Assembly (NCBI RefSeq): GCF_019668485.1
Contig: NZ_AP024619.1
Coordinates: 2,721,757-2,785,756, forward strand
Source of the DNA: Gelria sp. Kuro-4
GTDB taxonomy: Bacteria; Bacillota; DTU030; DUMP01
Reading direction: 5' to 3'
DNA: 64,000 bases
The translations under genes and the position numbers were made by a program. The notes under the pieces were generated by a model that worked only from the letters and a program-made list of their open reading frames with translations, had not been told where the DNA came from and ran no database searches. This document shows positions 1 to 64,000 of this stretch, in pieces; position 1 is the stretch's first letter, and every line of letters starts with the position of its first letter.

Positions 1-1112
1 TGGACCAGCTGCACCAGCTGTCGGTTGAACAGCTTCAGGTCCAGCGCCTCCAGCACCTCAAAGTCGTAGTCGCCCTTTTCGTCGCGCGGGGTGTGCTCGC
101 GGTCCACAAAGTAGTCGTCAAGAGAAATGGTCACCGGCCGCAGGCCGTTGACGCGCAGCTGGATGTAAAGGCGCTGCGCAAAGGTGGTCTTGCCGGAAGA
201 AGACGGCCCGGCGATGAGGACCAGGCGGATGCGCTCGCGGTTTTGGGTGATCTGGTCGGCGATCTGGGCGATCTTTTTCTCGTGCAGGGCCTCTGCGATG
301 CGCACCAGCTCCGGGCCGTAGCCGCCGGCGATGAGCCGGTTCAGCGCGGCCACGTTTCCTACTCCCAGGATCTCACCCCAGTGCTCGGCCTCGCGAAAGA
401 CGGCGGCCAGTTTGGGCTGGTCGCGGTAGGGCGGTAGGGCGCCCGGGTTATACTTGTTAGGGTAGAGCAGGATGAGGCCGGGGAGGTAAAAGCGCAGGGC
501 AAACAGGCGCAAAAAGCCCGTGCTCGGCACCATGTAGCCGTAAAAGTAGTCGTAGCGCCCGGCGAGCTCATAGACATTGAGGTAGTCTTTCTTGCGGTAA
601 TCGAGAAGCTCTGCCTTGTCCTCCTGCCCTTGGCGGCGGAAGAGCTCCTTGGCCTGCGCGAGCGAGAGTTGCGTTTTCTTAAAGGGTAGATCAGCCGCCA
701 CCAGTTCGCGCATGCGCTGCTCGAGTGCCGCCACGTCCTCTTCCGTGAGGGCCCGCTCGCCGTGGAGCTCGCAGTAGAGGCCGTTACCCAAAGAGTGCTC
801 AATGCTGACCCGGCACCGGGGCAGCACGTCCTGCGCCGCCCGGATGAGCAAAAAAGAAAGGCTCCTCACGTAAATGCGCTGGCCGTCGTCCGAACCGAGG
901 TCCAGAAACTCCACCGGGGCATCTTCGGTCAGTGGATATGTAAGCTCCCGCAGTTCGCCGTTCACCCGGGCCGCCACTATCGGCGAAGGGAAGCGGCCTT
1001 CGTACTCGCGGCTCAGGTTTAGGAGCGTTGTCCCCCGGGCGAAGTCCCGCACCTCGTCCCCGTTTTCCCCAATCTTAAGCTTAAGGCGCACCGTGTCTTC
1101 ACCCAGTGCCAT
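1..1112 (-). CDS. nucleoside (uridine) kinase, TGS/ThrRS-like N-terminus, truncated by window edge
   Basis: Phosphorylates a nucleoside, probably uridine, in the cytoplasm. The frame is open from ATG at 1112 (preceded by a GGGAGAGGGG ribosome site) to the window edge, giving about 370 residues without the C-terminus. Residues 1-65 look like a TGS domain and about 75-200 resemble the threonyl-tRNA synthetase second additional domain, including EHSLGNGLYCEL near 105-116. The P-loop GPSSSGKTT lies at 302-310, followed by SLDDYFVDREHTP, typical of the uridine kinase/phosphoribulokinase fold. This TGS-SAD-kinase architecture is common in clostridia and often annotated simply as nucleoside kinase. 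The in vivo substrate cannot be read from the sequence. Confidence 0.9.
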   Translation of the reverse strand, partial: MALGEDTVRLKLKIGENGDEVRDFARGTTLLNLSREYEGRFPSPIVAARVNGELRELTYPLTEDAPVEFLDLGSDDGQRIYVRSLSFLLIRAAQDVLPRCRVSIEHSLGNGLYCELHGERALTEEDVAALEQRMRELVAADLPFKKTQLSLAQAKELFRRQGQEDKAELLDYRKKDYLNVYELAGRYDYFYGYMVPSTGFLRLFALRFYLPGLILLYPNKYNPGALPPYRDQPKLAAVFREAEHWGEILGVGNVAALNRLIAGGYGPELVRIAEALHEKKIAQIADQITQNRERIRLVLIAGPSSSGKTTFAQRLYIQLRVNGLRPVTISLDDYFVDREHTPRDEKGDYDFEVLEALDLKLFNRQLVQLV

Positions 1113-1224
1113 GCTTTCCCCTCTCCCTTCTCTGCTAACATTATACCTTACCCCGGCGCTGCTGCACATGGCTGCCGGAGACCGCATAAAATGCGGGTGA
1201 AAGCCCTGGAAAGGAGGGATTTTC

Positions 1225-2064
1225 ATGCCGGCACAGCCGCCCAAGAGCCTCCTTTTGGAAGAGCTCGGCACCATAGAGTTCTGGGCGGAGATTCAAAGCG
1301 AGCATCCGCAAATACTGCTTTCAGTATTGCCCCATCTGCAGGAAAGGTATGCGCGCGAACTCCGGCGTCTCCAGCGCGCCTTTGACGACATCGCCCGTCG
1401 GGCGGAGAACCTGCGCGTCCGCCTCGAGCGTGCCCCCGACGAAGAAACCGGTGAGGTGGCAACGGCCGCGGCCGCCCTGGCGCGCGATGCCAGCCGGGGC
1501 AACGATGAGTTCCGCGCGTTGCTGCGCGAGCTGGTGACCATCTACCCCGAGACCGACCTGGCGCTTCTCCTGCAGCACATGCTCATGGAGACGGAACACT
1601 TTGCCGAAAAGCTCAGCGCCATTGAGCCCACCCTACCACCGCAAAACCAGCCACCGCCGCAGCCCACCCTGGAAGGCGTCTTGACGGAGCTCCAGTTCTG
1701 GGCTCGCGACCAGCGCGAACACGCCGTGCTCTTGAGAGCTTTCCTGCCCAACGTCAGCGCCGAAGACCGCGCCGCCCTGGCCCGCTTCGAGCGCGACTAC
1801 CGGGCCCTCGAGCAATCGGCGCGGCGGCTTAGAGAAGCTGCTACCGTCCCCGGCCAGCCCCCCGAAGCGCTCACCACCGAGGCCCGGCGCCTGGCCATGG
1901 TGGCCCGCAATCTCACCCTGGAGTTCATTCGCTTCCAGGAAGATCTCCTCAATCGCTACACCGACCCGGCCTCCCGTTTCCTCATCCGCCACACGCTCAG
2001 GGAAGCGCGCCGCTTCATCGAGGAGCTGCGCGCCTCTGGTTACGTAACCCTACGGAGCGAATAG
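1225..2064 (+). CDS. DUF2935 family protein (hemerythrin-like helical repeats)
   Basis: A 279-residue soluble helical protein. The ATG has a strong site, AAGGAGGG, eight bases upstream. It is built of two similar halves, each opening with an FW motif followed by a conserved EH: EFWAEIQSEH near residue 13 and LQFWARDQREH near 155. This internal duplication and the EH-rich helices match DUF2935, a Bacillus/Clostridium family thought to have a di-metal, ferritin-like helical fold. No signal peptide or membrane segment. It stands alone and is convergent with pfkA, with an inverted repeat between the two. Function unknown; metal binding is an inference from the fold. Confidence 0.8.
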   Translation: MPAQPPKSLLLEELGTIEFWAEIQSEHPQILLSVLPHLQERYARELRRLQRAFDDIARRAENLRVRLERAPDEETGEVATAAAALARDASRGNDEFRALLRELVTIYPETDLALLLQHMLMETEHFAEKLSAIEPTLPPQNQPPPQPTLEGVLTELQFWARDQREHAVLLRAFLPNVSAEDRAALARFERDYRALEQSARRLREAATVPGQPPEALTTEARRLAMVARNLTLEFIRFQEDLLNRYTDPASRFLIRHTLREARRFIEELRASGYVTLRSE

Positions 2065-2111
2065 CCCGCAGCCGTTTCCCGGCACCTATGGCGCAGCTTT
2101 GCGCACTGAAA

Positions 2112-2137
2112 CCGCCCGCAGCATGACCTGCGGGCGG
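2112..2137. repeat. inverted repeat, possible terminator between convergent genes
   Basis: CCGCCCGCAG and CTGCGGGCGG form a perfect 10-bp stem with a 6-base loop. It lies between the convergent DUF2935 gene and pfkA. There is no T-run on either side, so a terminator role is only suggested by position. Confidence 0.5.
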
Positions 2138-2188
2138 CGCCGGCTTGCGCAGCGGGGATGGCACGGGAACAGGACCTTTCGCAGATAT

Positions 2189-2221
2189 GATACAAACTTT
2201 GAAAAGTTGATACCTGACCCC
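2189..2221. repeat. REP-like palindromic sequence
   Basis: The core AACTTT-GA-AAAGTT is palindromic and is flanked by GATAC on both sides, followed by CTGACCCC. Combinations of GATAC, an AT-rich palindrome and CTGACCCC recall repeats associated with IS200-like (RAYT) transposases. It ends only four bases from the pfkA stop codon. Confidence 0.4.
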
Positions 2222-2224
2222 GGA

Positions 2225-3184
2225 TTAGATGGCGAGGATGGCGGCGAGGTCGTAAAGGGAGCGGTTGATCTGTTTCTTGCCGGCGAAGACCTCGCGGAAG
2301 GGAACGGCCAGGACCTCGTCTTTAACATAGGACATGGCGAGCGCGCTGCCGCCCTCGAGCAGGGATTCCACGGCCTGGGCGCCGAGGCGGCTGGCCAGGA
2401 TGCGGTCAAAAGCGGTGGGGGCGCCGCCACGCTGCAGGTGCCCGAGCACGGTCACCCGTGTATCAAAGCCGGTGCGCTTCTTTACCTCCTGGGCGATGGT
2501 GTAGCCGGAGGCGACGCCTTCGGCCACCAGGATGATGCTGTGCACCTTCCCCCGCGCAGCGCTCCACTTGAGGCGCTGGCAGACGTTGTCCAAGTTGTAC
2601 GGTACCTCGGGAATAAGAATGGACTCGGCTCCGCCGGCGAGACCGGCCGTTAAGGCGATCTGGCCGCTCTTCCGTCCCATGGTCTCCACCACAAAGGTGC
2701 GCTCATGGGCGGTGGCGGTGTCGCGGATCTTGTTCATGGCCTCGACCACCGTGTTCACGGCGGAATCGAAACCGATGGTATAATCGGTCCCGGGAATGTC
2801 GTTGTCGATGGTGCCAGGCACGCCCACGGTGGCGATCCCGCGCTCGGCCAGGGCCTGTGCCCCGCGGTAGGACCCCTCTCCGCCGATGACCACCAGGCCC
2901 TCTATCCCCGCCTCCCGCAGGTTGGCCACCGCCTGCTCTTGGCCGGCTTCGCTCTTAAAGCGTTCGCTCCTGGCGCTTCTTAAGATGGTGCCGCCGCGCT
3001 GGATGATGTCATCGACGGAGCTTAAATCCAGGGGCGCAAATTCGCGGTTAAGTAGGCCTTCGTAACCGTGGGAAATACCGATCACCTGCACCTCGTGCAT
3101 CGCCGCCTGGTGTACCACCGCCCTGAGGGCGGCGTTCATGCCGGGCGCATCACCGCCGCTGGTGAGCACAGCGATCTTTTCCAT
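2225..3184 (-). CDS. pfkA: ATP-dependent 6-phosphofructokinase
   Basis: Phosphorylates fructose 6-phosphate to fructose 1,6-bisphosphate. It is 319 residues, the normal bacterial PfkA length. Visible motifs: TSGGDAPGMN at the N-terminus, PGTIDNDIPGTDYT with the catalytic Asp, and VVETMGRKSG. The segment that is usually GGDGS reads GGEGSYRGA, so the Mg-binding Asp (103 in E. coli numbering) is Glu. The following residue is Gly, as in ATP- rather than pyrophosphate-dependent enzymes. The start is ATG with an AGGGGG site. It lies downstream of the cupin phosphoglucose isomerase on the same strand (193 bp gap), so the two consecutive glycolytic steps may be cotranscribed. Confidence 0.95.
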   Translation of the reverse strand: MEKIAVLTSGGDAPGMNAALRAVVHQAAMHEVQVIGISHGYEGLLNREFAPLDLSSVDDIIQRGGTILRSARSERFKSEAGQEQAVANLREAGIEGLVVIGGEGSYRGAQALAERGIATVGVPGTIDNDIPGTDYTIGFDSAVNTVVEAMNKIRDTATAHERTFVVETMGRKSGQIALTAGLAGGAESILIPEVPYNLDNVCQRLKWSAARGKVHSIILVAEGVASGYTIAQEVKKRTGFDTRVTVLGHLQRGGAPTAFDRILASRLGAQAVESLLEGGSALAMSYVKDEVLAVPFREVFAGKKQINRSLYDLAAILAI

Positions 3185-3377
3185 GGTTTTTCGTACCCCC
3201 TACCTACTTTAACGTTCAACTAAGGCCACAACCCCAACTCCAGCGCCGCGCAGTCATTCCCCACGCACCCCGACCTTTCCCGTCTCTGGGGCTCCGGTGT
3301 ACGGACGGCAAGGCAACGCCCATGCCGCAGGCGGCCGACAGCGATGGATGAGAATCGAGCCGCCGGCCCGGCCGTTT

Positions 3378-4148
3378 TTACTCCGGGTACTTTTCCGGAT
3401 CGGTGAGGTAACAGAATGTCTCCGGGTTCTCGATAAACGCCTGGTAGAGGGGAGTCCCCTTTACGAGCCCCAGCTTCCGGTACTGGCGCGCCAGGCGCCG
3501 CTGCAGGTGGGGGACATAGTCGTAATGCGGATTGGCCACAAAGGTGGACTCGCCCTGCACCCGCACCTCGTAGTAGGCGGCACCGCCCAGCTTGGCCATC
3601 GGTTCATAGAGTGAGGTGAAGCCGGCGGCCACCCAGTTGGCCATCACCAGGGCCTCATTACTCGGGTTGATGGTAACGTGGCCCCAGTTGGGTGGGATGG
3701 CCACTTTGTCCCCGGCCCCGGCCTCAAAGAGCACCACTTCTTCCACTTCCTGCGTCTCCGGGTCCAGGCGCTGCAGCAGGTAGTGCGCCTGACCGTGCAG
3801 CACTTCGTACACCTCGGGGAAACTCTTTTTCGTTCCCGGGGCCGGTGGGTGATAATGGCCGGCTGTCTTCACATACTCAGGCCCGAGCAGGGCGGGCGGA
3901 ATAATCGTAATGTCATAGCGCAGGCCGTGTCGCCGGATAAGCTCCTCATCCCCGTTTTGGTGGACATCGCGGTACATGAAGTAAAGCTGCTGTTTGGGGT
4001 CCACTGTTGCCGGAGCGTAGAACACCTCTTTCATGTCCCCGGCCAGTCGTACCTGAGGCTGTACCGGCGCGATGCCCCGGCCGAACTTAAGCTCTGTCCC
4101 GTCCAGGGTTAGGGCCAATCCGGCGTTCGCTGAAAGGTCTGTCTGCAT
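3378..4148 (-). CDS. pgiA: glucose-6-phosphate isomerase, cupin (archaeal) type
   Basis: Interconverts glucose 6-phosphate and fructose 6-phosphate using a metal in a cupin barrel, unrelated to the usual Pgi. Protein of 256 residues. The cupin signature is clear: GHYHPPAPGTKKSFPEVYEV near residue 117, supplying two His and a Glu, then GHVTINPSN with the later His. This family was characterised in Archaea and also occurs in anaerobic Firmicutes. ATG start with AGGAGG upstream; a TATAAT at 4198-4203 on this strand gives a leader of about 40 bases. It is divergent from thrC and upstream of pfkA. Confidence 0.88.
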   Translation of the reverse strand: MQTDLSANAGLALTLDGTELKFGRGIAPVQPQVRLAGDMKEVFYAPATVDPKQQLYFMYRDVHQNGDEELIRRHGLRYDITIIPPALLGPEYVKTAGHYHPPAPGTKKSFPEVYEVLHGQAHYLLQRLDPETQEVEEVVLFEAGAGDKVAIPPNWGHVTINPSNEALVMANWVAAGFTSLYEPMAKLGGAAYYEVRVQGESTFVANPHYDYVPHLQRRLARQYRKLGLVKGTPLYQAFIENPETFCYLTDPEKYPE

Positions 4149-4256
4149 GGGGAAACCTCCTCTAGTGCATCCCTACCGACGAAAAGCTACATCGAGTATT
4201 ATATTCGCTGGGTAGGAGGTATATCCTCCCTCTCCTCCCCAAAACTTCCCACGCCG

Positions 4257-4265
4257 TGGTATAAT
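4257..4265 (+). promoter_or_regulatory. extended -10 promoter for thrC
   Basis: TGGTATAAT, a perfect -10 with the TG extension, lies about 30 bases before the thrC start codon. No good -35 is seen, as expected for an extended -10 promoter. Confidence 0.6.
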
Positions 4266-4294
4266 CTGGGTAAAGACTGAAAGGAGGAATCCCT

Positions 4295-5464
4295 TTGCCG
4301 TATCTGGCCTGCACCGGCTGCGGGAAAAAACACCCGCTGGCCACCGACCTGCGCTGCGCGGACTGCGGCGAGCCCCTGGAAGTGCGCTACGAAACCCTCA
4401 CGCCGCCCGCCCGGCTGACGGAAGAGCCCTGCTTTATCGCCCGCAACGTCAACATCTTTCCCTTCCCGAATCTCAGGCCTGAGCTCAGCCTGGGCGAGGG
4501 AGGCACGCCGCTCGTTGAGGCGGTTCACCTGCAAAGAGAAACAGGCATCGGGGAAATTTACTTAAAAAACGAAACCGTCAATCCCACCTGGTCCTTCAAG
4601 GACCGGGGAACATCCCTGGGCGTTCAGGCAGCCCTGCAGCTCGGCTTTGAGCGCGTCGGGACGGTTTCCTCCGGTAATATGGCCGCCTCGGTGGCCGCCT
4701 TCGCCGCCCGCGCCGGGCTGGAGGCTTTCGTCTACGTGGCCGCCGACATCCCCGAGAGCAAGCTGGGTCCCATCGCCATCTACGGCTGCCACCTCACCCG
4801 CGGCACCGGGGATTACGGCAGTCTATACTACCATGCCTTGGCCTTCGGCAAGGAGCGCGGCATCTACTTCATCAGCTCGGACAATCCCTTCCGCATTGAG
4901 GGACAAAAGACGCTGGCCTACGAGATCCTGGACCAGCTCGACTATGAGCCCCTGGATTTCATCGTGCTGCCCGTCTCGAGCGGCGGCAACATGGCCGCTG
5001 TCATCAAGGGCTGCGAAGAACTGGTGGCCCTGGGGCTCATTCAGAAGGCGCCCTTTGTCATCGGCGTGCAGGCCGCCGGCTGCTCGCCCATCGCGCGGGC
5101 CGCGGCAGAAGGCAAAGAAAAGATTGAACCCTTCCCCAACCCCGACACCATCGCCCACGCCATCGCCAATCCCTTCCCGCCCAGTGGCAACCGCATCCTG
5201 CGTAAAGTAAGGGAGGGCCGCGCCACGGTGATGGCCGTAAGCGACGAGGAGATCATCGCCGCCCAGGCCTTCCTGGCGCAGAAAGAGGGCCTGTTCGTGC
5301 AGCCGGCCAGCGCCGCCCCGGTGGCCGCCGTGCGGAGGCTCGCCGCCGCCGGCACCCTGCGGCCCGAGCACCGCGTCGCCGTTATCGTCACCGGCAGCGG
5401 CCTTAAAGACACCGGCGCCCTGGCCCATCACCACCTCGAGGGCGAAACAGCGGAGCGGCGGTAG
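4295..5464 (+). CDS. thrC: threonine synthase
   Basis: PLP enzyme converting O-phosphohomoserine to threonine. Length 389 residues. It starts with TTG, set by the ideal AAGGAGGA site at 4281-4288. The N-terminus is a small zinc ribbon (CTGCG ... CADCG), then the PLP lysine motif NPTWSFKDRGTS, the phosphate-binding SSGNMAASVAAFAARAG, PVSSGGNMAA, and a C-terminal VTGSGLKDTG. All are typical of the ThrC group with an N-terminal Zn finger. No thrA or thrB is adjacent, so it is a single-gene unit with its own extended -10 promoter. Related fold-type II enzymes such as cysteate synthase are possible but less likely. Confidence 0.9.
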   Translation: MPYLACTGCGKKHPLATDLRCADCGEPLEVRYETLTPPARLTEEPCFIARNVNIFPFPNLRPELSLGEGGTPLVEAVHLQRETGIGEIYLKNETVNPTWSFKDRGTSLGVQAALQLGFERVGTVSSGNMAASVAAFAARAGLEAFVYVAADIPESKLGPIAIYGCHLTRGTGDYGSLYYHALAFGKERGIYFISSDNPFRIEGQKTLAYEILDQLDYEPLDFIVLPVSSGGNMAAVIKGCEELVALGLIQKAPFVIGVQAAGCSPIARAAAEGKEKIEPFPNPDTIAHAIANPFPPSGNRILRKVREGRATVMAVSDEEIIAAQAFLAQKEGLFVQPASAAPVAAVRRLAAAGTLRPEHRVAVIVTGSGLKDTGALAHHHLEGETAERR

Positions 5465-5564
5465 GAGGCAGGTCGAGCCCTGAGCGGGCCAAGTGGGAAG
5501 AGCTTCGCTTTGCGTTCCGCGGGGAACTCCCGCAGGGGGTAAGCTGATCTGTGCAGGCTCTGCT

Positions 5565-6656
5565 TTACGGCAGGGCTTTTTCTGTTTCTACGTCGAAGAA
5601 GTGCAGGCGCTCCGGCGCCACCGCCAGGTGCAGGCGCTCGCCCGCGCGCAGCGCGGCGGCCGCGCCCAGGCGCGCCATCAGCTGCGCCCCGTGGAGGCTG
5701 AAGTGGACCAACGTCTCGGCGCCCAGCGGCTCCACCACCTCCACGGTGGCCTCGAGCGCGGTCTCCGGGTGGGCCGTCACAAAGTCCACCTCCGCCCGGA
5801 GATCCTCCGGCCGGATGCCCAGGATCACCTGCTCCCGGCCGGCCAGGGCGGTCGCCTGGGCCTCCGTCAAGCCGAACCTGGCCCGGCCGCCGGCAAAGGT
5901 AAGATGCCGCCCGCCTGTCACCGCAGCAGTGAAAAAGTTCATGGGCGGCGAGCCGATGAAGCCCGCCACAAACACGTTGGCCGGGTGTTCATACACCGCG
6001 CGGGGTGCGGCCACCTGCTGCACCACCCCATCCTTCATCACCACGATCCTGTCGCCCATGGTCATGGCCTCCACCTGGTCGTGGGTGACGTAGACGATGG
6101 TGGCCTTGAGCTCGCGGTGCAGCCGCGCCAGTTCGGCCCGCATGTCCACCCTGAGGCGGGCATCCAGGTTGGAGAGCGGCTCATCCATAAGAAAGACCTG
6201 GGGCTGGCGGACGACGGCCCGGCCCAGGGCCACCCGCTGGCGCTGGCCGCCGGAAAGCTCCCGGGGACGGCGGCTCAAAAGGTGCACAATCCCCAGCCGC
6301 TCGGCCGCCGCCCGCACGCGCCTTTCCACCTCGGCCCGCGGCAGGCGGCGCAGCTTCAGCCCGAAGGCCATGTTTTCAAAGACGTTCATGTGCGGGTAGA
6401 GCGCGTAGTTCTGGAACACCATGGCGATGTCCCGGTCCTTGGGAGCCACGTCGTTAACCAGCCGGTCACCGATGTAGATGCGGCCGGCGGTAACCTCCTC
6501 CAGCCCGGCGATGAGCCGGAGCGTGGTGGTTTTGCCGCAGCCCGACGGCCCCACCAGCACCACGAATTCCTCGTCTTTTATTTCCAGGGTGAGGTCCTTC
6601 ACCACCCGCGTGGAGCCAAAATTCTTCTCAATGTGTTCCAGGTATACCCGGGCCAT
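5565..6656 (-). CDS. ugpC: sugar ABC transporter ATPase (UgpC/MsmK type)
   Basis: Cytoplasmic ATPase energising sugar import, 363 residues from ATG at 6656. A longer upstream frame exists but begins inside the previous gene and lacks homology-like sequence. Walker A GPSGCGKTTTLR, signature LSGGQRQRVALGRA, Walker B VFLMDEPLSNLD and the switch THDQVEAM are intact. The C-terminal 130 residues form a TOBE region as in MalK/UgpC. It is the last gene of the leftward operon, overlapping the ROK kinase by 29 bp. ATPases of this group often serve several importers, so it need not be exclusive to the permeases encoded here. Confidence 0.93.
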   Translation of the reverse strand: MARVYLEHIEKNFGSTRVVKDLTLEIKDEEFVVLVGPSGCGKTTTLRLIAGLEEVTAGRIYIGDRLVNDVAPKDRDIAMVFQNYALYPHMNVFENMAFGLKLRRLPRAEVERRVRAAAERLGIVHLLSRRPRELSGGQRQRVALGRAVVRQPQVFLMDEPLSNLDARLRVDMRAELARLHRELKATIVYVTHDQVEAMTMGDRIVVMKDGVVQQVAAPRAVYEHPANVFVAGFIGSPPMNFFTAAVTGGRHLTFAGGRARFGLTEAQATALAGREQVILGIRPEDLRAEVDFVTAHPETALEATVEVVEPLGAETLVHFSLHGAQLMARLGAAAALRAGERLHLAVAPERLHFFDVETEKALP

Positions 6657-7632
6657 GCCCCTCTCCCCTTCTGTCGCATAGCTTAAGCGCTGCCGCCACG
6701 GCGCCCCGCACGCCGGCGGCACTCCCGAGCACTGCCGGCACCACGGGGTAGGTGACACCGGATGCCGTCATCGTCCGGGCGGCCAGGGTGCGCTTGAGCG
6801 GCCGCAGGAGCTTCTCTCCCGCCTGGGCCACCCCGCCCCCCAGCACGATCCGTTCCGGATTGAGCAGCGTCGCCGCCGTGGCCAGGCCGATGCCCAGGTA
6901 CTCGCCGGTCTCCTCCCAGAGCCAGCGTGCCAGCTCGTCGCCCTGGTCGGCCGCCTGGGACACCAGCTCCGCCGTCACCTTCTTCGTGTCGCCGCCCGCC
7001 AGCCGCCAGAGGAGCGACTCCGGCGCGCGCTCCATGGCCTCCCGCGCCCGGCGGGCGATGGCCGGCCCGGCCGCGTACACCTCCAGGCAGCCGCGGTTGC
7101 CGCAGTTGCAGCGCGGGCCGTCCCGCGTCACCGTGATGTGACCGAACTCGCCCGCCAGCCCCCGGCTGCCGCGGTAGATCTCGCCGCCCAGGATAAGTCC
7201 GGAGCCGATGCCCGTACCCAGGGCCACAAAGATGAGGTCGCGTGCCCCGCGGCCGGCCCCCCACCTTTGCTCCGCCAGCGCCCCCAGGCGCACGTCGTTG
7301 TCCAGCGCCAGGGGACAGGCGAAATGCTCCCGCCAAAAGCCGGCGATATCCACGTCGTGCCAAAAAAGGTTGGGAGAGAAGCGACACAGCCCGCTTTCGC
7401 GCTCCACCATGCCGGGCACGCCCAGGCCGGCGGCGCCCAGGTCCGCTTCCGCCAGGCCATGCTCCGCCAGCAGGCGCCGCACCAGGGCCGCCACCGCCGC
7501 CAGCACCGCCGCTGCGCCGCCGTTCACCGGCGTCGCGCAGCGCTGCTGCGCCAGGATGCGGCCGTCGGCGGCGGCCAAGGCCGCCGCTATCTTGCTCCCG
7601 CCCAGATCGATACCGACAACGTAATGCTCCAT
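6628..7632 (-). CDS. glcK: ROK family sugar kinase (glucokinase-like)
   Basis: Phosphorylates a hexose after uptake. The 334-residue protein has the ATP-binding VGIDLGGSKIAAALA at its N-terminus, the catalytic LDNDVRLGAL, the ROK zinc site GHITVTRDGPRCNCGNRGCLE and a late LGGGVAQAG. These are diagnostic for ROK kinases; glucose is the commonest substrate but is not proven. It lies between the ROK repressor and the ATPase gene in the leftward sugar operon, which points to the same imported sugar or its hydrolysis product. The 3' end overlaps ugpC by 29 bp, suggesting translational coupling. Confidence 0.88.
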   Translation of the reverse strand: MEHYVVGIDLGGSKIAAALAAADGRILAQQRCATPVNGGAAAVLAAVAALVRRLLAEHGLAEADLGAAGLGVPGMVERESGLCRFSPNLFWHDVDIAGFWREHFACPLALDNDVRLGALAEQRWGAGRGARDLIFVALGTGIGSGLILGGEIYRGSRGLAGEFGHITVTRDGPRCNCGNRGCLEVYAAGPAIARRAREAMERAPESLLWRLAGGDTKKVTAELVSQAADQGDELARWLWEETGEYLGIGLATAATLLNPERIVLGGGVAQAGEKLLRPLKRTLAARTMTASGVTYPVVPAVLGSAAGVRGAVAAALKLCDRRGEGHGPGIPGTH

Positions 7633-7665
7633 GTCTTAGCCTCCCTTGCCCGCCCCCGGCCGGGC

Positions 7666-8868
7666 TCAGGGCGCCGTCGTGGCCAGGCGCAGCGGCCGGA
7701 AGACCCGCTGCAGCACCAGGCAGGCGGCGCCCACCAGGCAGACGTTGCGGCCCAGGCTGGTGAGGGCGATCTGGGTATGGTGCTGAATGAGAGGAAGCAG
7801 CCGCGGCCGTGCCGTCTCCACGGCCAGGTCGAAGAGGGGCGGGTATTCCACGGCCAGACGCCCGCCCAGGATGATCATCTCTGGGTTAAAGGTGTTGGCC
7901 AAGCTCGCCACCGCCGCGCCGATGCAGCGGGCGGCCTCACTGAGATCCGCCCGGACCTGGGCATCCCCCGCCCGGGCCGCATCGAGCAGCAGGCTGAGTT
8001 TCTCGCGTTCCTCTTTCCCCGCCCGCTCGGCCAGCCGGCGCGTGAGGGCGATGCCGGAGGCCACCGTCTCCAGGCACCCCGTGCTGCCGCAGCCGCAGCG
8101 GCGCCCGTTGATGTCAATGATCATGTGCCCCACCTCGCCGGCCGCTCCCTGAAAGCCGCGGTAGATCTCGCCGCCGAAGAGGAACCCGCCGCCGATCCCG
8201 AGGTCCAGGAGGAGGAAGATGAGGTGACGCACCCCGCGCGCCGCCCCGTAGCCCCGCTCCCCCAATGCGGCGGCGTTGGCATCGTTCTCCACGTACACCG
8301 GGAGCCCTACCCGCTCCGCCAGGAGGTCCCTGAGCGGCACGTGGTCCCAGCCGGGCAGGTTGGGCGCGGTGAGGGCGGTGCCGGTTTCCACGTCCGTGGG
8401 CCCCGGAAAGGCCACCCCCACCCCCAGGACTGGCGGGCAACGCCGCCGCTCCACCAGGCCCGCCACCGCCGCTGCTACCTCTTGCACCACGGCCAGCGGT
8501 GCCTTGCCGGCCGGGGAAGGGAGCACTTCCATGGCCAGGGGCCGGGCCAGGAGATCGGTGAGCGCCACCGTCACGCGGTCCACCGCCACGTCCACCGCCA
8601 CCGCCTGCCGCGCCCCGGCCGCGAGCGAAAGCAGCGTGGGCTTGCGCCCGCCCTGCGACGCACCGCGGCCCTCGCTGCGCACGTAACCTTCCGCCATGAG
8701 CTCTTCCACAATATTGGATACAGTGGCCGCGGTAAGTCCCGTCAGCCCGGCCAGCTGGGCCCGCGAGAGGCTCCCCTGCTGGCGCAGCGCCTCCAGGACC
8801 AGGGAGCGATTGAGTTCTTTGAGCAGTGTCGTCGAGCCGGTATAGGTCCGGCGCCGTTTCTGTTGCAC
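7666..8868 (-). CDS. ROK family transcriptional repressor (XylR/NagC type)
   Basis: Sugar-responsive DNA-binding protein of 400 residues. The first 75 residues hold a winged helix-turn-helix (LNRSLVLEALRQQGSLSRAQ, then LTAATVSNIVEELMAEGYV). The rest is a ROK sugar-binding domain with FPGPTDVETG, VENDANAAAL and a complete zinc site GRRCGCGSTGCLE. It is encoded inside the sugar ABC operon, four bases after the second permease. It probably represses this operon by binding the 41-bp AT-rich dyad at 12244-12284, relieved by the transported sugar. The inducer is unknown. Confidence 0.88.
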   Translation of the reverse strand: MQQKRRRTYTGSTTLLKELNRSLVLEALRQQGSLSRAQLAGLTGLTAATVSNIVEELMAEGYVRSEGRGASQGGRKPTLLSLAAGARQAVAVDVAVDRVTVALTDLLARPLAMEVLPSPAGKAPLAVVQEVAAAVAGLVERRRCPPVLGVGVAFPGPTDVETGTALTAPNLPGWDHVPLRDLLAERVGLPVYVENDANAAALGERGYGAARGVRHLIFLLLDLGIGGGFLFGGEIYRGFQGAAGEVGHMIIDINGRRCGCGSTGCLETVASGIALTRRLAERAGKEEREKLSLLLDAARAGDAQVRADLSEAARCIGAAVASLANTFNPEMIILGGRLAVEYPPLFDLAVETARPRLLPLIQHHTQIALTSLGRNVCLVGAACLVLQRVFRPLRLATTAP

Positions 8869-8872
8869 GCTG

Positions 8873-9742
8873 TCACCCCTTTACGCCGCCGGCGGTAAGG
8901 CCCGAGACGATCCAGCGCTGGAAGAGAAGCGCCAGAACAACAGGCGGCAAAGCCGCCGCCACCCCCGCCGCGGCGATGCTTTCGTAGGCTGTAATATACT
9001 GGCTGCCGAGCTGCGTGATGTAGAGCGGCAGCGTTAAGGCGTTGGTGGTCTTGGAGAAGATGAGGGCGAGGAGGAACTCATCCCAGGCCAGGAGAAAGGC
9101 CAGGATGCCTGTGGCCACCAGGCCCGGCGCCGCCAGCGGCAGCACCACCAGGCGCAGCGCCATCAGCCGCGTGCAGCCGTCGATGCGCGCCGCCTCCTCC
9201 AGCTCCACGGGTATGGTCAGGAAGTACCCGCGCATGATCCAGACCACAAAGCCCAGGATAAAGGCGTTGTACAAGATGGCGAGGGTCCACCAGCGGTCGT
9301 AAAAGATGGGGATGACGTACTCCAGCCGGATGATGAGCACAAAGAAGGGGATCACCAGCGCGATCACCGGCAGCATGCGCACCGCCAAGAGGCCCATGAT
9401 GAGCGAGTTGCGGCCGCGAAAGGGCAGGCGGGCCAGGGCGTAGGCCGCGAGCGTCCCCACCACCAGGGAAAACGCCGTTACCGACCCGGCAATGTACATG
9501 CTGTTCCTGAAGGCGGCCAGAAAGCGCCGCCCGGTATCCTGGCCGGGGTCGAACATGCTGCTGAAGTTTTCCCAGGTGGGTTGCTGCGGAACCCAGTGGA
9601 CGGGCGTGGAGAGCAGCTCGGCGTGGGTGGAGATGCTGGAGATAAAGAGCCAGCTCACCGGCGCCAGCGTCCAGACCACCATAACCAGCACCGCAAAGTA
9701 AAGCAGGCCGCGCGTCAGATAGTAAGTCAGGGGCCGGCGCAT
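8873..9742 (-). CDS. carbohydrate ABC transporter permease (MalG type)
   Basis: Inner-membrane permease subunit, 289 residues, with about six hydrophobic segments beginning at GLLYFAVLVMVVWTLAPVSW. The cytoplasmic EAA loop that docks the ATPase reads ELEEAARIDGCTRLMALRL followed by VLPLAAPG. The ATG directly abuts the stop codon of the partner permease, so the two are translationally coupled. The sequence fits the CUT1 family of oligosaccharide importers; substrate cannot be assigned. Confidence 0.92.
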   Translation of the reverse strand: MRRPLTYYLTRGLLYFAVLVMVVWTLAPVSWLFISSISTHAELLSTPVHWVPQQPTWENFSSMFDPGQDTGRRFLAAFRNSMYIAGSVTAFSLVVGTLAAYALARLPFRGRNSLIMGLLAVRMLPVIALVIPFFVLIIRLEYVIPIFYDRWWTLAILYNAFILGFVVWIMRGYFLTIPVELEEAARIDGCTRLMALRLVVLPLAAPGLVATGILAFLLAWDEFLLALIFSKTTNALTLPLYITQLGSQYITAYESIAAAGVAAALPPVVLALLFQRWIVSGLTAGGVKG

Positions 9743-10729
9743 CTAGCGCACCTCCTCGGAGTAGAGAAGTTTAATGTAGACAAAGGCGAGGAGGAGGATC
9801 ACCAGGCCCACCAGGAAGGAGAGGGCCGAGCCCCGTCCCAGGTGACCGAAGACAATGCCTTCCTCAAAGGTGTAAATGGAAAGCACCTTAATGGTGTTGG
9901 CCATGATGATGTAGAGGATGTCAAAGACGCGGAAGAGCTCCATGGTGCGCAGCACCAAAACCACCAGGATCACCGGTTTAAGAAGCGGCAGGGTGATGAG
10001 CCGGAACTGCTGCCACACCGTGGCACCGTCCACCCGCGCCGCCTCGTAGTATTCCCGCGGAATAGTCTGCAGGCCGGCCAGCACGAGCAGCGCCACCAGC
10101 GGCGTCACTTTCCAGGTGTCGCCGATGAGGATCATGTTAAGGGCGGTGCTGTCGCCCACCCACTTGAGGAAAGGCCCGAGCACGGGCACATGCGCCCCGG
10201 GCACGGCCGTGCTCAGCCAGACCAGCGGCTCCTTGATCCAGCCCAGGGCGAGGAGCAGACCGTTGAGCGCCCCGTAGGCGTGACCGTCGTAAATCCAGGC
10301 CCACATGCGGGCGTTGACCACCGTGGGCAGAGCCCAGGGGATGAGGATGAGGGCGCGCACCAAACCGCGGCCGAAGAAAGGCTGGTTGAGGATGAGCGCC
10401 ATGCCGATCCCCAGCACCAGCTCCACGGCCAGGGAGACCACCGTGAAGAAGGCCGTCACCCTGAGCGACTCCCAAAAGGCGCGGTTCCCTAGATAGTAGC
10501 GGTAATTTTCCAGGCCGATGAAGCGCCAGGCGATGCCGCCGCGCACCACATGCGCCTCGGTAAAGCTGAGGGCAAAGGCGAGGACGAGCGGTAAAAGGCT
10601 TACCAGAAAAACCACCAGCAGGGTGGGGCTCACCAGCCGCCAGGCCAGCCGGCCGGCCGGTGGCTCCCGCCCCAAGAGAACAGGGCGCTCCTTACGCCTG
10701 ATGCTTGTCTCAAGTCCAACCACTGGCAT
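9743..10729 (-). CDS. carbohydrate ABC transporter permease (MalF type)
   Basis: The other permease half, 328 residues, with about six hydrophobic segments (first LVSPTLLVVFLVSLLPLVLA near residue 30). The EAA loop is YEAARVDGATVWQQFRLITL followed by PLLKPV. It lies between the binding-protein gene (104 bp upstream) and malG-type permease (no gap). A CUT1 family heterodimer with the following gene is expected. Confidence 0.92.
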   Translation of the reverse strand: MPVVGLETSIRRKERPVLLGREPPAGRLAWRLVSPTLLVVFLVSLLPLVLAFALSFTEAHVVRGGIAWRFIGLENYRYYLGNRAFWESLRVTAFFTVVSLAVELVLGIGMALILNQPFFGRGLVRALILIPWALPTVVNARMWAWIYDGHAYGALNGLLLALGWIKEPLVWLSTAVPGAHVPVLGPFLKWVGDSTALNMILIGDTWKVTPLVALLVLAGLQTIPREYYEAARVDGATVWQQFRLITLPLLKPVILVVLVLRTMELFRVFDILYIIMANTIKVLSIYTFEEGIVFGHLGRGSALSFLVGLVILLLAFVYIKLLYSEEVR

Positions 10730-10833
10730 TCAACCTCCGGCACGTTTTCTCCAGCATTCGCCGCCGCGGAAGATTATTCCTGCGCCGGGCCGGAAGCGCA
10801 GGGGGAACGGGACCGGCCCGTTCCCCCGTTACC

Positions 10834-12156
10834 TTACTGCAGCGCCTCGATCTCCTTGACCGCCTGGTCGAGCGCGGCCTGCGGCGCCATCTTTTTCTCC
10901 AGGGCCAGGTGGATGTATTTCTGCATGATGGAGGAAACCTCAGGGTAATTGGCCACCTTCGGCCGGTGATGCACGGCGGCGATCTCCTTGGACTTCACAT
11001 CCATCACCGGGTCCTTGGCCAGCGTGGCCGGGTCTTGCTGCACGGAGGTCCACACCGGCATCTCTTCCAGGTGCTGCGCCTGGAACTCGGGCGCCGTCAT
11101 CCATTTCACCAGTTCCCAGGCCAGGTCCGGCTCCTTGGTGTTGGCCATGACCGCCATGCCCTGGAAGCCGGATACGGAAGCGGTCTCGTAGCTGCCCGCC
11201 TTAAAGACGTCTTTCGCCACCGGGAGCAGCCCCATCTTGGCCTTGCCGACCACCTTGGAGTTGGCCGGGTCGTTCATGAGACCGTACTGGAAGGTCCAGT
11301 TGGAGTTGAAGGCGCAGTTGCCGGAGATAAAAGCGTCTTTGGCCATGGGCTCGTCCTGCACCAGGGAGTTGGGATCGGCCAGGCCTTTATCGAGCCAGCG
11401 TACCATGGTCTCGAGAGCCTTGACGCCGGCACCCTGATTGAAACTGGGTCTGCCTTGGGCATCGAAGGTGTCGCCGCCGTAGGCCCCGGTGAGCCAGACG
11501 TACTCGCAGACCAGGCCCTCTTTCTGGTTCCAGGAGTCGGACCACGGGTACTTGACGATGCCCTTTTTCTTCATTGCGGTCATCATCTCTTCCAGCTCTT
11601 CCATGGTCTTGGGTGGCTCCTTGTAGCCGGCCTTCTCCAGCAGCTCGGTGTTGTAGAAGAAGAGCTGGAAGTTGGCCAAAAACGGCATGGCCCAGGTCTT
11701 GCCGTTGTACTCAAAGGCCGACCAGATGGCCGGGGCGATGTCGTCTTTCTTGATGTCCTTGGCGATCCGGTCGTCGAGCGGCAGAACAAAGCCCTTCTCA
11801 GCGAACTCCGCCGTCCAGATGAGGTCAAGTGAGATCACATCGTAGGTGGCGGTAGGTGCGGCCGCGGAGGTCACGATCTTCTCGTGCTGTTCGTCGTATT
11901 TAACGAAGGTCAGGTTCACCTTGGCACCGGTTTTGTCTTCAAACTCCTTGATGCGCGCCTCGAACACCGGCGGCTGGTAGCCGGCCTGGGCCATGTAGAT
12001 CACGTTCAGGGTTTTGCCGGCAAAAGGCTTATCCGCCGCCGGCGCAGGCTCCTTGGGCGTCTCGGCCGCCGGTTTTGGGGCGCAGCCGGCCGTCAGCGTA
12101 AGCACCAAGAGGCACACCGTAAGGATCGCCAAAGAACGCTTCAGGTAAGTACGCAC
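10834..12156 (-). CDS. sugar ABC transporter substrate-binding lipoprotein
   Basis: Extracytoplasmic sugar receptor of 440 residues. It starts at GTG with a GGGGGAG site. The signal peptide ends in LTLTAGC, a lipobox, so the mature protein is membrane-anchored. It belongs to the family 1 extracellular solute-binding proteins (MalE-like), with LNVIYMAQAGYQPPVFEARI in the first lobe. It is the first gene of the leftward operon and is preceded by the operator-like dyad. The adjacent ROK kinase suggests hexose or a hexose oligosaccharide. Confidence 0.9.
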   Translation of the reverse strand: MRTYLKRSLAILTVCLLVLTLTAGCAPKPAAETPKEPAPAADKPFAGKTLNVIYMAQAGYQPPVFEARIKEFEDKTGAKVNLTFVKYDEQHEKIVTSAAAPTATYDVISLDLIWTAEFAEKGFVLPLDDRIAKDIKKDDIAPAIWSAFEYNGKTWAMPFLANFQLFFYNTELLEKAGYKEPPKTMEELEEMMTAMKKKGIVKYPWSDSWNQKEGLVCEYVWLTGAYGGDTFDAQGRPSFNQGAGVKALETMVRWLDKGLADPNSLVQDEPMAKDAFISGNCAFNSNWTFQYGLMNDPANSKVVGKAKMGLLPVAKDVFKAGSYETASVSGFQGMAVMANTKEPDLAWELVKWMTAPEFQAQHLEEMPVWTSVQQDPATLAKDPVMDVKSKEIAAVHHRPKVANYPEVSSIMQKYIHLALEKKMAPQAALDQAVKEIEALQ

Positions 12157-12243
12157 CTTTTTCTCCCCCTTCTACCCTTCTTGACCCATCCGCACAACGC
12201 ATGCAGCCCCCGTTTGTCCCCGTCTCCCGCCCCCTTTTATCTG

Positions 12244-12284
12244 GAACTTTAACAAAGACTTTCTTTAAGTCTTTTATTAAGTTT
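12244..12284. promoter_or_regulatory. AT-rich dyad, candidate ROK repressor operator
   Basis: GAACTTTAACAAAGACTT (12244-12261) mirrors AAGTCTTTTATTAAGTTT (12267-12284) around a five-base centre; about 14 of 18 positions match. It is an abrupt AT-rich island in GC-rich DNA, 88-128 bp upstream of the binding-protein gene, and resembles NagC/XylR-type operators. Confidence 0.5.
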
Positions 12285-12400
12285 ATTCGCTGTCGATTCA
12301 GAAAATCCTCCTCGCGCGCGCGAATTTTTCTTCCTCGTCTCCCGCCGGCTCGCATGTCCCGGACCGGCCACAGGCATACTAGCCGCAAAGGAGGGAGAGA

Positions 12401-13429
12401 ATGAACCGTCGCCTTGGACTGGCACTCGGGGGCGGCGGCCTGCGCGGTGTAGCCCACGTGGGCGTCCTTTCCGAGCTCTCTGCCGCCGGCCTGGCCCCGG
12501 ACGTCATCGCCGGCACCAGCTCCGGCAGCATCGTGGCCGCCCTTTACGCCCTGGGTTACCCCCCGGCCGAACTGGCCCGGCAGGTCACCCGGCTGCGGGC
12601 CTCAGCCCTGCACGACCTTTTCCGCCCGCTCCCTTTAGGGCCGGTGATCGCAGGGAGCAGCGGCAGCCTGTTGGGACGCTTCCGCCTGGCCCGCCTGCTC
12701 CTGAAGCTGCCGCACGGCTTCATCGACGCGCGTTCCTTTGAACGCTTCCTGCGCTTTATCTGTCGCGGGGGCACCTTCCAAGACCTGAAGCTCCCCCTGG
12801 TCGTGCTGGCCACCGATATTGCCAGCGGCGAGCTGGTGGCCTTTACCCAGGTCCCGCCGCGGCAGCACGATCTGGAGGCCACCGTGTTCCTGCCCGGCCG
12901 TGATCTGGCCACCGCCCTGCGCGCCTCCAGCAGCCTGCCCGGGTACTTCCCACCCAAGGAGGTGGAGGGGCGCCTCCTGGTGGATGGGGCACTCCGGGCC
13001 AACGTGCCCGTTCCGGTGCTCCGGGCCATGGGGGCCGAGGTGGTGGTGGCTGTGGACCTGGGCACCCCGCCGGGGGCGCGCGTGCCTCGCACCCTGGTGG
13101 ACATCCTCTGGCAGACCATGAGCATTCTGGAGCGCCAGGTGACGCAGGCGCACCTTGCCCAGGCCGATGTGGTCATAGCGCCGCAGGTCCCCCCCATGCC
13201 TTGGACCGATGCCGGCCGCATCCCGCTCGCCCTGGCCGCCGGCGCGCAGGCGGCCAGGGCGGCCCTGCCTCGTCTCCACGCCGTTCTCACTGCGCCCGCA
13301 GGCCGGGAGAAAACGCGCGTCGCCCTCTCCGCCGCCCTCGCCCCGGAGAAGGACGGCGGCGTAGAACCCGGAGCCGGGCAATTTACCGCGGCCGGGAAGG
13401 AGTTTCCCTACCCCGAGCCGAAGTTGTAA
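12401..13429 (+). CDS. patatin-like phospholipase (RssA/YchK type)
   Basis: Serine acyl hydrolase, 342 residues, probably cytoplasmic. The oxyanion motif LALGGGGLRGVAHVG is at residues 6-20, the nucleophile elbow GTSSGS near 45, and the Asp of the Ser-Asp dyad in VDGALRANVPVPVL near 195. No signal peptide. The C-terminal 60 residues are low-complexity and probably disordered. ATG start with GGAGGGAG at 12390-12397. The UPF0182 gene starts 23 bp downstream on the same strand and may be cotranscribed. The lipid substrate is unknown. Confidence 0.87.
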   Translation: MNRRLGLALGGGGLRGVAHVGVLSELSAAGLAPDVIAGTSSGSIVAALYALGYPPAELARQVTRLRASALHDLFRPLPLGPVIAGSSGSLLGRFRLARLLLKLPHGFIDARSFERFLRFICRGGTFQDLKLPLVVLATDIASGELVAFTQVPPRQHDLEATVFLPGRDLATALRASSSLPGYFPPKEVEGRLLVDGALRANVPVPVLRAMGAEVVVAVDLGTPPGARVPRTLVDILWQTMSILERQVTQAHLAQADVVIAPQVPPMPWTDAGRIPLALAAGAQAARAALPRLHAVLTAPAGREKTRVALSAALAPEKDGGVEPGAGQFTAAGKEFPYPEPKL

Positions 13430-13451
13430 CTGCTGGGGAAAAACTGGACCG

Positions 13452-16196
13452 GTGGTGATGTCAGTGAGTAAACGCCGCTTGGGAGCAGGGCTGCTGGCAG
13501 TCTTGGTCTTAATCTTCCTCCCGCTGGTTGTACGCCTCTGGGTGGCTTTCCTCTGGTTCCGCGAAACCGGTTACACCGGGATCTTCAGCCGGACCCTGGC
13601 AGTACAGCTGGGCGTAGGCGCTGCCTTTTTCCTACTCACCTATCTTCTTCTCACCTCCGCCCTCACCCGCAGCTACCGCTCCCTGCCCGGAAGCAGTTTC
13701 ATGTTCTTTGAGCGCTTCTTCTACCCCTGGCAGATCAGCCGGGTGCTGCGCCTGGTCACCTGGGTTCTTTCCCTCTTCGTGGCCGTGACCATGACGCGCC
13801 TTAACTGGCAGGGGATCCTGCTCTTTCTGAACCGGGTGCCCTTCGCCGTGAAAGACCCCGTCTTCGGCCGCGACGTCGCCTTTTATGTTTTCACCCTTCC
13901 GCTCCTTGAAAGCCTTTACCACTACCTGAGCTTTATCCTTTTGCTCACCGCCGGAGCGGAACTTCTGCTCCTTCTTACCACCGACCTTTGGCGCGCCGGG
14001 CAGTGGGAGCCTCTCCTGGCGCGATTCGGCAAGTACGTGCTGGGCCTCTTGGTCCTTATCCTCTTCAGCTTCCAGCTGCGGCTGTTCTCCCTGGTGTACT
14101 CGCCGCGCGGCGTGGCCTTCGGCGCCAGTTACACAGACATCCACGTCACCCGCCCGTATTACTACATCGCCTCGCTTGTGGTCATCATCGCCTTTTTCTT
14201 CGCCTGGCGGGCGCTGAGGCGCGGCGACGTGCGGCGCTTTGCCCGGGCGGCGCTCGCGCCCGTGGCGCTGAGCGTCCTCGGCTTTTTGGCGGCGGCGCTG
14301 GTGCAGGGCCTGGTGGTCTCCCCCAACGAGATCGCCTTGGAAGAGCCGTACCTCAAGAACAACATCGAATTCACGCGCCGGGCCTTTGCCCTGGACCGGG
14401 TGAAGGAGCTCGCCCACCCCGGTAAGGCGGAGCTCACCTGGGCCGATCTGGAGGCCGAGCCCGGCACCGTAAAAAACATCCGCATCAACGACTTCCGCCC
14501 GGCGCAAACCGTCCTCAACCAGCTGCAGGCCTTCCGCCTGTACTACCAGTTCCCCGAGGTGGACGTGGACCGCTACACCCTGGACGGCCGCCTGACCGAA
14601 GTCTTCCTGGCCGGGCGCGAGCTGTCCCAAGAGGCCCTGACGCCCCAGGCTAAGACCTGGGTCAACCAGCTGCTCAAGTACACCCACGGTTATGGTGCAG
14701 TGGCCGCCCCGGTGAACGAAACCACCCCCGAGGGCCTGCCCAACCTCATCGTGCGCAACATCCCGCCGCAGTCCGACTTCCCCGCGCTTCAAATCAAGCG
14801 CCCGCAGATCTACTTCGGCCGCCTCACGACCCGCCCGGTGATCGTAAAGAGCCGGGAAAAGGAGTTCGACTACCCCCTGGGCGAGGACAACGTGGAGGCT
14901 GTTTACGAAGGCAGGGCCGGCATTTCCCTGGGCGGCATCAACCGCCTGCTCTTTGCGCTGCACCAGGCCAGCCTCAAACTCCTGGTCTCCGGTTCGGTGA
15001 CGGGGGAAAGCCGCATCATCCTGCACCGCGAGATCTTCGATCGCGTCTCCACCATCGCCCCGTTCTTCACCTGGGACCCCGACCCGTACCTGGTCATCGC
15101 GGGCGGCCGCCTCTACTGGATCATCGACGGCTACACCACCTCCGACCGCTACCCTTATTCGCAGCCCATTACCAAACCCGCCTGGGCCGCCGGCATCAAC
15201 TACATGCGCAACTCCGTCAAGGCGACCATTGACGCCTACGACGGTACCACCACCTTCTACCTGGCGGACAGGAGCGACCCGCTCGCCCGGGCCTTCGGCC
15301 GCGCCTTTCCCGGGCTCTTGCGGCCGCTGGAGGCGATGCCGGCCGAGCTGAAGCCGCACCTCAAATACCCCCAAGGGTTTTTTACCGTACAAGCCGGCGC
15401 CTACACCCGCTATCACATGAAGAACACGCGCGTTTTCTATAACAACGAAGACGCCTGGAACATCGCCACCGAGGTTTTCGGGGAAAACCGGCAGCCTGTG
15501 GAACCGTACTACGTGATCATGCGGCTCCCGGACGAAGAGAAAGAGGAGTTCATCCTCATGCAGCCCTTCACCCCCATCAACAAAGAGAACATGGTGGGCT
15601 GGCTGGCGGCGCGCATGGATCCCGGGCATTACGGCGAACTCCTCGCCTTCCGCTTTCCTAAAGACCGGCTGGTTTACGGCCCTATGCAGATTGAATCGCG
15701 CATCGACCAGGACCCGAACATCTCGCGCGAACTCACACTCTGGGGCCAGCGCGGCTCACGTGTGATCCGGGGGAACCTCCTGGTGATCCCGCTGCGCGAT
15801 TCTGTCCTCTACGTGGAACCCATCTACATCCAGGCCGATAACCCCAACAGCCTGCCCGAGGTGAAGCGCGTGGTGGCCGCCCAAGGCGACCGCCTGGCTA
15901 TGGCCCCCACCCTGGAAGAAGCCCTGCGGCAGGTAGTGGTGGGCCCGGCGCCCACGGCACCGCCGCCGGCGACGCGTCCTACGCCCACCGCGCCCGCCGC
16001 ACCGGACCTCACGCGCCAGGCCGCCGCGGCCTACCAGCGCCTCAAGGATGCCGCCCGCCAGGGCGACTGGGGCACCTTCGGCCGGGCCCTGGAGGAACTC
16101 GGCCGGCTGCTTGAAGAAATGGGCGGCCCCGCCGCCCCGCCGGCGGCGCCGACTGCAACACCCGGGCCGACGGCTGCCGCCGGCGGTACGCCGTAG
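13452..16196 (+). CDS. UPF0182 family large membrane protein
   Basis: A 914-residue protein. The N-terminal 300 residues contain about seven hydrophobic segments, first LGAGLLAVLVLIFLPLVVRL. The remainder is a large soluble, probably outside-facing region with conserved blocks such as NNIEFTRRAFALDRVKE and QEEF-like acidic runs. The last 100 residues are Pro/Ala/Thr-rich around one short helical segment (RLKDAARQGDWGTFGRALEE). Length and layout match UPF0182 of actinobacteria and clostridia, function unknown. Tandem GTG-GTG-ATG codons offer alternative starts; the ATG at 13458 is equally plausible because no clear ribosome site discriminates. Confidence 0.9.
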   Translation: MVMSVSKRRLGAGLLAVLVLIFLPLVVRLWVAFLWFRETGYTGIFSRTLAVQLGVGAAFFLLTYLLLTSALTRSYRSLPGSSFMFFERFFYPWQISRVLRLVTWVLSLFVAVTMTRLNWQGILLFLNRVPFAVKDPVFGRDVAFYVFTLPLLESLYHYLSFILLLTAGAELLLLLTTDLWRAGQWEPLLARFGKYVLGLLVLILFSFQLRLFSLVYSPRGVAFGASYTDIHVTRPYYYIASLVVIIAFFFAWRALRRGDVRRFARAALAPVALSVLGFLAAALVQGLVVSPNEIALEEPYLKNNIEFTRRAFALDRVKELAHPGKAELTWADLEAEPGTVKNIRINDFRPAQTVLNQLQAFRLYYQFPEVDVDRYTLDGRLTEVFLAGRELSQEALTPQAKTWVNQLLKYTHGYGAVAAPVNETTPEGLPNLIVRNIPPQSDFPALQIKRPQIYFGRLTTRPVIVKSREKEFDYPLGEDNVEAVYEGRAGISLGGINRLLFALHQASLKLLVSGSVTGESRIILHREIFDRVSTIAPFFTWDPDPYLVIAGGRLYWIIDGYTTSDRYPYSQPITKPAWAAGINYMRNSVKATIDAYDGTTTFYLADRSDPLARAFGRAFPGLLRPLEAMPAELKPHLKYPQGFFTVQAGAYTRYHMKNTRVFYNNEDAWNIATEVFGENRQPVEPYYVIMRLPDEEKEEFILMQPFTPINKENMVGWLAARMDPGHYGELLAFRFPKDRLVYGPMQIESRIDQDPNISRELTLWGQRGSRVIRGNLLVIPLRDSVLYVEPIYIQADNPNSLPEVKRVVAAQGDRLAMAPTLEEALRQVVVGPAPTAPPPATRPTPTAPAAPDLTRQAAAAYQRLKDAARQGDWGTFGRALEELGRLLEEMGGPAAPPAAPTATPGPTAAAGGTP

Positions 16197-16242
16197 TTAC
16201 GGCGCACATTCCACACCACAACAGTTGCTTCCCCGAAAACAC

Positions 16243-16270
16243 CGCCCGGCACCGCCGCCGGGCGTTTTTG
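16243..16270 (+). terminator. intrinsic terminator after UPF0182 gene
   Basis: CGCCCGGC and GCCGGGCG pair around a 6-base loop and are followed by TTTTT, 47 bp after the stop codon. Confidence 0.85.
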
Positions 16271-16290
16271 CTGCAGCTCAGCCCTGCGCG

Positions 16291-16299
16291 TGGTACAAT
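16291..16299 (+). promoter_or_regulatory. extended -10 promoter of the sigma-54 activator gene
   Basis: TGGTACAAT, an extended -10, lies 60 bp before the regulator start codon and just after the preceding terminator. No convincing -35. Confidence 0.45.
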
Positions 16300-16358
16300 T
16301 GAAGTGTAGCGACACAACTCATGGGCTTCTTATGGGTTCTCTTTAGGGGGAAAGGGCG

Positions 16359-18257
16359 ATGGCAGTCGTTTTCCTGGCGCCGGATGCAGAGATGGCCGCC
16401 GTGGCGCGGGAGGTTTTGCAGCAGTTTGCCGGCCGGGTGCGCGTCGTGGAAGGCCTCCTCAGCCAGGCACTTCCTGTCGCCCGGCGGCTGGAGGCCGAAG
16501 GGGCAGAGGTCATTGTCACGCGGGGTGGAACCGCCCTACTCCTCAAAGCGGCCGGCATCAAGACGCCCATCGTCGAGTTACCCGTCACCGGCCAGGATAT
16601 GGCCCGGGCCCTGGCCCAGGCGCGTGAGTTGGCCGGGCGCGCGCGACCGCGGATCGGGGTAGTGGCCTTTCCCAACATGCTGCTGGACCTGGAAGCTTTT
16701 GCCCCGCTTCTGGACCTTGACATCTGTTGCTTTACTCTGCAAAGGGAAGAGGACACGGCCGCAGCCATCGCCCAGGCCGCGGCCGCCGGTGCCGACGTAC
16801 TCCTGGGCGGGGTGATAACCACGCGGCTGGCCCGGCAGAAAGGGATACCGGCCGTGCTGCTCCGCTCGGGCCAGGCCGCCTTCCTCCAGGCCTTTCGCGA
16901 GGCCGGGCGCGTGGCCTATGCCCGTCACCTGGAAAAGGAGCGGACCGAGCAGTTTAAGGCCATCCTGGATTACGCGCACGAGGGGATCGCCGCAGTGAAC
17001 GGCGAGGGGCTCCTCACCGTCTTTAATCCGGCGGCCGAGCGGCTGAGCGGTGTAAGCGCCGGCGAAGCGCTGGGCCAAAAAGCTGCGGCCGTCCTGCCGT
17101 CGGCCCGGCTGGCGGCTGTTCTTGTCTCCGGCCAAGAGCAGGTTAATGAGCTCTTGGACCTGGGGCAGGCCAAGGTTTTGCTGAACTGTGTCCCCATCCG
17201 CGTGGGCGGCCGGGTGACCGGCGCGCTGGCCACCTTTCAAGACGTAACCCGTATCCAGCAGATGGAGGCCAAGGTGCGGCGTGAGATTTACAGCAAGGGG
17301 CACGTGGCCAAGTTTAGTTTTCGCGACATCAAGGGCGAAAGCCCGGCGCTCAAGCAGGCCATCCGCACGGCGCAGGACTTTGCCCGTACCGAGTCTGTAG
17401 TCCTCATAACCGGGGAGACAGGCGTGGGCAAAGAACTTTTTGCCCAGAGCATACACCGGGCCAGCCGCCGGCAGAGCGGGCCGTTCGTCGCCGTAAACTG
17501 CGCCGCCCTGCCGGAGAACCTCTTGGAAAGCGAGCTCTTCGGCTATGTGGAAGGAGCCTTTACGGGAGCCAACCGCAAGGGAAAGCCCGGCCTTTTCGAG
17601 CTGGCCCACGGTGGAACCATCTTTCTGGACGAGATTTCGGAAATTCCGCTGCGGCTGCAGGGCCGGCTGCTGCGCGTGCTACAGGAGCGCGAGGTAATGC
17701 GGCTGGGGCACGACCGGGTGATCCCGGTGGACGTGCGCGTCCTCTGTGCCACCAACAAGAACCTGCGCGGGCTTGTAGATGAAGGGCTGTTTCGAGCCGA
17801 CCTCTACTGGCGGCTTAACGTTTTGCGCCTTAACATTCCCCCGCTCCGGGAAAGATGCGCCGACATCCCCGTTCTTCTCGACCACTTTTTCACCCGTCGG
17901 CTGCCCCCGGGGAGGGGCCCCATCGCTTTCACCCCGGAAGCCCTTAAACTCTTGACCGACTACGCCTGGCCGGGCAATGTGCGCGAGCTGGAGAACTTCT
18001 GCGAGCGCCTCGCTGCGCTGACCCCCGAGCCGCCGGTAAGAGCCGCGGTCGTCGCCCGCCTGCTGGACCTTGCCGGCAGCCCTGCAGGAACCTCCCCCGC
18101 CCGCACCCCGGCACCGGGCGAACTACCAGCTTCCCTGGCGGAGGCCCTGGCCCAGGCCGGCGGCAACAAGACGGAGGCCGCCCGGCTCCTGGGTATCCAC
18201 CGCACCACCCTCTGGCGCCGCCTCAAAAAAGCCCGGCGGTCCAGCCCAGGGCCGTGA
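16359..18257 (+). CDS. sigma-54-dependent activator with PrpR-type sensor, PAS and Fis HTH
   Basis: Enhancer-binding protein of 632 residues. Residues 1-190 form a PrpR_N-like sensor, as in propionate catabolism activators (TRGGTALLLK, then a second lobe from RIGVVAFPNMLLD). A PAS domain follows at about 200-305 (ILDYAHEGIAAVNGEGLL). The AAA+ domain has Walker A GETGVGKELFAQ, the sigma-54-contacting EGAFTGANRKGK and Walker B GGTIFLDEISEIP. The C-terminus is a Fis-type helix-turn-helix (GGNKTEAARLLGIHRTTLWR). A clear sigma-54 promoter lies ahead of the next operon, so the likely targets are the permease and hydro-lyase genes at 19205-22699. The ligand is probably a small organic acid. Confidence 0.93.
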   Translation: MAVVFLAPDAEMAAVAREVLQQFAGRVRVVEGLLSQALPVARRLEAEGAEVIVTRGGTALLLKAAGIKTPIVELPVTGQDMARALAQARELAGRARPRIGVVAFPNMLLDLEAFAPLLDLDICCFTLQREEDTAAAIAQAAAAGADVLLGGVITTRLARQKGIPAVLLRSGQAAFLQAFREAGRVAYARHLEKERTEQFKAILDYAHEGIAAVNGEGLLTVFNPAAERLSGVSAGEALGQKAAAVLPSARLAAVLVSGQEQVNELLDLGQAKVLLNCVPIRVGGRVTGALATFQDVTRIQQMEAKVRREIYSKGHVAKFSFRDIKGESPALKQAIRTAQDFARTESVVLITGETGVGKELFAQSIHRASRRQSGPFVAVNCAALPENLLESELFGYVEGAFTGANRKGKPGLFELAHGGTIFLDEISEIPLRLQGRLLRVLQEREVMRLGHDRVIPVDVRVLCATNKNLRGLVDEGLFRADLYWRLNVLRLNIPPLRERCADIPVLLDHFFTRRLPPGRGPIAFTPEALKLLTDYAWPGNVRELENFCERLAALTPEPPVRAAVVARLLDLAGSPAGTSPARTPAPGELPASLAEALAQAGGNKTEAARLLGIHRTTLWRRLKKARRSSPGP

Positions 18258-18467
18258 TACCGTTGCAAAGCATCTTCCCGCGGTATGCGCCCAGCGCGGC
18301 CAAGGCAACCACACCGGCCGCCAGCCCCCGGTGGCCCTGTGGGGCCGGCGAAAACGGGAATTTCCCGAGGCGCCCCGGGTTTCCCTTTCAGATGGTCGGC
18401 AATACGGGGTTTCACTGCTTCCTCCCTCGGCCTGCCGCTTGCTTTCCACCGGCTCTCCGTATAAAAT
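18258..18467. other. intergenic, no supportable gene
   Basis: Between the activator gene and the hairpins at 18468. On the minus strand a GGGAGG followed by GTG opens a short frame near 18418, but its composition is unconvincing and it runs antisense into the activator gene. I see nothing I would annotate. Confidence 0.5.
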
Positions 18468-18501
18468 AGGAGCAGGAAGTCCGGCAAGACTTCCTGCTCC
18501 T
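18468..18501 (-). terminator. terminator of the small minus-strand membrane-protein gene
   Basis: AGGAGCAGGAAGTC pairs perfectly over 14 bp with GACTTCCTGCTCCT around a six-base loop. Read leftward it is followed by TATTTTATA, so it fits a minus-strand terminator. Confidence 0.75.
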
Positions 18502-18540
18502 GGAGGGCATAGCGACCCGGGGGTAGTGGTTATGGGATTT

Positions 18541-18567
18541 GCCCGCTCACGAGCGGGCTATTTTCTT
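18541..18567 (+). terminator. hairpin with T-rich tail, terminator for rightward transcription
   Basis: GCCCGCTC and GAGCGGGC pair and are followed on the plus strand by TATTTTCTT. It may end transcripts from the activator gene. It overlaps the stop codon of the minus-strand small gene. Confidence 0.5.
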
Positions 18568-18653
18568 GATCTGTGCTGGAAGTACAGCCGCAGGAGCACG
18601 ATGGCCACCAGCAGTGCGATGACGATTTCGAGTGGTCCGATGTGCAGTTCCAT
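18558..18653 (-). CDS. small single-pass membrane protein, 31 residues
   Basis: Thirty-one codons from ATG at 18653 to TAG: a short polar start MELHIGPLE, a hydrophobic helix IVIALLVAIVLLRLYF, and a basic tail QHRSRK. The ATG is preceded by a GGGAGAGGGGG site. A TATAAT (18758-18763, minus strand) gives a leader of about 95 bases, and a 14-bp terminator hairpin follows. The topology would be N-out/C-in by the positive-inside rule. No known family recognised. Promoter, ribosome site and terminator together make it a credible gene despite its size; it could be an anchor or regulator of a membrane complex, which is speculation. Confidence 0.55.
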   Translation of the reverse strand: MELHIGPLEIVIALLVAIVLLRLYFQHRSRK

Positions 18654-18757
18654 TGCGGCACCCCCTCTCCCGGGTTCTCCCCGGGCCGCCTGCCCCACGG
18701 CCGAAGAGAAGGGGCGCCTCCTATCCCCGAATCGGCAGGTTCGACCTGTCCACTCCA

Positions 18758-18763
18758 ATTATA
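18758..18763 (-). promoter_or_regulatory. -10 box (TATAAT) for the small membrane-protein gene
   Basis: TATAAT on the minus strand within GGTATAATTGG, about 105 bp upstream of the start codon at 18653. It also has the extended TGG context. Confidence 0.5.
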
Positions 18764-18989
18764 CCAAAAACCGCCGGCCTTGTGCTGAGCCTGGGAAGAT
18801 TCCCGGGCCTTTCGTTTATCCGCAAACGGCGCGCTCGCGCTCCAGACCGGTCGCAGCGCCATCCGGTCGCTGTGCTCATCCACCGCAGCCTCCGCTACTT
18901 CCGTCACCTGCATCGCACCGTCGAGGAAATCCACCTGCACTACAAGCGTCAGGATCCTTTTTCCGGCCGGGGGCGGATCAGCCCGCCGG
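18764..18989. other. intergenic, no certain gene
   Basis: Minus-strand sequence here can be read as TLVVQVDFLDGAMQVTEVAE and onward, which has protein-like composition and an AAAAAGGA upstream. It has no good start codon and I cannot place it in a family, so it is not called as a gene. Confidence 0.35.
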
Positions 18990-19026
18990 TGTTGCATGTT
19001 GCGCAGCGGCAACACAACGTGCAACA
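18990..19026. promoter_or_regulatory. nested dyads, candidate upstream activator site
   Basis: Outer arms TGTTGCA (18990-18996) and TGCAACA (19020-19026), inner arms GTTGC (18998-19002) and GCAAC (19009-19013). Centred about 110 bp upstream of the -24 element, the usual place for a sigma-54 enhancer. Confidence 0.6.
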
Positions 19027-19113
19027 GCAGGGCGGGCGCATCTTGGCCGCGCTCCGACAACCTGCGTGCCCGTTGCGGCTGCCTCACGGCGGCCCTGACT
19101 TTTTCCGGCGACC

Positions 19114-19130
19114 TTGGCACCAAAGTTGCT
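19114..19130 (+). promoter_or_regulatory. sigma-54 (-24/-12) promoter
   Basis: TTGGCAC-CAAAG-TTGCT: GG (19116-19117) and GC (19128-19129) are separated by exactly ten bases and the flanks match the TGGCAC/TTGC consensus. Predicted start near 19141, about 65 bp before the permease ATG. Confidence 0.88.
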
Positions 19131-19204
19131 TAGTAACAGCTCGAAGTTTAAGCGCCGGGAGGAGGGAAGTTGTAAGGCGCCACGCTTAAGAAGGGGGACA
19201 GCAT

Positions 19205-20518
19205 ATGGTGCCGGTTGAGATTGCCTTTCTTATCGGCCTGGTTGTTCTACTCTATCTGGCTCTAAAGGCGCGGATTAACGCCTTCGTCGCCCTCATCGTC
19301 TCGGCCCTGGTGATCGGCCTCCTGGCCGGGATGCCTGCCGCCCAGGTGATCAAAGCCATTACCGACGGTTTCGGCAAGACCCTTTCCAGCATCGGTATCG
19401 TCATTATTCTCGGTGTCATGCTCGGCAAGTACCTGGAGGATTCGGGTGCTGCCGAAAAAATGGCCCGCTCTGCTGTGGCCCTGGTAGGCCAGAAAAACTC
19501 ACCTTTGGCCATGGCCATGAGCGGCTATCTTATTTCCATCCCCGTTTTCAGCGACGTGGGGTATGTTATTCTAGCGCCCCTGGCCAAAGCGATCTCCGCC
19601 CGGAGCCGCATTTCGTTCCCGGTCCTGGCCGTGTCGCTGGCAGGCGGCCTCTTGGCTACGCACGTCTATGTTCCGCCTACTCCGGGGCCGCTGGCCGTAG
19701 CCGGCCTCCTGGGCATCGACGTAGGGCAGATGATCGTCTGGGGAGCCTTCGCCGCCCTATTGATGACGCTCGCCGGCTGGGCCTTTGCTCAGTTTTACCT
19801 CGCCAGGCACGTAGAAACGATTATTCCCGACATCCCGCACGAGGACGCCGGTGAGACACAGCTTCCTACTGGCTCTGCCTCGTTCATTCCCCTACTTACA
19901 CCGATGATCCTCATCCTCTTTAACACCACCGCAGCCATGCTTTTGCCTGAAGGCAACGCTATCCGCAGCTTCGCGGCCTTCATCGGGGACGCGAATATTG
20001 CTATGGGCATCGGTGTGTTGGTGGCCGTGCTCCTCCTCGGTCAGCGGTTAGGCAAAGAAGCGGTGCTGAAGGTAATGGACGACGCCCTTTCTACTGCCGG
20101 TCCGATTATCTTTATCACCGCTGCCGGCGGCTCCCTGGGTGCCGTACTCAAGGCTTCCGGCGCCGGTGAAGCTGTGGCTGAAGCGGTAGCCGCCAGCGGT
20201 TTGCCCTTCATCCTGGTACCCTTCTTCATTGCCGGACTCTTAAAAACCATTCAAGGCTCGGGGACCGTGGCAGTGGTTACGGCAGCCACCCTCTGCCTCC
20301 CCATTGCCAACCAGCTCGGCCTCTCGCCTATTCTGATCGCACTGGCTTCCGGCGCCGGCGCGCGCCTCATCTGCCATGTGAACGACAGCTTCTTCTGGGT
20401 TTACACTAAGATGAGCGGTTTCGACACCGCCATGGGACTAAGAACCTTGGCTGTAGGCAACGTGTTTATGGCTCTAGGCGGTCTTCTCGCAACCTGGATT
20501 GCCAGCTTGTTCCTCTGA
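19205..20518 (+). CDS. GntP family organic acid:H+ symporter
   Basis: Membrane transporter of 437 residues with about twelve hydrophobic segments, starting EIAFLIGLVVLLYLAL. GntP family blocks are visible: LGVMLGKYLEDSGAAEKMA near 80, YLISIPVFSDVGYVILAPL near 107, ATHVYVPPTPGPLA near 155, IQGSGTVAVVTAATL near 350 and GARLICHVNDSFFW near 385. GntP proteins import gluconate and other hydroxy acids. It is the first gene behind the sigma-54 promoter and is followed by hydro-lyase subunits, so the cargo is probably a hydroxy-di/tricarboxylate or its precursor rather than gluconate. ATG with AAGAAGGGGG upstream. Confidence 0.9.
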   Translation: MVPVEIAFLIGLVVLLYLALKARINAFVALIVSALVIGLLAGMPAAQVIKAITDGFGKTLSSIGIVIILGVMLGKYLEDSGAAEKMARSAVALVGQKNSPLAMAMSGYLISIPVFSDVGYVILAPLAKAISARSRISFPVLAVSLAGGLLATHVYVPPTPGPLAVAGLLGIDVGQMIVWGAFAALLMTLAGWAFAQFYLARHVETIIPDIPHEDAGETQLPTGSASFIPLLTPMILILFNTTAAMLLPEGNAIRSFAAFIGDANIAMGIGVLVAVLLLGQRLGKEAVLKVMDDALSTAGPIIFITAAGGSLGAVLKASGAGEAVAEAVAASGLPFILVPFFIAGLLKTIQGSGTVAVVTAATLCLPIANQLGLSPILIALASGAGARLICHVNDSFFWVYTKMSGFDTAMGLRTLAVGNVFMALGGLLATWIASLFL

Positions 20519-20563
20519 GCCTGCTCCCGGATAAACTGAAATCGATGGGAAGGATGACAGTAA

Positions 20564-21832
20564 GTGCCCATGCATGCTCTGGAGAAGATCCTCGCGGCCC
20601 ATGCGGGGCGGGAGGAGGTAGCCGCCGGGGAGATAGTCACCGCGAAGGTGGACCTGGCGGAGGTCAACGACCTTTATCTGCAGGTGATCAAGTCGTTTCA
20701 TGAAATGGGCGGCCGGAGGGTAAAGGACCCGGCGGGCGCAGCCTTTGTGCTGGACCACTACGCCCCGGCACCCACCATCCAGTCGGCGGCCAATCAAAAG
20801 GCGATGCGTGAGTTTGTCCGCGCGCAGGGAATTGAGCATCTTTTCGACATCAACGCCGGCGTCTGCCACCAGGTGCTGCCGGAGGCGGGGCTGGTATGGC
20901 CGGGGATGATCCTGGTGGCCACCGACTCCCACACAACCACCCACGGGGCCTTCGGCGCCCTGGGAACGGGCGTGGGCGCCACCGACCTGGCGACCATCCT
21001 CCTTACGGGGGAGCTGTGGTTCCGGGTGCCGGAGGTGATCCGCATCACCATCGACGGCCGGCTCCCAGCCGGTGTTATGGCCAAGGATGTGATCCTCTAC
21101 ATCATCGGCCAGCTCAAGCAGGACGTGGCCGTGTACAAGGCCGTCGAGTACGCCGGTTCCACCGTGGCGGACCTGAGCGTGGCCGGGCGGATGGTGCTCT
21201 GCAACATGGCGGTGGAGATGGGAGCAAAAACGAGCTACATCCAGCCGGACGAAAAGGCCCTGGCCTACGTGCGCGCCCGCACGACGAGGGAATTCATCGT
21301 GCCGGAAACCGACCCCGGCTACCGCTACAGCGCTGAGTACCATTTCGACGTGGCCGAACTGGTACCGCAGGTGGCAGCCCCGCACAGCATCGACAACGTG
21401 GTGCCGGTGACGGAGGTGGAAGGGACGGCGGTAGACCAGGTGTTCATCGGCACTTGCACCGGCGGGCGTCTGGAAGATATCGAGGCGGCGGCGCGCATCC
21501 TGGCCGGGAAACGGGTGAATCCGCGCTGCCGCCTGGTGGTTACCCCGGCGTCCACCGAGGTGCTCCTGGCAGCCGAGCGGGCCGGCTACCTGCGCGCGCT
21601 GCTGGCGGCCGGGGCCACCTTCGCCACGCCGGGGTGCGGGCCCTGCCTGGGCGCCCACGCGGGCATCCTGGCCCCCGGCGAGGTGTGCGTGAGCACCAGC
21701 AGCCGCAACTTTCCGGGGCGCATGGGCAGCACTGAGGCCAGGATCTACTCCGCTTCCCCGGCCACGGCCGCGGCCGCCGCCCTTACCGGGAAACTGGTCG
21801 ACCCACGCCGCTACCTTGACCCCAAGAGGTAA
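20564..21832 (+). CDS. aconitase-family hydro-lyase, large subunit (LeuC-like)
   Basis: [4Fe-4S] dehydratase large subunit, 422 residues. Characteristic blocks: ATDSHTTTHGAFGALGTGVG near 117, CTGGRLED near 300 and the cluster segment TPGCGPCLGAH near 360, supplying the three Cys ligands. The size and two-gene arrangement match 3-isopropylmalate dehydratase/homoaconitase. With a GntP permease and a PrpR-type activator but no leuA or leuB, a catabolic role on a malate-like acid (for example citramalate or dimethylmalate) is more likely than leucine synthesis; that is inference. GTG at 20564 is best spaced from GGGAAGGA; ATG at 20570 is the alternative. Its stop lies inside the first tandem repeat. 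Confidence 0.9.
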   Translation: MPMHALEKILAAHAGREEVAAGEIVTAKVDLAEVNDLYLQVIKSFHEMGGRRVKDPAGAAFVLDHYAPAPTIQSAANQKAMREFVRAQGIEHLFDINAGVCHQVLPEAGLVWPGMILVATDSHTTTHGAFGALGTGVGATDLATILLTGELWFRVPEVIRITIDGRLPAGVMAKDVILYIIGQLKQDVAVYKAVEYAGSTVADLSVAGRMVLCNMAVEMGAKTSYIQPDEKALAYVRARTTREFIVPETDPGYRYSAEYHFDVAELVPQVAAPHSIDNVVPVTEVEGTAVDQVFIGTCTGGRLEDIEAAARILAGKRVNPRCRLVVTPASTEVLLAAERAGYLRALLAAGATFATPGCGPCLGAHAGILAPGEVCVSTSSRNFPGRMGSTEARIYSASPATAAAAALTGKLVDPRRYLDPKR

Positions 21833-22174
21833 AGCGTCAGGTCTGCGCCTGAACAGATCCGCTGCTTAAGTACGACTTTCGTTGGGTGACAAGCCGGCAG
21901 GTAGACTACGATTCTTACGTCGGGCGCGAGACCTGACCCAAAGAGGTAAAGCGTCAGGTCTGCGCCTGAACAGACGCGCTGCTTAGGTACGACTTTCATT
22001 GGGTGACAAGCCGGCAGGTAGACTACGATTCTTACGTCGGGCGCGAGACCTGACCCAAAGAGGTAAAGCGTCAGGTTTGCGCCTGAACAGATCCGCTGCT
22101 TAAGTACGACTTTCGTTGGGTGACAAGCCGGCAGGTAGACTACGATTCTTACGCCGGGCGCGAGACCTGACCCA
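21824..22174. repeat. three direct tandem copies of a 117-bp repeat
   Basis: Copies at 21824-21940, 21941-22057 and 22058-22174, differing at a handful of positions. Each begins AAGAGGTAAAGCGTCAGGT and ends AGACCTGACCCA. Within each, TCAGGTCTGCGCCTGA near the start and TCGGGCGCGAGACCTGA at the end are near-perfect inverted repeats, so every unit can fold as a long hairpin. The array begins with the last codons and stop of the large-subunit gene and ends just before the ribosome site of the small-subunit gene. Period 117 is divisible by three and one antisense frame stays open throughout, but I do not regard that as a gene. Confidence 0.95.
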
Positions 22175-22189
22175 ATTGGAGGCGATAGC

Positions 22190-22699
22190 ATGGACAAAAT
22201 CATACGTGGTAAAGCCTACAAGTTCGGCAACAACATCGACACCGACCAGATCTACCCGGGGCGGTACCTGGAGCTGACCGAGCCGGCCGCCATCGCGCGC
22301 CACGCGCTGGAAGGAGCAGACCCTGCTTTTTGCACGCGCTTTCAGCCCGGCGGCATCGTGGTAGGGGGAACCAACTTCGGCTGCGGCTCCAGCCGCGAGC
22401 ACGCCGCCATCGCTCTCCAGTCCGCCGGGGTGAGTCTGGTGGTTGCCGAGTCCTTCGCGCGCATCTTCTTTCGCAACGCCATCAACCTTGGTCTGCCGCT
22501 CCTCGTCTGCCCCGGGATTGCCAACCGGGTGCAGGAGGGCGACGAGCTCGAGGTGAACCTGGAAACAGGAACAGTTCAGAACCTCACGCGCGGTGAAGAG
22601 TACCGGGGAGAAAGACTCTCCGCTTACGTCCTCAACATTCTCGCCGCCGGCGGCATCAAACCGCTTATGCGGGCTAAGTTCGAAAAACGAGCACTGTAA
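22190..22699 (+). CDS. aconitase-family hydro-lyase, small subunit (LeuD-like)
   Basis: Swivel-domain subunit of 169 residues that completes the active site of the large subunit. It contains NNIDTDQIYPGRYL near residue 14, GTNFGCGSSREHAAIAL near 58 and the conserved AESFARIFFRNAINLGLPLL near 82. These define the archaeal/clostridial type of LeuD/homoaconitase small subunits. ATG with TTGGAGG upstream. Separated from its partner by 357 bp of tandem repeats, which is unusual for subunits normally encoded back to back. A terminator follows at 22709. Confidence 0.9.
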   Translation: MDKIIRGKAYKFGNNIDTDQIYPGRYLELTEPAAIARHALEGADPAFCTRFQPGGIVVGGTNFGCGSSREHAAIALQSAGVSLVVAESFARIFFRNAINLGLPLLVCPGIANRVQEGDELEVNLETGTVQNLTRGEEYRGERLSAYVLNILAAGGIKPLMRAKFEKRAL

Positions 22700-22708
22700 C
22701 GTCTCTCA

Positions 22709-22745
22709 GGCCTTGGTCACCGTTCGAGACCAGGGCCGTTTTTCT
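22709..22745 (+). terminator. intrinsic terminator of the hydro-lyase operon
   Basis: GGCCTTGGTC pairs with GACCAGGGCC around a nine-base loop and is followed by GTTTTTCTT. Confidence 0.85.
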
Positions 22746-22764
22746 TGGGCACGCGGCCTATCGC

Positions 22765-22793
22765 TTGCCTTGCCCCGGGGGACGTGGTACCAT
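22765..22793 (+). promoter_or_regulatory. promoter of the interrupted HEPN gene
   Basis: TTGCCT (22765-22770), 17-bp spacer, TACCAT (22788-22793) with a TGG extension, 29 bp before the HEPN start codon. Confidence 0.5.
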
Positions 22794-22941
22794 GGTTTTA
22801 CAGGGAGGCGGCAAATCCTGTATGCTTCCGGAAACAATCGAGCGGCTGAAACAGGCTGATTACGACCTTGGGACCGCTGAAGCCATGTGGCAAACTGGAA
22901 GATATGTTTACACCGCCTTCATGTGTCAACTTGCGGTGGAA

Positions 22942-24629
22942 GAGGTCTCTGAAAAAGCAGTAGATACTAATACTATTTCTTAGAGGATATAGCAGGAAAA
23001 TGCAGAGCTGGCGTTGAAATAAGCATTATAAGAGAGCTATTTTGAGGTGATCGCCCGTGCTCAAATCAAAAGACGGCCAGCAGGACTTTTTCGACCTCCA
23101 CATCTTCTCCCGGATGATCCCCGAGGACCATCCTTTGGTACAAATAAAGAAGAATGTCGATTTTTCCTTTGTAACGGGAGTGGTCGCGGACTTATATGAC
23201 CCGGTGAACGGGCGACCCAGCTATCCCCCGGAGTCCCTGTTCAGGGTACTCTTCTTGGAAGTTTGGGCGGGCCTTTCCGATGTACAGGTGTGCCGGGAGC
23301 TCAAGTACAACGTGCTCTACCGCTGGTTCTGCGACTTTGGCTGGGACGACATAGTTCCAGATGATACTACCTTGGTGGTCTTCCGCAAACGCTTGGGAGA
23401 AGAGAAGTTCCGTGAGCTTTTCGAGCGGGTCGTTGAAGAAGCGAAAGCTAAGAAGTGCCTTCGCGGCCACTGGACGATTATTGATGGGACCAAGGTGATA
23501 GCTCACGTTGCCGTCAAGAATACCCTGAGTTTGGTGCGGGAAGGCCGTAAGCGCGTACTTAGGAATCTGGCGCGCGTCGACGCTGCCAAGGCGGAAGAAC
23601 TGCAAAATCTAGCTGCTCCGCTGCCTGATGCCGACTATTCCTCCCACACGGAGCTTCTCGCTGCCGAGATCGAGCAGGGCAAGAAATTCCTGGCAGCCGT
23701 AGGAGACTGTACTACTGATGAGTCTGTGGGGAGAGAGTGCGCTCTTTATGCCGCCGTTCTGAACGGTGAGGGTGTAGCCAGCTTCAGTGATCCGGAGGCT
23801 CGCTGGGGCTTTAAGAAGAAAGACGAACCGTTCTTGGGATACAAAGTTCATGCGGCTTGCGATGAGACGGGCATTGTCACCGCTGTGGAGGTTACTCCAG
23901 GCAACGAAGCGGAACTTGAACCCGCCAAGGAAATGATAGCGGCCTTGGAAGAAAGGGAGTTGAAGGCATCCCGACTGGCTGCTGACAAGGGTTACGATGA
24001 TTCCACTTTTCGAACGGAGTTGGTTGAAAGCAATATCAAACCCTACATTCCTAATCGCACAAAGAAAGACAGGCTTGAGGAACAAGGCTTTAAGTACAAC
24101 CCAAAATCAAAGGTTCTCCGTTGCAAAGCGGGCAAGAAGGCCATTGGCAGTACCCCTCACAAGAACGGTGGGCTGACCTATTACTTCTCGGAAAAGGACT
24201 GTGCCGCCTGTCCGTATCGTAACTCCTGCCTGAGTAAAACCGAAACCCGGAAAAGAGCCTACGTAAAACCGGAAGTCCTCGCTAACCGACCGCGAGGCAT
24301 CAAAATTGCAATGCGCATCAGAAGAACAATCGAGAGAATATTCGGCGAGGCCAAAACCTGGCACGGCATGGCACGAGCCCGCTATCGGGGTCGTTTCCGC
24401 GTAGCTATCCAGGTCTTTCTGACTTTTATCTGCCTGAACGTCAAAAAGATGGCGCAAAGAATCGCGGCTCAGCTGGCTACGGCCTGAATGTAGTGACAAA
24501 ACATTCAAAGCCAGGAATATCAAGGGAAATCGGGAGTGACTTAAGCACCTAGATACACGCCAACTACCATTATGTGGCAAACCTCAGGCTTGAGAAGTGT
24601 CAAGGAGTACCGGGTTTTTCAGGGATCTC
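22942..24629 (+). mobile_element. IS1182-like insertion sequence with 6-bp target duplication
   Basis: 1688 bp bounded by imperfect terminal inverted repeats: left GAGGTCTCTGAAAAAGCAG, right (reverse strand) GAGATCCCTGAAAAACCCG. Flanked by direct repeats GTGGAA at 22936-22941 and 24630-24635. It carries one transposase gene and interrupts a HEPN gene. Clean ends and an intact transposase indicate a recent insertion. Confidence 0.9.
23057..24487 (+). CDS. IS1182-family DDE transposase
   Basis: A 476-residue transposase filling most of the insertion sequence. The N-terminal DUF772-like domain includes GRPSYPPESLFRVLFLEVW near residue 52. Candidate catalytic acids are in HWTIIDGTKV near 140, ADKGYDDSTF near 310 and the late RRTIERIFGEAKTWHG carrying the Glu near 440. 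A Cys cluster (CKAGKK ... CAACPYRNSC) precedes it, as in IS1182 members. No frameshift seen, so it may be active. GTG start at 23057 with a GAGGTGAT site. Base composition is more AT-rich than its neighbours, as expected for an acquired element. Confidence 0.92.
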   Translation: MLKSKDGQQDFFDLHIFSRMIPEDHPLVQIKKNVDFSFVTGVVADLYDPVNGRPSYPPESLFRVLFLEVWAGLSDVQVCRELKYNVLYRWFCDFGWDDIVPDDTTLVVFRKRLGEEKFRELFERVVEEAKAKKCLRGHWTIIDGTKVIAHVAVKNTLSLVREGRKRVLRNLARVDAAKAEELQNLAAPLPDADYSSHTELLAAEIEQGKKFLAAVGDCTTDESVGRECALYAAVLNGEGVASFSDPEARWGFKKKDEPFLGYKVHAACDETGIVTAVEVTPGNEAELEPAKEMIAALEERELKASRLAADKGYDDSTFRTELVESNIKPYIPNRTKKDRLEEQGFKYNPKSKVLRCKAGKKAIGSTPHKNGGLTYYFSEKDCAACPYRNSCLSKTETRKRAYVKPEVLANRPRGIKIAMRIRRTIERIFGEAKTWHGMARARYRGRFRVAIQVFLTFICLNVKKMAQRIAAQLATA

Positions 24630-24874
24630 GTGGAAAAGGCGCTTAAGGCTCTTGTCGTAGAACGTACAGGTGACACGCCACCGAAAACGCATAACCTTCT
24701 TGCGCTGGCTAAACTCGCGCAGCCAGCGCTAACCCCGGAACATGTGGAGTTCCTTGCCGTCCTAAACATGGCCGGAGTTGGTACCCGCTACCCTGATCTT
24801 CTTGACGAAGCAATTAAACGCTACCCTAAAGAGTTGGCTCGGGATTACCTAGTCAAGGCAAGGGAAGTGATACA

Positions 24875-25246
24875 ATGCCTCAAGGACCAAACATCGTCAC
24901 TCCGATAGTACAAGCCTTCTTGTCCGCGCTGGCTGCGCAAGGCATCCAAGTGGAGCGGGCTATGCTTTTCGGTTCCTGGGCCCGCGGTGAAGCCAAAGAA
25001 GGGAGCGATATCGACCTGTTGGTGGTTTCCCCGGATTTTTCCGGCATGCCTGCTTGGCGTCGCTGGGAAGTACTAGGAAAGGCAGCAGCCCAGGTGATGG
25101 AACCGGTGGAAGCCTTGGCTTACTCACCGGAGGAACTCGATCTCTGCCTCGAGCGCGAAGGAAATTTTGTGCGCCATGTGCTCACGCGTGAGCAAACTAT
25201 CGATTACGTCGGCAAATCCTCAGAAGAGGAAGCGAGAGCCGACTGA
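24875..25246 (+). CDS. MNT-type nucleotidyltransferase (antitoxin of HEPN-MNT pair)
   Basis: Minimal nucleotidyltransferase, 123 residues. The polymerase-beta-like motif LFGSWARGEAKEGSDIDLLV near 30-49 holds the G-S and D-x-D residues. In characterised HEPN-MNT pairs (type VII) such proteins AMPylate and neutralise the HEPN partner. Its start overlaps the end of the interrupted HEPN gene by 34 bp, implying translational coupling that the IS has now broken. It may be expressed from within the element or be silent. An intact antitoxin next to a broken toxin is a harmless combination. Confidence 0.85.
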   Translation: MPQGPNIVTPIVQAFLSALAAQGIQVERAMLFGSWARGEAKEGSDIDLLVVSPDFSGMPAWRRWEVLGKAAAQVMEPVEALAYSPEELDLCLEREGNFVRHVLTREQTIDYVGKSSEEEARAD

Positions 25247-25290
25247 CTGTATGGGCATGATTTAAAGCATCAAACTGGAAGGAGATTGCA

Positions 25291-25821
25291 ATGAAGAAGC
25301 AGCTCACTCCTCAGACTCTGCTCTATCCCGTACCCGTGGTCTTGGTCTCGTGCGGCGGGCTCGCGGGTCCCAAAAACATCGTCACCCTGGCCTGGGCCGG
25401 GGTGGTAAACTCAACGCCGCCCATGGTGGGAATCGGCGTAAGGCCGTCGCGCTACTCGCACGAGCTCATCAGCCAAACCGGTGAGTTTGTTGTCAACATT
25501 CCTCGGGCCGACCAGCTGAAGGCGGTGGAGGTGTGCGGGAGCACCTCAGGGCGCACCAGCGACAAGTTCGCCGCCACCGGTCTCACCGCCGTGCCGGCGC
25601 AAAAGGTCAAGGCGCCGCTTATCGCCGAGTGCCCGGTGAATCTGGAGTGCCGCGTGCAGCAGGTGGTGAAACTCCCAAGCCACGACCTCTTTCTCGCGGA
25701 AATTGTGGCCGTGCACGCCGATGAGACCGTCCTCGACGCCCGCGGCCGCATCGACCCGGCCAAGGCGCGGCCGCTGGCCTACTGCAACGGCCAGTACTGG
25801 CAGTGTGCTCCGTTGAAGTAG
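25291..25821 (+). CDS. flavin reductase family protein (FMN-binding split barrel)
   Basis: Predicted flavoprotein of 176 residues with no signal peptide. Family blocks: NIVTLAWAGVVNSTPPMVGI near residue 29, RPSRYSHELISQTGEFVVNI near 52, and PLIAECPVNLECRV near 105. These match the flavoredoxin/FlaR group, which bind FMN and reduce flavins or take part in anaerobic electron transfer. ATG preceded by GGAAGGAG. A single-gene unit between the toxin-antitoxin locus and the thiamine riboswitch; no partner evident. Confidence 0.87.
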   Translation: MKKQLTPQTLLYPVPVVLVSCGGLAGPKNIVTLAWAGVVNSTPPMVGIGVRPSRYSHELISQTGEFVVNIPRADQLKAVEVCGSTSGRTSDKFAATGLTAVPAQKVKAPLIAECPVNLECRVQQVVKLPSHDLFLAEIVAVHADETVLDARGRIDPAKARPLAYCNGQYWQCAPLK

Positions 25822-25832
25822 CCGTCCGTCGG

Positions 25833-26027
25833 CACGGTCTTAGGACCGGCGAACCACCGTTGGAGTAAGGAAGTACCCTCCTACATGCGAGCTCCGGAAA
25901 CTGTGCCGTCGGCTAACGGCAGGGTTTAGAATGCAAGTACTCAGATTGTCTGTGCCCAGCTTCGAAGAGCCTCTCTTCGGGTACAGCGGGCAGGAATCCG
26001 GCTGCGCGTGACGAACACTTAGGTGAG
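25833..26027 (+). ncRNA. possible orphan omega RNA / right-end remnant of an IS605-like element
   Basis: A structured stretch without a gene. It contains GGAGTAAGGAAGTACCCTCC, then ATGCGAGCTCCGGAA, a GCCGTCGGCTAACGGC hairpin, and CGAAGAG-CCT-CTCTTCG nested in GCCCAGCT...AGCGGGC, followed by AGGAATCCGGC. From memory this order resembles the 3' untranslated guide-RNA scaffold behind TnpB genes, where the guide follows the GAATCC block. No tnpB remains: upstream is the intact flavin reductase, and only a dozen codons (about 25825-25863) could be a TnpB tail. Alternatives are an unrelated structured RNA or a decayed IS end. Confidence 0.4.
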
Positions 26028-26047
26028 CCAACCGAATACCGTGTTGT

Positions 26048-26132
<85 letters not shown>

Positions 26133-26140
26133 GAAAGTTG

Positions 26141-26170
26141 GGCCGCAGGCATTCCCCTGCGGCCTTTGTC
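26141..26170 (+). terminator. TPP-controlled transcription terminator
   Basis: GGCCGCAGG pairs with CCTGCGGCC around CATTCC, followed by TTTGTC. Its position 9 bp after the aptamer fits an attenuation platform that stops transcription when TPP is bound. Confidence 0.75.
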
Positions 26171-26229
26171 GCGTGCGGCCACCCGGCCGGCAGAAGCCGT
26201 CCCGGCGGACACTCAAGGGAGGGGAAGGT

Positions 26230-26868
26230 ATGCAGGTTAACTATGAACTCTATGCCATTACCGACCGGCGCCTGGCGGGCGGGCGCAGCTCGGCGGAGGT
26301 GATGGAAAAAGCCATCCGCGGCGGCGTCACTCTGGTACAGCTCCGGGAAAAAGAGGCCGGCGGGCGGGAGATGGTGGCGGAGGCACAGACGCTCCTTGCC
26401 GTGACGCGCCGCTACGGCGTCCCGCTCATCGTCAACGACCGGCTGGATGTGGCGCTGGCCGTGGACGCCGAGGGCGTACACCTGGGCCAGGAGGACATTC
26501 CCTGCCGCCTGGCGCGGCAGATACTGGGGCCGGAAAAGATCATCGGCGTCTCCGCCTCCAGCGTGGAGGAAGCGCTGCAGGCCGAAGCGGACGGGGCCGA
26601 TTACCTGGGCGTGGGCGCTGTGTTTCCCACCGGGACCAAGGCCGATGCCGGGGAAGCCATCGGGCTCGAGCCGCTCAAGGCCATCAAGGCGGCGGTGAAG
26701 ATCCCTGTGGTGGCCATCGGCGGGATCAACGCGGCCAATGCCGCGGCGGTGGCCGCCACCGGCGTTGACGGCCTGGCGGTGGTTTCCGCCGTCGTCGCCG
26801 CGCCGGACCCGCAGGACGCAGCCCGCAGGCTCGTCGCCGCTTTCCGAGCCCGGCCGGGGAAGTGCTGA
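26230..26868 (+). CDS. thiE: thiamine-phosphate synthase
   Basis: Joins HMP pyrophosphate and thiazole phosphate to make thiamine phosphate. A 212-residue TIM-barrel protein. The start is ATG 26230, set by GGGAGGGGAAGG; an earlier ATG at 26173 lacks a ribosome site. Motifs: VTLVQLREKEAGGREM, PLIVNDRLDVALAVDAEGVH, the diphosphate-binding ADYLGVGAVFPTGTK and VVAIGGINAANA. Under the TPP riboswitch. No other thi genes are adjacent. It is followed at 19 bp by a small gene and a HAD phosphatase that may be cotranscribed. Confidence 0.93.
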   Translation: MQVNYELYAITDRRLAGGRSSAEVMEKAIRGGVTLVQLREKEAGGREMVAEAQTLLAVTRRYGVPLIVNDRLDVALAVDAEGVHLGQEDIPCRLARQILGPEKIIGVSASSVEEALQAEADGADYLGVGAVFPTGTKADAGEAIGLEPLKAIKAAVKIPVVAIGGINAANAAAVAATGVDGLAVVSAVVAAPDPQDAARRLVAAFRARPGKC

Positions 26869-26887
26869 AAGAGCGGAGGTGCACAGA

Positions 26888-27121
26888 ATGATCGGCAGGG
26901 TAAACGACGCTTTCTTCCAGCGGGTTGTTCTCCCGGCGGCAGGCGCTCCCGGCCGCCGGGTGGCAGTGGGGGCACGCATCCCGGCGGCTGCCATTGGCCG
27001 GGCGGCGCCGGGTGAAGAAGGCTGTCTCCTGAGCACACCGGGCGGTGAAAAACCCTTCTCGATACCGCCGGAGGACAGGTTGTGGGGAGTCTTTTTCGCT
27101 CCCGGGGAGAATAACCGATGA
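26888..27121 (+). CDS. hypothetical protein, 77 residues
   Basis: Starts at ATG with GAGCGGAGG upstream, directly behind thiE, and ends in an ATGA overlap with the HAD phosphatase gene. This spacing is good evidence for a translated gene. Begins MIGRVNDAFFQRVVLP, contains GRRVAVGARIPAAAIG and ends DRLWGVFFAPGENNR. No membrane segment or motif recognised. Being in a TPP-controlled unit, a link to thiamine metabolism is possible but unproven. Confidence 0.55.
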   Translation: MIGRVNDAFFQRVVLPAAGAPGRRVAVGARIPAAAIGRAAPGEEGCLLSTPGGEKPFSIPPEDRLWGVFFAPGENNR

Positions 27122-27927
27122 GCCCCCTGCGCTACCGTCTGCTCGCCCTGGACCTGGATGGAACCCTGCTCACCGACGACAGCCGGCTGACCCTGGAAAC
27201 CGAGGCGGCCGTAAAGGCGGCCCAGGCGGCCGGGCTCACCGTCACCCTGGCCACGGGGCGCCTCCTGGCCGATGCCCTCCCCTACGCCCGCCGCCTGGGC
27301 CTTACGGCGCCCCTCATCCTTCACCACGGCGCGCTCCTTATGACCCCCGCTGGGGTTGTTCTCGCTCACCAGATGATCGCCGGCGGGGCAGCGCAAAAAC
27401 TGGTGCAGACCGCCCGGGAGCTTGAGCTCTCCTGTCAGGCCTATGCCGCCGGTGAACTGGTGGTGGAAAGGATCACCACCTGGACGCGCATCTACCTGGG
27501 CTACTCAGCGGTTGAGCCCGTGGTGGTGCCTGACCTGGCCGCCTACGTGGCCGGCGGCATAAGCCAGTTCGACTTCCTGGGCGAGCCGGAAGAGCTCGCG
27601 CCGGCGGCGGAGCGGGTACATGAGCGCCTGGCGGCGGCCGTGCGCACCACCTCCTCGCACCCGAACCTCCTCGAGGTGCTGGCCCCCGGAGTCTCCAAGG
27701 GCCGCGCGCTGGAACGCCTGGCGGAGCTCCTGGGCATCCCTCTCGCCGCCACCGTGGCCGTAGGCGACGGCCTGAACGACCTCGAGATGCTTCGGGGCGC
27801 CGGCCTGGGCGTGGCCATGGCCAACGCGCCCGCCGCCGTCCGCTCCCAGGCGCAGTACGTCACCGCCGGCAACAACGAAAACGGCGTCGCCCAGCTCATA
27901 AGCAAGCTCCTGGCCGGGGAGCTTTGA
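27118..27927 (+). CDS. HAD superfamily phosphatase (Cof type)
   Basis: Cytoplasmic phosphatase, 269 residues. HAD motif I LLALDLDGTLLTDD with the nucleophile Asp near residue 12, motif II TLATGRLLADA with the Thr, motif III Lys in VSKGRALERLAELLG and motif IV VGDGLNDLEMLRGAG. The C2B cap between motifs II and III places it in the Cof subfamily, which hydrolyses sugar phosphates, HMP pyrophosphate or flavin phosphates. Position two genes after thiE makes a thiamine-related pyrophosphate or phosphate a candidate substrate. The ATG overlaps the previous stop by four bases. Confidence 0.9.
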   Translation: MSPLRYRLLALDLDGTLLTDDSRLTLETEAAVKAAQAAGLTVTLATGRLLADALPYARRLGLTAPLILHHGALLMTPAGVVLAHQMIAGGAAQKLVQTARELELSCQAYAAGELVVERITTWTRIYLGYSAVEPVVVPDLAAYVAGGISQFDFLGEPEELAPAAERVHERLAAAVRTTSSHPNLLEVLAPGVSKGRALERLAELLGIPLAATVAVGDGLNDLEMLRGAGLGVAMANAPAAVRSQAQYVTAGNNENGVAQLISKLLAGEL

Positions 27928-28040
27928 AAGCACCTGTGGTCACTCTTCCGCTACGCCCCCAGTTAATGGCAGGTACTGGTAATGGCCGCCAAGCTGTGTT
28001 AGAATGGTGCCAAGATGGAGCCGAGGAGAGGGTGGTGGGC

Positions 28041-28406
28041 ATGGAGGTACAGTTTGATCCGGTACGCGCTCGGGAAACCTGGCGCCGGCGCGCCGCTCGG
28101 AAAGCGGAAGAAGAGCAGGGACTGCGCGAAGCGGCCCTGGCGCGGGCGCGCATCATCGCAGCCCGGCTGAAAAAAGACTATGGCGTAAAGCGCGTTTATC
28201 TGTACGGTTCCCTGGCCTGGGGTCGCTTCGACGAGCATTCCGACATCGACCTTTTCGCCGTCGGCTTCCCGCGGTCGGCCAACTACTGGGCCGCCTTGGC
28301 CGCCATGGAGCACCTCGCCGTGCCCTTTCCCCTGCAGATCATCCTCGCCGAGACCGCCCATCCCAGCCTGCGCCAGCGCGTCGAGAGGGAGGGGGTACCG
28401 TTATGA
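28041..28406 (+). CDS. MNT-type nucleotidyltransferase (antitoxin), second TA locus
   Basis: A 121-residue nucleotidyltransferase. ATG 28041 is chosen for the GAGGAGAGGG site; longer frames upstream lack one. A basic N-terminal helix (RETWRRRAARKAEEEQGLRE) precedes the motif VYLYGSLAWGRFDEHSDIDL at about 54-73 with the G-S and D-x-D residues. ATGA overlap with the HepT-like toxin gene. An extended -10 (TGTTAGAAT, 27997-28005) lies 35 bp upstream. The order is antitoxin then toxin, unlike the other two loci in this window. Confidence 0.85.
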   Translation: MEVQFDPVRARETWRRRAARKAEEEQGLREAALARARIIAARLKKDYGVKRVYLYGSLAWGRFDEHSDIDLFAVGFPRSANYWAALAAMEHLAVPFPLQIILAETAHPSLRQRVEREGVPL

Positions 28407-28921
28407 CTAAAAAAGAGTTCCTGCTCGTTCAAGCCAAGATCACCGCCGAGCTGAACAACATCGCCGCCTTGGAAGAGGAACTGGCGGCCCACGGGTTTCT
28501 CGCTGCAACACCGTCAGGAAAGCTCCCGGCTTTTCCTTCCGGCGCTTCCGGCGATAGTTTTCAGTTGCGCGCCCTCGGTTCTGTTCTCCACGACTTTTAC
28601 GTAGCCGTGGAGAACATCTTCGAGGTGATTGCGCGCGAAATCGATGAGTCTCTGCCTTCCGGCCCAGCCTGGCACGTTGCCTTGCTGAAGCAGATGACGC
28701 TCGCCGTGCCGGAGCTTCGCCCCGCCGTCATCCGCAAAGCCACCGCCGCTAAACTCGACCAGTACCGCGCCTTTCGTCACGTCTTTCGCAACGTCTACGG
28801 CTTTAATCTCGACAGCGAACGCCTCCGCGGCCTCCTGACGGACTTCCCCCTCACCCTCACGGCCCTGCGCACCGACCTCACGGCCTTCCAAGAGCAAATA
28901 CGCACCCTCCTCAGCGATTAA
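28403..28921 (+). CDS. HepT-like HEPN toxin (putative RNase), second TA locus
   Basis: A 172-residue helical HEPN protein. The catalytic-type motif is in DQYRAFRHVFRNVYGFNL near residue 113, with R and H spaced as in RNase-active HEPN proteins. Characterised HepT toxins cleave RNA and are neutralised by tyrosine AMPylation at a nearby site; YGF here could supply the Tyr. Coupled by a four-base overlap to the MNT gene and closed by a strong terminator, so the pair is a self-contained module. Function as a toxin-antitoxin or defence unit is inferred. Confidence 0.82.
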   Translation: MTKKEFLLVQAKITAELNNIAALEEELAAHGFLAATPSGKLPAFPSGASGDSFQLRALGSVLHDFYVAVENIFEVIAREIDESLPSGPAWHVALLKQMTLAVPELRPAVIRKATAAKLDQYRAFRHVFRNVYGFNLDSERLRGLLTDFPLTLTALRTDLTAFQEQIRTLLSD

Positions 28922-28947
28922 AAAAGCCCGGCCAGGCCGGGCTTTTC
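28922..28947. terminator. bidirectional intrinsic terminator
   Basis: AGCCCGGCC-A-GGCCGGGCT with an A-run on the left and TTTT on the right, so it works for both the HepT gene (rightward) and the FGGY kinase operon (leftward). Confidence 0.85.
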
Positions 28948-28948
28948 G

Positions 28949-30442
28949 CTACGGTAGAGCATGCATCGCCTCTTTAACTCGTGGGTATAAACCCTCAAAA
29001 ACAGAAAACAGCGTGTCGTAGACTACTCGGTTGCGCTGCCGGGGAGTAAATATCCGTACAGTACTTCTTAGAGGAGGGAGGTTAGGGTCCAGCGGGCCCT
29101 GAAAAACTCCACCGGCTATACCGCCGAGCAATGCGGCCCCGTAAGCAGCGGCATTTTGGAATGCCAGGGCTTTATACGTTACTCCTAAGACGTCGGCCCG
29201 CACCTGTAAACCCAACCGGCTTTGGGTTGCACCGCCCACACAAGGAAGGCAGCTCAGCTCAAACCCCCAGCGGGCTTTCGCTCTTTCGTAAATCTGCCGC
29301 AGTCCGAACGCCACTCCTTCGTACACCGCCCGGATCAAGTCGGCCCGCTCAGTGCCGAGACGTAGGCCCAGCCAGAGGCCGCGGGCAGCGGGGTCAAAAA
29401 TTGGGCTCCTTTCCCCTGCAAGGTAAGGCAAGAAAACGACGCCGTTTGCCCCGGGAGGAGATTTCTCGGCTTCCCGTTCCAGATCGGCCGGAGTCGCCAA
29501 CTCGTGGAAAATCTGCCTGCGCAGCCAGTTTATTGCTCCGCCCGCCGTCGACATGGCCCCGTGGGCTAACCAGCGTCCAGGCAGAACATGGGCCCGGTTT
29601 AGGAATGCCGGATGGAACTCTGGCTCTTCCAGGCAGAAGGTAAGGACATCAGACGTCCCGGCACTTTCAAAAGCATCACCGCGCTGCTTAAGTCCTAGGG
29701 CAAAGCCTGCCGCCGCTGTATCCGCACAACCCACCGCCACCGGCAGGCCGGAAGGAAGCCCGGTCTCCCCGGCAGCCTGTTTCGTTACCGCTCCGGCACA
29801 CATGTAGGGTGATCTAATCGGCGGCAATCGGTGAACAAGTATGCCCGCAAGATCGGTCAACCGTTCGTCCCAGCGGTCAGGCATCGAAACGCGCACCAGG
29901 CCTGAATATGAAGCTGTGGTGGGGTCGACTGACAATTCTCCGGTCAGCTTCTCTGCCAAAAAAGTATTCAGAAACCCAATCTTGGCTGTTCTCTCCCAGC
30001 TTTCCGGCTCCTCACGCTTAATCCAGCGTACTGTACCGACCGAACAGGTGGAAGGAATGGGGCGGTTGCCCACATAATCCTGAAAAGCCGGTACGCCGCC
30101 CAGGGCTGCGCTTAGGTCGGCTACTTCGTTAAACCCCCGATTGTCCAGGTATGGGATACCGGGCCGAACAGCCCGGCCATCCTTGGTGAAAAGGACCGTA
30201 GTGGGGCTGGTTACACTCAAGCCCAGCCCGGCCATTCCCCCTAAACCATCCGTTACTCGGCGAAAAACCTTGGTCACAGCCTGCCAGTAAAGATCCAAAT
30301 CCAGGTCCACCCAACCGGCACGCGGAGCGCTTAGGGCCACCTCCGCCTCCGCCTGTCGAATCGGCTCGCCCGAAACCTGGAATACACAGGCCTTGACGCT
30401 ACTCGTCCCCGCATCCAGTCCCACGATTAACGGGGAGCTCAC
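28949..30442 (-). CDS. FGGY family carbohydrate kinase (xylulokinase-like)
   Basis: Sugar or polyol kinase, 497 residues. N-terminal phosphate-binding LIVGLDAGTSSVKACVFQ, a mid-protein SAGTSDVLTFCLEEPEF, the C-terminal FGGY signature near GVVFLPYLAGERSPIFDP, and CVGGATQSRLGLQVRADVLG. The XylB-like branch is most similar, but FGGY enzymes vary widely in substrate. It is the last gene of the leftward TRAP operon, overlapping the dehydrogenase gene by ATGA, and would phosphorylate the ketose made by that dehydrogenase before aldol cleavage. Confidence 0.88.
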   Translation of the reverse strand: MSSPLIVGLDAGTSSVKACVFQVSGEPIRQAEAEVALSAPRAGWVDLDLDLYWQAVTKVFRRVTDGLGGMAGLGLSVTSPTTVLFTKDGRAVRPGIPYLDNRGFNEVADLSAALGGVPAFQDYVGNRPIPSTCSVGTVRWIKREEPESWERTAKIGFLNTFLAEKLTGELSVDPTTASYSGLVRVSMPDRWDERLTDLAGILVHRLPPIRSPYMCAGAVTKQAAGETGLPSGLPVAVGCADTAAAGFALGLKQRGDAFESAGTSDVLTFCLEEPEFHPAFLNRAHVLPGRWLAHGAMSTAGGAINWLRRQIFHELATPADLEREAEKSPPGANGVVFLPYLAGERSPIFDPAARGLWLGLRLGTERADLIRAVYEGVAFGLRQIYERAKARWGFELSCLPCVGGATQSRLGLQVRADVLGVTYKALAFQNAAAYGAALLGGIAGGVFQGPLDPNLPPLRSTVRIFTPRQRNRVVYDTLFSVFEGLYPRVKEAMHALP

Positions 30443-31476
30443 GGGATGATCGCCACCTTAATGCCCTGCCCGGACTCCGCGAGTTTGAACGCTTCCCAGC
30501 CGCGGTCGAGAGGATAGCGATGCGTTACGATGCGACCGGCGTCCACTAACCCTTTACCGATGAGGCGCAAAGCAAGCCCGTAGTCTTCACGGCGTGCAGC
30601 GCTCGTGCCTGTAATCTTCAGCTCATTGTAATGGATCAGGTTCACATCCATGGACGCTGCGTCACCCACCGAGAAACCGGCGAAGAAGTTGACCGATCCC
30701 CCCTTGCGAACCAAGGTGAGTGCCTGTTCGGCCAGAGCCGGAATACCGATGGCCAGGATTACCGCGTCTGCGCCGAGCCGGTCCGTGGCGTTCTTAACAA
30801 CACCGTTCAGGTCCTCTACCTCGGGGTTTACTACAAGGTCCGCCCCGAGCTCCAGCGCCATACTTCGCCTCTGATCGTTGGGCTCGCTCACAATCACCCG
30901 GCCGGCGCCAGCCGCCTTGGCCAGGGCGAGATGCATGAGACCAATAGGCCCGGCCCCCAAGATGACAACTGCATCGCCGAGGCCGATCTGGGAGTTCCTC
31001 TGCCCGTTGACGCAACAGGCCAAGGGCTCGGCCAGGGCCGCCGCTTCGAACGGCAGGTCTGCGGGAAGCCGGTAGACATTCCCTCCGTGGACGGCGGCGG
31101 CAGGAATACGCACATACTCCGCAAACGCCCCCTCGTACTCGTAGCCAAGCGCCGTTCGGTTGGCGCAGACGTTTTCGCGTCCCTTTTTGCAGTAGGCGCA
31201 GGTGTGACAGGGAATAACGGGAGCCACTCCGACGCGGTCGCCTGGCCGGAATTCCCCCACGTCCGGCCCGGCGGCCACAACCGTGCCGGCGAATTCATGG
31301 CCTAGAATCGAGGGCGTGCGTACACCCTTCGTCTTCTTGCCGCGAAAAATCCTAAGGTCTGTCCCGCAGATGAGGCAGGCCGCCACCTTAACCAGAATGT
31401 CTCCCGGGCCCAGCTCGGGAACGGGGACCTCCGCGAGTTCCAGCTGGTTGGGGCCGTAGAACACTAACGCACGCAT
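30439..31476 (-). CDS. zinc-dependent alcohol/polyol dehydrogenase
   Basis: MDR family dehydrogenase, 345 residues. Catalytic zinc ligands in ACLICGTDLRIFRG and GHEFAGTVV; the structural zinc Cys set in CHTCAYCKKGRENVC; the Rossmann motif VVILGAGPIGLMHLALAKAAG near 170. Most like sorbitol/threonine-type dehydrogenases that oxidise a secondary hydroxyl with NAD. Located between aldolase and kinase genes with small gaps, consistent with one catabolic route for a polyol or sugar acid imported by the TRAP system. Confidence 0.88.
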   Translation of the reverse strand: MRALVFYGPNQLELAEVPVPELGPGDILVKVAACLICGTDLRIFRGKKTKGVRTPSILGHEFAGTVVAAGPDVGEFRPGDRVGVAPVIPCHTCAYCKKGRENVCANRTALGYEYEGAFAEYVRIPAAAVHGGNVYRLPADLPFEAAALAEPLACCVNGQRNSQIGLGDAVVILGAGPIGLMHLALAKAAGAGRVIVSEPNDQRRSMALELGADLVVNPEVEDLNGVVKNATDRLGADAVILAIGIPALAEQALTLVRKGGSVNFFAGFSVGDAASMDVNLIHYNELKITGTSAARREDYGLALRLIGKGLVDAGRIVTHRYPLDRGWEAFKLAESGQGIKVAIIP

Positions 31477-31490
31477 GAAGAAAGTACCCC

Positions 31491-32300
31491 CTATTTCTGC
31501 TCGGCCGCCTCACGGTAAACCTGGAGCGCTTCTTCCACCGACGCCCCGTGGTGTACGATGGCTTTTAAAGCTGCGATCACCGCCGCCGGGTTGGCATCTT
31601 CCCAAACGAAGCGGCCGTAAGTCACGCCCGCCATGCCGGCCTGAATACCTTCCCAAGTCATGCGCAGGTACGATTCCAGGTCGTTACCCGGCGAACCGCC
31701 GGCAATGACTACCCGAGCAGGGCAGGCGGCAACTACGTCGGCGAACGAGTCGGCAGAGCCTGTCCAGTTGGTTTTTACAATATCGGCGCCCAGCTCTGCC
31801 CCAGCGCGCACGGCGTAGGCAACCGCACCGGCGGCCTTAGGGTCCGCCACCTGCGAACCGCGCGGATAGATATGGGTCACGAGCGGCAGGCCGGCCGCCG
31901 CAGCTTCTTTGCTGATGCGCGCCAGGTGGCTCAGCTGCCGTGCCTGCTCGGGCCCGCCCACGATAACGCCCACGGAAATGGCATCAGCCCCCAGGCGTAT
32001 CGCCTCCTCTACATCGGCTACCGGCGTATCATAGTCAGCATGGTAAGGCGCAAAGGTGGTCGCCTTCATAATGAGGGGGATCCGGCCCGCATACGGGGGA
32101 AAAACCGTTTCGGCAATGCCCTTGTGCATGGTAACGGCGTTGGGCCGCCCGGCAACCACCTTGGCCACTGTTTCACGGATATTGACCAAACCGGGCAATA
32201 CCCCGCGGGCCATGGCGTGATCTACGGTAATACCTACAAAACGTTTGGATTCAGGATCCAGCAAGCGGTTGAGACGTACTTCTTTCCCCAACAACAACAT
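31491..32300 (-). CDS. class I aldolase, DeoC/FbaB/LsrF superfamily
   Basis: A 269-residue TIM-barrel aldolase. It opens LLGKEVRLNRLLDPESKR, followed by VGITVDHAM, both typical of archaeal-type class I fructose-bisphosphate aldolases and LsrF/ADH synthase relatives. The probable Schiff-base lysine is in ADIVKTNWTGSADSF near residue 178, and the phosphate site is VVIAGGSPGNDLESY. Placed with a dehydrogenase and a kinase, it probably cleaves the phosphorylated ketose. Which family member it is cannot be settled by eye. Confidence 0.8.
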   Translation of the reverse strand: MLLLGKEVRLNRLLDPESKRFVGITVDHAMARGVLPGLVNIRETVAKVVAGRPNAVTMHKGIAETVFPPYAGRIPLIMKATTFAPYHADYDTPVADVEEAIRLGADAISVGVIVGGPEQARQLSHLARISKEAAAAGLPLVTHIYPRGSQVADPKAAGAVAYAVRAGAELGADIVKTNWTGSADSFADVVAACPARVVIAGGSPGNDLESYLRMTWEGIQAGMAGVTYGRFVWEDANPAAVIAALKAIVHHGASVEEALQVYREAAEQK

Positions 32301-32323
32301 AACCAGCTCCTTTTCTTAGATGG

Positions 32324-33094
32324 TCACTCAGCGACAATCACCTGCACGCCGGCTTTCTCTATGGCGGAGCGGAAGGCAGAGTCAATCCCGCTGTCGGTGA
32401 CCAGCACATTAATCCGCGTCACCGGGCAGACGCTCGCCAGCCCTGTCTTACTGAATTTGCTCGAGTCCACCACGGCTATCAACTGGCGGCTGATCTCCAC
32501 CATTTTACGGCGGATGGGCATCGACTCAATGTCGTGCTTGGTAAGCCCTTCTTCCAGGCTAAGGGCGCTGCCACCCATAACGCAGATCTGGGCATGCATT
32601 CCCGCCAGCATCTGTTCCCCCATTCCACCGAAAAGGTTGTAGGCATGAGGGCGCATGATGCCGCCGGTGACAATAACCACGATGTTTTCTTTGTCCCGCA
32701 GTTCATAGGCAATCTCCACACTATCAGTGATGACGCGCAGCGGCTGCACAGGGTTGAGCGCCCGCGCCACCTCCAATGTGGTCGTGCCTGCGTCAAGGAT
32801 AATGCTGCCGGCATTTTCCACCAGTCTGGCCGCCGCCTGGCCGATTTTTTTCTTCTCTACGGCGTGTTTTTGCGCCCGCACGTGTTCGCTCATCTCTTCC
32901 GGCAGCCGGCCGGCCAAACAGGTGCCGCCTCGTGTTCTCACCAGCACCCCTGCCTGTTCGAGCTCGATAAGGTCGCGCCGGATGGTTGATAACGAGGCCC
33001 CCACGATTTGGGCTAGTTCAGTGACAGAAAGCCAACCTTTCTGCTGTAAGGCACTCCGTATCTCCTCACGCCGCTGTGCCGCAAGCAACTGCAT
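32324..33094 (-). CDS. DeoR family transcriptional regulator
   Basis: About 256 residues. The N-terminal HTH reads RREEIRSALQQKGWLSVTEL followed by GASLSTIRRDLIELEQAG. The C-terminal half is a DeoR sensor with ILDAGTTTLEVARAL near 105 and an AVDSSKFSKTG block near 210 that binds a phosphorylated sugar. It should control the TRAP/catabolic operon it sits in; a dyad at 36136-36155 is a candidate operator. The AGGAGG site lies one base from ATG 33094 but seven bases from TTG 33088, so the true start may be the TTG. Confidence 0.88.
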   Translation of the reverse strand: MQLLAAQRREEIRSALQQKGWLSVTELAQIVGASLSTIRRDLIELEQAGVLVRTRGGTCLAGRLPEEMSEHVRAQKHAVEKKKIGQAAARLVENAGSIILDAGTTTLEVARALNPVQPLRVITDSVEIAYELRDKENIVVIVTGGIMRPHAYNLFGGMGEQMLAGMHAQICVMGGSALSLEEGLTKHDIESMPIRRKMVEISRQLIAVVDSSKFSKTGLASVCPVTRINVLVTDSGIDSAFRSAIEKAGVQVIVAE

Positions 33095-33109
33095 TCCTCC
33101 TATCACTCG

Positions 33110-34387
33110 CTACATGCCTAGCCAACTGAGAGGCGTAAGCACCAGAGAAGGAAAAAATATTAGAAGCAAAATGGCCAAAACCATGATTGCGATCCACACC
33201 AGCGTGTGCCGTGTAACATCTTCCAAGGAAAGGCCCGTCAAATTGCTGGCCGCGTACAAGCAGACGCCCACCGGCGGTGTGATAAGCCCCAGAGCCAGGG
33301 TGATCACCATCATGACCAGGAAGTACACAGGATCGATGCCGGCCGTCTTGACGGTGGGAAGCAGAATGGGCACAAGGATGAAGATCGCTGCTGTCGCGTC
33401 CATGAACATGCCCACCAGGATCAGAAACCCGAAAATGAGCAGCATGGTCATGAGCGGACTGGTCGTGACATTAGTCAAAAGAGTCGCCACCCGCACAGGT
33501 AGGCCATCATACTCAAAAATCCACCCGGCCACCTTGGCTGTCACAGCTATGAAGAGAATAGTACCGGTAAGTTTAGCTGTGCGGAAGAAGAGACCAGGCA
33601 ATTTGGTCCAGGTGATGCTACGATAGACCAGGAGGGCGATCGCTATCGTGTAGATGACTGCGATCCCGGCCGCCTCGGTTGGTGTGAAGTAGCCGAGCAC
33701 TATACCGCCCATCAGAATAACAGGTACAAGGAGGGCGGGGATAGCGCGCAGGCTGCTCGTCACAAGGTTGTGCCAGTCAAAAGCGATGCGCTTGCCGATG
33801 CCGTGCCGGCTACAATACACGTGATTGTAAACCATAAAGCTTAGAGCAATAATGAGGCCGGGCACAACACCGCCCATAAGCACCCGACCGATAGATTCAT
33901 TGGCCACCGATCCGGCCACAACCATTAGAATGCTTGGAGGTACAATAGTAGCCAGTGTAGAGGTGATCAAAGACAGGCCAGTAGCGTAGGTAATAGGGTA
34001 GCCATTCCTTCTCATGGCACCGATGCTGATCGCACCCACACTGGCCACGTCTGCGACAGAAGAGCCGGACATGCCGGCAAAGATCACACTCGAGACTATG
34101 GTAACCTGACCCAAGCCGCCCGGTGCCCAGCCCACGAGGGCATTCGCAAAGTCGAAGATTTTTTCCGCTACTCCCCCTTCATCCATGAGCATGCCGGCCA
34201 GAACAAAAAGGGGCACCGCCACCATGATAAAGTTGTTCATAGAACTGAACATGGACTGCGCCACCAGGTTTAAAGGAATGTCCGTGAAAGCCACCAAGGT
34301 AAGAGCAGATGCTATCCCCAGCGCCACGGCCAGCGGCACCCCGATTACAGTCAGGGCGAGAAAAAGGAGGAGGAGGGTAATGCTCAT
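33110..34387 (-). CDS. dctM: TRAP transporter large permease (DctM)
   Basis: Membrane subunit of 425 residues with about 12 hydrophobic segments, starting ITLLLLFLALTVIGVPLAVA. DctM family blocks include SSMNNFIMVAVPLFVLAG near 48, FAGMSGSSVADVASVGAI near 95 and IVPPSILMVVAGSVANES near 145. Forms the Na+-driven translocation channel with DctQ. Overlaps dctQ by four bases. Substrate expected to be a carboxylate or sugar acid given the family. Confidence 0.93.
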   Translation of the reverse strand: MSITLLLLFLALTVIGVPLAVALGIASALTLVAFTDIPLNLVAQSMFSSMNNFIMVAVPLFVLAGMLMDEGGVAEKIFDFANALVGWAPGGLGQVTIVSSVIFAGMSGSSVADVASVGAISIGAMRRNGYPITYATGLSLITSTLATIVPPSILMVVAGSVANESIGRVLMGGVVPGLIIALSFMVYNHVYCSRHGIGKRIAFDWHNLVTSSLRAIPALLVPVILMGGIVLGYFTPTEAAGIAVIYTIAIALLVYRSITWTKLPGLFFRTAKLTGTILFIAVTAKVAGWIFEYDGLPVRVATLLTNVTTSPLMTMLLIFGFLILVGMFMDATAAIFILVPILLPTVKTAGIDPVYFLVMMVITLALGLITPPVGVCLYAASNLTGLSLEDVTRHTLVWIAIMVLAILLLIFFPSLVLTPLSWLGM

Positions 34388-34917
34388 TTTCTCGCCCTCC
34401 TTAGGCCAATCAGCTCCGGCCGCAAGACGACGGACTCAACGACACCGAGTAAGCCCATAAGCGCCGAAACCGGCACGCAAATCCCCACCAACCACATCGG
34501 AATCATCAAGGCCGAACCTAATTCGCGCATGCGCACCTGCTGGGAAACCAGCTGTGCACCGGTAATGAACATGAAAACAAAGAAGCCGACTGTGCTGAGG
34601 ATATAGATCCAGGGCACCAGCCTTTGTAGGCTGGCGGGAAGGTAGTTGAGGAAAACCGTCACCCGTGCGGATTCAGCCTGGCGAAATCCGGAACCGATGC
34701 CCAAAAACACAAGCCAGACGAACAAAAAACGCGTTGCTTCCTCAGTCCAAGGGGCTGGACGCCCAACCCAGCGGCCGAGGATTTGAATTGCAACGGTCAC
34801 AATGACCGCGCCGACGCCAATGCCGGCTAGGTAATCGGGGATCCGGTTAAGCGTTCGGAAGAATGTCGCCGCCCGCGGTAACGCTTCTTTCCGCAATTCA
34901 GCAGCAGCTCCGCCCAT
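34384..34917 (-). CDS. dctQ: TRAP transporter small permease (DctQ)
   Basis: Four-helix membrane subunit. From ATG 34917 it is 177 residues; this start is 11 bases from an AAGGAGG that lies inside a longer frame beginning at 34944. Recognisable features: LAGIGVGAVIVTVAIQILGR, the motif PAPWTEEATRFLFVWLVFLG and a late LVGICVPVSALMGLLGVVE. Lies between the dctP terminator-like hairpin and dctM. Confidence 0.9.
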   Translation of the reverse strand: MGGAAAELRKEALPRAATFFRTLNRIPDYLAGIGVGAVIVTVAIQILGRWVGRPAPWTEEATRFLFVWLVFLGIGSGFRQAESARVTVFLNYLPASLQRLVPWIYILSTVGFFVFMFITGAQLVSQQVRMRELGSALMIPMWLVGICVPVSALMGLLGVVESVVLRPELIGLRRARK

Positions 34918-34950
34918 GCAGTTCATGCCCTCCTTCCTCACCATACCCTG

Positions 34951-34986
34951 AAAGAAAAGGGGTAAGAGGGACCATCTCTTACCCCT
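34951..34986 (-). terminator. partial terminator between dctP and dctQ
   Basis: AGGGGTAAGAG pairs perfectly over 11 bp with CTCTTACCCCT. Read leftward it is followed by TTTTCTTTC. It should let most transcripts stop after the binding-protein gene, giving more DctP than membrane subunits. Confidence 0.75.
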
Positions 34987-34994
34987 CAGCTGTG

Positions 34995-36032
34995 TTAGCT
35001 CGCTTTGCCGACAAACTGCAGGGTCTTGGCAAAGAAGTCCTTGTCCTTTACGAGCTCCGAGAATTTGGGATAGAGGGGCTTAGCCACATCCACAAAGGCT
35101 TTCTGCTGCTCCGGGGTCAGCGTGTTGATCTCCATTCCTTTGCTCTTAAGGAACTCGGCCGCTTTAGCATCCTGGTCAGCATCATATTCTGCTTTCCAAG
35201 CCTGTATTTCTTTCGTGGCATCGGTCAAGGCCTGCTGCTGCTCGGCGGTGAGGCCTGCGAACTTCTTCGCGTTGATGCCCACTACCCAACCGTCCGCCAT
35301 GTGGTTCGACATCGTCAGGTACTTCTGCACCTCGTAGAATTTAGCGCTCATCGGTATGTCGATCGGGTTCTCCTGCCCGTCAATCGTCTTCAGCTGCAGG
35401 GCGTTGTACACTTCGCCGAAAGCCATGGGCGTCGGCGCTGCCCCTGCCGCCTTAAAAAACTCTACCCAGAGCGGGTTGTTGGGCACCCGGAAGCGGAGCC
35501 CTTTCAGATCCTGCGGTCCCGTGATCGGCTTCTTCGAGTTGGTCATCTGCCGGAAAGAACGTGTCCAGAACCCCAGTCCTTTGATCCCAAGTTGATCCAG
35601 GCTTTGTAGCAGGGTTTTGCCCAGATCGCTGTTTAAGTAATCCTCAAGCTGCTTTGTGTCGTTAAACAGGTAAGGGACACTAATGGCTGTAAACCTGGGC
35701 TCGAAATTAGCGTAAAGGGAAGTGGATAGAACCAGCATGTCGAGCGAACCCGCGCCCAATTGCTTCACAGCCGCAGCCGGATCGCCGCCGTAAAGGCTTC
35801 CGTTGGGCGAGACTTTAATTTCAATACTGCCGTTGCTTTTTTCACCAACAGCCTTGGCAAACTCTTTCGCGGCCACAGTGATTGAGGAGCTATCCGGGTC
35901 GGGTGTAGCCAGATTCATTACCACTTTCTTCGCCGCCTGCCCGCCCTGTGTGCCCCCGCCGGTCGGCGCCGGCTGGCTGCACCCAGCTAACAGGAAGAGC
36001 GCGAGGACGGCCACCAGGATCCGCTTCACCAT
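34995..36032 (-). CDS. dctP: TRAP transporter substrate-binding lipoprotein (DctP)
   Basis: Extracytoplasmic solute receptor, 345 residues. The signal peptide ends FLLAGC, a lipobox, so it is lipid-anchored as usual in Gram-positives. The DctP signature is present: LRFRVPNNPLWVEFFKAAGA near 180 (with the carboxylate-binding Arg), TPMAFGEVYNALQLKTIDGQ near 202, followed by ENPIDI. First gene of the leftward TRAP operon. The conserved Arg indicates an acidic substrate. Confidence 0.93.
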   Translation of the reverse strand: MVKRILVAVLALFLLAGCSQPAPTGGGTQGGQAAKKVVMNLATPDPDSSSITVAAKEFAKAVGEKSNGSIEIKVSPNGSLYGGDPAAAVKQLGAGSLDMLVLSTSLYANFEPRFTAISVPYLFNDTKQLEDYLNSDLGKTLLQSLDQLGIKGLGFWTRSFRQMTNSKKPITGPQDLKGLRFRVPNNPLWVEFFKAAGAAPTPMAFGEVYNALQLKTIDGQENPIDIPMSAKFYEVQKYLTMSNHMADGWVVGINAKKFAGLTAEQQQALTDATKEIQAWKAEYDADQDAKAAEFLKSKGMEINTLTPEQQKAFVDVAKPLYPKFSELVKDKDFFAKTLQFVGKAS

Positions 36033-36135
36033 TTCGCCGAAACCCCCTTCTTCTTTTCCGGACCTTTCGTCCAGGTCTATGTTTCTTAATTCGCCGTTAA
36101 CATTCTAATTCCTTCATATTTGTTCACTTGTAGTC

Positions 36136-36155
36136 ATTGATATTTCCTTATCAAT
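36136..36155. promoter_or_regulatory. dyad upstream of TRAP operon, candidate DeoR operator
   Basis: ATTGATA (36136-36142) and TATCAAT (36149-36155) form a perfect inverted repeat with a six-base spacer in an AT-rich island about 105-125 bp upstream of dctP. A minus-strand TTGACG at 36163-36168 may be the -35 next to it. Confidence 0.4.
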
Positions 36156-36234
36156 CTATATGCGTCAATATCGTTCATCTTGGTTATAATTCCAGGCGGC
36201 ACAGGGATAAGGGCTTGATATGCCCAACAAAGGG

Positions 36235-36264
36235 AAAATCCCGGCTCCCAAGGCCGGGGCCGGG
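36235..36264 (-). terminator. intrinsic terminator of dhaK
   Basis: Read leftward: CCCGGC, 13-base loop, GCCGGG, then ATTTT. Lies about 40 bp after the dhaK stop. Confidence 0.65.
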
Positions 36265-36302
36265 CTGCAGGTGATGCGAGGCCAAACCCGTAATAGGCTT
36301 CA

Positions 36303-37301
36303 TCAAACCTGCTTAAACGTCAGCGTATCCGCCGGGTAGTCGAGGAGGGAGGCGAGTTCGTCGTCGAGGCGCAGGAGGGAGACGGAGCAACCGGCCATCT
36401 CCATGGAGGTGGCGAACTCGCCGACGTAGCTGCGGTGGATCTTGATGCCGTGCGCCTTGAGGTAATCGGCCACGGCCCGCCCGACAATGTAAAGCTCCAT
36501 GAGGGGTGTGGCACCCAGGCCGTTGATGAGGACGGCCACCGTCTCACCGCCCTTTAAGGGGAAGTCCGCGGCCGCTTTGCTCACGAGAAGCTCGGCCACT
36601 TCGTTCGCCGGGCGCAGCTTGGTGCGCTCGATGCCGGGTTCACCGTGGAGGCCCATGCCGATTTCCATCTCGTCCTCGCCGATGCTGAAGGTTGGCGCGC
36701 CCTTGGCCGGCACGGTGCAGGAGGTGAGCGCCATGCCCATGCTCCTGAGGTTCTCAGCGGCCTTTTTCCCGAGCGCCAGCACCCGCTCGAAGGGCATCAG
36801 CCGCGCGGCAGCCGCGCCGGCGATCTTCTGGACGAAGAAGTTGCCGGCGATGCCCCGGCGCCCTACCGTGTAGGTGCTGTTTTCCACCGCCACGTCGTCG
36901 TTGACCACGATGGTGTCGACCTTCATCCCTTCGGCCCGGGCCATCTCCTGGGCCATGTCGAAGTTTAAAATGTCGCCGGTGTAGTTGTTGTAAATCTGGA
37001 TAACACCTGCGCCCCCGTCCACCGCCTTGAGGGCGGCCAGGATGTGGTCGGGGGTGGGCGAGGTGAAGACGTCGCCCTGCACGCCCGCGTCCATCATGCC
37101 CGGGCCGACGCAGCCCCAGAAGGCCGGTTCGTGGCCGCTCCCCCCGCCGGCGATAAGGCCTACTTTGCCCGCCACGGGGGCGTCGCGCCGCACGAGAACA
37201 TAAAAGTCCGGGAGCTTACGGACCCGTTCGGGATGCAGGCGCTCAATTCCCTCCAGCGTTTCCGTTACCACGTCCTCAACCCGGTTAATTAGCTTCTTCA
37301 T
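36303..37301 (-). CDS. dhaK: dihydroxyacetone kinase subunit DhaK
   Basis: Substrate-binding subunit of the PTS-type dihydroxyacetone kinase, 332 residues. The substrate is held covalently on the His in MGLHGEPGIE near residue 218. Other family blocks: GLIAGGGSGHEPAFWGCVGP near 48, VIQIYNNYTGDILNFDMA near 100 and GLGATPLMELYIVGRAV near 265. ATG start with GGGAGGGGAGG upstream and TATAAT at 37337-37342 on this strand. dhaL and dhaM are not beside it and none is seen elsewhere in the window, which is unusual because DhaK cannot phosphorylate without DhaL. It has its own terminator. Confidence 0.93.
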   Translation of the reverse strand: MKKLINRVEDVVTETLEGIERLHPERVRKLPDFYVLVRRDAPVAGKVGLIAGGGSGHEPAFWGCVGPGMMDAGVQGDVFTSPTPDHILAALKAVDGGAGVIQIYNNYTGDILNFDMAQEMARAEGMKVDTIVVNDDVAVENSTYTVGRRGIAGNFFVQKIAGAAAARLMPFERVLALGKKAAENLRSMGMALTSCTVPAKGAPTFSIGEDEMEIGMGLHGEPGIERTKLRPANEVAELLVSKAAADFPLKGGETVAVLINGLGATPLMELYIVGRAVADYLKAHGIKIHRSYVGEFATSMEMAGCSVSLLRLDDELASLLDYPADTLTFKQV

Positions 37302-37516
37302 ACCTATTCCTCCCCTCCCGCCGGTTATCTCTAGTTATTATACTATATAAAACTGGTAATTACGACTCTTTTGGCCACTCTAAATTCAGTACGGTCGGCA
37401 GGAAAAGAAACAGCGCCGGAGGGCGGCCGCCCGGGCGGCACGCAGATCAGCACAGGCTTGTCGTTGCCGGCTTATAGGGTCGGAACGGGTGAAACATTGC
37501 CACTAAGTCCATGCAG

Positions 37517-37528
37517 ATGTGGTACAAT
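37517..37528 (+). promoter_or_regulatory. extended -10 promoter of the third HEPN-MNT locus
   Basis: ATGTGGTACAAT contains TGG-TACAAT, the same extended -10 form seen at 4257 and 16291. It lies about 60 bp before the HEPN start. Confidence 0.45.
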
Positions 37529-37586
37529 ATTACCAACAAGGCACGGGAACCGGCCGACTAACCGACCGAGAAAGGGGGACGATCTC

Positions 37587-37979
37587 ATGCCTGAAAGAAG
37601 TGGTGATTGGTTCCGGCAGGCGGAGGCCGACCTGCGGCACGCCCATAATTCCCTGGCCAGCGGGGACTACGAGTGGGCCTGTTTCGCCGCTCAGCAGGCC
37701 GCGGAAAAAGCAGTGAAGGCCCTTTTCCAAAGCCTTCACCTGGACGCATGGGGCCACACTGTGAGCCTTCTGCTCGCCAATCTCCCCCAGGGACAAGCGG
37801 TACCGCAGGACCTCCTGGACAAGGCCAAGGTGCTTGACAAGCACTACATCCCCGCGCGTTACCCGAACGGCTTTGAGAGCGGTGCCCCGACCGATTTCTA
37901 CACGCGGCCGGAAGCAGAACAGGCCGTCCGAATCGCAGGTGAGATCATTGCCTTCTGTAAAGATCATCGCGGCGAATGA
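37587..37979 (+). CDS. HEPN domain protein, third TA locus
   Basis: A 130-residue all-helical protein from ATG 37587 with AAAGGGGG eight bases upstream; longer upstream frames are not supported. Begins DWFRQAEADLRHAHNSLASG, then YEWACFAAQQAAEKAVKAL, and LHLDAWGHTVSLLLANLP, the standard HEPN pattern, closely parallel to the interrupted gene at 22822. It overlaps the MNT gene by about 40 bp. Probably the toxin-like partner of a HEPN-MNT pair. Confidence 0.87.
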   Translation: MPERSGDWFRQAEADLRHAHNSLASGDYEWACFAAQQAAEKAVKALFQSLHLDAWGHTVSLLLANLPQGQAVPQDLLDKAKVLDKHYIPARYPNGFESGAPTDFYTRPEAEQAVRIAGEIIAFCKDHRGE

Positions 37980-38271
37980 GCCCGAAGTAAGACGGGCTCT
38001 GCGTCAGTACGTGGCGAGCTTAAAGAAAAGGCAGGAAGTAAAGGCAGTCTACCTCTGTGGTTCCTGGGCCAGAGGGCGTCATTCCCCTTACAGTGATGTC
38101 GATCTGCTCGTTCTCCTCAGCGCAGGGGACCAGCGGCGGCCGTTCGACCGGGTTCCAGACTACCTACCCGCGCGTTTTCCTGTGAGTCTCGACCTGTTCA
38201 TTTACACCAAGGAAGAGCTGGCGCGTAATGAGTTCGCCCAAAACCTCCTGGCTACCGGCATCCCCTTGTAA
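37939..38271 (+). CDS. MNT-type nucleotidyltransferase, third TA locus
   Basis: About 110 residues. The motif YLCGSWARGRHSPYSDVDLL gives the G-S and D-x-D residues of a minimal nucleotidyltransferase. No ATG exists near the domain start: GTG 37939 and TTG 37948 are both in frame inside the HEPN 3' end, and CAGGTGAG could serve the TTG. The overlap implies coupled translation. The stop codon lies in the loop of the terminator hairpin. Confidence 0.82.
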   Translation: MRSLPSVKIIAANEPEVRRALRQYVASLKKRQEVKAVYLCGSWARGRHSPYSDVDLLVLLSAGDQRRPFDRVPDYLPARFPVSLDLFIYTKEELARNEFAQNLLATGIPL

Positions 38272-38286
38272 AAGGGGTTTTGTTTT
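38262..38286 (+). terminator. intrinsic terminator of third TA locus
   Basis: CCCCTT and AAGGGG pair around GTAA and are followed by TTTTGTTTTG. The MNT stop codon is in the loop. Confidence 0.8.
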
Positions 38287-38289
38287 GCT

Positions 38290-39489
38290 CTACTCGTTCA
38301 GGCTCTGCTCGAAGGTCCCCCACACCACCGGCCGGCCTTCGTCCACCATAAGCCGGCCGCGGGCCCAAACCTGGTGGAGGGTAAGTTCCGGCGTTAGCAC
38401 GGCCAAATCCGCATCCGCACCCACCTGTATGCCGCCCTTCTGCGGCCAGAGCCGGAGCAGGCGGGCCACGTTGCGGGTGAGCACCTGCGCGGCCTGCTCC
38501 AGCGGGAGCCCTTCTTTTTGCACCAGGTCGCACAGCTCACCAAGCAGGGAGTCTTCTTTACCGACGAGGAGCCCTCGCAACTGCCCGTGAGAATCGAAAT
38601 CGGGCGCGCTGCCGAAACCGTCAGAGCTCATGGTGATGTGTTCCAGCGGCACGCCTTTCGCCAGCGCCTGCGCAACGGCCTGGCTGGGCTTGATGGCCGC
38701 CGGCACCGCCCTGGTGGGCACGATGCTGGAGGTGATGTCCAGAAAGCCGCCCCGCTTGCCCCACCGCAACGCGTCTTCGAACAGCCAAGGGTTACGGTTG
38801 ACGTGGGTGGGAACAAATTGCGTAAGGGGGATTTCCGATTCATCGACGATGTGAAAGAGCAGCTTCAGCCCGCCCCGCCCGTCGCCCAGGTGCAGGTGCA
38901 CCACCCCGGCCTTGCCGCTCAGCATCCCCCCGACGCGCGCTTCGGCGGCCAGCTTCTCAATCTCCTCCGGCCGTGGCTCGGACGAGCGGTGATCCGAGAT
39001 GGCTATCTCCCCCGTCCCGATCACCTTATCGACGAGCACCAGGTCCGAACGCACGCTGCCGGTGAGGGTGCGCGTGGGCACCTCGTAGGCGCCGGTGTAA
39101 ATGTAGGTGCTGATGCCTTCCGCTTCCAGGCCGCGCGCCTTGGCCAGGAGCCCCGCCATGTGCCGGGTGACACCGTCGGTGCCGAGAAGCCCCACCACCG
39201 TCGTCACGCCACAGCGCGTGATGGCGGAAAGCTCCGCCTCGGGGGTACGCGTGGCGAAGCCCCCCTCGCCACCCCCGCCGGCGATGTGAACATGCTGGTC
39301 GATGAAGCCCGGGAGCAGGTAATAACCGGAAAGGTCAACCTCAGCTGCCTGCCATCCCGCCGGAACCTCCAGTTCCGGGCCGAGGGCAGCGATGCGCTCG
39401 CCCGCCACCAGGACGTCCTGCCGGCCCAGGTCTTCCGGCGCAAAGACCCTGGCTCCCCTGAGAAGCGTGAAGAATGGCTTTCCCGTCAC
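38290..39489 (-). CDS. iadA: isoaspartyl dipeptidase
   Basis: Amidohydrolase-superfamily metallopeptidase releasing aspartate from beta-aspartyl dipeptides formed by protein ageing. 399 residues. Metal ligands H66 and H68 in LPGFIDQHVHIAGG, E75 in GGGGEGGF, Tyr in YIYTGAYEVPTRT, H200 in VVHLHLGD, H229 in VPTHVNRNP and the Asp of MSSDGFGS. At the position of the carbamylated lysine in the E. coli enzyme (GVKCAISDHRS) this protein has Glu161 (GTGEIAISDHRS). A Glu could bridge the two metals directly, so activity is not excluded. In E. coli iadA neighbours yjiG and yjiH, which are also nearby here. Confidence 0.9.
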   Translation of the reverse strand: MTGKPFFTLLRGARVFAPEDLGRQDVLVAGERIAALGPELEVPAGWQAAEVDLSGYYLLPGFIDQHVHIAGGGGEGGFATRTPEAELSAITRCGVTTVVGLLGTDGVTRHMAGLLAKARGLEAEGISTYIYTGAYEVPTRTLTGSVRSDLVLVDKVIGTGEIAISDHRSSEPRPEEIEKLAAEARVGGMLSGKAGVVHLHLGDGRGGLKLLFHIVDESEIPLTQFVPTHVNRNPWLFEDALRWGKRGGFLDITSSIVPTRAVPAAIKPSQAVAQALAKGVPLEHITMSSDGFGSAPDFDSHGQLRGLLVGKEDSLLGELCDLVQKEGLPLEQAAQVLTRNVARLLRLWPQKGGIQVGADADLAVLTPELTLHQVWARGRLMVDEGRPVVWGTFEQSLNE

Positions 39490-39676
39490 AGCACTACCCG
39501 CCTTTCTCTCCGGCGCACCGCCTCAGCGCCCCTAGCCTTCCACCGGACGGCACAGCGCATGCGCCGCTTTCCTGCTTGCCGCCGCTGGTCGGTGAAAAGT
39601 AAAAGCCGTTCAGGAAGCAGCCGAAAAGGGAATGCCGGTCCGGATGGCGAACTAAGCTCAGAATTCGTTTACCGGA

Positions 39677-40684
39677 GTGAGTTACGTGACGGCCAGGACT
39701 AAAATGCTGCTGGGCGGCATCATCTCTGTAGCGCTCAGCGCCGGTTCCCTCGCTTACATCTTCTTTCGCCTGCCGGGCGAAACCTTTCCCCTCACCTCAA
39801 GACTCATCCGCTGGAGCAGCATCCTGGCAGCTCTTTCCCTGCTCATCCTGGCCTGGCTCTGCGACGCGCTGCGCCTTAAGTTCCTGGCACGCGCCCTCAA
39901 TAAAGGGCTGCCGCTTGCCACCGGGCTCAGGGCGATCCTGGCGGGGAACTTCGTCACCCTGGTGACACCTTTTCTTTTCGGCGGTGCTCCAGCCGTGGCG
40001 TACATCTTGACCCAAGCTGACCTCACCTGGACAGAGGCCAGTGCTGTTGTGGCTGCCGGCGGTTGGGTCGCCCAGGGAGCGCTGGCGGCGCTTTCACTGC
40101 TCGCCCTGCTCACCCTGCGCCTGCTGCGGCTTTCCCTGCCGTTGTCCGCTCTCTTTCTTGCCGGCATTGCCACCCACATCCTCGTCCTGGCGACAGCCGG
40201 ATTCCTTGTCCTGCGACCGGAGCTGGCCGAACTTGTGCTGCGTTTCGTGCCTGGGCGCCTGCGCCCGCAGGCGCAGCGCGCCCTTCGACGGTTTCAAGCC
40301 CATATGGAACAGCTGTTTACGGCAAGTCCACGCTGGCTGTTTCTCTCCTTCGGCTGCGCCGCATTCTACTTTCTCCTCTTTTTCGCCATCGCGCCGGCCC
40401 TCCTGTCCCCCCGGGCGCCCACCTTGAGCTGGCCAGCCCTGGCGGCCTTCCAGGACGCGGCGTACCTGGCGGCCGCCTTTGCCCCCACCCCGGGGGGAAG
40501 CGGGGCCAGCGAGTTCGGCATCCTCTACATCTTCCGCCGAGTGCTGCCGCTCCCGCTGGTTAAGGAGTACGTCCTCTGGTGGCGCCTTCTGACTTTTTAC
40601 CTCAACCTGCTCGCCGGCGGCATCGCCCTCAGCCTCAGCACCTGGCGGCTTTTCACCCGGCCGGAAAGCGGCGGGCACACTTAA
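39677..40684 (+). CDS. flippase-like / lysylphosphatidylglycerol synthase TM-region family protein
   Basis: Integral membrane protein of 335 residues with seven or eight hydrophobic segments. The family motif PTPGGSGASEFGILYIF near residue 273 and the early LCDALRLKFLARAL near 57 place it in UPF0104/TIGR00374, the transmembrane part of MprF-like and AglD-like proteins. No aminoacyl-transferase domain is attached. It may move lipid-linked substrates; the substrate is unknown. GTG 37 bases after an AT-rich stretch is possible, but GTG 39686 is better spaced (nine bases) from GGAG, so three N-terminal residues are uncertain. Confidence 0.83.
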   Translation: MSYVTARTKMLLGGIISVALSAGSLAYIFFRLPGETFPLTSRLIRWSSILAALSLLILAWLCDALRLKFLARALNKGLPLATGLRAILAGNFVTLVTPFLFGGAPAVAYILTQADLTWTEASAVVAAGGWVAQGALAALSLLALLTLRLLRLSLPLSALFLAGIATHILVLATAGFLVLRPELAELVLRFVPGRLRPQAQRALRRFQAHMEQLFTASPRWLFLSFGCAAFYFLLFFAIAPALLSPRAPTLSWPALAAFQDAAYLAAAFAPTPGGSGASEFGILYIFRRVLPLPLVKEYVLWWRLLTFYLNLLAGGIALSLSTWRLFTRPESGGHT

Positions 40685-40717
40685 AGGGACTGGTTCCAGC
40701 GACCAGTGCCCTTTTCT
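40683..40717. terminator. terminator between convergent genes
   Basis: AAAGGG-ACTGGT and ACCAGT-GCCCTTT pair with one bulged G, followed by TTCTT. The flanking A/T tracts suit both the flippase-like gene and the leftward M20 peptidase gene. Confidence 0.7.
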
Positions 40718-40728
40718 TGCTTCCGGCC

Positions 40729-41865
40729 TTACGCGACGCGATGCGCCAGCGCCAGGGCCAGGATCTTGGTACCAGTGAGCAGGGCCTCGGTGGCAAAACT
40801 CATGTGCGGGTCGTGCAGCCCCGGCGTGGCATCCGCGCCCAGGGCCAGGAAAGCCGTCTTGAGGCTGCGGTCGGCCATCTTGAACTCGTGGAAGTCGTCG
40901 CTCCCCGGGCTGTGGATGGGCTCCAGCAGCCCCTCCGGGCCGAGGACTGCTTCAATGGCCCTCGCCAGGTTGGCGACGGCTTCCTGGTCGTACTCGGCCG
41001 CCGGCACAGAACCGAGGACGTTAAACTCGGCCGTTCCACCCACCGCGGCGGCGCCGCCGGCGCAGGCCGCCTTCACCTTGGCTGCAATCTCCTCCATCAA
41101 GGCGTTTGTCTCGGCACGCAGGTCCAAGGTAAAGACCACCTTATCAGGGATGATGTTGCTCGCCACCCCACCGCCGGCGATCTTTGTAACCTTGGCCGAC
41201 CACTGCTGGGCCGGGTTGGCCCAAAGCGAGTTGATGCCCAGGATGGCGAGCGCCGCGCCGTCGATGGCGTTCACGCCCAGGTGCGGCCGCGCCCCGTGTG
41301 CCGCCCGTCCCTTGATGGTAACCTCTGCTACCGTGCTGCCGCCGTGCCAGAGCGCCGGTGCCGCCTGGCCGAGCCGCGCCTCTTGAATGGGACGGATGTG
41401 CACGCCGTAGAGCTCGTCCAGCCCTTGGCCGGCCCCGGCCGCCACCATGTTCTTGGCCCCCACCAGGCGCTCTTCCGCCGGCTGGAAGATCACGCGCACC
41501 CGGCCGCGTTTAACCAGTCCCAGTTCCTTAAGGATCTTAAGGGTCCAGAGCCCCATGGTAGAGTGGGCATCGTGCCCGCAGGCATGCAGGTAGTACGTCT
41601 CGCCGGCCTCATTCTTGAAAGGCAAGGCATCCATGTCGGCCCTCAGGCCCACGCTCGGGCCGGGCTCCGCTCCCGCCACCTCGGCGGTAAAGCCCGTCTC
41701 CGTAAGCTCCCGGACAGCGATGCCGGCCTCTGCCAGCCTGGCCTTGAGGTAAGCGGCGGTCTTGTGCTCCTCCAGACCCCACTCCGGCAGGCCGTGCAGG
41801 TCGTGAAACGTCTTGAGAATCTCTGCACGGTATGCCTCGACAGCTCTCGCAATGGCTGCGTTCAT
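40729..41865 (-). CDS. M20 family amidohydrolase / peptidase
   Basis: Zinc-dependent amide hydrolase, 378 residues from ATG 41865 (AAGGAGG nine bases upstream; the longer frame has no site). Metal-binding blocks: GLRADMDALPF, HACGHDAHSTMGLW, FQPAEER and a late HSPGSDDFHEF. The group includes N-acyl-amino-acid amidohydrolases and p-aminobenzoyl-glutamate hydrolases. Last gene of a leftward cluster with yjiG, yjiH and a second M20 enzyme, so it probably processes a peptide-like or acyl-amino acid compound handled by that cluster. Confidence 0.87.
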   Translation of the reverse strand: MNAAIARAVEAYRAEILKTFHDLHGLPEWGLEEHKTAAYLKARLAEAGIAVRELTETGFTAEVAGAEPGPSVGLRADMDALPFKNEAGETYYLHACGHDAHSTMGLWTLKILKELGLVKRGRVRVIFQPAEERLVGAKNMVAAGAGQGLDELYGVHIRPIQEARLGQAAPALWHGGSTVAEVTIKGRAAHGARPHLGVNAIDGAALAILGINSLWANPAQQWSAKVTKIAGGGVASNIIPDKVVFTLDLRAETNALMEEIAAKVKAACAGGAAAVGGTAEFNVLGSVPAAEYDQEAVANLARAIEAVLGPEGLLEPIHSPGSDDFHEFKMADRSLKTAFLALGADATPGLHDPHMSFATEALLTGTKILALALAHRVA

Positions 41866-42001
41866 GCGCAGCGCCTCCTTTGACTTAGACTCTTGTCTCT
41901 TTTCGCCGTCTACGGAGCATTCCCTGCCACTCGCCAGCTGCTGACGATCCAAGAGCATTTAACAGGGTGCTGGCATCCGAGCCGGCTTTTCGAGGTGTGG
42001 A

Positions 42002-42484
42002 TCAGAAGAAGATAAGAATGGCCCGCATTACCCACATGGAGAGGAGAGCGTTAAGGATGGAAATCGCCATGATGTGCGGGTAGTAGCGCGTGTTGACCTC
42101 CGCCGTACCCAGGCAGCGGCCCAAGTACTGGATAAGAGAACCCATGAGGTAGATGGCGGGCATGAGCACGGTGATGTCGGCCGCACTCAGGGTTTCGGCC
42201 GTGTAGAGGCCAGCCGCCACGCCGACGCCCCCGCCCATGCTCATAAAGGCCGCCAGCAGCACCGCCGCCGCCTGCCCCGGCAGCCCCCAGAGGGCCATGA
42301 TAGGTGCGAAAACCTTGCCCAAGAGGTCTAGGAGGCCAGTGACATTGAGGGCCCGAATGATGACGAAGGCCATGATCACGTTGGGCATCATGTTGGTGGT
42401 GGCAATGGTGAAACCACGTCGCGCTCCATTTACGAACATGTCAAGGACGTTCTGTTTGCTCGGCACCGCTTGCGCTGTGGCCAT
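42002..42484 (-). CDS. yjiG: YjiG family membrane protein
   Basis: A 160-residue membrane protein with about four hydrophobic segments and a nucleoside-recognition (gate) type core: PNVIMAFVIIRALNVTGLL, followed by MALWGLPGQAAAVLLAAFMS and GGGVGVAAGLY. Twelve bp downstream of yjiH, the same pairing as in E. coli, where the genes lie next to iadA. The two half-proteins together resemble a split transporter. Function unproven; uptake of isoaspartyl or acylated dipeptides is an inference from context. Confidence 0.85.
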   Translation of the reverse strand: MATAQAVPSKQNVLDMFVNGARRGFTIATTNMMPNVIMAFVIIRALNVTGLLDLLGKVFAPIMALWGLPGQAAAVLLAAFMSMGGGVGVAAGLYTAETLSAADITVLMPAIYLMGSLIQYLGRCLGTAEVNTRYYPHIMAISILNALLSMWVMRAILIFF

Positions 42485-42496
42485 GCTTTTCTCCTC

Positions 42497-43180
42497 CTAC
42501 TTCACTGCCTGGGGCATCCCGGCAGCGGTTTTTTTCTGCGTTGCCTTGATGTAGATGCGCAGCAGGTTGGCGCCCAAGACCTTGAAAACCATCATCACTA
42601 CAAAGGGCACAATGATGGGCGTCAGCATGATGCTGAAAAGCGCCGCCGCGGACGAGAAGTAGTTGGTGATGGGCGCATCAGCGCTGATTTGGAACATGGA
42701 GAAGACGGTCCGCTCGTCGTCAGTGATCTGGCCGTTCTGGTACAGTTCCTTGGTCATCCCAGCGCCGGCGTCGGTGCTCTGCAGACTGGCGATAAGGGCC
42801 AGACCGCAGATACCCGGGATACCGATGACCGGCTTAAGAAGCGGGGTCATCAGCTTCTGCGCCGCCCGCAGGCCGCCGAGGCCTTCCACCACAGACACCA
42901 CACCCAGAGCCAGGATCACCGCCGGCATCAGCTCCAGGGCAAACATAAAGCCGTCGCGCGCGCCAGACCCTCCCGCGCCGCGGAAAGTGAAAGCTGTTTT
43001 CGCCCCGTCGAGGGCGATTTTTCCATAGGAACCGTTAAGCACAGTAAAGTCGAGGACCTTCAGCCAGCCTTGGCTGGAAGCAAAAATCCCCGAGAAGAAA
43101 AGAATAGCAAAAATAAGCGCGGCGTAGGCAACCCAAGTAACATTATCCGATTGACCCGCTTGCAGCTTTTTCTCTTCCAT
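42497..43180 (-). CDS. yjiH: YjiH family membrane protein
   Basis: A 227-residue membrane protein, partner of YjiG. Hydrophobic segments start at WVAYAALIFAILFFSGIFA. The conserved central region has ELMPAVILALGVVSVVEGLG, then GICGLALIASLQSTDAGAGM and MFQISADAPITNYFSSAAAL, matching the gate-domain pattern. Lies between the AbgA-like M20 gene and yjiG. Start ATG preceded by GAGGAGGAG. Confidence 0.86.
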   Translation of the reverse strand: MEEKKLQAGQSDNVTWVAYAALIFAILFFSGIFASSQGWLKVLDFTVLNGSYGKIALDGAKTAFTFRGAGGSGARDGFMFALELMPAVILALGVVSVVEGLGGLRAAQKLMTPLLKPVIGIPGICGLALIASLQSTDAGAGMTKELYQNGQITDDERTVFSMFQISADAPITNYFSSAAALFSIMLTPIIVPFVVMMVFKVLGANLLRIYIKATQKKTAAGMPQAVK

Positions 43181-43261
43181 TTACCGGTACTCCTCCTCTG
43201 ATCAGCACGTTGCCTTATCCTCTCTGCAACTCACCACCGGCGCCGATGGAACCGACCGGCT

Positions 43262-44587
43262 TCAGCGCGTCGGGGGCAGCGTGTTGGAAAGCTGGTACGC
43301 GGCCTCGCCGAGCAACTTCACACCCAGGGGCAGCACCTCTTCGTTGATATCAAAACGGGAATTGTGGTGCCCGGCCGCGATTTCCGTACCCAGGATAATG
43401 TAGGTGGCCTGACCACCGCGCTCTTGGACACGGGCCATAAAATAGCTGTAGTCCTCGCTGCCGCCGGCCGGGCCGAACTCGGCCACCTCGGTCACTCCGG
43501 GAACGGTCTTGGCGATGGCGGCCAGCTTCTGGGCCAACTGAGCGCTGGCCTCGCCGCTGAGCGCTGCGCCCGCTTGCTTTACGTCCACCTCGACAGCGTG
43601 CATCATCGCCGCTCCTTGCAAGATCCTATGGGCGCGTTCGCGCACAAAATCGTTGAGTTCGGTGGTGGCGCCTCGCGTCTCAATCTTCATTTCCGCGCGG
43701 CCGGGGATCACGTTGCGACCGCTTCCCGCCACTAAGGTGCCCACGTTGATGCGGGTGGCGCCCTGGCTGTGGCGGGAGATGGCGTGCAGGTTCAAGGCCG
43801 CCGTGGCCGCGGCCAGGAGGGCGTTGTGCCCCGCCTCCGGCTCTCCGCCCGCATGGGCCGGTACGCCGGTGAAGGTAACATCAAGCTTGGTGGTGGCGAG
43901 GAACCCCCGGCCGCCGCACACCACTTGGCCCACCTTCCGGCGCGAGATGCCCACGTGAATACCCAGCATGTAGTCCACGTCGTCCACCACCCCGGCCTCT
44001 ACCATGGCCCGGGCGCCGCGCACCCCCTCTTCCGCCGGCTGAAACACGAGTTTAATCCGGCCCTTGAGCTCGTCTTTAATGGCCATGAGCACCTCAGCCA
44101 GCCCTAAGCCAATGGTGGTGTGTGCATCGTGCCCGCAGGCGTGCATGGCGCCCGGGTTTTCGGAGACAAATCCCTCGGCGAACGGCCGGTGAGTCGCTTC
44201 GCGCGCCTCGTCCACATCGTTGGCGTCCATGTCGAAGCGGAACCCCAGGGTCGGCCCCGGCCGGCCGGTATCCAGGACGGCCACGACGCCGGTCTTACCG
44301 CCCTCCATGCGGGCCACAATCTCCGGGTCGGCTCCTTGCTCCAGCGCCTGCTGCTGCCGCCGGGCGAGCTCTTCCGGACCCGGCACGCCCATCATCGCTT
44401 CTTCTTTGATCACTTCGCCGCCGTAGTACACCTCGTAGCCCAGTTCCTGCAGCTTTTTCACCACCAGGCCGGCCGTTCGAAACTCCGTCCAACCCGGTTC
44501 GGGGTAGCGGTGCAGATCCCGCCGCAGCGCCACCAACCGCTCTTTAAGTCCCGCTGCCAGTTCTGCGATCCCAGGATGCATGTTCAA
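43262..44587 (-). CDS. M20 family amidohydrolase (AbgA-like)
   Basis: A 441-residue dinuclear zinc hydrolase, longer than its neighbour because of an insertion after residue 50 (EEAMMGVPGPEELARRQQQA) typical of AbgA-like p-aminobenzoyl-glutamate hydrolase subunits. Metal-site blocks: FRFDMDANDVDEA, HACGHDAHTTIGLG, FQPAEEGVRGA and GGSEDYSYFM. First gene of the leftward yjiH-yjiG-M20 cluster. The pairing of two M20 hydrolases with a YjiGH membrane pair suggests uptake then stepwise cleavage of an acyl-amino acid or peptide. Confidence 0.87.
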   Translation of the reverse strand: MNMHPGIAELAAGLKERLVALRRDLHRYPEPGWTEFRTAGLVVKKLQELGYEVYYGGEVIKEEAMMGVPGPEELARRQQQALEQGADPEIVARMEGGKTGVVAVLDTGRPGPTLGFRFDMDANDVDEAREATHRPFAEGFVSENPGAMHACGHDAHTTIGLGLAEVLMAIKDELKGRIKLVFQPAEEGVRGARAMVEAGVVDDVDYMLGIHVGISRRKVGQVVCGGRGFLATTKLDVTFTGVPAHAGGEPEAGHNALLAAATAALNLHAISRHSQGATRINVGTLVAGSGRNVIPGRAEMKIETRGATTELNDFVRERAHRILQGAAMMHAVEVDVKQAGAALSGEASAQLAQKLAAIAKTVPGVTEVAEFGPAGGSEDYSYFMARVQERGGQATYIILGTEIAAGHHNSRFDINEEVLPLGVKLLGEAAYQLSNTLPPTR

Positions 44588-44778
44588 ACCTCCTTAAGTC
44601 CGCCGCTGACCTTATTGTGCCCAACCGGCCCCAGCCGGCACTGCGAGGAGCCCCCGCTTCGCCCCTGCGGCGCTCGGCTCCTCTCCCTATATTCGTTTCG
44701 GCCGGGCTTACTCCTCCAAGACAGGCTGTGCTTAGAGGGGCAGGAGCACGCGTTGCGCCTTTTTCCTTCAAACGCGGA
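44588..44778. other. intergenic leader of the M20/yjiHG cluster
   Basis: Contains GAGGAGCC (from 44645) and GGCTCCTC (to 44684) as inverted arms, a possible hairpin in the leftward leader. The ribosome site AAGGAGG precedes the M20 start. No gene seen and no clear promoter. Confidence 0.4.
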
Positions 44779-44817
44779 CAAAAAAAAGACCAGCTGTTCC
44801 CTCCAACACCTGGTCTT
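44779..44817 (-). terminator. terminator of the glpP-headed catabolic operon
   Basis: Read leftward: AAGACCAG, 16-base loop, CTGGTCTT, then an unbroken run of Ts. Lies 24 bp after the stop of the last FGGY kinase. Confidence 0.9.
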
Positions 44818-44840
44818 GGTCCTGGCTACCTTGCGCGCCT

Positions 44841-46346
44841 TTACTTATCCCAGTGTCGCTTCATGAGGTCAATGAGGTCCAGCCATTCGGCGTAGCGGCG
44901 GCGGTAGGCGGCGGAAGCGGCCGGGTTGGGCTGGAAGGCGGCGCGGATCTTCACCGCTTCCTTGAAGGCCGTGGCGTAGTCCGGGAAGATCCCGGCGCCG
45001 ACGCCGGCGGCGAGGGCCACGCCCAGGGCACCGATCTCGGTCGCGGCCACCACCTCCACCGGCACCTCGAGCACGTCGGCAAACATCTGGCTCCAGACGT
45101 CGCTCTTGGCGCCGCCGCCCGAAAGGCGCGCCTTTTTGATCTCGCAGCCGGCGGAGCGCAGGCGGTCGATGTGCCACTTGTGGATGAAGGTGATGCCCTC
45201 ATACACGGCCCGCGCCAGGTCGGCAAAGGTGTGCCCCTGCGCGATGTTGAAGAAGCCGGCGCGGCCGCGCGGGTGCACATTGGGGCTACCCAGGAAAGGG
45301 TGGTAGATCACGCCGGTGCCGCCGGGGGGCAGCGAGGCCACGGCCGCGTTGATGACGTCGAACTTGGAGATGCCGCGCTTTTGCGCCTCCAGCACGGCAC
45401 CGCCGCCCAGCTGGTTGACAAACCACTCCAGGTTGATGGCGGAGGTGGCGCTTCCTTCCAGCACCAGCACCTTCCCCGGCAGGGCGAAGTGCATGTTCAT
45501 GATGACATTGGTGGCCGGCTCGTCGGTGATCACCTCGTTAATGGACCAGGTGCCGGCCACCACCGCAGCCACACCCGGGTCGATGGCGCCCGAGCCCACG
45601 GCGCAGGCGGCCACGTCCATCATCCCGGCTGAACAGGGGGTGCCGGGTGCGAGACCGGTGCGCTCCGCCGCCGCCGGCAGCACGTGCCCGACGATGTCGT
45701 GGCCGGCCACGGCCAGGCGCGGCAGCTTGCTGTACATCTCGGGAATACCGTAGAGCTCCATGAGACGGCGCGAGTAGGTGCCGGCCCTAAAGTGAAGGAG
45801 CCCGTTGCCGCTCATGTCGTTGAGCTCGGAGACCAACTCACCCGTGAGTTTGAACCGGATCAGGTCTTTGCACATGAGGACGCCGGCGATGCGCCGGTAA
45901 GCCTCGGGCTCGTTCTCTTTGATCCACCGAAGGAGCGGTCCCGGCTGGCCGGGGTAGGGCTGGCCCAGGGTGATGGCGCTGATTTCGCTGTAGCGCCCGC
46001 TCTTTTTGTAGTCCTCGATGATATCCACGGCGCGGGCGTCCTGCGAGCCGATGCCGCGCCGCACCAGGCTGCCTTCTTCGTCCACCGCGTAGAGCCCGTT
46101 GCCGTGGCCGGTGAAGCCCACAGCGGCGATGTCTTTCGGATCGACGCCGGACTTGGCGATCACCTCGCGGATGCAGTCCGCGGTATTCTGCCAGAGCCGC
46201 TCGGCGTCGCCCTCCACCCAGGTGGGTTCGGGGTTTACCACCTCGTAGCGGCGGGCGGCCACGGCTGCCTCGCGGCCGGCGAGGTCAAAGAGCGCGACCT
46301 TGGAGTTGGTGAGGCCGTCGTCGATACCCATGAGGTACTCAGCCAT
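44841..46346 (-). CDS. FGGY family carbohydrate kinase
   Basis: A 501-residue sugar/polyol kinase from ATG 46346 with GGGAGGGGAGAAGG upstream. N-terminal [20 protein letters not shown], mid-protein [15 protein letters not shown] and C-terminal [20 protein letters not shown] fit the family. In the first phosphate-binding loop the usual DxGT reads DDGL, so Thr is replaced by Leu. Similar to carbohydrate kinases of the L-xylulose/glycerol-like branch. Last gene of the operon, before a strong terminator; a second FGGY kinase is encoded at its start. Confidence 0.86.
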
Positions 46347-46402
46347 CCTTCTCCCCTCCCGGGTTAGCATTTGCCTATGGGCGTTGGAGCTGCAATACAC
46401 AG

Positions 46403-46433
46403 CTTGGGACTTAAAACGCTAAATGCCCAGTGC
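46403..46433. repeat. short interspersed repeat, copy 1
   Basis: ACGCTAAATGCCCAGTGCTG, continuing AACGC, closely resembles the copy at 47612-47636. It covers the stop codon and last residues of the hydroxyacid dehydrogenase gene. Confidence 0.45.
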
Positions 46434-47499
46434 TGAACGCTCTAAATGGCACCCTGCCCCGGTTCACCCACGGCCGGGGTTCTTCGCCGCGAAAGAGCTT
46501 GGCAAGCTCGCGCGCCAGCCGGTGCGGAGCCTTGGCCAGGGCATCGCGGGTGGTGCCGGCCATGTGGGTGGTGATGGTGCAGTTGTCCAGGGTAACCAGC
46601 GGGTAGTCCTTGCCGGGCGGCTCTCGGTCGAAGACGTCGAGCGCCGCCCCACCGATCTTCCGGTCGCGCAGGGCTTGATAGAGGGCGTCTTCGTCCACCA
46701 GCCCCGAGCGCGCGGTGTTGACGAGAATGGCGGTGGGCTTCATGAGGGCGAGCTCCCGCGCCCCGAGCATGTGCTCGTTTTCCTCCGTGAGGCGCGCGTG
46801 AATCGTGACGAAGTCGGACTCCTTAAGCAGCGTGTCAAGGTCGGTGAGGGTGACGTTCAGCGCCGCCGCTGCCTCCGGTCCAGCATACGGGTCGTAGGCC
46901 AGGAGGCGCACCTCGAAGCCGGAGAGCTTGCGCGCCACCAGCTGCCCGATCCGGCCGAAGCCGATAATGCCCACCGTCCGGCCCGGCAGGTCCGGCGAGT
47001 AGGGTAGGTTGATGAAGTCGCGGCGCCACTCGCCCTGCTTTAAGGCCATGTGGCTGCGGGCGATGTTGCGCGCCTCCGCCAGCAGCATGCCGACGGCGTA
47101 GTCGGAAACGGCGTCGGCGTTGCGCCCCGGGTTGTTGAAGAACATGATGCCCTTTTCGGTCAGGTAGTCGGCGGCCACGTTCTCGTAGCCGGCGCGCAAG
47201 CTGCCCACCGCTTTAAGTTTCCGGCCGGCGTCGATGAGCCGCCGTCCCAGGGGAAGAAACTGCATGATGAGTACATCGGCATCCGCGATTAACGGGAAGA
47301 TGTCCGCGGGCGGCGGCACCGCCTCCGGCCCTTCCTCCTCCAGCCTGCGGTTGAGATACTGCAGCCTTTCCATGCTGCCCTGCAGCCAGTCGTAGGTCAC
47401 CAGTTCACAGCCGTACCCGCGCCAGGGGGCGAAACCGTCCAGCAACAGGTCAGAACCGATGTAGTCGTCGCCCACCAAAAGAACTTTCATCTTTGCCAC
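46411..47499 (-). CDS. D-isomer-specific 2-hydroxyacid dehydrogenase
   Basis: NAD-dependent dehydrogenase, 362 residues. The nucleotide-binding [17 protein letters not shown] is near residue 173. Catalytic Arg in [15 protein letters not shown] near 255, Glu in [10 protein letters not shown] near 285 and His in [16 protein letters not shown] near 308. Some family members reduce 2-keto acids derived from polyols or oxidise hydroxypyruvate-type compounds. In this operon it may act on a sugar-acid intermediate. The last ten residues derive from a short repeat that seems to have replaced the original end of the gene. Confidence 0.86.
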
Positions 47500-47611
47500 C
47501 TCTTGTAAGTTTCGGCCAAGTTGTAGTTACCCCGGCCACGCCGGGGCGGCGGCTTGGGGGGCAACCAGGCGGGTTGCCCCCACCGCAGCAGTGCGGGGTC
47601 GCCTCTGACGG

Positions 47612-47636
47612 CTGAGTGCCCAATGCTAAACGCCAA
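47612..47636. repeat. short interspersed repeat, copy 2
   Basis: ACGGCTGAGTGCCCAATGCT, continuing AAACGC, abuts the stop of the class II aldolase gene. Preceded by two GC-rich hairpins (CCCCGGC/GCCGGGG and GGGGGGCAAC/GGTTGCCCCC) in the 137-bp gap. Confidence 0.45.
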
Positions 47637-48497
47637 TCAGGCCTTGCCGGCCGACCCGCAGAGCTCGATCTTGCGGCGCACCACGTCTTTCATCAGCTCC
47701 AGCGGCTTTTCGTAGATGTACATGGGCCACGGCGCCCGCCGCTCGTTGGTGGCGAGAAATTCCTTCAGGCCGTCCACGAGGGCGACGCAGAGCTCCGAGA
47801 AGATGTTAAGCTTGGCGATGCCGTGGGCGATGGCATCCTTTACCTGCTCGTCCGGCGTGCCGGAGCCGCCGTGCAGCACCAGCGGCACCTTGGAGACGGC
47901 GTTGATGGCCTGAAGGCGCGGGATGTCGAGCTTGGGCGCTGCGGTATAGATTCCGTGGGCCGTGCCGACGGCCACCGCCAGGGCGTCCACCGCCGTATCG
48001 GCCACGAAGCGGTCGACGTCCGCCGGGTCTGTCAAATGCCCTTCGTCCTCGCCTTCGCCGGCATAAACCTCGGCCTTGCCCACGTGGCCCAGTTCCGCCT
48101 CAATGGTTACACCCCTCGGCCGGGCGTAGGCCACAACCTTCTTGGTGAGCGCCACATTCTCGGCGTAAGGCAGCGAGGAGCCGTCGATCATCACGGAGGA
48201 GAAGCCGGCATCCACCGCCTGCTGGCAGAGCTCAAAGCTGGGGCTGTGGTCCAGGTGCAGAGCCACCGGCACGGAAACCTGCCCGGCGGCGGTGCGCACC
48301 AGGCTCACCAGGTAGGGCATCGCCGCCTCGGCATCCGGCGGCACCACCATGCAGATAACCGGCGACCGCATTTCCTCGGCCACCTCGGCCACTGCCCGCA
48401 CGAACTCCAGGTTGCTCACGTCGAAGGCCGGCACGGCGTATTTACCCGCCCGCGCCTTCTCCAGCAGGTCCTTCATGGGTACCAGAGCCAATTTCAT
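47637..48497 (-). CDS. class II (zinc) ketose-bisphosphate aldolase
   Basis: Splits a ketose 1,6-bisphosphate or a related phosphorylated ketose into two trioses. About 286 residues. Zinc ligands in ALHLDHSPSFE near 83, GTAHGIY near 175 and LHGGSGTPDEQV near 205; the catalytic Asp is in the DHS motif. The family covers fructose- and tagatose-bisphosphate aldolases. ATG 48497 is only two bases from the GGAGG; the in-frame TTG at 48491 has better spacing and would start MALVPMKDLLEKA. Lies between the SDR and hydroxyacid dehydrogenase genes. Confidence 0.88.
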   Translation of the reverse strand: MKLALVPMKDLLEKARAGKYAVPAFDVSNLEFVRAVAEVAEEMRSPVICMVVPPDAEAAMPYLVSLVRTAAGQVSVPVALHLDHSPSFELCQQAVDAGFSSVMIDGSSLPYAENVALTKKVVAYARPRGVTIEAELGHVGKAEVYAGEGEDEGHLTDPADVDRFVADTAVDALAVAVGTAHGIYTAAPKLDIPRLQAINAVSKVPLVLHGGSGTPDEQVKDAIAHGIAKLNIFSELCVALVDGLKEFLATNERRAPWPMYIYEKPLELMKDVVRRKIELCGSAGKA

Positions 48498-48536
48498 TAC
48501 CTCCTTACGTTGGCAACGCAATCTTCCCGTCTGCCG

Positions 48537-49292
48537 TCAGCGCATCAGCATGCCGCCGGAGATATCGATTGTCGCGCCGGTCATGTAGCTGTTGCGCTCG
48601 GACACCAGGAACAGCACCAGGTCGGCAATCTCCTCCGGCGCGGCGATGCGGCCGATGGGGATGCGGGACAGGTAGCGGCCCGGGTCCTTCAGCACCGGCG
48701 CCGTCATGTCGGTGTAGACCATACCGGGGGCCACGGCATTTACCTGAATGCCCTCCTTCGCCACCTCGCGCGCCAGCGAAACAGTAAAGGCCACCACCCC
48801 CGCCTTGGAAGAGGCGTAGTGGGCATGCCCGGTGGTGGAGCCGCGGAAGGCGGCCTGCGAGGTGAAGTTGACGATCTTCCCCGGCGCCCGGCGCTCCAGG
48901 AGATGCCGTACCAGCCACTGGTTGGTAAGAAAGACTCCGGTGAGGTTTACGTCCAGGGTGCGCCGCCAGTCTTCCTCTTTAATGTCCACCACCTTACCCG
49001 TGGGCCAGATGCCGGCGGTGTGCACCAGGATGTCCACCGGTCCCAGGTTGCCCACCACCTGGCGGAACATGGCGTCCACTGCAGCCGCCTGGGAGACGTC
49101 GCCCTGCACCGCCAGAGCCGTACCGCCTTGCGCGCTGATCTCGCGCACCACATCCTCGGCCGCCTGGGGCGACTTGGCGTAGTTTACCGCCACCTTTGCC
49201 CCTTCGCGGCCCAGGGCCAGGGCCACCGCGCGGCCCATGCCGCGCGACCCGCCCGCCACCACGGCCACTTTCCCCTCAAGCCCCAAGTCCAT
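48537..49292 (-). CDS. short-chain dehydrogenase/reductase
   Basis: NAD(P)-dependent oxidoreductase, 251 residues. Cofactor motif VVAGGSRGMGRAVALALG near residue 12, HTAGIWPTG near 88, catalytic Ser in NFTSQAAF near 141 and YASSKAG near 157. Classical SDR length and motifs. In this operon it probably oxidises a polyol or reduces a keto group of the sugar intermediate alongside the zinc dehydrogenase. Confidence 0.88.
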   Translation of the reverse strand: MDLGLEGKVAVVAGGSRGMGRAVALALGREGAKVAVNYAKSPQAAEDVVREISAQGGTALAVQGDVSQAAAVDAMFRQVVGNLGPVDILVHTAGIWPTGKVVDIKEEDWRRTLDVNLTGVFLTNQWLVRHLLERRAPGKIVNFTSQAAFRGSTTGHAHYASSKAGVVAFTVSLAREVAKEGIQVNAVAPGMVYTDMTAPVLKDPGRYLSRIPIGRIAAPEEIADLVLFLVSERNSYMTGATIDISGGMLMR

Positions 49293-49317
49293 GTGCCATC
49301 GTCTCCTTTCCCAGCCC

Positions 49318-50379
49318 CTACGCCTCCGGTGCCAGGATCACTTTGAGCGCGGCGCCGCTACGCGCGAGTTCAAAGCCCTCCCGGTACTTAGAAAGCGGCA
49401 GCACCTTCGTCACCAGGCGCTCGGCGTCCAGCCGCCCGGCCGCCATCAGGTCCAGGATCTTCTTCATGTGGATGGGGGTGGAGTCGGAGGTGCCGTGGAC
49501 AAAGAGCTCGCGGTAGTGGATGACGTTGCTGTCGAGCGTGATCTCCGAGCGGCCCTTGGGCAGCCCACCGAAGAAGTTCACCCGGCCCCGCTTGGCGGCG
49601 ATGCCGATAGCCTGGAGCTGGGCCTGCCCGGAAGGCGCCGCCACGATCACCACGTCGGCCCCGCGCCCGCCTGTGGCCTGCATGACCACCTCTTTCAGGT
49701 CCTCTCGGCCGGAGTCCACGAAGATGTCCGCCGCGCCGATCTCCTTGGCCTTGGCCAGCCGCTCCGGCATCAGCTCGGCCATGATGACGCGGGCGGCGCC
49801 CTCGGCGCGGGCCAGCATGGCGTGCATGTTGCCCACCGGGCCGGCGCCGATCACCACCACCGTGTCGCCCAGGCCCACCCGGGAAAGCTCCTGGCCGTTT
49901 AAGGCGCAGGAGAAGGGCTCGGTGATGGCGGCCGTAGGAAAGTCCAGCCCCTCCGGGATGGTGAGCACCCCACCCTGGCGCACCAGGATCTCCGGCGCCG
50001 CCACGTAGTCGGCAAAGCCGCCGTCGTACTGGTAGGAGATGGCCTCCTTGTCCTCGCACTGGTTCTGGTGGCCGCTCAGGCAGTACGGGCAGCGGCCGCA
50101 GAAAATGACCACGCCCAGGATCACCCGCTGGCCCACCCGATACCCCTGGACCCCTTCACCTACCTCGGCAATCACGCCGGCGATCTCATGGCCGATGGTA
50201 CGCGGCAGGGTGAAGCCGTGGGCCGAGCCGCCGGCGGCCACGTTGCGCACGTCGCTCCCGCAGATGGCGCAGGCCTTTACCTTCACCAGGAGTCCCCCGG
50301 GAGGCGCCGCGGGTTTTTCCACCTTCTCGTAGCGCAGGTCATTCGCGCCGTAAAGCCGGACTGCTTTCATGGAAGCCAA
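49318..50379 (-). CDS. zinc-dependent polyol dehydrogenase
   Basis: MDR dehydrogenase of 353 residues. Catalytic Zn in CAICGSDVRNV and GHEIAGVIAEVG; structural Zn Cys set in FCGRCPYCLSGHQNQC; Rossmann motif VVVIGAGPVGNMHAMLARAEG near 170. Related to the dehydrogenase at 30439 (similar length and motifs), so the window holds two such enzymes in two catabolic operons. Starts 21 bp after the upstream FGGY kinase stop. Confidence 0.89.
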   Translation of the reverse strand: MASMKAVRLYGANDLRYEKVEKPAAPPGGLLVKVKACAICGSDVRNVAAGGSAHGFTLPRTIGHEIAGVIAEVGEGVQGYRVGQRVILGVVIFCGRCPYCLSGHQNQCEDKEAISYQYDGGFADYVAAPEILVRQGGVLTIPEGLDFPTAAITEPFSCALNGQELSRVGLGDTVVVIGAGPVGNMHAMLARAEGAARVIMAELMPERLAKAKEIGAADIFVDSGREDLKEVVMQATGGRGADVVIVAAPSGQAQLQAIGIAAKRGRVNFFGGLPKGRSEITLDSNVIHYRELFVHGTSDSTPIHMKKILDLMAAGRLDAERLVTKVLPLSKYREGFELARSGAALKVILAPEA

Positions 50380-50399
50380 GTCTGGTCAACTCCTTAGCT

Positions 50400-51935
50400 T
50401 TATTCCTCCGCCAGGCGGGCGATGAAGTGCATCTCGTCGACCGTCTTCTCGTAGAGGCGCCGGTACACGCCGTAGAGCTTGCGGTAGACGGCCGTCGCCG
50501 CCGGGTTGGGTTCGTTCTTGTCGCTGAGCTCGATCCACTGCTTGATCTCGGTGAAGTCCCTATAGAAGCCCACGCCCAGGCCGGCCAGGAAGGCATCTGC
50601 CACCGGCGCCCCGGCCACCTTGGCCATATAGTCCTGGGGCACGTTCATGACATCGGTGACGATCTGCCGAAAAAGCGGGCTCGAGGCGCCGCCGTCCACG
50701 GCCACCACGCGCTCCGGCATAATCCCGAGCTCGCGCGCCACCTCGGCGTGGTGCTCCAGGCCGTAACCGATGCCCTCCATGATGGCCCGGTACAGGTGCG
50801 CCCGGGTGTGGTAGAGGCTGAGGCCGAAGAACATGCCACGGGCGTACGGGTCCCAGATGGGGGTGCGCTCGCCCATGAAGTACGGGACGAGCACCACGCC
50901 GTCGGAACCGGGCGGGATAAGCTGCGCCTCCAGATCCATGATCTTATAGGCCGACGCGCCTACCTTGGCCTCGGTCTCCTTTTCCACCTGCCCGAACTGG
51001 TCGCGGAACCAGCGAATGACGGCCCCGGTGGTGCCCAGGCCGGCCAGAGCCACGTAAGCACCGGGGTAGATGTGCGGGAAGTTGATGAAGCGCCGGTCAA
51101 ACTTGGGCTCGGCCAGGGCGATCTGCCAGCAGTGGGTGGTGCCGTACATGCAGGCCGAGGTACCCGGTTCGATCATGCCCACGCTGAAGGCCGAGCAGGA
51201 GGCATCCACCCCGCCGCCGGCGATAACCGGCGTGCCCATGGCGAGGCCCGTCTCGCGGGCGGCCGCCTCGCTCACCGCGCCGACCACCTCGTGCGCCGGG
51301 CAGGGCCGCGGCAGCTTGGCCGGGTCGATGCCGCAGGCCGCGCACATCTCCTCGGACCACTTCAGGTTCTTGATGTCAAAGAGCGGTGCCGTGAGACCTG
51401 CCACACCGTAGTCGATGACCGCTTCGCCGGTGAGCTTGAAGATGATGTAGGCGTGGGAGTTCAGCATTTTCCAGGTGCGTTCGTAGTTTTCCCGTTCGTT
51501 GCGCGCATACCACATCATCTTGTAGCCGGCGAAGTACGGGTCGACGGCGTTGCCGCTCACTGCGAAGATCTTGTCTTCGCCCAGGTGCTCTTTCGCCCAG
51601 CCGCACTCGGCCGTGGCGCGCCGGTCCATGTAGATGATGCAGGGCCGCACCGCTCTGCCCTCGTGGTCTACCGGGGCCATATCCGGGGTGAGACCACTTA
51701 CGCCGATGCCGGCGATCTCCTGGGGAGAGACCCGGGAGTCGGCCAGCATCTTTTTCACTATCTTCTTAAAGTCACCCCAGTAAACTGCCTCCGGGTCCTG
51801 TTCCGCCCAGGCCGGGCGCGGCACGTCCACCCCGTGCTCGGCCGCCGCCGCGGCCACCACCGCGCCGTCCCGGGTGATGATGACGCCCTTGCTGCCAGAG
51901 GTACCCGCGTCAAAACCAAGAAGGTACTCAGCCAT
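50400..51935 (-). CDS. FGGY family carbohydrate kinase, first gene after the GlpP attenuator
   Basis: A 511-residue kinase. Phosphate loop LLGFDAGTSGSKGVIITRDG at the N-terminus, VSGLTPDMAPVD near 80, substrate-site GGGVDASCSAFSVGMIEPGT near 240 and the FGGY region VLVPYFMGERTPIWDPYARG near 355. ATG with AAGGGGGGCGGGAGAAG upstream. It is the first structural gene downstream of glpP and the leader terminator, the position normally held by glycerol-utilisation genes, so glycerol or a glycerol-like polyol is one candidate substrate. Xylulose-like ketoses are equally possible on family grounds. Confidence 0.87.
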   Translation of the reverse strand: MAEYLLGFDAGTSGSKGVIITRDGAVVAAAAAEHGVDVPRPAWAEQDPEAVYWGDFKKIVKKMLADSRVSPQEIAGIGVSGLTPDMAPVDHEGRAVRPCIIYMDRRATAECGWAKEHLGEDKIFAVSGNAVDPYFAGYKMMWYARNERENYERTWKMLNSHAYIIFKLTGEAVIDYGVAGLTAPLFDIKNLKWSEEMCAACGIDPAKLPRPCPAHEVVGAVSEAAARETGLAMGTPVIAGGGVDASCSAFSVGMIEPGTSACMYGTTHCWQIALAEPKFDRRFINFPHIYPGAYVALAGLGTTGAVIRWFRDQFGQVEKETEAKVGASAYKIMDLEAQLIPPGSDGVVLVPYFMGERTPIWDPYARGMFFGLSLYHTRAHLYRAIMEGIGYGLEHHAEVARELGIMPERVVAVDGGASSPLFRQIVTDVMNVPQDYMAKVAGAPVADAFLAGLGVGFYRDFTEIKQWIELSDKNEPNPAATAVYRKLYGVYRRLYEKTVDEMHFIARLAEE

Positions 51936-52046
51936 CTTCTCCCGCCCCCCTTCTTCTTGTTAAGGACGACGCCACGCTCTCCGCTCCTCTTTTCCGGCTG
52001 GACAGGCCGGCCGTTCCCGCTTGTGCAGCAACATCCCTCCTTCTTC

Positions 52047-52103
52047 ACAAAACGCAAGAGGACCGCTGTAAGCAGACTCAGCATGCTTACAGGGCCCTCT
52101 CTT
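52047..52103 (-). promoter_or_regulatory. GlpP-dependent attenuator (leader terminator)
   Basis: Read leftward from 27 bases after glpP: AAGAGAGGGCCCTGTAAGCA (52103-52084), a nine-base loop, TGCTTACAGCGGTCCTCTT (52074-52056), then GCGTTTTG. The inner CTGTAAGCA/TGCTTACAG is a perfect nine-bp stem. It separates glpP from the kinase operon and is the expected target of GlpP antitermination. Confidence 0.65.
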
Positions 52104-52129
52104 AAAACTCTCGGCCCCACAAATATATA

Positions 52130-52831
52130 CTACTTTTCCTGGCGCCTTATTCCAGTTCCATTCGGGTCAAACTTTTTCTTACTCTTAGTATTCGCCGTGT
52201 TTTCCCGAATTCCTTCATAACTAGGAAATTGCCTTTCATCCTGGCCGCCCCTCAGGTTCAGGTCGGCGGACGTGAGCCACCACAGCGCCTGGCAGCTGGT
52301 ATCCACCGCCACCGCGCCCGCCGCCAGGATGGCGCGCGCCTGCGGCACAGTACGGATGAAACCGGCCGCCATAACCGGCAGGGATACTTCCTGATGAACA
52401 AGCGGCAACACCTCGGGAACCAGCGGGCCGGGCAAAAGCTCCAGGAAGTCCGCCCGGCTCCCCTTCACCACCCGCAGGCCCTTCTCGAGAGCCGCGCTGT
52501 CGTGGAGGAACATGCGCTGGACGGCCAGGATTTTTTCCCGCCGGGCGGCTTCGATGAGCCCCGCATTGGGGGTGATGATGCCGTCGACCTTCAGCCCCCG
52601 GGCCAGGTACTCTACCACCGTCCTGTCCTTGCCGTAGCCTTCCAGGAGGTCCACCTGCACCAGGACGCGCCGCTCCAGGTGCTTCAGCCGCGCCACCAGG
52701 GCGGGCAGATCAAAGAGGGAAGCCCGGGAGATAAGCACCACCGCCGCCTGCGGCGGCAGTTTCTCGATTTCCTGGTCGTGCCAAAGGGAAGGGATTACCG
52801 GGTGGCGGGCAAAAAGCATAAGCCAGTCCAT
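52130..52831 (-). CDS. glpP: glycerol-3-phosphate-responsive antiterminator GlpP
   Basis: RNA-binding antiterminator that, with glycerol 3-phosphate, lets RNA polymerase pass leader terminators of glycerol genes. 233 residues; the family domain occupies about 1-190 (VLISRASLFDLPALVARLKH near 32, VQVDLLEGYGKDRTVVEYLA near 58, DGIITPNAGLIEAARREKI near 82, AVDTSCQALWW near 180). The final 45 residues, low in similarity and ending KKKFDPNGTGIRRQEK, look like read-through into formerly noncoding DNA. A strong attenuator hairpin follows. Divergent from the glycosyltransferase gene. Confidence 0.9.
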   Translation of the reverse strand: MDWLMLFARHPVIPSLWHDQEIEKLPPQAAVVLISRASLFDLPALVARLKHLERRVLVQVDLLEGYGKDRTVVEYLARGLKVDGIITPNAGLIEAARREKILAVQRMFLHDSAALEKGLRVVKGSRADFLELLPGPLVPEVLPLVHQEVSLPVMAAGFIRTVPQARAILAAGAVAVDTSCQALWWLTSADLNLRGGQDERQFPSYEGIRENTANTKSKKKFDPNGTGIRRQEK

Positions 52832-52879
52832 ACGCGCTGCCTCCTTGTTGCTACTGTACCAGGGTTAACCCAAAAAACG

Positions 52880-52909
52880 CGGACAAGAGCTTCTCTCTCA
52901 TAGTATAAT
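52880..52909 (+). promoter_or_regulatory. promoter of the glycosyltransferase gene
   Basis: CGGACA (52880-52885), 18-bp spacer, TATAAT (52904-52909), 55 bp before the TTG start codon. Confidence 0.5.
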
Positions 52910-52963
52910 TAGAACAAGGCAAAGACAAGGGTAAGGGCGAGGCCGGACGAAGGAGGACCTAAG

Positions 52964-54112
52964 TTGCCCGACAAGGTAGATGTGCTTATTCTCGCCGCCT
53001 CCTATGGGGGCGGACACCTGCAGGCGGCGCGTGCCCTGGTGGAGGGGTTCCGGCTTACCCATCCGGAGCTCCAGTGCGCGCTGGTCAACTTTTTTCGGGA
53101 GCTTAGTCCCACGGCCAACCGCCTGGTGGAGATCTCTTACCGCCAGGCCGTACTCAAGGCGCCCCTCCTTTGGAAGGAGTTCTATCGCCTCACCGACCGC
53201 TCAGGGCCGGAGTCGCGCGTACAGCGCCGGCTCACGCGCATCTTTTTCCGGCGCACCCGCTTGCTCCTTTCCGCCTACGCGCCCCGCGTCGTGGTCAGCA
53301 CCTACCCGGTGGCCTCCCGGATCGTGGGGGAAATGAAACGCCGCGGTCTGGTAAGCCAGCCGCTTGTCACCGTCCTTACCGATCAAAGCCTGCACAGCCA
53401 GTGGCTGCACCCGGCCACCGACCTTTACATCGCCGGCTCCCATTATGTCCGGGCACGCCTGGTCCGGCGCGGTGTATCGACAGCCGACATCGCCGTCACC
53501 GGCATCCCCATCTCGCCCCGCTTCGCCGTGCCGCGCGACCGCACCGCCACGCGCCGGGCCCTGGGCCTTGCCCCGGATCGCCCCGTCGTTTTGGTCATGG
53601 TGGGCGCCCAGGGGCTCCTCCCCACCGCGGACGAACTGTGCGCGGCGCTGGCCGCCTTCCCGCTCCCCCTGCAGGTGGTGCTGGTAGCGGGGCACGACGA
53701 GCGCCTGCGGGCGCGGGTCGAGCGCATTGCGGTCACCAGTCGCCGGCCTGTACACGTCCTCGGCTTTGTCACCAACATCGAGGAGTGGATGGCCGCCAGC
53801 GACCTCCTGGTGGGCAAGGCGGGCGGGCTCACCACGGCCGAAGCCCTGGCGCGGGAGCTGCCGCTCGTGATCATCCGCCCCATTCCCGGCCAGGAGGAGG
53901 ATAACACGCGCTTTCTCGTGCACGCCGGCGCCGCCGTGCGGGTAGAAAACGTCGATGAAGCCGTCCGCGCCGTCGGTGAGATACTGGCCAGCCCCGAGCG
54001 CCTGGCCGGCATGCGCCGTGCGGCCGCCGCACTTGCCCGCCCGACGGCTGCACGGGACGCAGCGCGGATCATCGCCGGCCTGCTCGGCAGGCACGCCGAG
54101 CGTCCGCTGTAG
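52964..54112 (+). CDS. MGDG synthase-like glycosyltransferase (GT28, UgtP type)
   Basis: Transfers a sugar from a nucleotide donor to diacylglycerol, making glycolipids. 382 residues. N-terminal VLILAASYGGGHLQAARALV, the acceptor region SYRQAVLKAPLLWKEFYRLT, and the C-terminal donor site DLLVGKAGGLTTAEALAREL, then PLVIIRPIPGQEEDNTRFL. These follow the MurG/MGDG synthase fold. Starts at TTG 52964, chosen for the GGAGGA site. Stands alone, followed by sporulation genes. Sugar donor unknown. Confidence 0.88.
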   Translation: MPDKVDVLILAASYGGGHLQAARALVEGFRLTHPELQCALVNFFRELSPTANRLVEISYRQAVLKAPLLWKEFYRLTDRSGPESRVQRRLTRIFFRRTRLLLSAYAPRVVVSTYPVASRIVGEMKRRGLVSQPLVTVLTDQSLHSQWLHPATDLYIAGSHYVRARLVRRGVSTADIAVTGIPISPRFAVPRDRTATRRALGLAPDRPVVLVMVGAQGLLPTADELCAALAAFPLPLQVVLVAGHDERLRARVERIAVTSRRPVHVLGFVTNIEEWMAASDLLVGKAGGLTTAEALARELPLVIIRPIPGQEEDNTRFLVHAGAAVRVENVDEAVRAVGEILASPERLAGMRRAAAALARPTAARDAARIIAGLLGRHAERPL

Positions 54113-54182
54113 GCTCCTTGTAAAAAGTTCCGGGCTGCACCCCACCCCGCCCACATATACTTTTAGCGGCGGGGGTGGTGGC

Positions 54183-54494
54183 ATGCTACGGCAGCTCTTT
54201 TTCACCTTCTCCATCGCGCTCGGTGTGGTGCTGGGCGGTACCTTCCTGGGCGGGCTCAGCGCCACCCTCAGCGGGCAGCCGCCCGGTGAAACCATGCTCA
54301 ACCTTGCCGAACGCATCAAGGTGTGGGCCATTGTGGTCGCCCTGGAGGGCACCTTTTCCATTTTCCAGGCCCTGGAGGCAGGGCTGCTTTACGGCCAGCT
54401 GCGGCCGGTAGCTCGGCAGCTGGTCTACATACTGGCGGCCTTTCTGGGCGCCCACCTGGCCTGTCTCTTGGTGGCGGGGCTGGTGAAAAGCTGA
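54183..54494 (+). CDS. ytrH: sporulation membrane protein YtrH
   Basis: A 103-residue protein with three hydrophobic segments. Starts LFFTFSIALGVVLGGTFLGG, then KVWAIVVALEGTFSIFQALE and YILAAFLGAHLACLLVAGLV, close to B. subtilis YtrH in order and length. YtrH is made in the mother cell under sigma-E. ATG 54183 follows GGGGGTGG; CATATACT at 54151-54158 resembles a sigma-E -10. It overlaps ytrI by one base (TGATG). Confidence 0.88.
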   Translation: MLRQLFFTFSIALGVVLGGTFLGGLSATLSGQPPGETMLNLAERIKVWAIVVALEGTFSIFQALEAGLLYGQLRPVARQLVYILAAFLGAHLACLLVAGLVKS

Positions 54495-55093
54495 TGGCGC
54501 GCCTGGTACGGCCGCTGGCCTGCCTTGTCCTGGGGTTTCTCCTCGGCAACCTCTTTTACAATTTTCTGGCCGGTCGCTGGTTCGATGAACTGCACGCCCA
54601 GCGGCTGGAGCTGCAGGCCAAGCTGGCGGCGGCGGAAACCCGCCTGGCACGGCTGGAAGAAAGCCTGGCGGCGGCCAGTGAACCGGTGGTGCGCGAGGTT
54701 GAGGTGCGGGTGGGCTCTCCGCTCAACGCCGCGCTTAAGGCGCAGGTGAAAAAAGAGGTGGAAGAGTGGCTGAGCGTATTCATCGGCCGCCCCCTGACCG
54801 CCCTCGACCCGGAAACCATTCCCTTTCTGGTGCACCGGCGCAGCCTTAAATTAAACGGCCGCTCGTATCTCCTGACTGTCGAAACCACAGTCCTCACCGA
54901 GCGGCTGCTCATGTACGTCCGCGTGCAACAGGAAGACGGCCGCAGCTCTGCTCAGGCGCCGGGCGGGGCCTGCGTGACGGCAGGCTGCTTCACCGGCGCC
55001 GCCTGCGGTTCTTTGGGCGGCAGGATGAGTTGCTGCCCAGGTAAAATGAGGCGCGGATTGGCGAGCCGGTTGTGGCGCGATACCTCCAGGTAG
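54494..55093 (+). CDS. ytrI: sporulation membrane protein YtrI-like, extended C-terminus
   Basis: One N-terminal membrane segment (RPLACLVLGFLLGNLFYNFL), a coiled coil (RLELQAKLAAAETRLARLEE), then a small domain ending around VETTVLTERLLMYVRVQQED near residue 150, matching YtrI. The frame then continues for about 48 residues that are antisense to the 3' end of the convergent JAMM-LysM gene and Cys/Gly-rich (GCFTGAACGSLGGRMSCCPG). Those are probably read-through beyond a lost stop codon. Total 199 residues. Overlap with the convergent gene is 142 bp. Confidence 0.8.
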   Translation: MARLVRPLACLVLGFLLGNLFYNFLAGRWFDELHAQRLELQAKLAAAETRLARLEESLAAASEPVVREVEVRVGSPLNAALKAQVKKEVEEWLSVFIGRPLTALDPETIPFLVHRRSLKLNGRSYLLTVETTVLTERLLMYVRVQQEDGRSSAQAPGGACVTAGCFTGAACGSLGGRMSCCPGKMRRGLASRLWRDTSR

Positions 55094-55938
55094 AAGTCCC
55101 CCTGCCCGTAAAAACGTTCGCTGATGCCCCAAAGGGTATCCCCGGGGCGCACAATGTATTTCTGCCCGGCAGGGGCATCCGGTGCCGGCAACGAACCGGT
55201 CATCTCTCCCGTACCCGCCGGCCAGCCCTCCCCGGGGATGGGTGCCGCCGCCGCACCCGCTTGTCCTTCTCTTTGTCCTTCTCCGTCGCCGGGTGCCGCA
55301 GCTGCACCGGCCGGGGCCTTGGTAGCAGCAGGTGCTTCCCCGGCCGCGGGGCCGTGCCGGGATAACCGGGTGAGGCCGACCAGGGCGGCAACCAGGAGAA
55401 CACCGGCCAGCAGCACCACCAGAAGGCGGCGCGGCTTCACCAGGCGCCAGCGGGGGCGCAGGGCAGGCGCCGCCGTAGCGGCCGTCTCGCCTACCGCGTA
55501 GGTTCCTGCGCCGGCCGCCACGGGGACAATCGCCCCGCCTTCCCAGCCATAGAGCGCCTCGCGCCCCAGCTCAGTATCGAGCACCAGAGCCACCTGCCAG
55601 GGCTCGCTGAAGTGTTCCTTGTGCACCGCCATGTCGTAGCCGGAAAGAAAGGCGCCCAAGCCGCAATGCGTGTGAAACCAACCCACCACCTGGAAAGAAG
55701 GGTACTCGCTTTGGCCCCGGGCGCTGAGTTCCGACACCAGTTCCGGCGTGAAGCGGATGCTGCTCCCCACTGAGTCCGCCCCCTGCGCCAGGAGCGCGGC
55801 CTCCACCCGTACCGCCAGCGCCCGGCCACGGTGCACGCGGCCCAAGAGGATACCGCCGATCTCGCGCCCCTGGGCCTGGCGCGCCCAGGTTAAGATTTCA
55901 CTCAGCACCGTGTGCGCCACATGCACCCGTCCCGGCAT
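54952..55938 (-). CDS. JAMM/MPN metalloprotease-like domain fused to TM segment and LysM
   Basis: A 328-residue protein with three parts. Residues 1-150: a JAMM domain with Glu26 (GREIGGILLG) and the metal motif H89-T-H91-x7-S99-x2-D102, all residues present. Residues 165-192: basic stop-transfer KPRR and a hydrophobic helix LLVVLLAGVLLVAALVGL. Residues 195-258: Ala/Pro/Gly linker. Residues 260-307: one LysM domain (YIVRPGDTLWGISERFYGQG). JAMM would face the cytoplasm and LysM the peptidoglycan or spore intermembrane space. No signal peptide before the JAMM domain. Adjacent to ytrH/ytrI, convergent. The combination is not one I know as characterised; a sporulation or envelope-sensing protease is speculation. 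Confidence 0.85.
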   Translation of the reverse strand: MPGRVHVAHTVLSEILTWARQAQGREIGGILLGRVHRGRALAVRVEAALLAQGADSVGSSIRFTPELVSELSARGQSEYPSFQVVGWFHTHCGLGAFLSGYDMAVHKEHFSEPWQVALVLDTELGREALYGWEGGAIVPVAAGAGTYAVGETAATAAPALRPRWRLVKPRRLLVVLLAGVLLVAALVGLTRLSRHGPAAGEAPAATKAPAGAAAAPGDGEGQREGQAGAAAAPIPGEGWPAGTGEMTGSLPAPDAPAGQKYIVRPGDTLWGISERFYGQGDFYLEVSRHNRLANPRLILPGQQLILPPKEPQAAPVKQPAVTQAPPGA

Positions 55939-55974
55939 CTTTATCCCCCCACCGGCGTCCCCTTGCCGGAATTA

Positions 55975-56003
55975 TTAGAAGTTGCCAATCTAACTGCTAT
56001 ATT
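55975..56003 (+). promoter_or_regulatory. promoter of the superoxide dismutase gene
   Basis: TTAGAA, 17-bp spacer, TATATT (55998-56003). Leader about 125 bases before ATG 56136. Confidence 0.5.
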
Positions 56004-56135
56004 CGCGTTCGGAGCCGAGATCCCTGCCGGGCCCCCTGGTAATTAACAAAAGTAACTGTAACCGACCCGAAGTGCGGTGCGTAAGCTATTGAGGACACGT
56101 AGCGAGGACATCCGTCGCCCAAGGAGGAATACCGA

Positions 56136-56765
56136 ATGGCGCAGCTTACACCCCGGCCCCTGCCCTACACCTCCCTTCCCGGCCTCTCGGCACGCCTGCT
56201 GACCGAGCACTACAAGCTGTACCTCGGTTATGTGAATAAAACCAACGAGATCTGGAGCCTGCTCCGCACCGTCAATCGGCAGACGGCCAACGCCACCTAC
56301 AGCCCCTACCGCGAGCTGAAGTTGGAAGAGACTTACGCGCTCAACGGAGTTAAACTGCACGAGCTCTATTTCGGCAACCTGGGCGGGACCGATGGTCCCC
56401 CCAGCGGCGAGGTAAGCTTTTTCCTGCAGCGCGATTTCGGATCGACCGAGGCCTGGGCCCGCGACTTCCGCGCTCTCGGCCTCTCCGCCCGCGGCTGGGG
56501 CATCCTGGCCCTCGACCTTGACGACCGCACCCTGCACAACTTTCTGCTCGATGCCCACAATGTGGGCGGCATCCAGCGCACGGCGCCCCTTCTCGTCCTA
56601 GACGTTTACGAACACGCCTACTTCATTGATTATGGCACCAACCGTTCCGGCTACCTGGATGCCTTCTTTGCCAACATCGATTGGGAAGAGGTCAACCGGA
56701 GGCTCCGCCCTTATCTGGCGCGCAGCGCCCCGGTACCTACACTGAACACCGATTTCTTCGCCTAA
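56136..56765 (+). CDS. superoxide dismutase, Fe/Mn family
   Basis: Detoxifies superoxide; 209 residues, cytoplasmic, no signal peptide. The four metal ligands can be placed: H25 (LLTEHYKLYL), H75 (GVKLHELYFG), D156 and H160 (VLDVYEHAYFIDYG). The sequence is divergent from classical SodA/SodB, like other clostridial members, but the ligand set is complete. Metal preference cannot be told. ATG with AAGGAGGAATACC upstream; monocistronic. Confidence 0.9.
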   Translation: MAQLTPRPLPYTSLPGLSARLLTEHYKLYLGYVNKTNEIWSLLRTVNRQTANATYSPYRELKLEETYALNGVKLHELYFGNLGGTDGPPSGEVSFFLQRDFGSTEAWARDFRALGLSARGWGILALDLDDRTLHNFLLDAHNVGGIQRTAPLLVLDVYEHAYFIDYGTNRSGYLDAFFANIDWEEVNRRLRPYLARSAPVPTLNTDFFA

Positions 56766-56869
56766 GCCGGGACAGCCCTTCAGCGCTCCGTAGAAAGCGC
56801 TGGGCCGGGCAGAAAAACAGCCAGCGGCGCTCAGGAAGGTAGAACGGGCCTGGTCCCGTCCCATCCCCC

Positions 56870-56898
56870 TTGTTTTCTTGCCCGCCCTGTGCTATAGT
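56870..56898 (+). promoter_or_regulatory. promoter of the FMN riboswitch-ribU unit
   Basis: TTGTTT (56870-56875), 17-bp spacer, TATAGT (56893-56898). Transcription would start about 20 bases before the aptamer. Confidence 0.65.
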
Positions 56899-56928
56899 TC
56901 GGTATGATAAAAACTATAAGGAAGAAGG

Positions 56929-57075
56929 CCTTCAGGGCAAGGTGAGGGGCCGGGCCCCCAATTCCTGACCGGCGGTGAAGCCTCCAGCGCAGCCTGTGAG
57001 GATTAGCCCGCGAGCCACCGAGGTGGTTGATCTGGTCGAAACCAGAGCCGACGGTATAGTCCGGATGGAAGAAGG
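56929..57075 (+). promoter_or_regulatory. FMN riboswitch (RFN element)
   Basis: Conserved RFN blocks in order: TTCAGGGCAAGGTG, CCTGACCGGCGGTGAAGCC, AGCCCGCGAGCC, TGATCTGGTCGAAACCAGAG, CCGACGGTATAGTCCGGATG. CCTTC (56929) and GAAGG (57071) close P1. Controls ribU through the following terminator. Confidence 0.96.
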
Positions 57076-57094
57076 TAGTGCTGTTCGCCCATTT

Positions 57095-57129
57095 CCCCGG
57101 AAGGCTTTTCTTCCGGGGATTAATTTTTA
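57095..57129 (+). terminator. FMN-controlled terminator before ribU
   Basis: CCCCGGAAG and CTTCCGGGG pair around GCTTTT and are followed by ATTAATTTTT. Directly precedes the ribU ribosome site AAGGAGG. Confidence 0.85.
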
Positions 57130-57146
57130 AGGAGGTCATGGTTTAG

Positions 57147-57722
57147 ATGTCCCATCTGCGCGGCACCCGGTATCTGGTCAAGGTGGCCCTCCTCGGCACC
57201 CTCGGTTTCCTCCTCATGTACCTGGAGTTCCCGCTTCCTTTCATGCCGACTTTCCTCAAGTTCGATTTCGGCGACGTCCCCGCCCTCATCGCCGGCTTCG
57301 CTTTCGGCCCGGCGGCCGGTGTGCTGGCCGAGGCGATCAAGTGCATCGTCTTCCTCCTCTCCGGCCGCTCTGAGGCCGGGATCATCGGTGTGAGCGCCAA
57401 CTTCGTCACCGGGGCGAGCCTTGTGCTCGCCGCCGCCCTGGTGTACCGGCGCGTGCACACTCTTCAAGGCGCCGTCCTCTCCCTTTTCGTCGGCACCCTG
57501 GCCATGACCGCCACCGTTACCATCGCGGACATCTATATCTTTCTCCCGCTCTGGAACGTGCCCGCTCAGCAGATCCTTCCCCTGGCGGTGAGTGCCATCG
57601 TCCCCTTCAACCTGATAAAGGGCACCCTCACCTCCACCGCCACATTCCTCCTTTACAAGCGCGTCAGCGCCCTCCTGGGGGCCCCCGCCCTCGTCTCCCA
57701 GCCGGCCAAGGCCCGGCCCTAA
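57147..57722 (+). CDS. ribU: riboflavin ECF transporter S-component
   Basis: Membrane protein of 191 residues with about six hydrophobic segments that binds riboflavin for the ECF transporter. Family blocks: LEFPLPFMPTFLKFDFGDVP near 26, ALIAGFAFGPAAGVLAEAIK near 46 and a late AIVPFNLIKGTLTSTATFLL. Sits behind an FMN riboswitch, which confirms the substrate. The AAGGAGG lies 11 bases from ATG 57147. No dedicated ECF energising module is adjacent; the ATPase/T genes at 61.6-63.9 kb belong to another operon. Confidence 0.93.
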   Translation: MSHLRGTRYLVKVALLGTLGFLLMYLEFPLPFMPTFLKFDFGDVPALIAGFAFGPAAGVLAEAIKCIVFLLSGRSEAGIIGVSANFVTGASLVLAAALVYRRVHTLQGAVLSLFVGTLAMTATVTIADIYIFLPLWNVPAQQILPLAVSAIVPFNLIKGTLTSTATFLLYKRVSALLGAPALVSQPAKARP

Positions 57723-57752
57723 CATCCCTTTCCTAGCCCCCACGCGCAGAGA

Positions 57753-57785
57753 GGCCCGGGTGCAGCACCTGCACCCGGGCCTTTG
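57753..57785 (+). terminator. terminator after ribU
   Basis: GGCCCGGGTGCAG pairs perfectly with CTGCACCCGGGCC around CAC, followed by TTTGCC. The U-tract is short but the stem is 13 bp. Confidence 0.75.
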
Positions 57786-58032
57786 CCACCTAACGCCTTC
57801 TTAGTAATCCCCCCACAGGCGCGGCCCCGGGGTTCCCAGCCCGCCTTACCCTGGTGCAAAAGTACCGGCTCGCCGGGGTGGCCAGCTGGCAGCGCGGCTG
57901 GCCGAACCTTGGGTGTGGGAACTCCTGGCTCGCGAACCGTAAGGCTGGGAAGACCTCCCTCTGTGTAAAAATTCGGGGTTGAAGAAGGAAAAGGCTGCTC
58001 GCTGGCGAATTAAGAATATAAGTTTATACCAT
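57786..58032. other. intergenic, upstream region of the riboswitch operon
   Basis: No gene seen. The last part (58010-58030, TTAAGAATATAAGTTTATAC) is AT-rich and probably holds the promoter for the riboswitch operon; I cannot choose between overlapping -10-like hexamers. GGCCAGCTGGCAGCGCGGCTGGCC at 57881-57904 (GGCCAGC and GCTGGCC arms) is an inverted repeat of unknown role. Confidence 0.4.
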
Positions 58033-58129
58033 TTTTCTCCGAGTCCAGCCGCCTAAGGCGTAGCTAAGGCGATGGACCGATAGGGTAAGCGGGGAAACCT
58101 GCTTGCCTCCCGGTGCGGAAAGGAGAAAA
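58033..58129 (+). promoter_or_regulatory. probable Moco/Tuco-type riboswitch
   Basis: A 97-base structured leader. TTTTCTCC (58033) and GGAGAAAA (to 58129) close P1. Inside are GTCCA/TGGAC arms around CGCCTAAGGCG, a GGTAAGCGGG-GAAA-CCTGCTTGCC hairpin with a GNRA tetraloop, and the 3' block CTCCCGGTGCGGAAAGGAG. CTCCGAG at the 5' side, TAAGGC and GCCTCCC..GCGGAAAGGAG at the 3' side are the blocks I remember for the molybdenum-cofactor RNA motif. Its compactness would suit the variant linked to tungsten cofactor. A perfect terminator follows. The class is identified from memory of conserved blocks; that it is a riboswitch is more certain than which one. Confidence 0.6.
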
Positions 58130-58135
58130 GCGGAC

Positions 58136-58176
58136 TTAAGGCCCGTTCTGCTTTCCGCAGAACGGGCCTTAATTTC
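58136..58176 (+). terminator. riboswitch-controlled terminator
   Basis: TTAAGGCCCGTTCTGC pairs over 16 bp without mismatch with GCAGAACGGGCCTTAA around TTTCC, then TTTC. Lies six bases after the aptamer and 25 before the first start codon. Confidence 0.88.
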
Positions 58177-58200
58177 ATAAACAAGGGAGGAGTAAGAAAA

Positions 58201-59229
58201 ATGTCAACGTGGAAAAGCGTAAGAACTTATGTCTTGATCTTGGGTCTGGCCCTGCTCCTGCTCAGTGCCGGCTGCGCCGGCGGGCGGAAGGCCCCAGCGG
58301 AAAAAGAGCCCGCTGCCCCCGCCCCCACCGCCGGCGTTAAAGTGGCGCTTGTGGATGCGGCCGGGGCGAGCAGCGAGGTGGACTTGAGCCGGTTTCCGGC
58401 CGTAAGCGCCAAGGGCGGCTACAAAAAGTCCACCGGCACCATCGTCGGCCCCGACGGCTTTACCGGCGTCAAGGTGAAAGACCTCCTCGCCCAGCTAAAG
58501 TGGGACCCGGCGACGCAGGCCGTGCAGGTGGTAGCAGCTGACGGCTACGCCATGACCTTCACCGCCGACCAGGTGGAAGGCAACCTGCTCACCTACAACC
58601 AGGACGGCTCCCCGGCCAAGCTGGGCGGCGTGGAGATGATCCTGGCCTACAAAACAGACGGGAAAGAGGAAAAAGACCTGCCGCGGATCGTTTTCGTGGG
58701 CGGGAACGCCCCTTTGACCGACGGCCATTTCTGGGTGAAGAACGTGGCCAAGATAGCCCTGACCCAGGCGCCCACGGAGTGGAAGCTGAACCTGAGCGGC
58801 GTGGAGAAAGCGGAGCTCGACCGCTCCACGTTTGAAAGCTTGGCCACCTGCACCGCCACCCCGCACCCCGCCGTCACGTACAAACACACGGATAAAGAAG
58901 GCAAAGAACACGAGTACAAGGGCGTACCGCTCTGGGTGGTGCTCTCCATGGTGGACGGCGCCGACAGCCCGGGCGGTCACTATGTATTTAACGATGACCT
59001 GGCCAAGCAGGGTTACACCGTTCAGGTGGTGGCCAAGGATGGCTTTATGGCAGAGCTTTCCGCCCAGGACGTGGCACGCAACCAGAACATCATCCTGGCC
59101 TACTGGAAGGACGGGGAGCTGCTCCCGCCGGACGAAGGCCCGCTGGCGCTCACGGGGGCCGGCCTCAAGAGCAACAAGGAACGAATCAAGCAGGTGGCCG
59201 AAATCCGCCTCACCAACCTGCCTAAGTGA
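58201..59229 (+). CDS. lipoprotein with two tandem sulfite-oxidase-fold (molybdopterin-binding-like) domains
   Basis: A 342-residue surface lipoprotein: signal peptide ending LLSAGC with lipid-modified C25, a Pro/Ala linker, then two similar domains at about 45-190 and 194-342. Each has the pattern of the oxidoreductase molybdopterin-binding fold: GFTGVKVKDLLAQL then VVAADGYAMTF in the first, YKGVPLWVVLSMV then VVAKDGFMAEL and ILAYWKDGELL in the second. Domain two has C217 (SLATCTATPHP) about where the Mo-ligating Cys of sulfite oxidase lies; domain one has none. Possibly a cofactor-capture protein for the ECF transporter downstream. No enzyme partner or heme domain is seen. Confidence 0.72.
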   Translation: MSTWKSVRTYVLILGLALLLLSAGCAGGRKAPAEKEPAAPAPTAGVKVALVDAAGASSEVDLSRFPAVSAKGGYKKSTGTIVGPDGFTGVKVKDLLAQLKWDPATQAVQVVAADGYAMTFTADQVEGNLLTYNQDGSPAKLGGVEMILAYKTDGKEEKDLPRIVFVGGNAPLTDGHFWVKNVAKIALTQAPTEWKLNLSGVEKAELDRSTFESLATCTATPHPAVTYKHTDKEGKEHEYKGVPLWVVLSMVDGADSPGGHYVFNDDLAKQGYTVQVVAKDGFMAELSAQDVARNQNIILAYWKDGELLPPDEGPLALTGAGLKSNKERIKQVAEIRLTNLPK

Positions 59230-59254
59230 ACCCTAAGAAAGGCGGCGGGCAAAG

Positions 59255-60535
59255 ATGAGGCTGCCGATGCGGTTGCGCAGGCCGCTGGTGCTTGTAGCGT
59301 CCCTCCTCTTTCTCAGCCTGCTTGCTGCCACCGGCTGTGCCGGCACCACCCCCCGCAGCCTTACCTTGGCCGTGGTGGGCGATAGCCAGGGCCGAAGCGC
59401 TGTCTGGGAAGCCGTCGTCGACGCGATCAATGCGGAAAGTCCGGCCTTCGTCGTCCACTGCGGCGACCTGACGCCGGCGGGCACCCGCGAGCAATACCTC
59501 TACTTTAAGGAGCAGGCTGAGAAGCTGCGCGTCCCCTTCTACGCCGTGCCGGGCAACCACGATGTCCGCGGCCAGGGACGCCGTCTCTTTACGGAGTTGA
59601 CCGGTTCCCCGCCGTGCTGGTCCTTTGCCCGGGACGGATATCACTTCCTGGGACTGGATGACGCCGACGGTGAACTCTCCCAGGAGCAGCTGGACTGGCT
59701 GGCGGCGGAACTGGCGCGGCCTGGTCCCAAGCTCATCTTTCTTCACGTCCCCCTGTGGGACCCACGCCCAGGAGAAGACCACGCCTTAAAGAGCGCGGAA
59801 GAAGCCGCCCAGCTGCATGCACTTTTCCGGCAGCACCAGGTCATCGCCGTCTTCAGCGGCCATGTTCACCTCTTCGCCTGCCGGGAAAAGGACGGCATAA
59901 CCTATGTGACCACCGGCGGTGCCGGCGCGCCCCTCTACGCGCCGCGGGCGGCCGGCGGCTTTCACCATTGGACCCGCGTGCAGCTTTCGGGCGGTCGAGT
60001 TAAGGTGGAGGCCGTACCGGTAGAACCGGCAGCCACAGAGCCTACGGTGACGGTTACCACGCCGTCAGCGACCCGCTCCTTCACGCTGGAAGAACTGCTG
60101 GCGTTTCCCGCCGTTACGGTGAAAGCGGCCTTTGAGAACCAGTTCGGCAACCGGGGCGGCGAAGGAGAGTATACGGGAGTACCTCTTGCCCACCTCCTGG
60201 AGGCGGTGAACGGCCTTTCGCCCGGCCAGACGCTTAAGGTGGTGGCTGAAGACGGCTACAGCCAGGAGTTCGGTTACGCCAATCTCTACCCAGCTAAAGA
60301 ATGGCTTAAGTTGCAGGGAAGCATGCTCCTGGCCTACGAGAAGGACGGGCGGCTGGCGCCGGACTGGGAAGAAGGACCGCGCCTGGTGCTGGCCCCGGCG
60401 GATGGGCTCTACAGCAACACCGACTGCGCCCAGACCTCTCTGCCCGGCCAGGGTTGGAACGTCTATCCCTCGGCCGGCGGGCGCTGGGTGAGACAGGTCA
60501 AGCGGATCGAGGTGGTAAAAGATGCAGGAGAATAA
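59255..60535 (+). CDS. lipoprotein metallophosphoesterase with C-terminal sulfite-oxidase-fold domain
   Basis: A 426-residue extracytoplasmic protein. The signal peptide ends LAATGC (C28). The calcineurin-like phosphoesterase domain shows all metal motifs: VVGDSQG, VVHCGDLTPAG, VPGNHDVRG, FLHVPLW and FSGHVHLF. From about residue 265 a domain like those of the preceding lipoprotein follows (YTGVPLAHLLEAV, VVAEDGYSQEFG, MLLAYEKDGRLAP). It lacks the ligating Cys. It overlaps the S-component gene by 14 bp. A plausible role is removing phosphate or nucleotide from a pterin cofactor before uptake; the substrate is unknown. Confidence 0.8.
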   Translation: MRLPMRLRRPLVLVASLLFLSLLAATGCAGTTPRSLTLAVVGDSQGRSAVWEAVVDAINAESPAFVVHCGDLTPAGTREQYLYFKEQAEKLRVPFYAVPGNHDVRGQGRRLFTELTGSPPCWSFARDGYHFLGLDDADGELSQEQLDWLAAELARPGPKLIFLHVPLWDPRPGEDHALKSAEEAAQLHALFRQHQVIAVFSGHVHLFACREKDGITYVTTGGAGAPLYAPRAAGGFHHWTRVQLSGGRVKVEAVPVEPAATEPTVTVTTPSATRSFTLEELLAFPAVTVKAAFENQFGNRGGEGEYTGVPLAHLLEAVNGLSPGQTLKVVAEDGYSQEFGYANLYPAKEWLKLQGSMLLAYEKDGRLAPDWEEGPRLVLAPADGLYSNTDCAQTSLPGQGWNVYPSAGGRWVRQVKRIEVVKDAGE

Positions 60536-61556
60536 AGCGTGCGGCTATTACCTGACCACGCGGGAGCTCATTACCATGGCCGTCCTGAGTGCCCTGGGCG
60601 GGGTGCTCAGCGCCTACGTGGGCTATCTCGGCAACCTGGTGAACCAATTCTTCGGCGTGCCGTTCGGAGCCGGCCAGTTCATGGGCGGGCTGCACGTGTT
60701 CTGGTTCATCGTTCTGGCCGGGCTGGTGCGCAAGCCCGGCGCCGTCACGGCGGTCGGCCTCCTTAAGGGACTGGTGGAGATGCTCACCGGCAGCACCCAC
60801 GGCGCAGTCATCGTGCTGGTGTGCGTCGTGCAGGCGGCGGCGGTGGATGCCGTGATCTCCCTCCGGCGCGAGCCGGGGCTGGGCACCTACCTGGTTGCCG
60901 GCGCGGCGGGGACCGTCAGCGAGGTCATTCTCATGCAGCTGCTTTACTTTTCCGGCGCCCCGGCCTGGTACATTCTCCTTATGACCGCCCTGGCGGCCGC
61001 CTCCGGCGTCATCTTCGCCGGCTATCTGGGCAGCGGGGTGCTGGGGTTGCTGGAACACGGGCGGCCCGCCGCAGCAGGGCCGGTCGCCCCGCGCGCCCGC
61101 ACCGTCCAGTTCGCCATAACCCTCCTTCTCGGCGCTCTTCTCGCCGGGGGCGCCGTGTTCTACTACGCCTGCGTCTTCGAGCCCTTTTGGGCGGCGCCCG
61201 GCGTGGCCGTCGAGGGTAAGGTGGCGCACCCTTACACGTACCGGGCGGAGAGTTTTGCCGCCCCGGCCATCACAGTAACAGCGGAGCTGAAGGGCAGCGT
61301 CACCTACGTGGCGCCGCGCGACTACACCGGTGTGCCGCTCAAAAAGATCTTGACAGCCGCCCGGCCGGACGCCGCGGCCACCAAGGTAACGGTGAGTGCC
61401 GGAGACGGTTACTCGGTGGAATTCCCTTTGCCCGACCTGCTTAAGGATGACGAGACCCTCCTGATCCAAGAAGAAGACGGATCCTACCGCCTGATCGCCC
61501 CGCGCTACGCCGGCGGCTACTGGGTGCGTCAGGTAACCCGTATCAAGGTTGAATGA
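60522..61556 (+). CDS. ECF transporter S-component (YkoE-like) fused to a sulfite-oxidase-fold domain
   Basis: A 344-residue membrane protein. Residues 1-190 hold about six hydrophobic segments resembling YkoE (LTTRELITMAVLSALGGVLS, FIVLAGLVRKPGAVTAVGLL, GSTHGAVIVLVCVVQAAAVD). An extra segment (FAITLLLGALLAGGAVFYYA) carries the chain outside, where residues 230-344 form a small domain with YTGVPLKKIL, TVSAGDGYSVEF and GGYWVRQVTRI, the same fold as in the two lipoproteins. YkoE itself serves thiamine/HMP uptake, but here the leader is not a TPP riboswitch. The fused outer domain suggests a docking or capture site for the cargo. Confidence 0.78.
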   Translation: MQENKACGYYLTTRELITMAVLSALGGVLSAYVGYLGNLVNQFFGVPFGAGQFMGGLHVFWFIVLAGLVRKPGAVTAVGLLKGLVEMLTGSTHGAVIVLVCVVQAAAVDAVISLRREPGLGTYLVAGAAGTVSEVILMQLLYFSGAPAWYILLMTALAAASGVIFAGYLGSGVLGLLEHGRPAAAGPVAPRARTVQFAITLLLGALLAGGAVFYYACVFEPFWAAPGVAVEGKVAHPYTYRAESFAAPAITVTAELKGSVTYVAPRDYTGVPLKKILTAARPDAAATKVTVSAGDGYSVEFPLPDLLKDDETLLIQEEDGSYRLIAPRYAGGYWVRQVTRIKVE

Positions 61557-61559
61557 AAT

Positions 61560-63107
61560 ATGATCACCCTTCGCGCTTTTTCCTGCCGCTATCCAGGCGG
61601 CACTTGGGGGCTTAGAGACGTCAACCTGGACGTCGCCCCGGGAGAGCTTCTCGCCCTTACCGGGCCGAGCGGGTGCGGCAAGAGCACCCTTGCCCGCTGC
61701 CTGACCGGCTTCATCCCGCACGGACAGAGCGCAGAACTTTCAGGCACCATCGAGGTAAACGGCCTCGAGCCGCGTTCCGCCGGTGTATACCGCCTGGCCG
61801 CCCGTGTGGGCCTGGTGCAGCAGGACCCGGAAGGGCAGTTTTGTACCTTACGCGTGGCTGACGAGGTGGCCTTCGGACCGGAGAACCTGGCCCTTCCCCG
61901 CGCCGCCGTGGCGGAGCGCGTGCGCTGGGCGCTGGCCGCGGTAGGGGGCGTTCACCTGGCCGGCCGGAAGCTGAGCGGCCTCTCCGGCGGGGAGAAACAA
62001 AAGGTGGCCATCGCTGCGGCCCTGGCCTGCCGGCCGGCGGTGCTCATTTTGGACGAACCCACCAGCAACCTGGACCCGCGCGCCACCCGGGAGGTCTTTC
62101 ACACCATCGCGGAACTCCAGTCCGTTTCCGGCCTCACCCTCCTTGTGTGCGAGCACCGGTTGCACTACCTGGCCGGCCTCGCGGAACGGCTGGTGGTGCT
62201 GGCCGGCGGGCGCGTGCTCGCCGACGGCCGCCTGGCCGAGGCAGGCCGGTGGGCCCCGGCCCTGGCCGCCTACGGGGTGCAGCTGCCCGACCCGGCACCG
62301 GCGGCGCTCCCGCCGGGAAGGCGGCGTCCGCGTGGGAGCGCGGCGCCCGGGAAGGCGCTTCTTACGGTGGAAGACCTCTGCCTCGACTACGGCAGCCGGA
62401 CCGTGCTGAGCGCTGTCAGCTTTGTGCTGCGTCAGGGCGAGCTGGTAGCCCTCATGGGGGCCAATGGCAGCGGAAAAAGCTCGCTCCTGCGCGCCCTTCT
62501 GGGCCTGGTGCGCCCGCGCCGCGGCAGGGTGGTCCTCGAGGGCAACACGGCGCCGGCGCGCGTCCCGGCACGGGCGCGGCACCTGGGACTCGTCCTGCAG
62601 AACCCCAATCACCAGCTCTTTGCACCCACGGTGTGGGAAGAGCTGCTGCTGCCGGCGCGCAACTTCGGCCTCCCGGAGGAAGAGGGCCGGCAGCGGGCAA
62701 AGGCGCTCCTTGAAGCCTTCAAACTGGAGGGTCTGGAGGAACGGCCTCCGCAAACCTTGAGCCATGGGCAGAAAAAGCGCCTCGCCTTGGCGGCCGCTCT
62801 CACCTACCGGCCCAAAGTGCTGCTGCTCGACGAGCCCCTCATCGGCCAGGACCCGCACACCGCAGCTGTAACCCTGGCCGCCCTGCGCCGCTTTGCCGCC
62901 GCAGGCGGCGCCGTGCTCCTGGTCTGCCACGACCCTTACATCGCCGACCTTTACTGCGACCGGGTCCTCTTTCTCGAGGCCGGCCGCCTTATCGCCGGCG
63001 GCGCTCCCGAAGAAGTCTGGCCCCAACTGGCGGCCCGGGACTTTGCCGAGTTCGTCCCCTGGTACCGCCTGCAGCCGAAGGAGGTGCCCAGCCCTGTACT
63101 TTCCTGA
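61560..63107 (+). CDS. ECF transporter double ATPase (YkoD-like)
   Basis: Two ABC ATPase domains in one chain, 515 residues, like B. subtilis YkoD. Domain 1: Walker A GPSGCGKSTLARCL, signature LSGGEKQKVAIAAALA, Walker B VLILDEPTSNLD. Domain 2 from about 265: GANGSGKSSLLRALLG, LSHGQKKRLALAAAL (Gly-to-His change in the signature), VLLLDEPLIGQD. Starts 4 bp after the S-component and overlaps the T-component gene. Dedicated energising module for the S-component just upstream. Confidence 0.92.
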   Translation: MITLRAFSCRYPGGTWGLRDVNLDVAPGELLALTGPSGCGKSTLARCLTGFIPHGQSAELSGTIEVNGLEPRSAGVYRLAARVGLVQQDPEGQFCTLRVADEVAFGPENLALPRAAVAERVRWALAAVGGVHLAGRKLSGLSGGEKQKVAIAAALACRPAVLILDEPTSNLDPRATREVFHTIAELQSVSGLTLLVCEHRLHYLAGLAERLVVLAGGRVLADGRLAEAGRWAPALAAYGVQLPDPAPAALPPGRRRPRGSAAPGKALLTVEDLCLDYGSRTVLSAVSFVLRQGELVALMGANGSGKSSLLRALLGLVRPRRGRVVLEGNTAPARVPARARHLGLVLQNPNHQLFAPTVWEELLLPARNFGLPEEEGRQRAKALLEAFKLEGLEERPPQTLSHGQKKRLALAAALTYRPKVLLLDEPLIGQDPHTAAVTLAALRRFAAAGGAVLLVCHDPYIADLYCDRVLFLEAGRLIAGGAPEEVWPQLAARDFAEFVPWYRLQPKEVPSPVLS

Positions 63108-63915
63108 CTTCAGTTACCGCGCCGGCCGCACGTGGCTTCACCGGGCGAACCCGGTGGCGAAGCTGGTGGCACTTTTTTGTTTGAGCCTCCTCGTTTTTGC
63201 CTTGCCCAACCCAGTGTTCCAGGCGGTGCTCTTTCTTCTTACCTCGACCGCAGCCGCCCGTGCCGGAATGGGCGGCGCCTTTTGGCTGAAAAAGCTACGC
63301 TTCGTGCTGGTCTTCGGCCTCACCCTTTTCTGCGCCCAGCTCCTCTTTAACCAAAAAGGCCCGGCCCTCATGGTGCTGCCGCCGGGACAGCTCGCTATAA
63401 CCGTCCGCGGCCTGGTGCGCGGGCTCACCATGGCCCTGCGCCTGCTTAACATCACGGGGGCAAGTTACCTCTTTACCGCCACCACCGACCCGGGCGACCT
63501 GGCCTACGCGCTTATGCAGGCCGGGCTGCCTTATCGCTACGGCTTCATGCTGGTGACGGCGCTGCGCTTTGTCCCGCTGCTGCGGGAAGAGGCGGGTACG
63601 GTGTACGCTGCGCAGCTGGCCAAGGGCATCCCCTTGGACCGCCCCGCCCCAGCCACCCTGCCCCAGCTGGCCCGCTACATGTTCTGGCCGCTCACCGTGG
63701 CGGCGCTGGAGAAGGTGGACACCCTGGCCGTCTCCATGGAAGGGCGTGCCTTCGGTCTCTACCGCCGGCGCACCTACCTGCGCCAGTGTCCTTTTACCCG
63801 GGGGGACGGCGCGCTCATCGCCCTGAGCCTGCTCGGCACCGCCGGCGTGCTGGCGCTCTTTTACCTCTGCCCGAAGCTGAGGGCCTGTTTTTCGTACCTG
63901 GACTTCACATTCTAG
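63094..63915 (+). CDS. ECF transporter T-component (YkoC/CbiQ-like)
   Basis: Transmembrane coupling subunit, about 273 residues. N-terminal FSYRAGRTWLHRANPVAKL is the standard T-component opening, so the start must lie before it, yet no ATG, GTG or TTG is in frame there. CTG 63094 is eight bases after AAGGAGG (63079-63085) and is the likely start. Hydrophobic segments follow (ALFCLSLLVFALP onward). The coupling helices carry MSR-like motifs: LRFVPLLREEAGTVYAAQLA near 165 and SMEGRAFGLYRRRTY near 215. Overlaps the ATPase gene by 14 bp. Last gene of the operon seen in the window. Confidence 0.88.
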   Translation: MYFPDFSYRAGRTWLHRANPVAKLVALFCLSLLVFALPNPVFQAVLFLLTSTAAARAGMGGAFWLKKLRFVLVFGLTLFCAQLLFNQKGPALMVLPPGQLAITVRGLVRGLTMALRLLNITGASYLFTATTDPGDLAYALMQAGLPYRYGFMLVTALRFVPLLREEAGTVYAAQLAKGIPLDRPAPATLPQLARYMFWPLTVAALEKVDTLAVSMEGRAFGLYRRRTYLRQCPFTRGDGALIALSLLGTAGVLALFYLCPKLRACFSYLDFTF

Positions 63916-64000
63916 GAGCCCAGCCCCCGACACTTCCAGTTCCGCCGCCTGCGCCAAGAGAAGCTCCGCCTGCCGGGGGCGAAAGCCGGCAAAGCGGCGC
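63916..64000. other. window end, no supportable gene
   Basis: 85 bases after the T-component stop. The minus strand is open (FAGFRPRQAELLLAQAAELE), possibly the end of a convergent gene outside the window, but this is too short to call. Confidence 0.3.

Follow-up and report, generated by a model that had tools for sequence, protein, structure and literature searches.

JAMM enzymes remove or trim ubiquitin-like (Ubl) tags, and the stretch of DNA analysed here (the window: 64,000 nucleotides of Gelria sp. Kuro-4, NZ_AP024619.1, positions 2,721,757 to 2,785,756) encodes one that is fused to a transmembrane (TM) helix and a LysM domain. How did such an enzyme come to be joined to a wall-binding module, and what might it do there? 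The available portions of papers on bacterial Ubl operons (Iyer et al. 2006, PMC1779556; the tri-ligase systems cited in PMC7159879; BilABCD, PMC11354881) describe JAB domains that stand alone or are fused to E1 and do not mention a JAB-TM-LysM protein, and an excerpt of a further paper describes the prokaryotic JAMMs known by 2012 as intracellular (PMC3482391). A preliminary description of the locus had called the link of a JAMM to peptidoglycan binding unexpected, and we found no account of a JAMM or JAB domain combined with LysM in the open-licence full-text literature, while subscription journals may hold one.

A JAMM domain, a TM helix and a LysM domain in one protein

The gene and its parts are located as follows.

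54952..55938, minus strand: JAMM-TM-linker-LysM gene, 328 aa, ATG start (ORF, translation, family conservation)
55519..55929, minus strand: JAMM/MPN+ domain, residues 4-140 (Pfam JAB and Prok-JAB over cut-off, invariant motif)
55357..55434, minus strand: single TM helix, residues 169-194 (hydropathy, single-sequence model)
55165..55356, minus strand: Ala/Gly/Pro-rich linker, residues 195-258, about 60 residues of low complexity (sequence; weakly conserved)
55018..55158, minus strand: LysM domain, residues 261-307 (Pfam LysM 2.6e-8, dN/dS)
55939..55950, minus strand: probable ribosome-binding site, GGGGGG-ATAAAG (sequence)

The N-terminal domain matched the Pfam families JAB (PF01398; residues 4-107, 3.8e-9, 36.8 bits against a cut-off of 22.5) and Prok-JAB (PF14464; 1.7e-6, 28.4 bits against 25), and a JAMM profile searched against structures matched archaeal Rpn11 (6fjv, 1.1e-7) and also CSN5. 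Residues E26, H89-T-H91, S99 and D102 fit the JAMM motif E-Xn-H-S/T-H-X7-S-X2-D, which is thus as complete as in the JAMM/MPN+ enzymes Rpn11, CSN5 and archaeal Rpn11. Unlike these, the window protein is probably tethered to the membrane and wall, and it was found with neither a proteasome nor a signalosome, nor with a Ubl or cognate E1. The C-terminal domain matched LysM (PF01476; residues 261-307, 34.1 bits against 20.9). It also matched the model of SafA at 2.8e-6, below the cut-off, but SafA and SpoVID have no JAB domain.

Hydropathy revealed one hydrophobic segment (residues 172-190). A single-sequence AlphaFold model was poor overall (mean pLDDT 43), with the helix at residues 169-194 as its sole well-scored part. 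No signal peptide was apparent on inspection by eye, and basic residues (R163, R165, K168, R170 and R171) lie just N-terminal of the helix, both of which suggest an N-in topology with the JAMM domain in the cytosol and the LysM domain outside. The preliminary description had correctly listed the JAMM residues and the succession of one TM helix, linker and LysM, and its coordinates, strand and frame were right.

The architecture is conserved and under purifying selection

We compared the eight genomes of the window family (G000 to G007, G000 being the window genome). All eight encode the JAMM-TM-linker-LysM order as one ORF, and the five JAMM motif residues are invariant among them. For family pairs with unsaturated dS, dN/dS was ∼0.08-0.15 in the JAMM part and 0.05-0.12 in the LysM part, indicating strong purifying selection on both. 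The linkers have higher dN/dS values than either domain and are drifting; together with the TM helix they are the less conserved parts of the protein. A chance join, or the frameshift artefact that the preliminary description had considered as a way in which two genes might have been merged, is excluded by the single ORF in all eight genomes and the low dN/dS. A search of the genome contigs with the window protein alone returned one match, the LysM domain of a phage-like gene cluster, which is unrelated, and the genome of Gelria sp. Kuro-4 encodes one Prok-JAB protein.

Relatives across the phylum and their link to Ubl systems

We searched a sample of 399 genomes from the phylum with a JAMM-domain profile and inspected the ORFs. 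Domains related to the window JAMM are present in 31 genomes, arranged as JAB-TM-LysM in 20, as JAB-TM in 5 and as a soluble JAMM next to a YukD-like Ubl and E1 in 3; in the remaining genomes the architecture is unclear or the gene is linked to cysteine synthase. Hence, the fusion is real, as the preliminary description had it, but not unique, and it mostly carries a degraded metal site. The window family, L051, the Ubl-linked JAMMs and L054 and L055 have kept their metal ligands, whereas the ligands are lost in most other JAB-TM-LysM members (for example L053, L056, L060-L063, L066, L100 and L105-L107). Within the class of G180, most JAB-TM-LysM members found have lost them, with G471 as the intact exception. 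Since most JAB-TM-LysM relatives lack the ligands, the function that they share may not be catalytic. The JAB tree was poorly resolved, with long branches and an unsettled basal order. For the window protein, PADLOC returned nothing beyond weak generic JAB matches. In four lineages lepB and a YpiB-like gene lie near the JAB gene; degenerate JAB-LysM genes near signal peptidase I and a YpiB-like (UPF0302/IDEAL) gene were seen in L053, L056, L058, L061 and L063.

By sequence, the window JAMM lineage groups with the JAMMs of bacterial YukD-type Ubl systems. The genes for its soluble relatives adjoin those for a YukD Ubl (3.4e-16), an E1 (2.3e-56) and a trypsin-like protease. These four genes are clustered in L050 (2713-6462), where the Ubl ends in ITAG plus a short extension, and in L052 (5303-9612), where ITAG forms the C-terminus. 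G471 contains an apparently complete cassette (L156, G471:C22:1-14500, 3281-11898) that encodes both an intact JAMM-TM-LysM protein and an intact JAMM-TM protein along with matches to YukD (4.2e-12), ThiF (E1, 5e-55), UQ_con (E2, 2.8e-6, joined with FHA) and Prok-RING_1 (9e-14) and a trypsin-like protease; its YukD-like Ubl has ITAG followed by a C-terminal Zn-ribbon extension. The Ubl-E1-E2-(RING)-JAB operons of bacteria therefore contain a related JAMM lineage, and in G471 even the same architecture. The window family differs from them: sequence searches of its eight genomes identified no YukD-like Ubl (PF08817) and no E1 of the L050 (cassette) type, the E1 search giving only weak matches to a MoeB-MobB-like fusion and other short ThiF-domain proteins. 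The window JAMM is probably orphaned, as neither the Ubl nor its cognate E1 was found in the family. The expectation that it would be linked to Ubl proteins thus holds for its relatives, which sit in Ubl operons, but neither partner was found in the window genome.

A conserved upstream motif resembles sigma-H promoters

Aligning the 200 nt before each of the eight family genes revealed a block, GCAGGGAtyt-N-aCGAATA, situated 60-75 nt upstream of the start in all of them, with the first part reading GGAGGGA in two. The copy in the window is the following.

56000..56027, minus strand: probable sigma-H promoter, GCAGGGATCT...CGAATA, 61 nt before the ATG (conservation in 8/8, genome scan)

The pattern GCAGGRA-N(10-24)-CGAATA is expected 0.03 times by chance in the window, and it occurs at 25 sites in the genome compared with 2 in a reversed control, mostly with the same spacing. 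Mapped transcription start sites in Sporomusa define sigma-H promoters by a -35 AGGA, a -10 GAAT and a spacer of 17-18 nt (PMC12456013). The family site, AGGG-17-GAAT, has the -10 element, a spacer of 17 and three of the four -35 positions; judged by both elements, the spacer and the sharing of the motif with known sigma-H genes, we counted it as sigma-H-like, with AGGG in place of AGGA. Genes behind the motif sites, named by eye, include spoIIAA-, spoVS-, ymdB-, sigI-, tilS- and ispH-like genes and two encoding LysM or wall proteins, and spoIIAA depends on sigma-H in B. subtilis (PMC9931155). The shared motif, its spacing and its presence before the spoIIAA-like gene argue that sigma-H is probably the factor that transcribes the JAMM-LysM gene. 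Altogether, the 25-site set spans sporulation-like genes, a SigI-like gene, LysM proteins and metabolic genes. The sigma-H regulon of Sporomusa comprises 322 genes, metabolism included (PMC12456013), and since sigma-H can govern such wide gene sets in bacteria of this kind, a sigma-H promoter alone does not imply sporulation.

Control by sigma-E or sigma-G, which the preliminary description had envisaged, was not borne out: among patterns for sigma-E, sigma-G, sigma-F and sigma-A upstream of the eight family genes we found one sigma-E-like match (L017) and nothing conserved. Upstream of distant JAB-TM-LysM genes, sigma-H-like sites are present in 5 of 13, compared with 12.5% of a control gene set that contains the JAB genes themselves (p ∼0.016), an enrichment that is only suggestive. 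SpoIVA is encoded in all 26 JAB-hit genomes, but also in 334 of the 399 overall (hypergeometric 0.008, ∼0.08 at one genome per family), so the phyletic correlation with sporulation, although present, is weak.

The gene neighbourhood

The gene is flanked by the following features.

54183..54494, plus strand: ytrH, convergent neighbour outside the unit (Pfam Spore_YtrH, 1.4e-33)
54494..55093, plus strand: ytrI-like frame (NCBIfam YtrI, 7.5e-4, below cut-off)
56136..56765, plus strand: superoxide dismutase (SOD), divergent neighbour (Pfam Sod_Fe_C)

Proximity to ytrH and ytrI had been taken as a hint of a sporulation role. The genes are indeed adjacent in the window, but they lie on the opposite strand, convergent with the JAMM-LysM gene, and ytrHI adjoins it in only two of the eight family loci (the window and L019). 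For these reasons the neighbourhood is weak evidence, and the connection to the sporulation phase is carried by the sigma-H-like promoter instead. The ytrI frame has no early stop and extends in antisense over the last 142 bp of the LysM gene. The alignment of this frame with its homologue in L019 spans only 141 aa. The congeners L015 and L016 have a glycolipid synthase gene immediately beside the JAMM gene. Genes on the divergent flank are shared by more loci: an ECF gene by 8/8 and SOD by 4/8 (the window and three of the seven others). No conserved operon partner of the JAMM-LysM genes was found.

Possible functions of the JAMM-TM-LysM protein

Our preferred reading of these sequences, to which we give roughly even chances, is an orphaned, wall-tethered JAMM peptidase that derives from a Ubl system and is used at the transition to sporulation. 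It would be a single-pass, N-in protein with a cytosolic JAMM/MPN+ zinc peptidase, a TM helix, a flexible linker and a LysM domain that presumably sits on peptidoglycan, probably transcribed by sigma-H RNA polymerase as cells leave growth and enter sporulation. Its ancestor would have been a membrane- or wall-tethered JAMM of a Ubl system that was orphaned in the window family while retaining the motif, and in other lineages the JAMM domain would often have decayed to a module without the usual catalysis. The enzyme may cut, or only grip, another cytoplasmic or membrane protein at sites of wall remodelling. It might also report on wall or forespore status, as the preliminary description proposed. 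The polar septum is a reasonable first place to look, because the TM-plus-LysM proteins YneA and SpoIIIM act at the septum.

The decay of the metal site in so many relatives raises the question of whether the JAB domain is mainly a binding module, positioned by the TM helix and LysM at the growing or septal wall, where it would recruit a cytosolic partner with residual or no catalysis. The MPN- subunits of eukaryotes, which bind without cutting, are a precedent, and since JAB-TM-LysM was kept while the ligands were lost in many lineages, including most members found in the class of G180, a role in binding is spread at least as widely as a catalytic one. For the window family itself we regard this as possible but rather unlikely: its five motif residues are invariant and its JAMM part is constrained, while the decayed members illustrate how lost constraint would look. 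A different division of labour, which we consider distinctly unlikely, is a regulator like YneA or SpoIIIM, in which the TM helix and LysM would act on the synthesis of the septal wall or the stability of the pore, with JAB added as a control domain. Both proteins have a single TM helix followed by an extracellular LysM and a role in the cell cycle or sporulation; YneA blocks septal synthesis through these parts (PMC13396833), SpoIIIM, a sporulation protein of similar topology, stabilises the septum (PMC11270862), and a sigma-H promoter would suit the timing of polar septation. However, both are without a cytosolic enzyme domain, YneA is SOS-induced and SpoIIIM is made in the mother cell, and the TM residues that are critical in YneA correspond to one of the less conserved parts here.

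Two further alternatives concern the substrate. The family could retain a Ubl-conjugation set that escaped detection, with the JAMM-LysM protein as its membrane-bound deconjugase; G471 has exactly such an arrangement and Ubls diverge fast, but the negative searches for the L050-type E1 and YukD in all eight genomes, together with the nature of the E1 matches, leave this a small probability. Processing of a sulfur carrier of the CysO/Mec, ThiS or MoaD type, with an incidental membrane anchor, is the usual job of stand-alone bacterial JAMMs, and cysteine-synthase-linked JAMM-like matches occur in the phylum (L108, L109). We give it very little credence. Although the window protein has the Prok-JAB fold in common with Mec/CysO-type JAMMs, these are soluble and beside cysM, whereas it is neither; the three small ThiS/MoaD-like proteins of the Gelria sp. 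Kuro-4 genome already end in GG and therefore need no trimming, and purifying selection on LysM does not fit an incidental anchor.

The orphaned, wall-tethered peptidase could be part of a larger history, which we think unlikely as a whole. Bacillota would have tied a Ubl deconjugase to peptidoglycan as JAMM-TM-LysM, coupling intracellular protein modification to wall status. In the window family the peptidase would have outlived its modifier and come under sigma-H control so as to cut another target as sporulation begins, and in many other lineages it would have become a non-catalytic, wall-sensing scaffold. A wall-tethered JAMM that is probably switched on by sigma-H provides a link, open to testing, from ubiquitin-like chemistry to the remodelling of the wall or to polar division in spore-forming bacteria. 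Active sites have decayed again and again across the broad family, whose members thus form a natural series in which to ask at what point a JAMM gives up cutting for binding.

Another gene group in the window

Three adjacent genes at 58201-61556 each encode an Oxidored_molyb domain, and their partners, fused or adjacent, are a lipoprotein-like N-terminus, a metallophosphatase and an ABC_cobalt permease.
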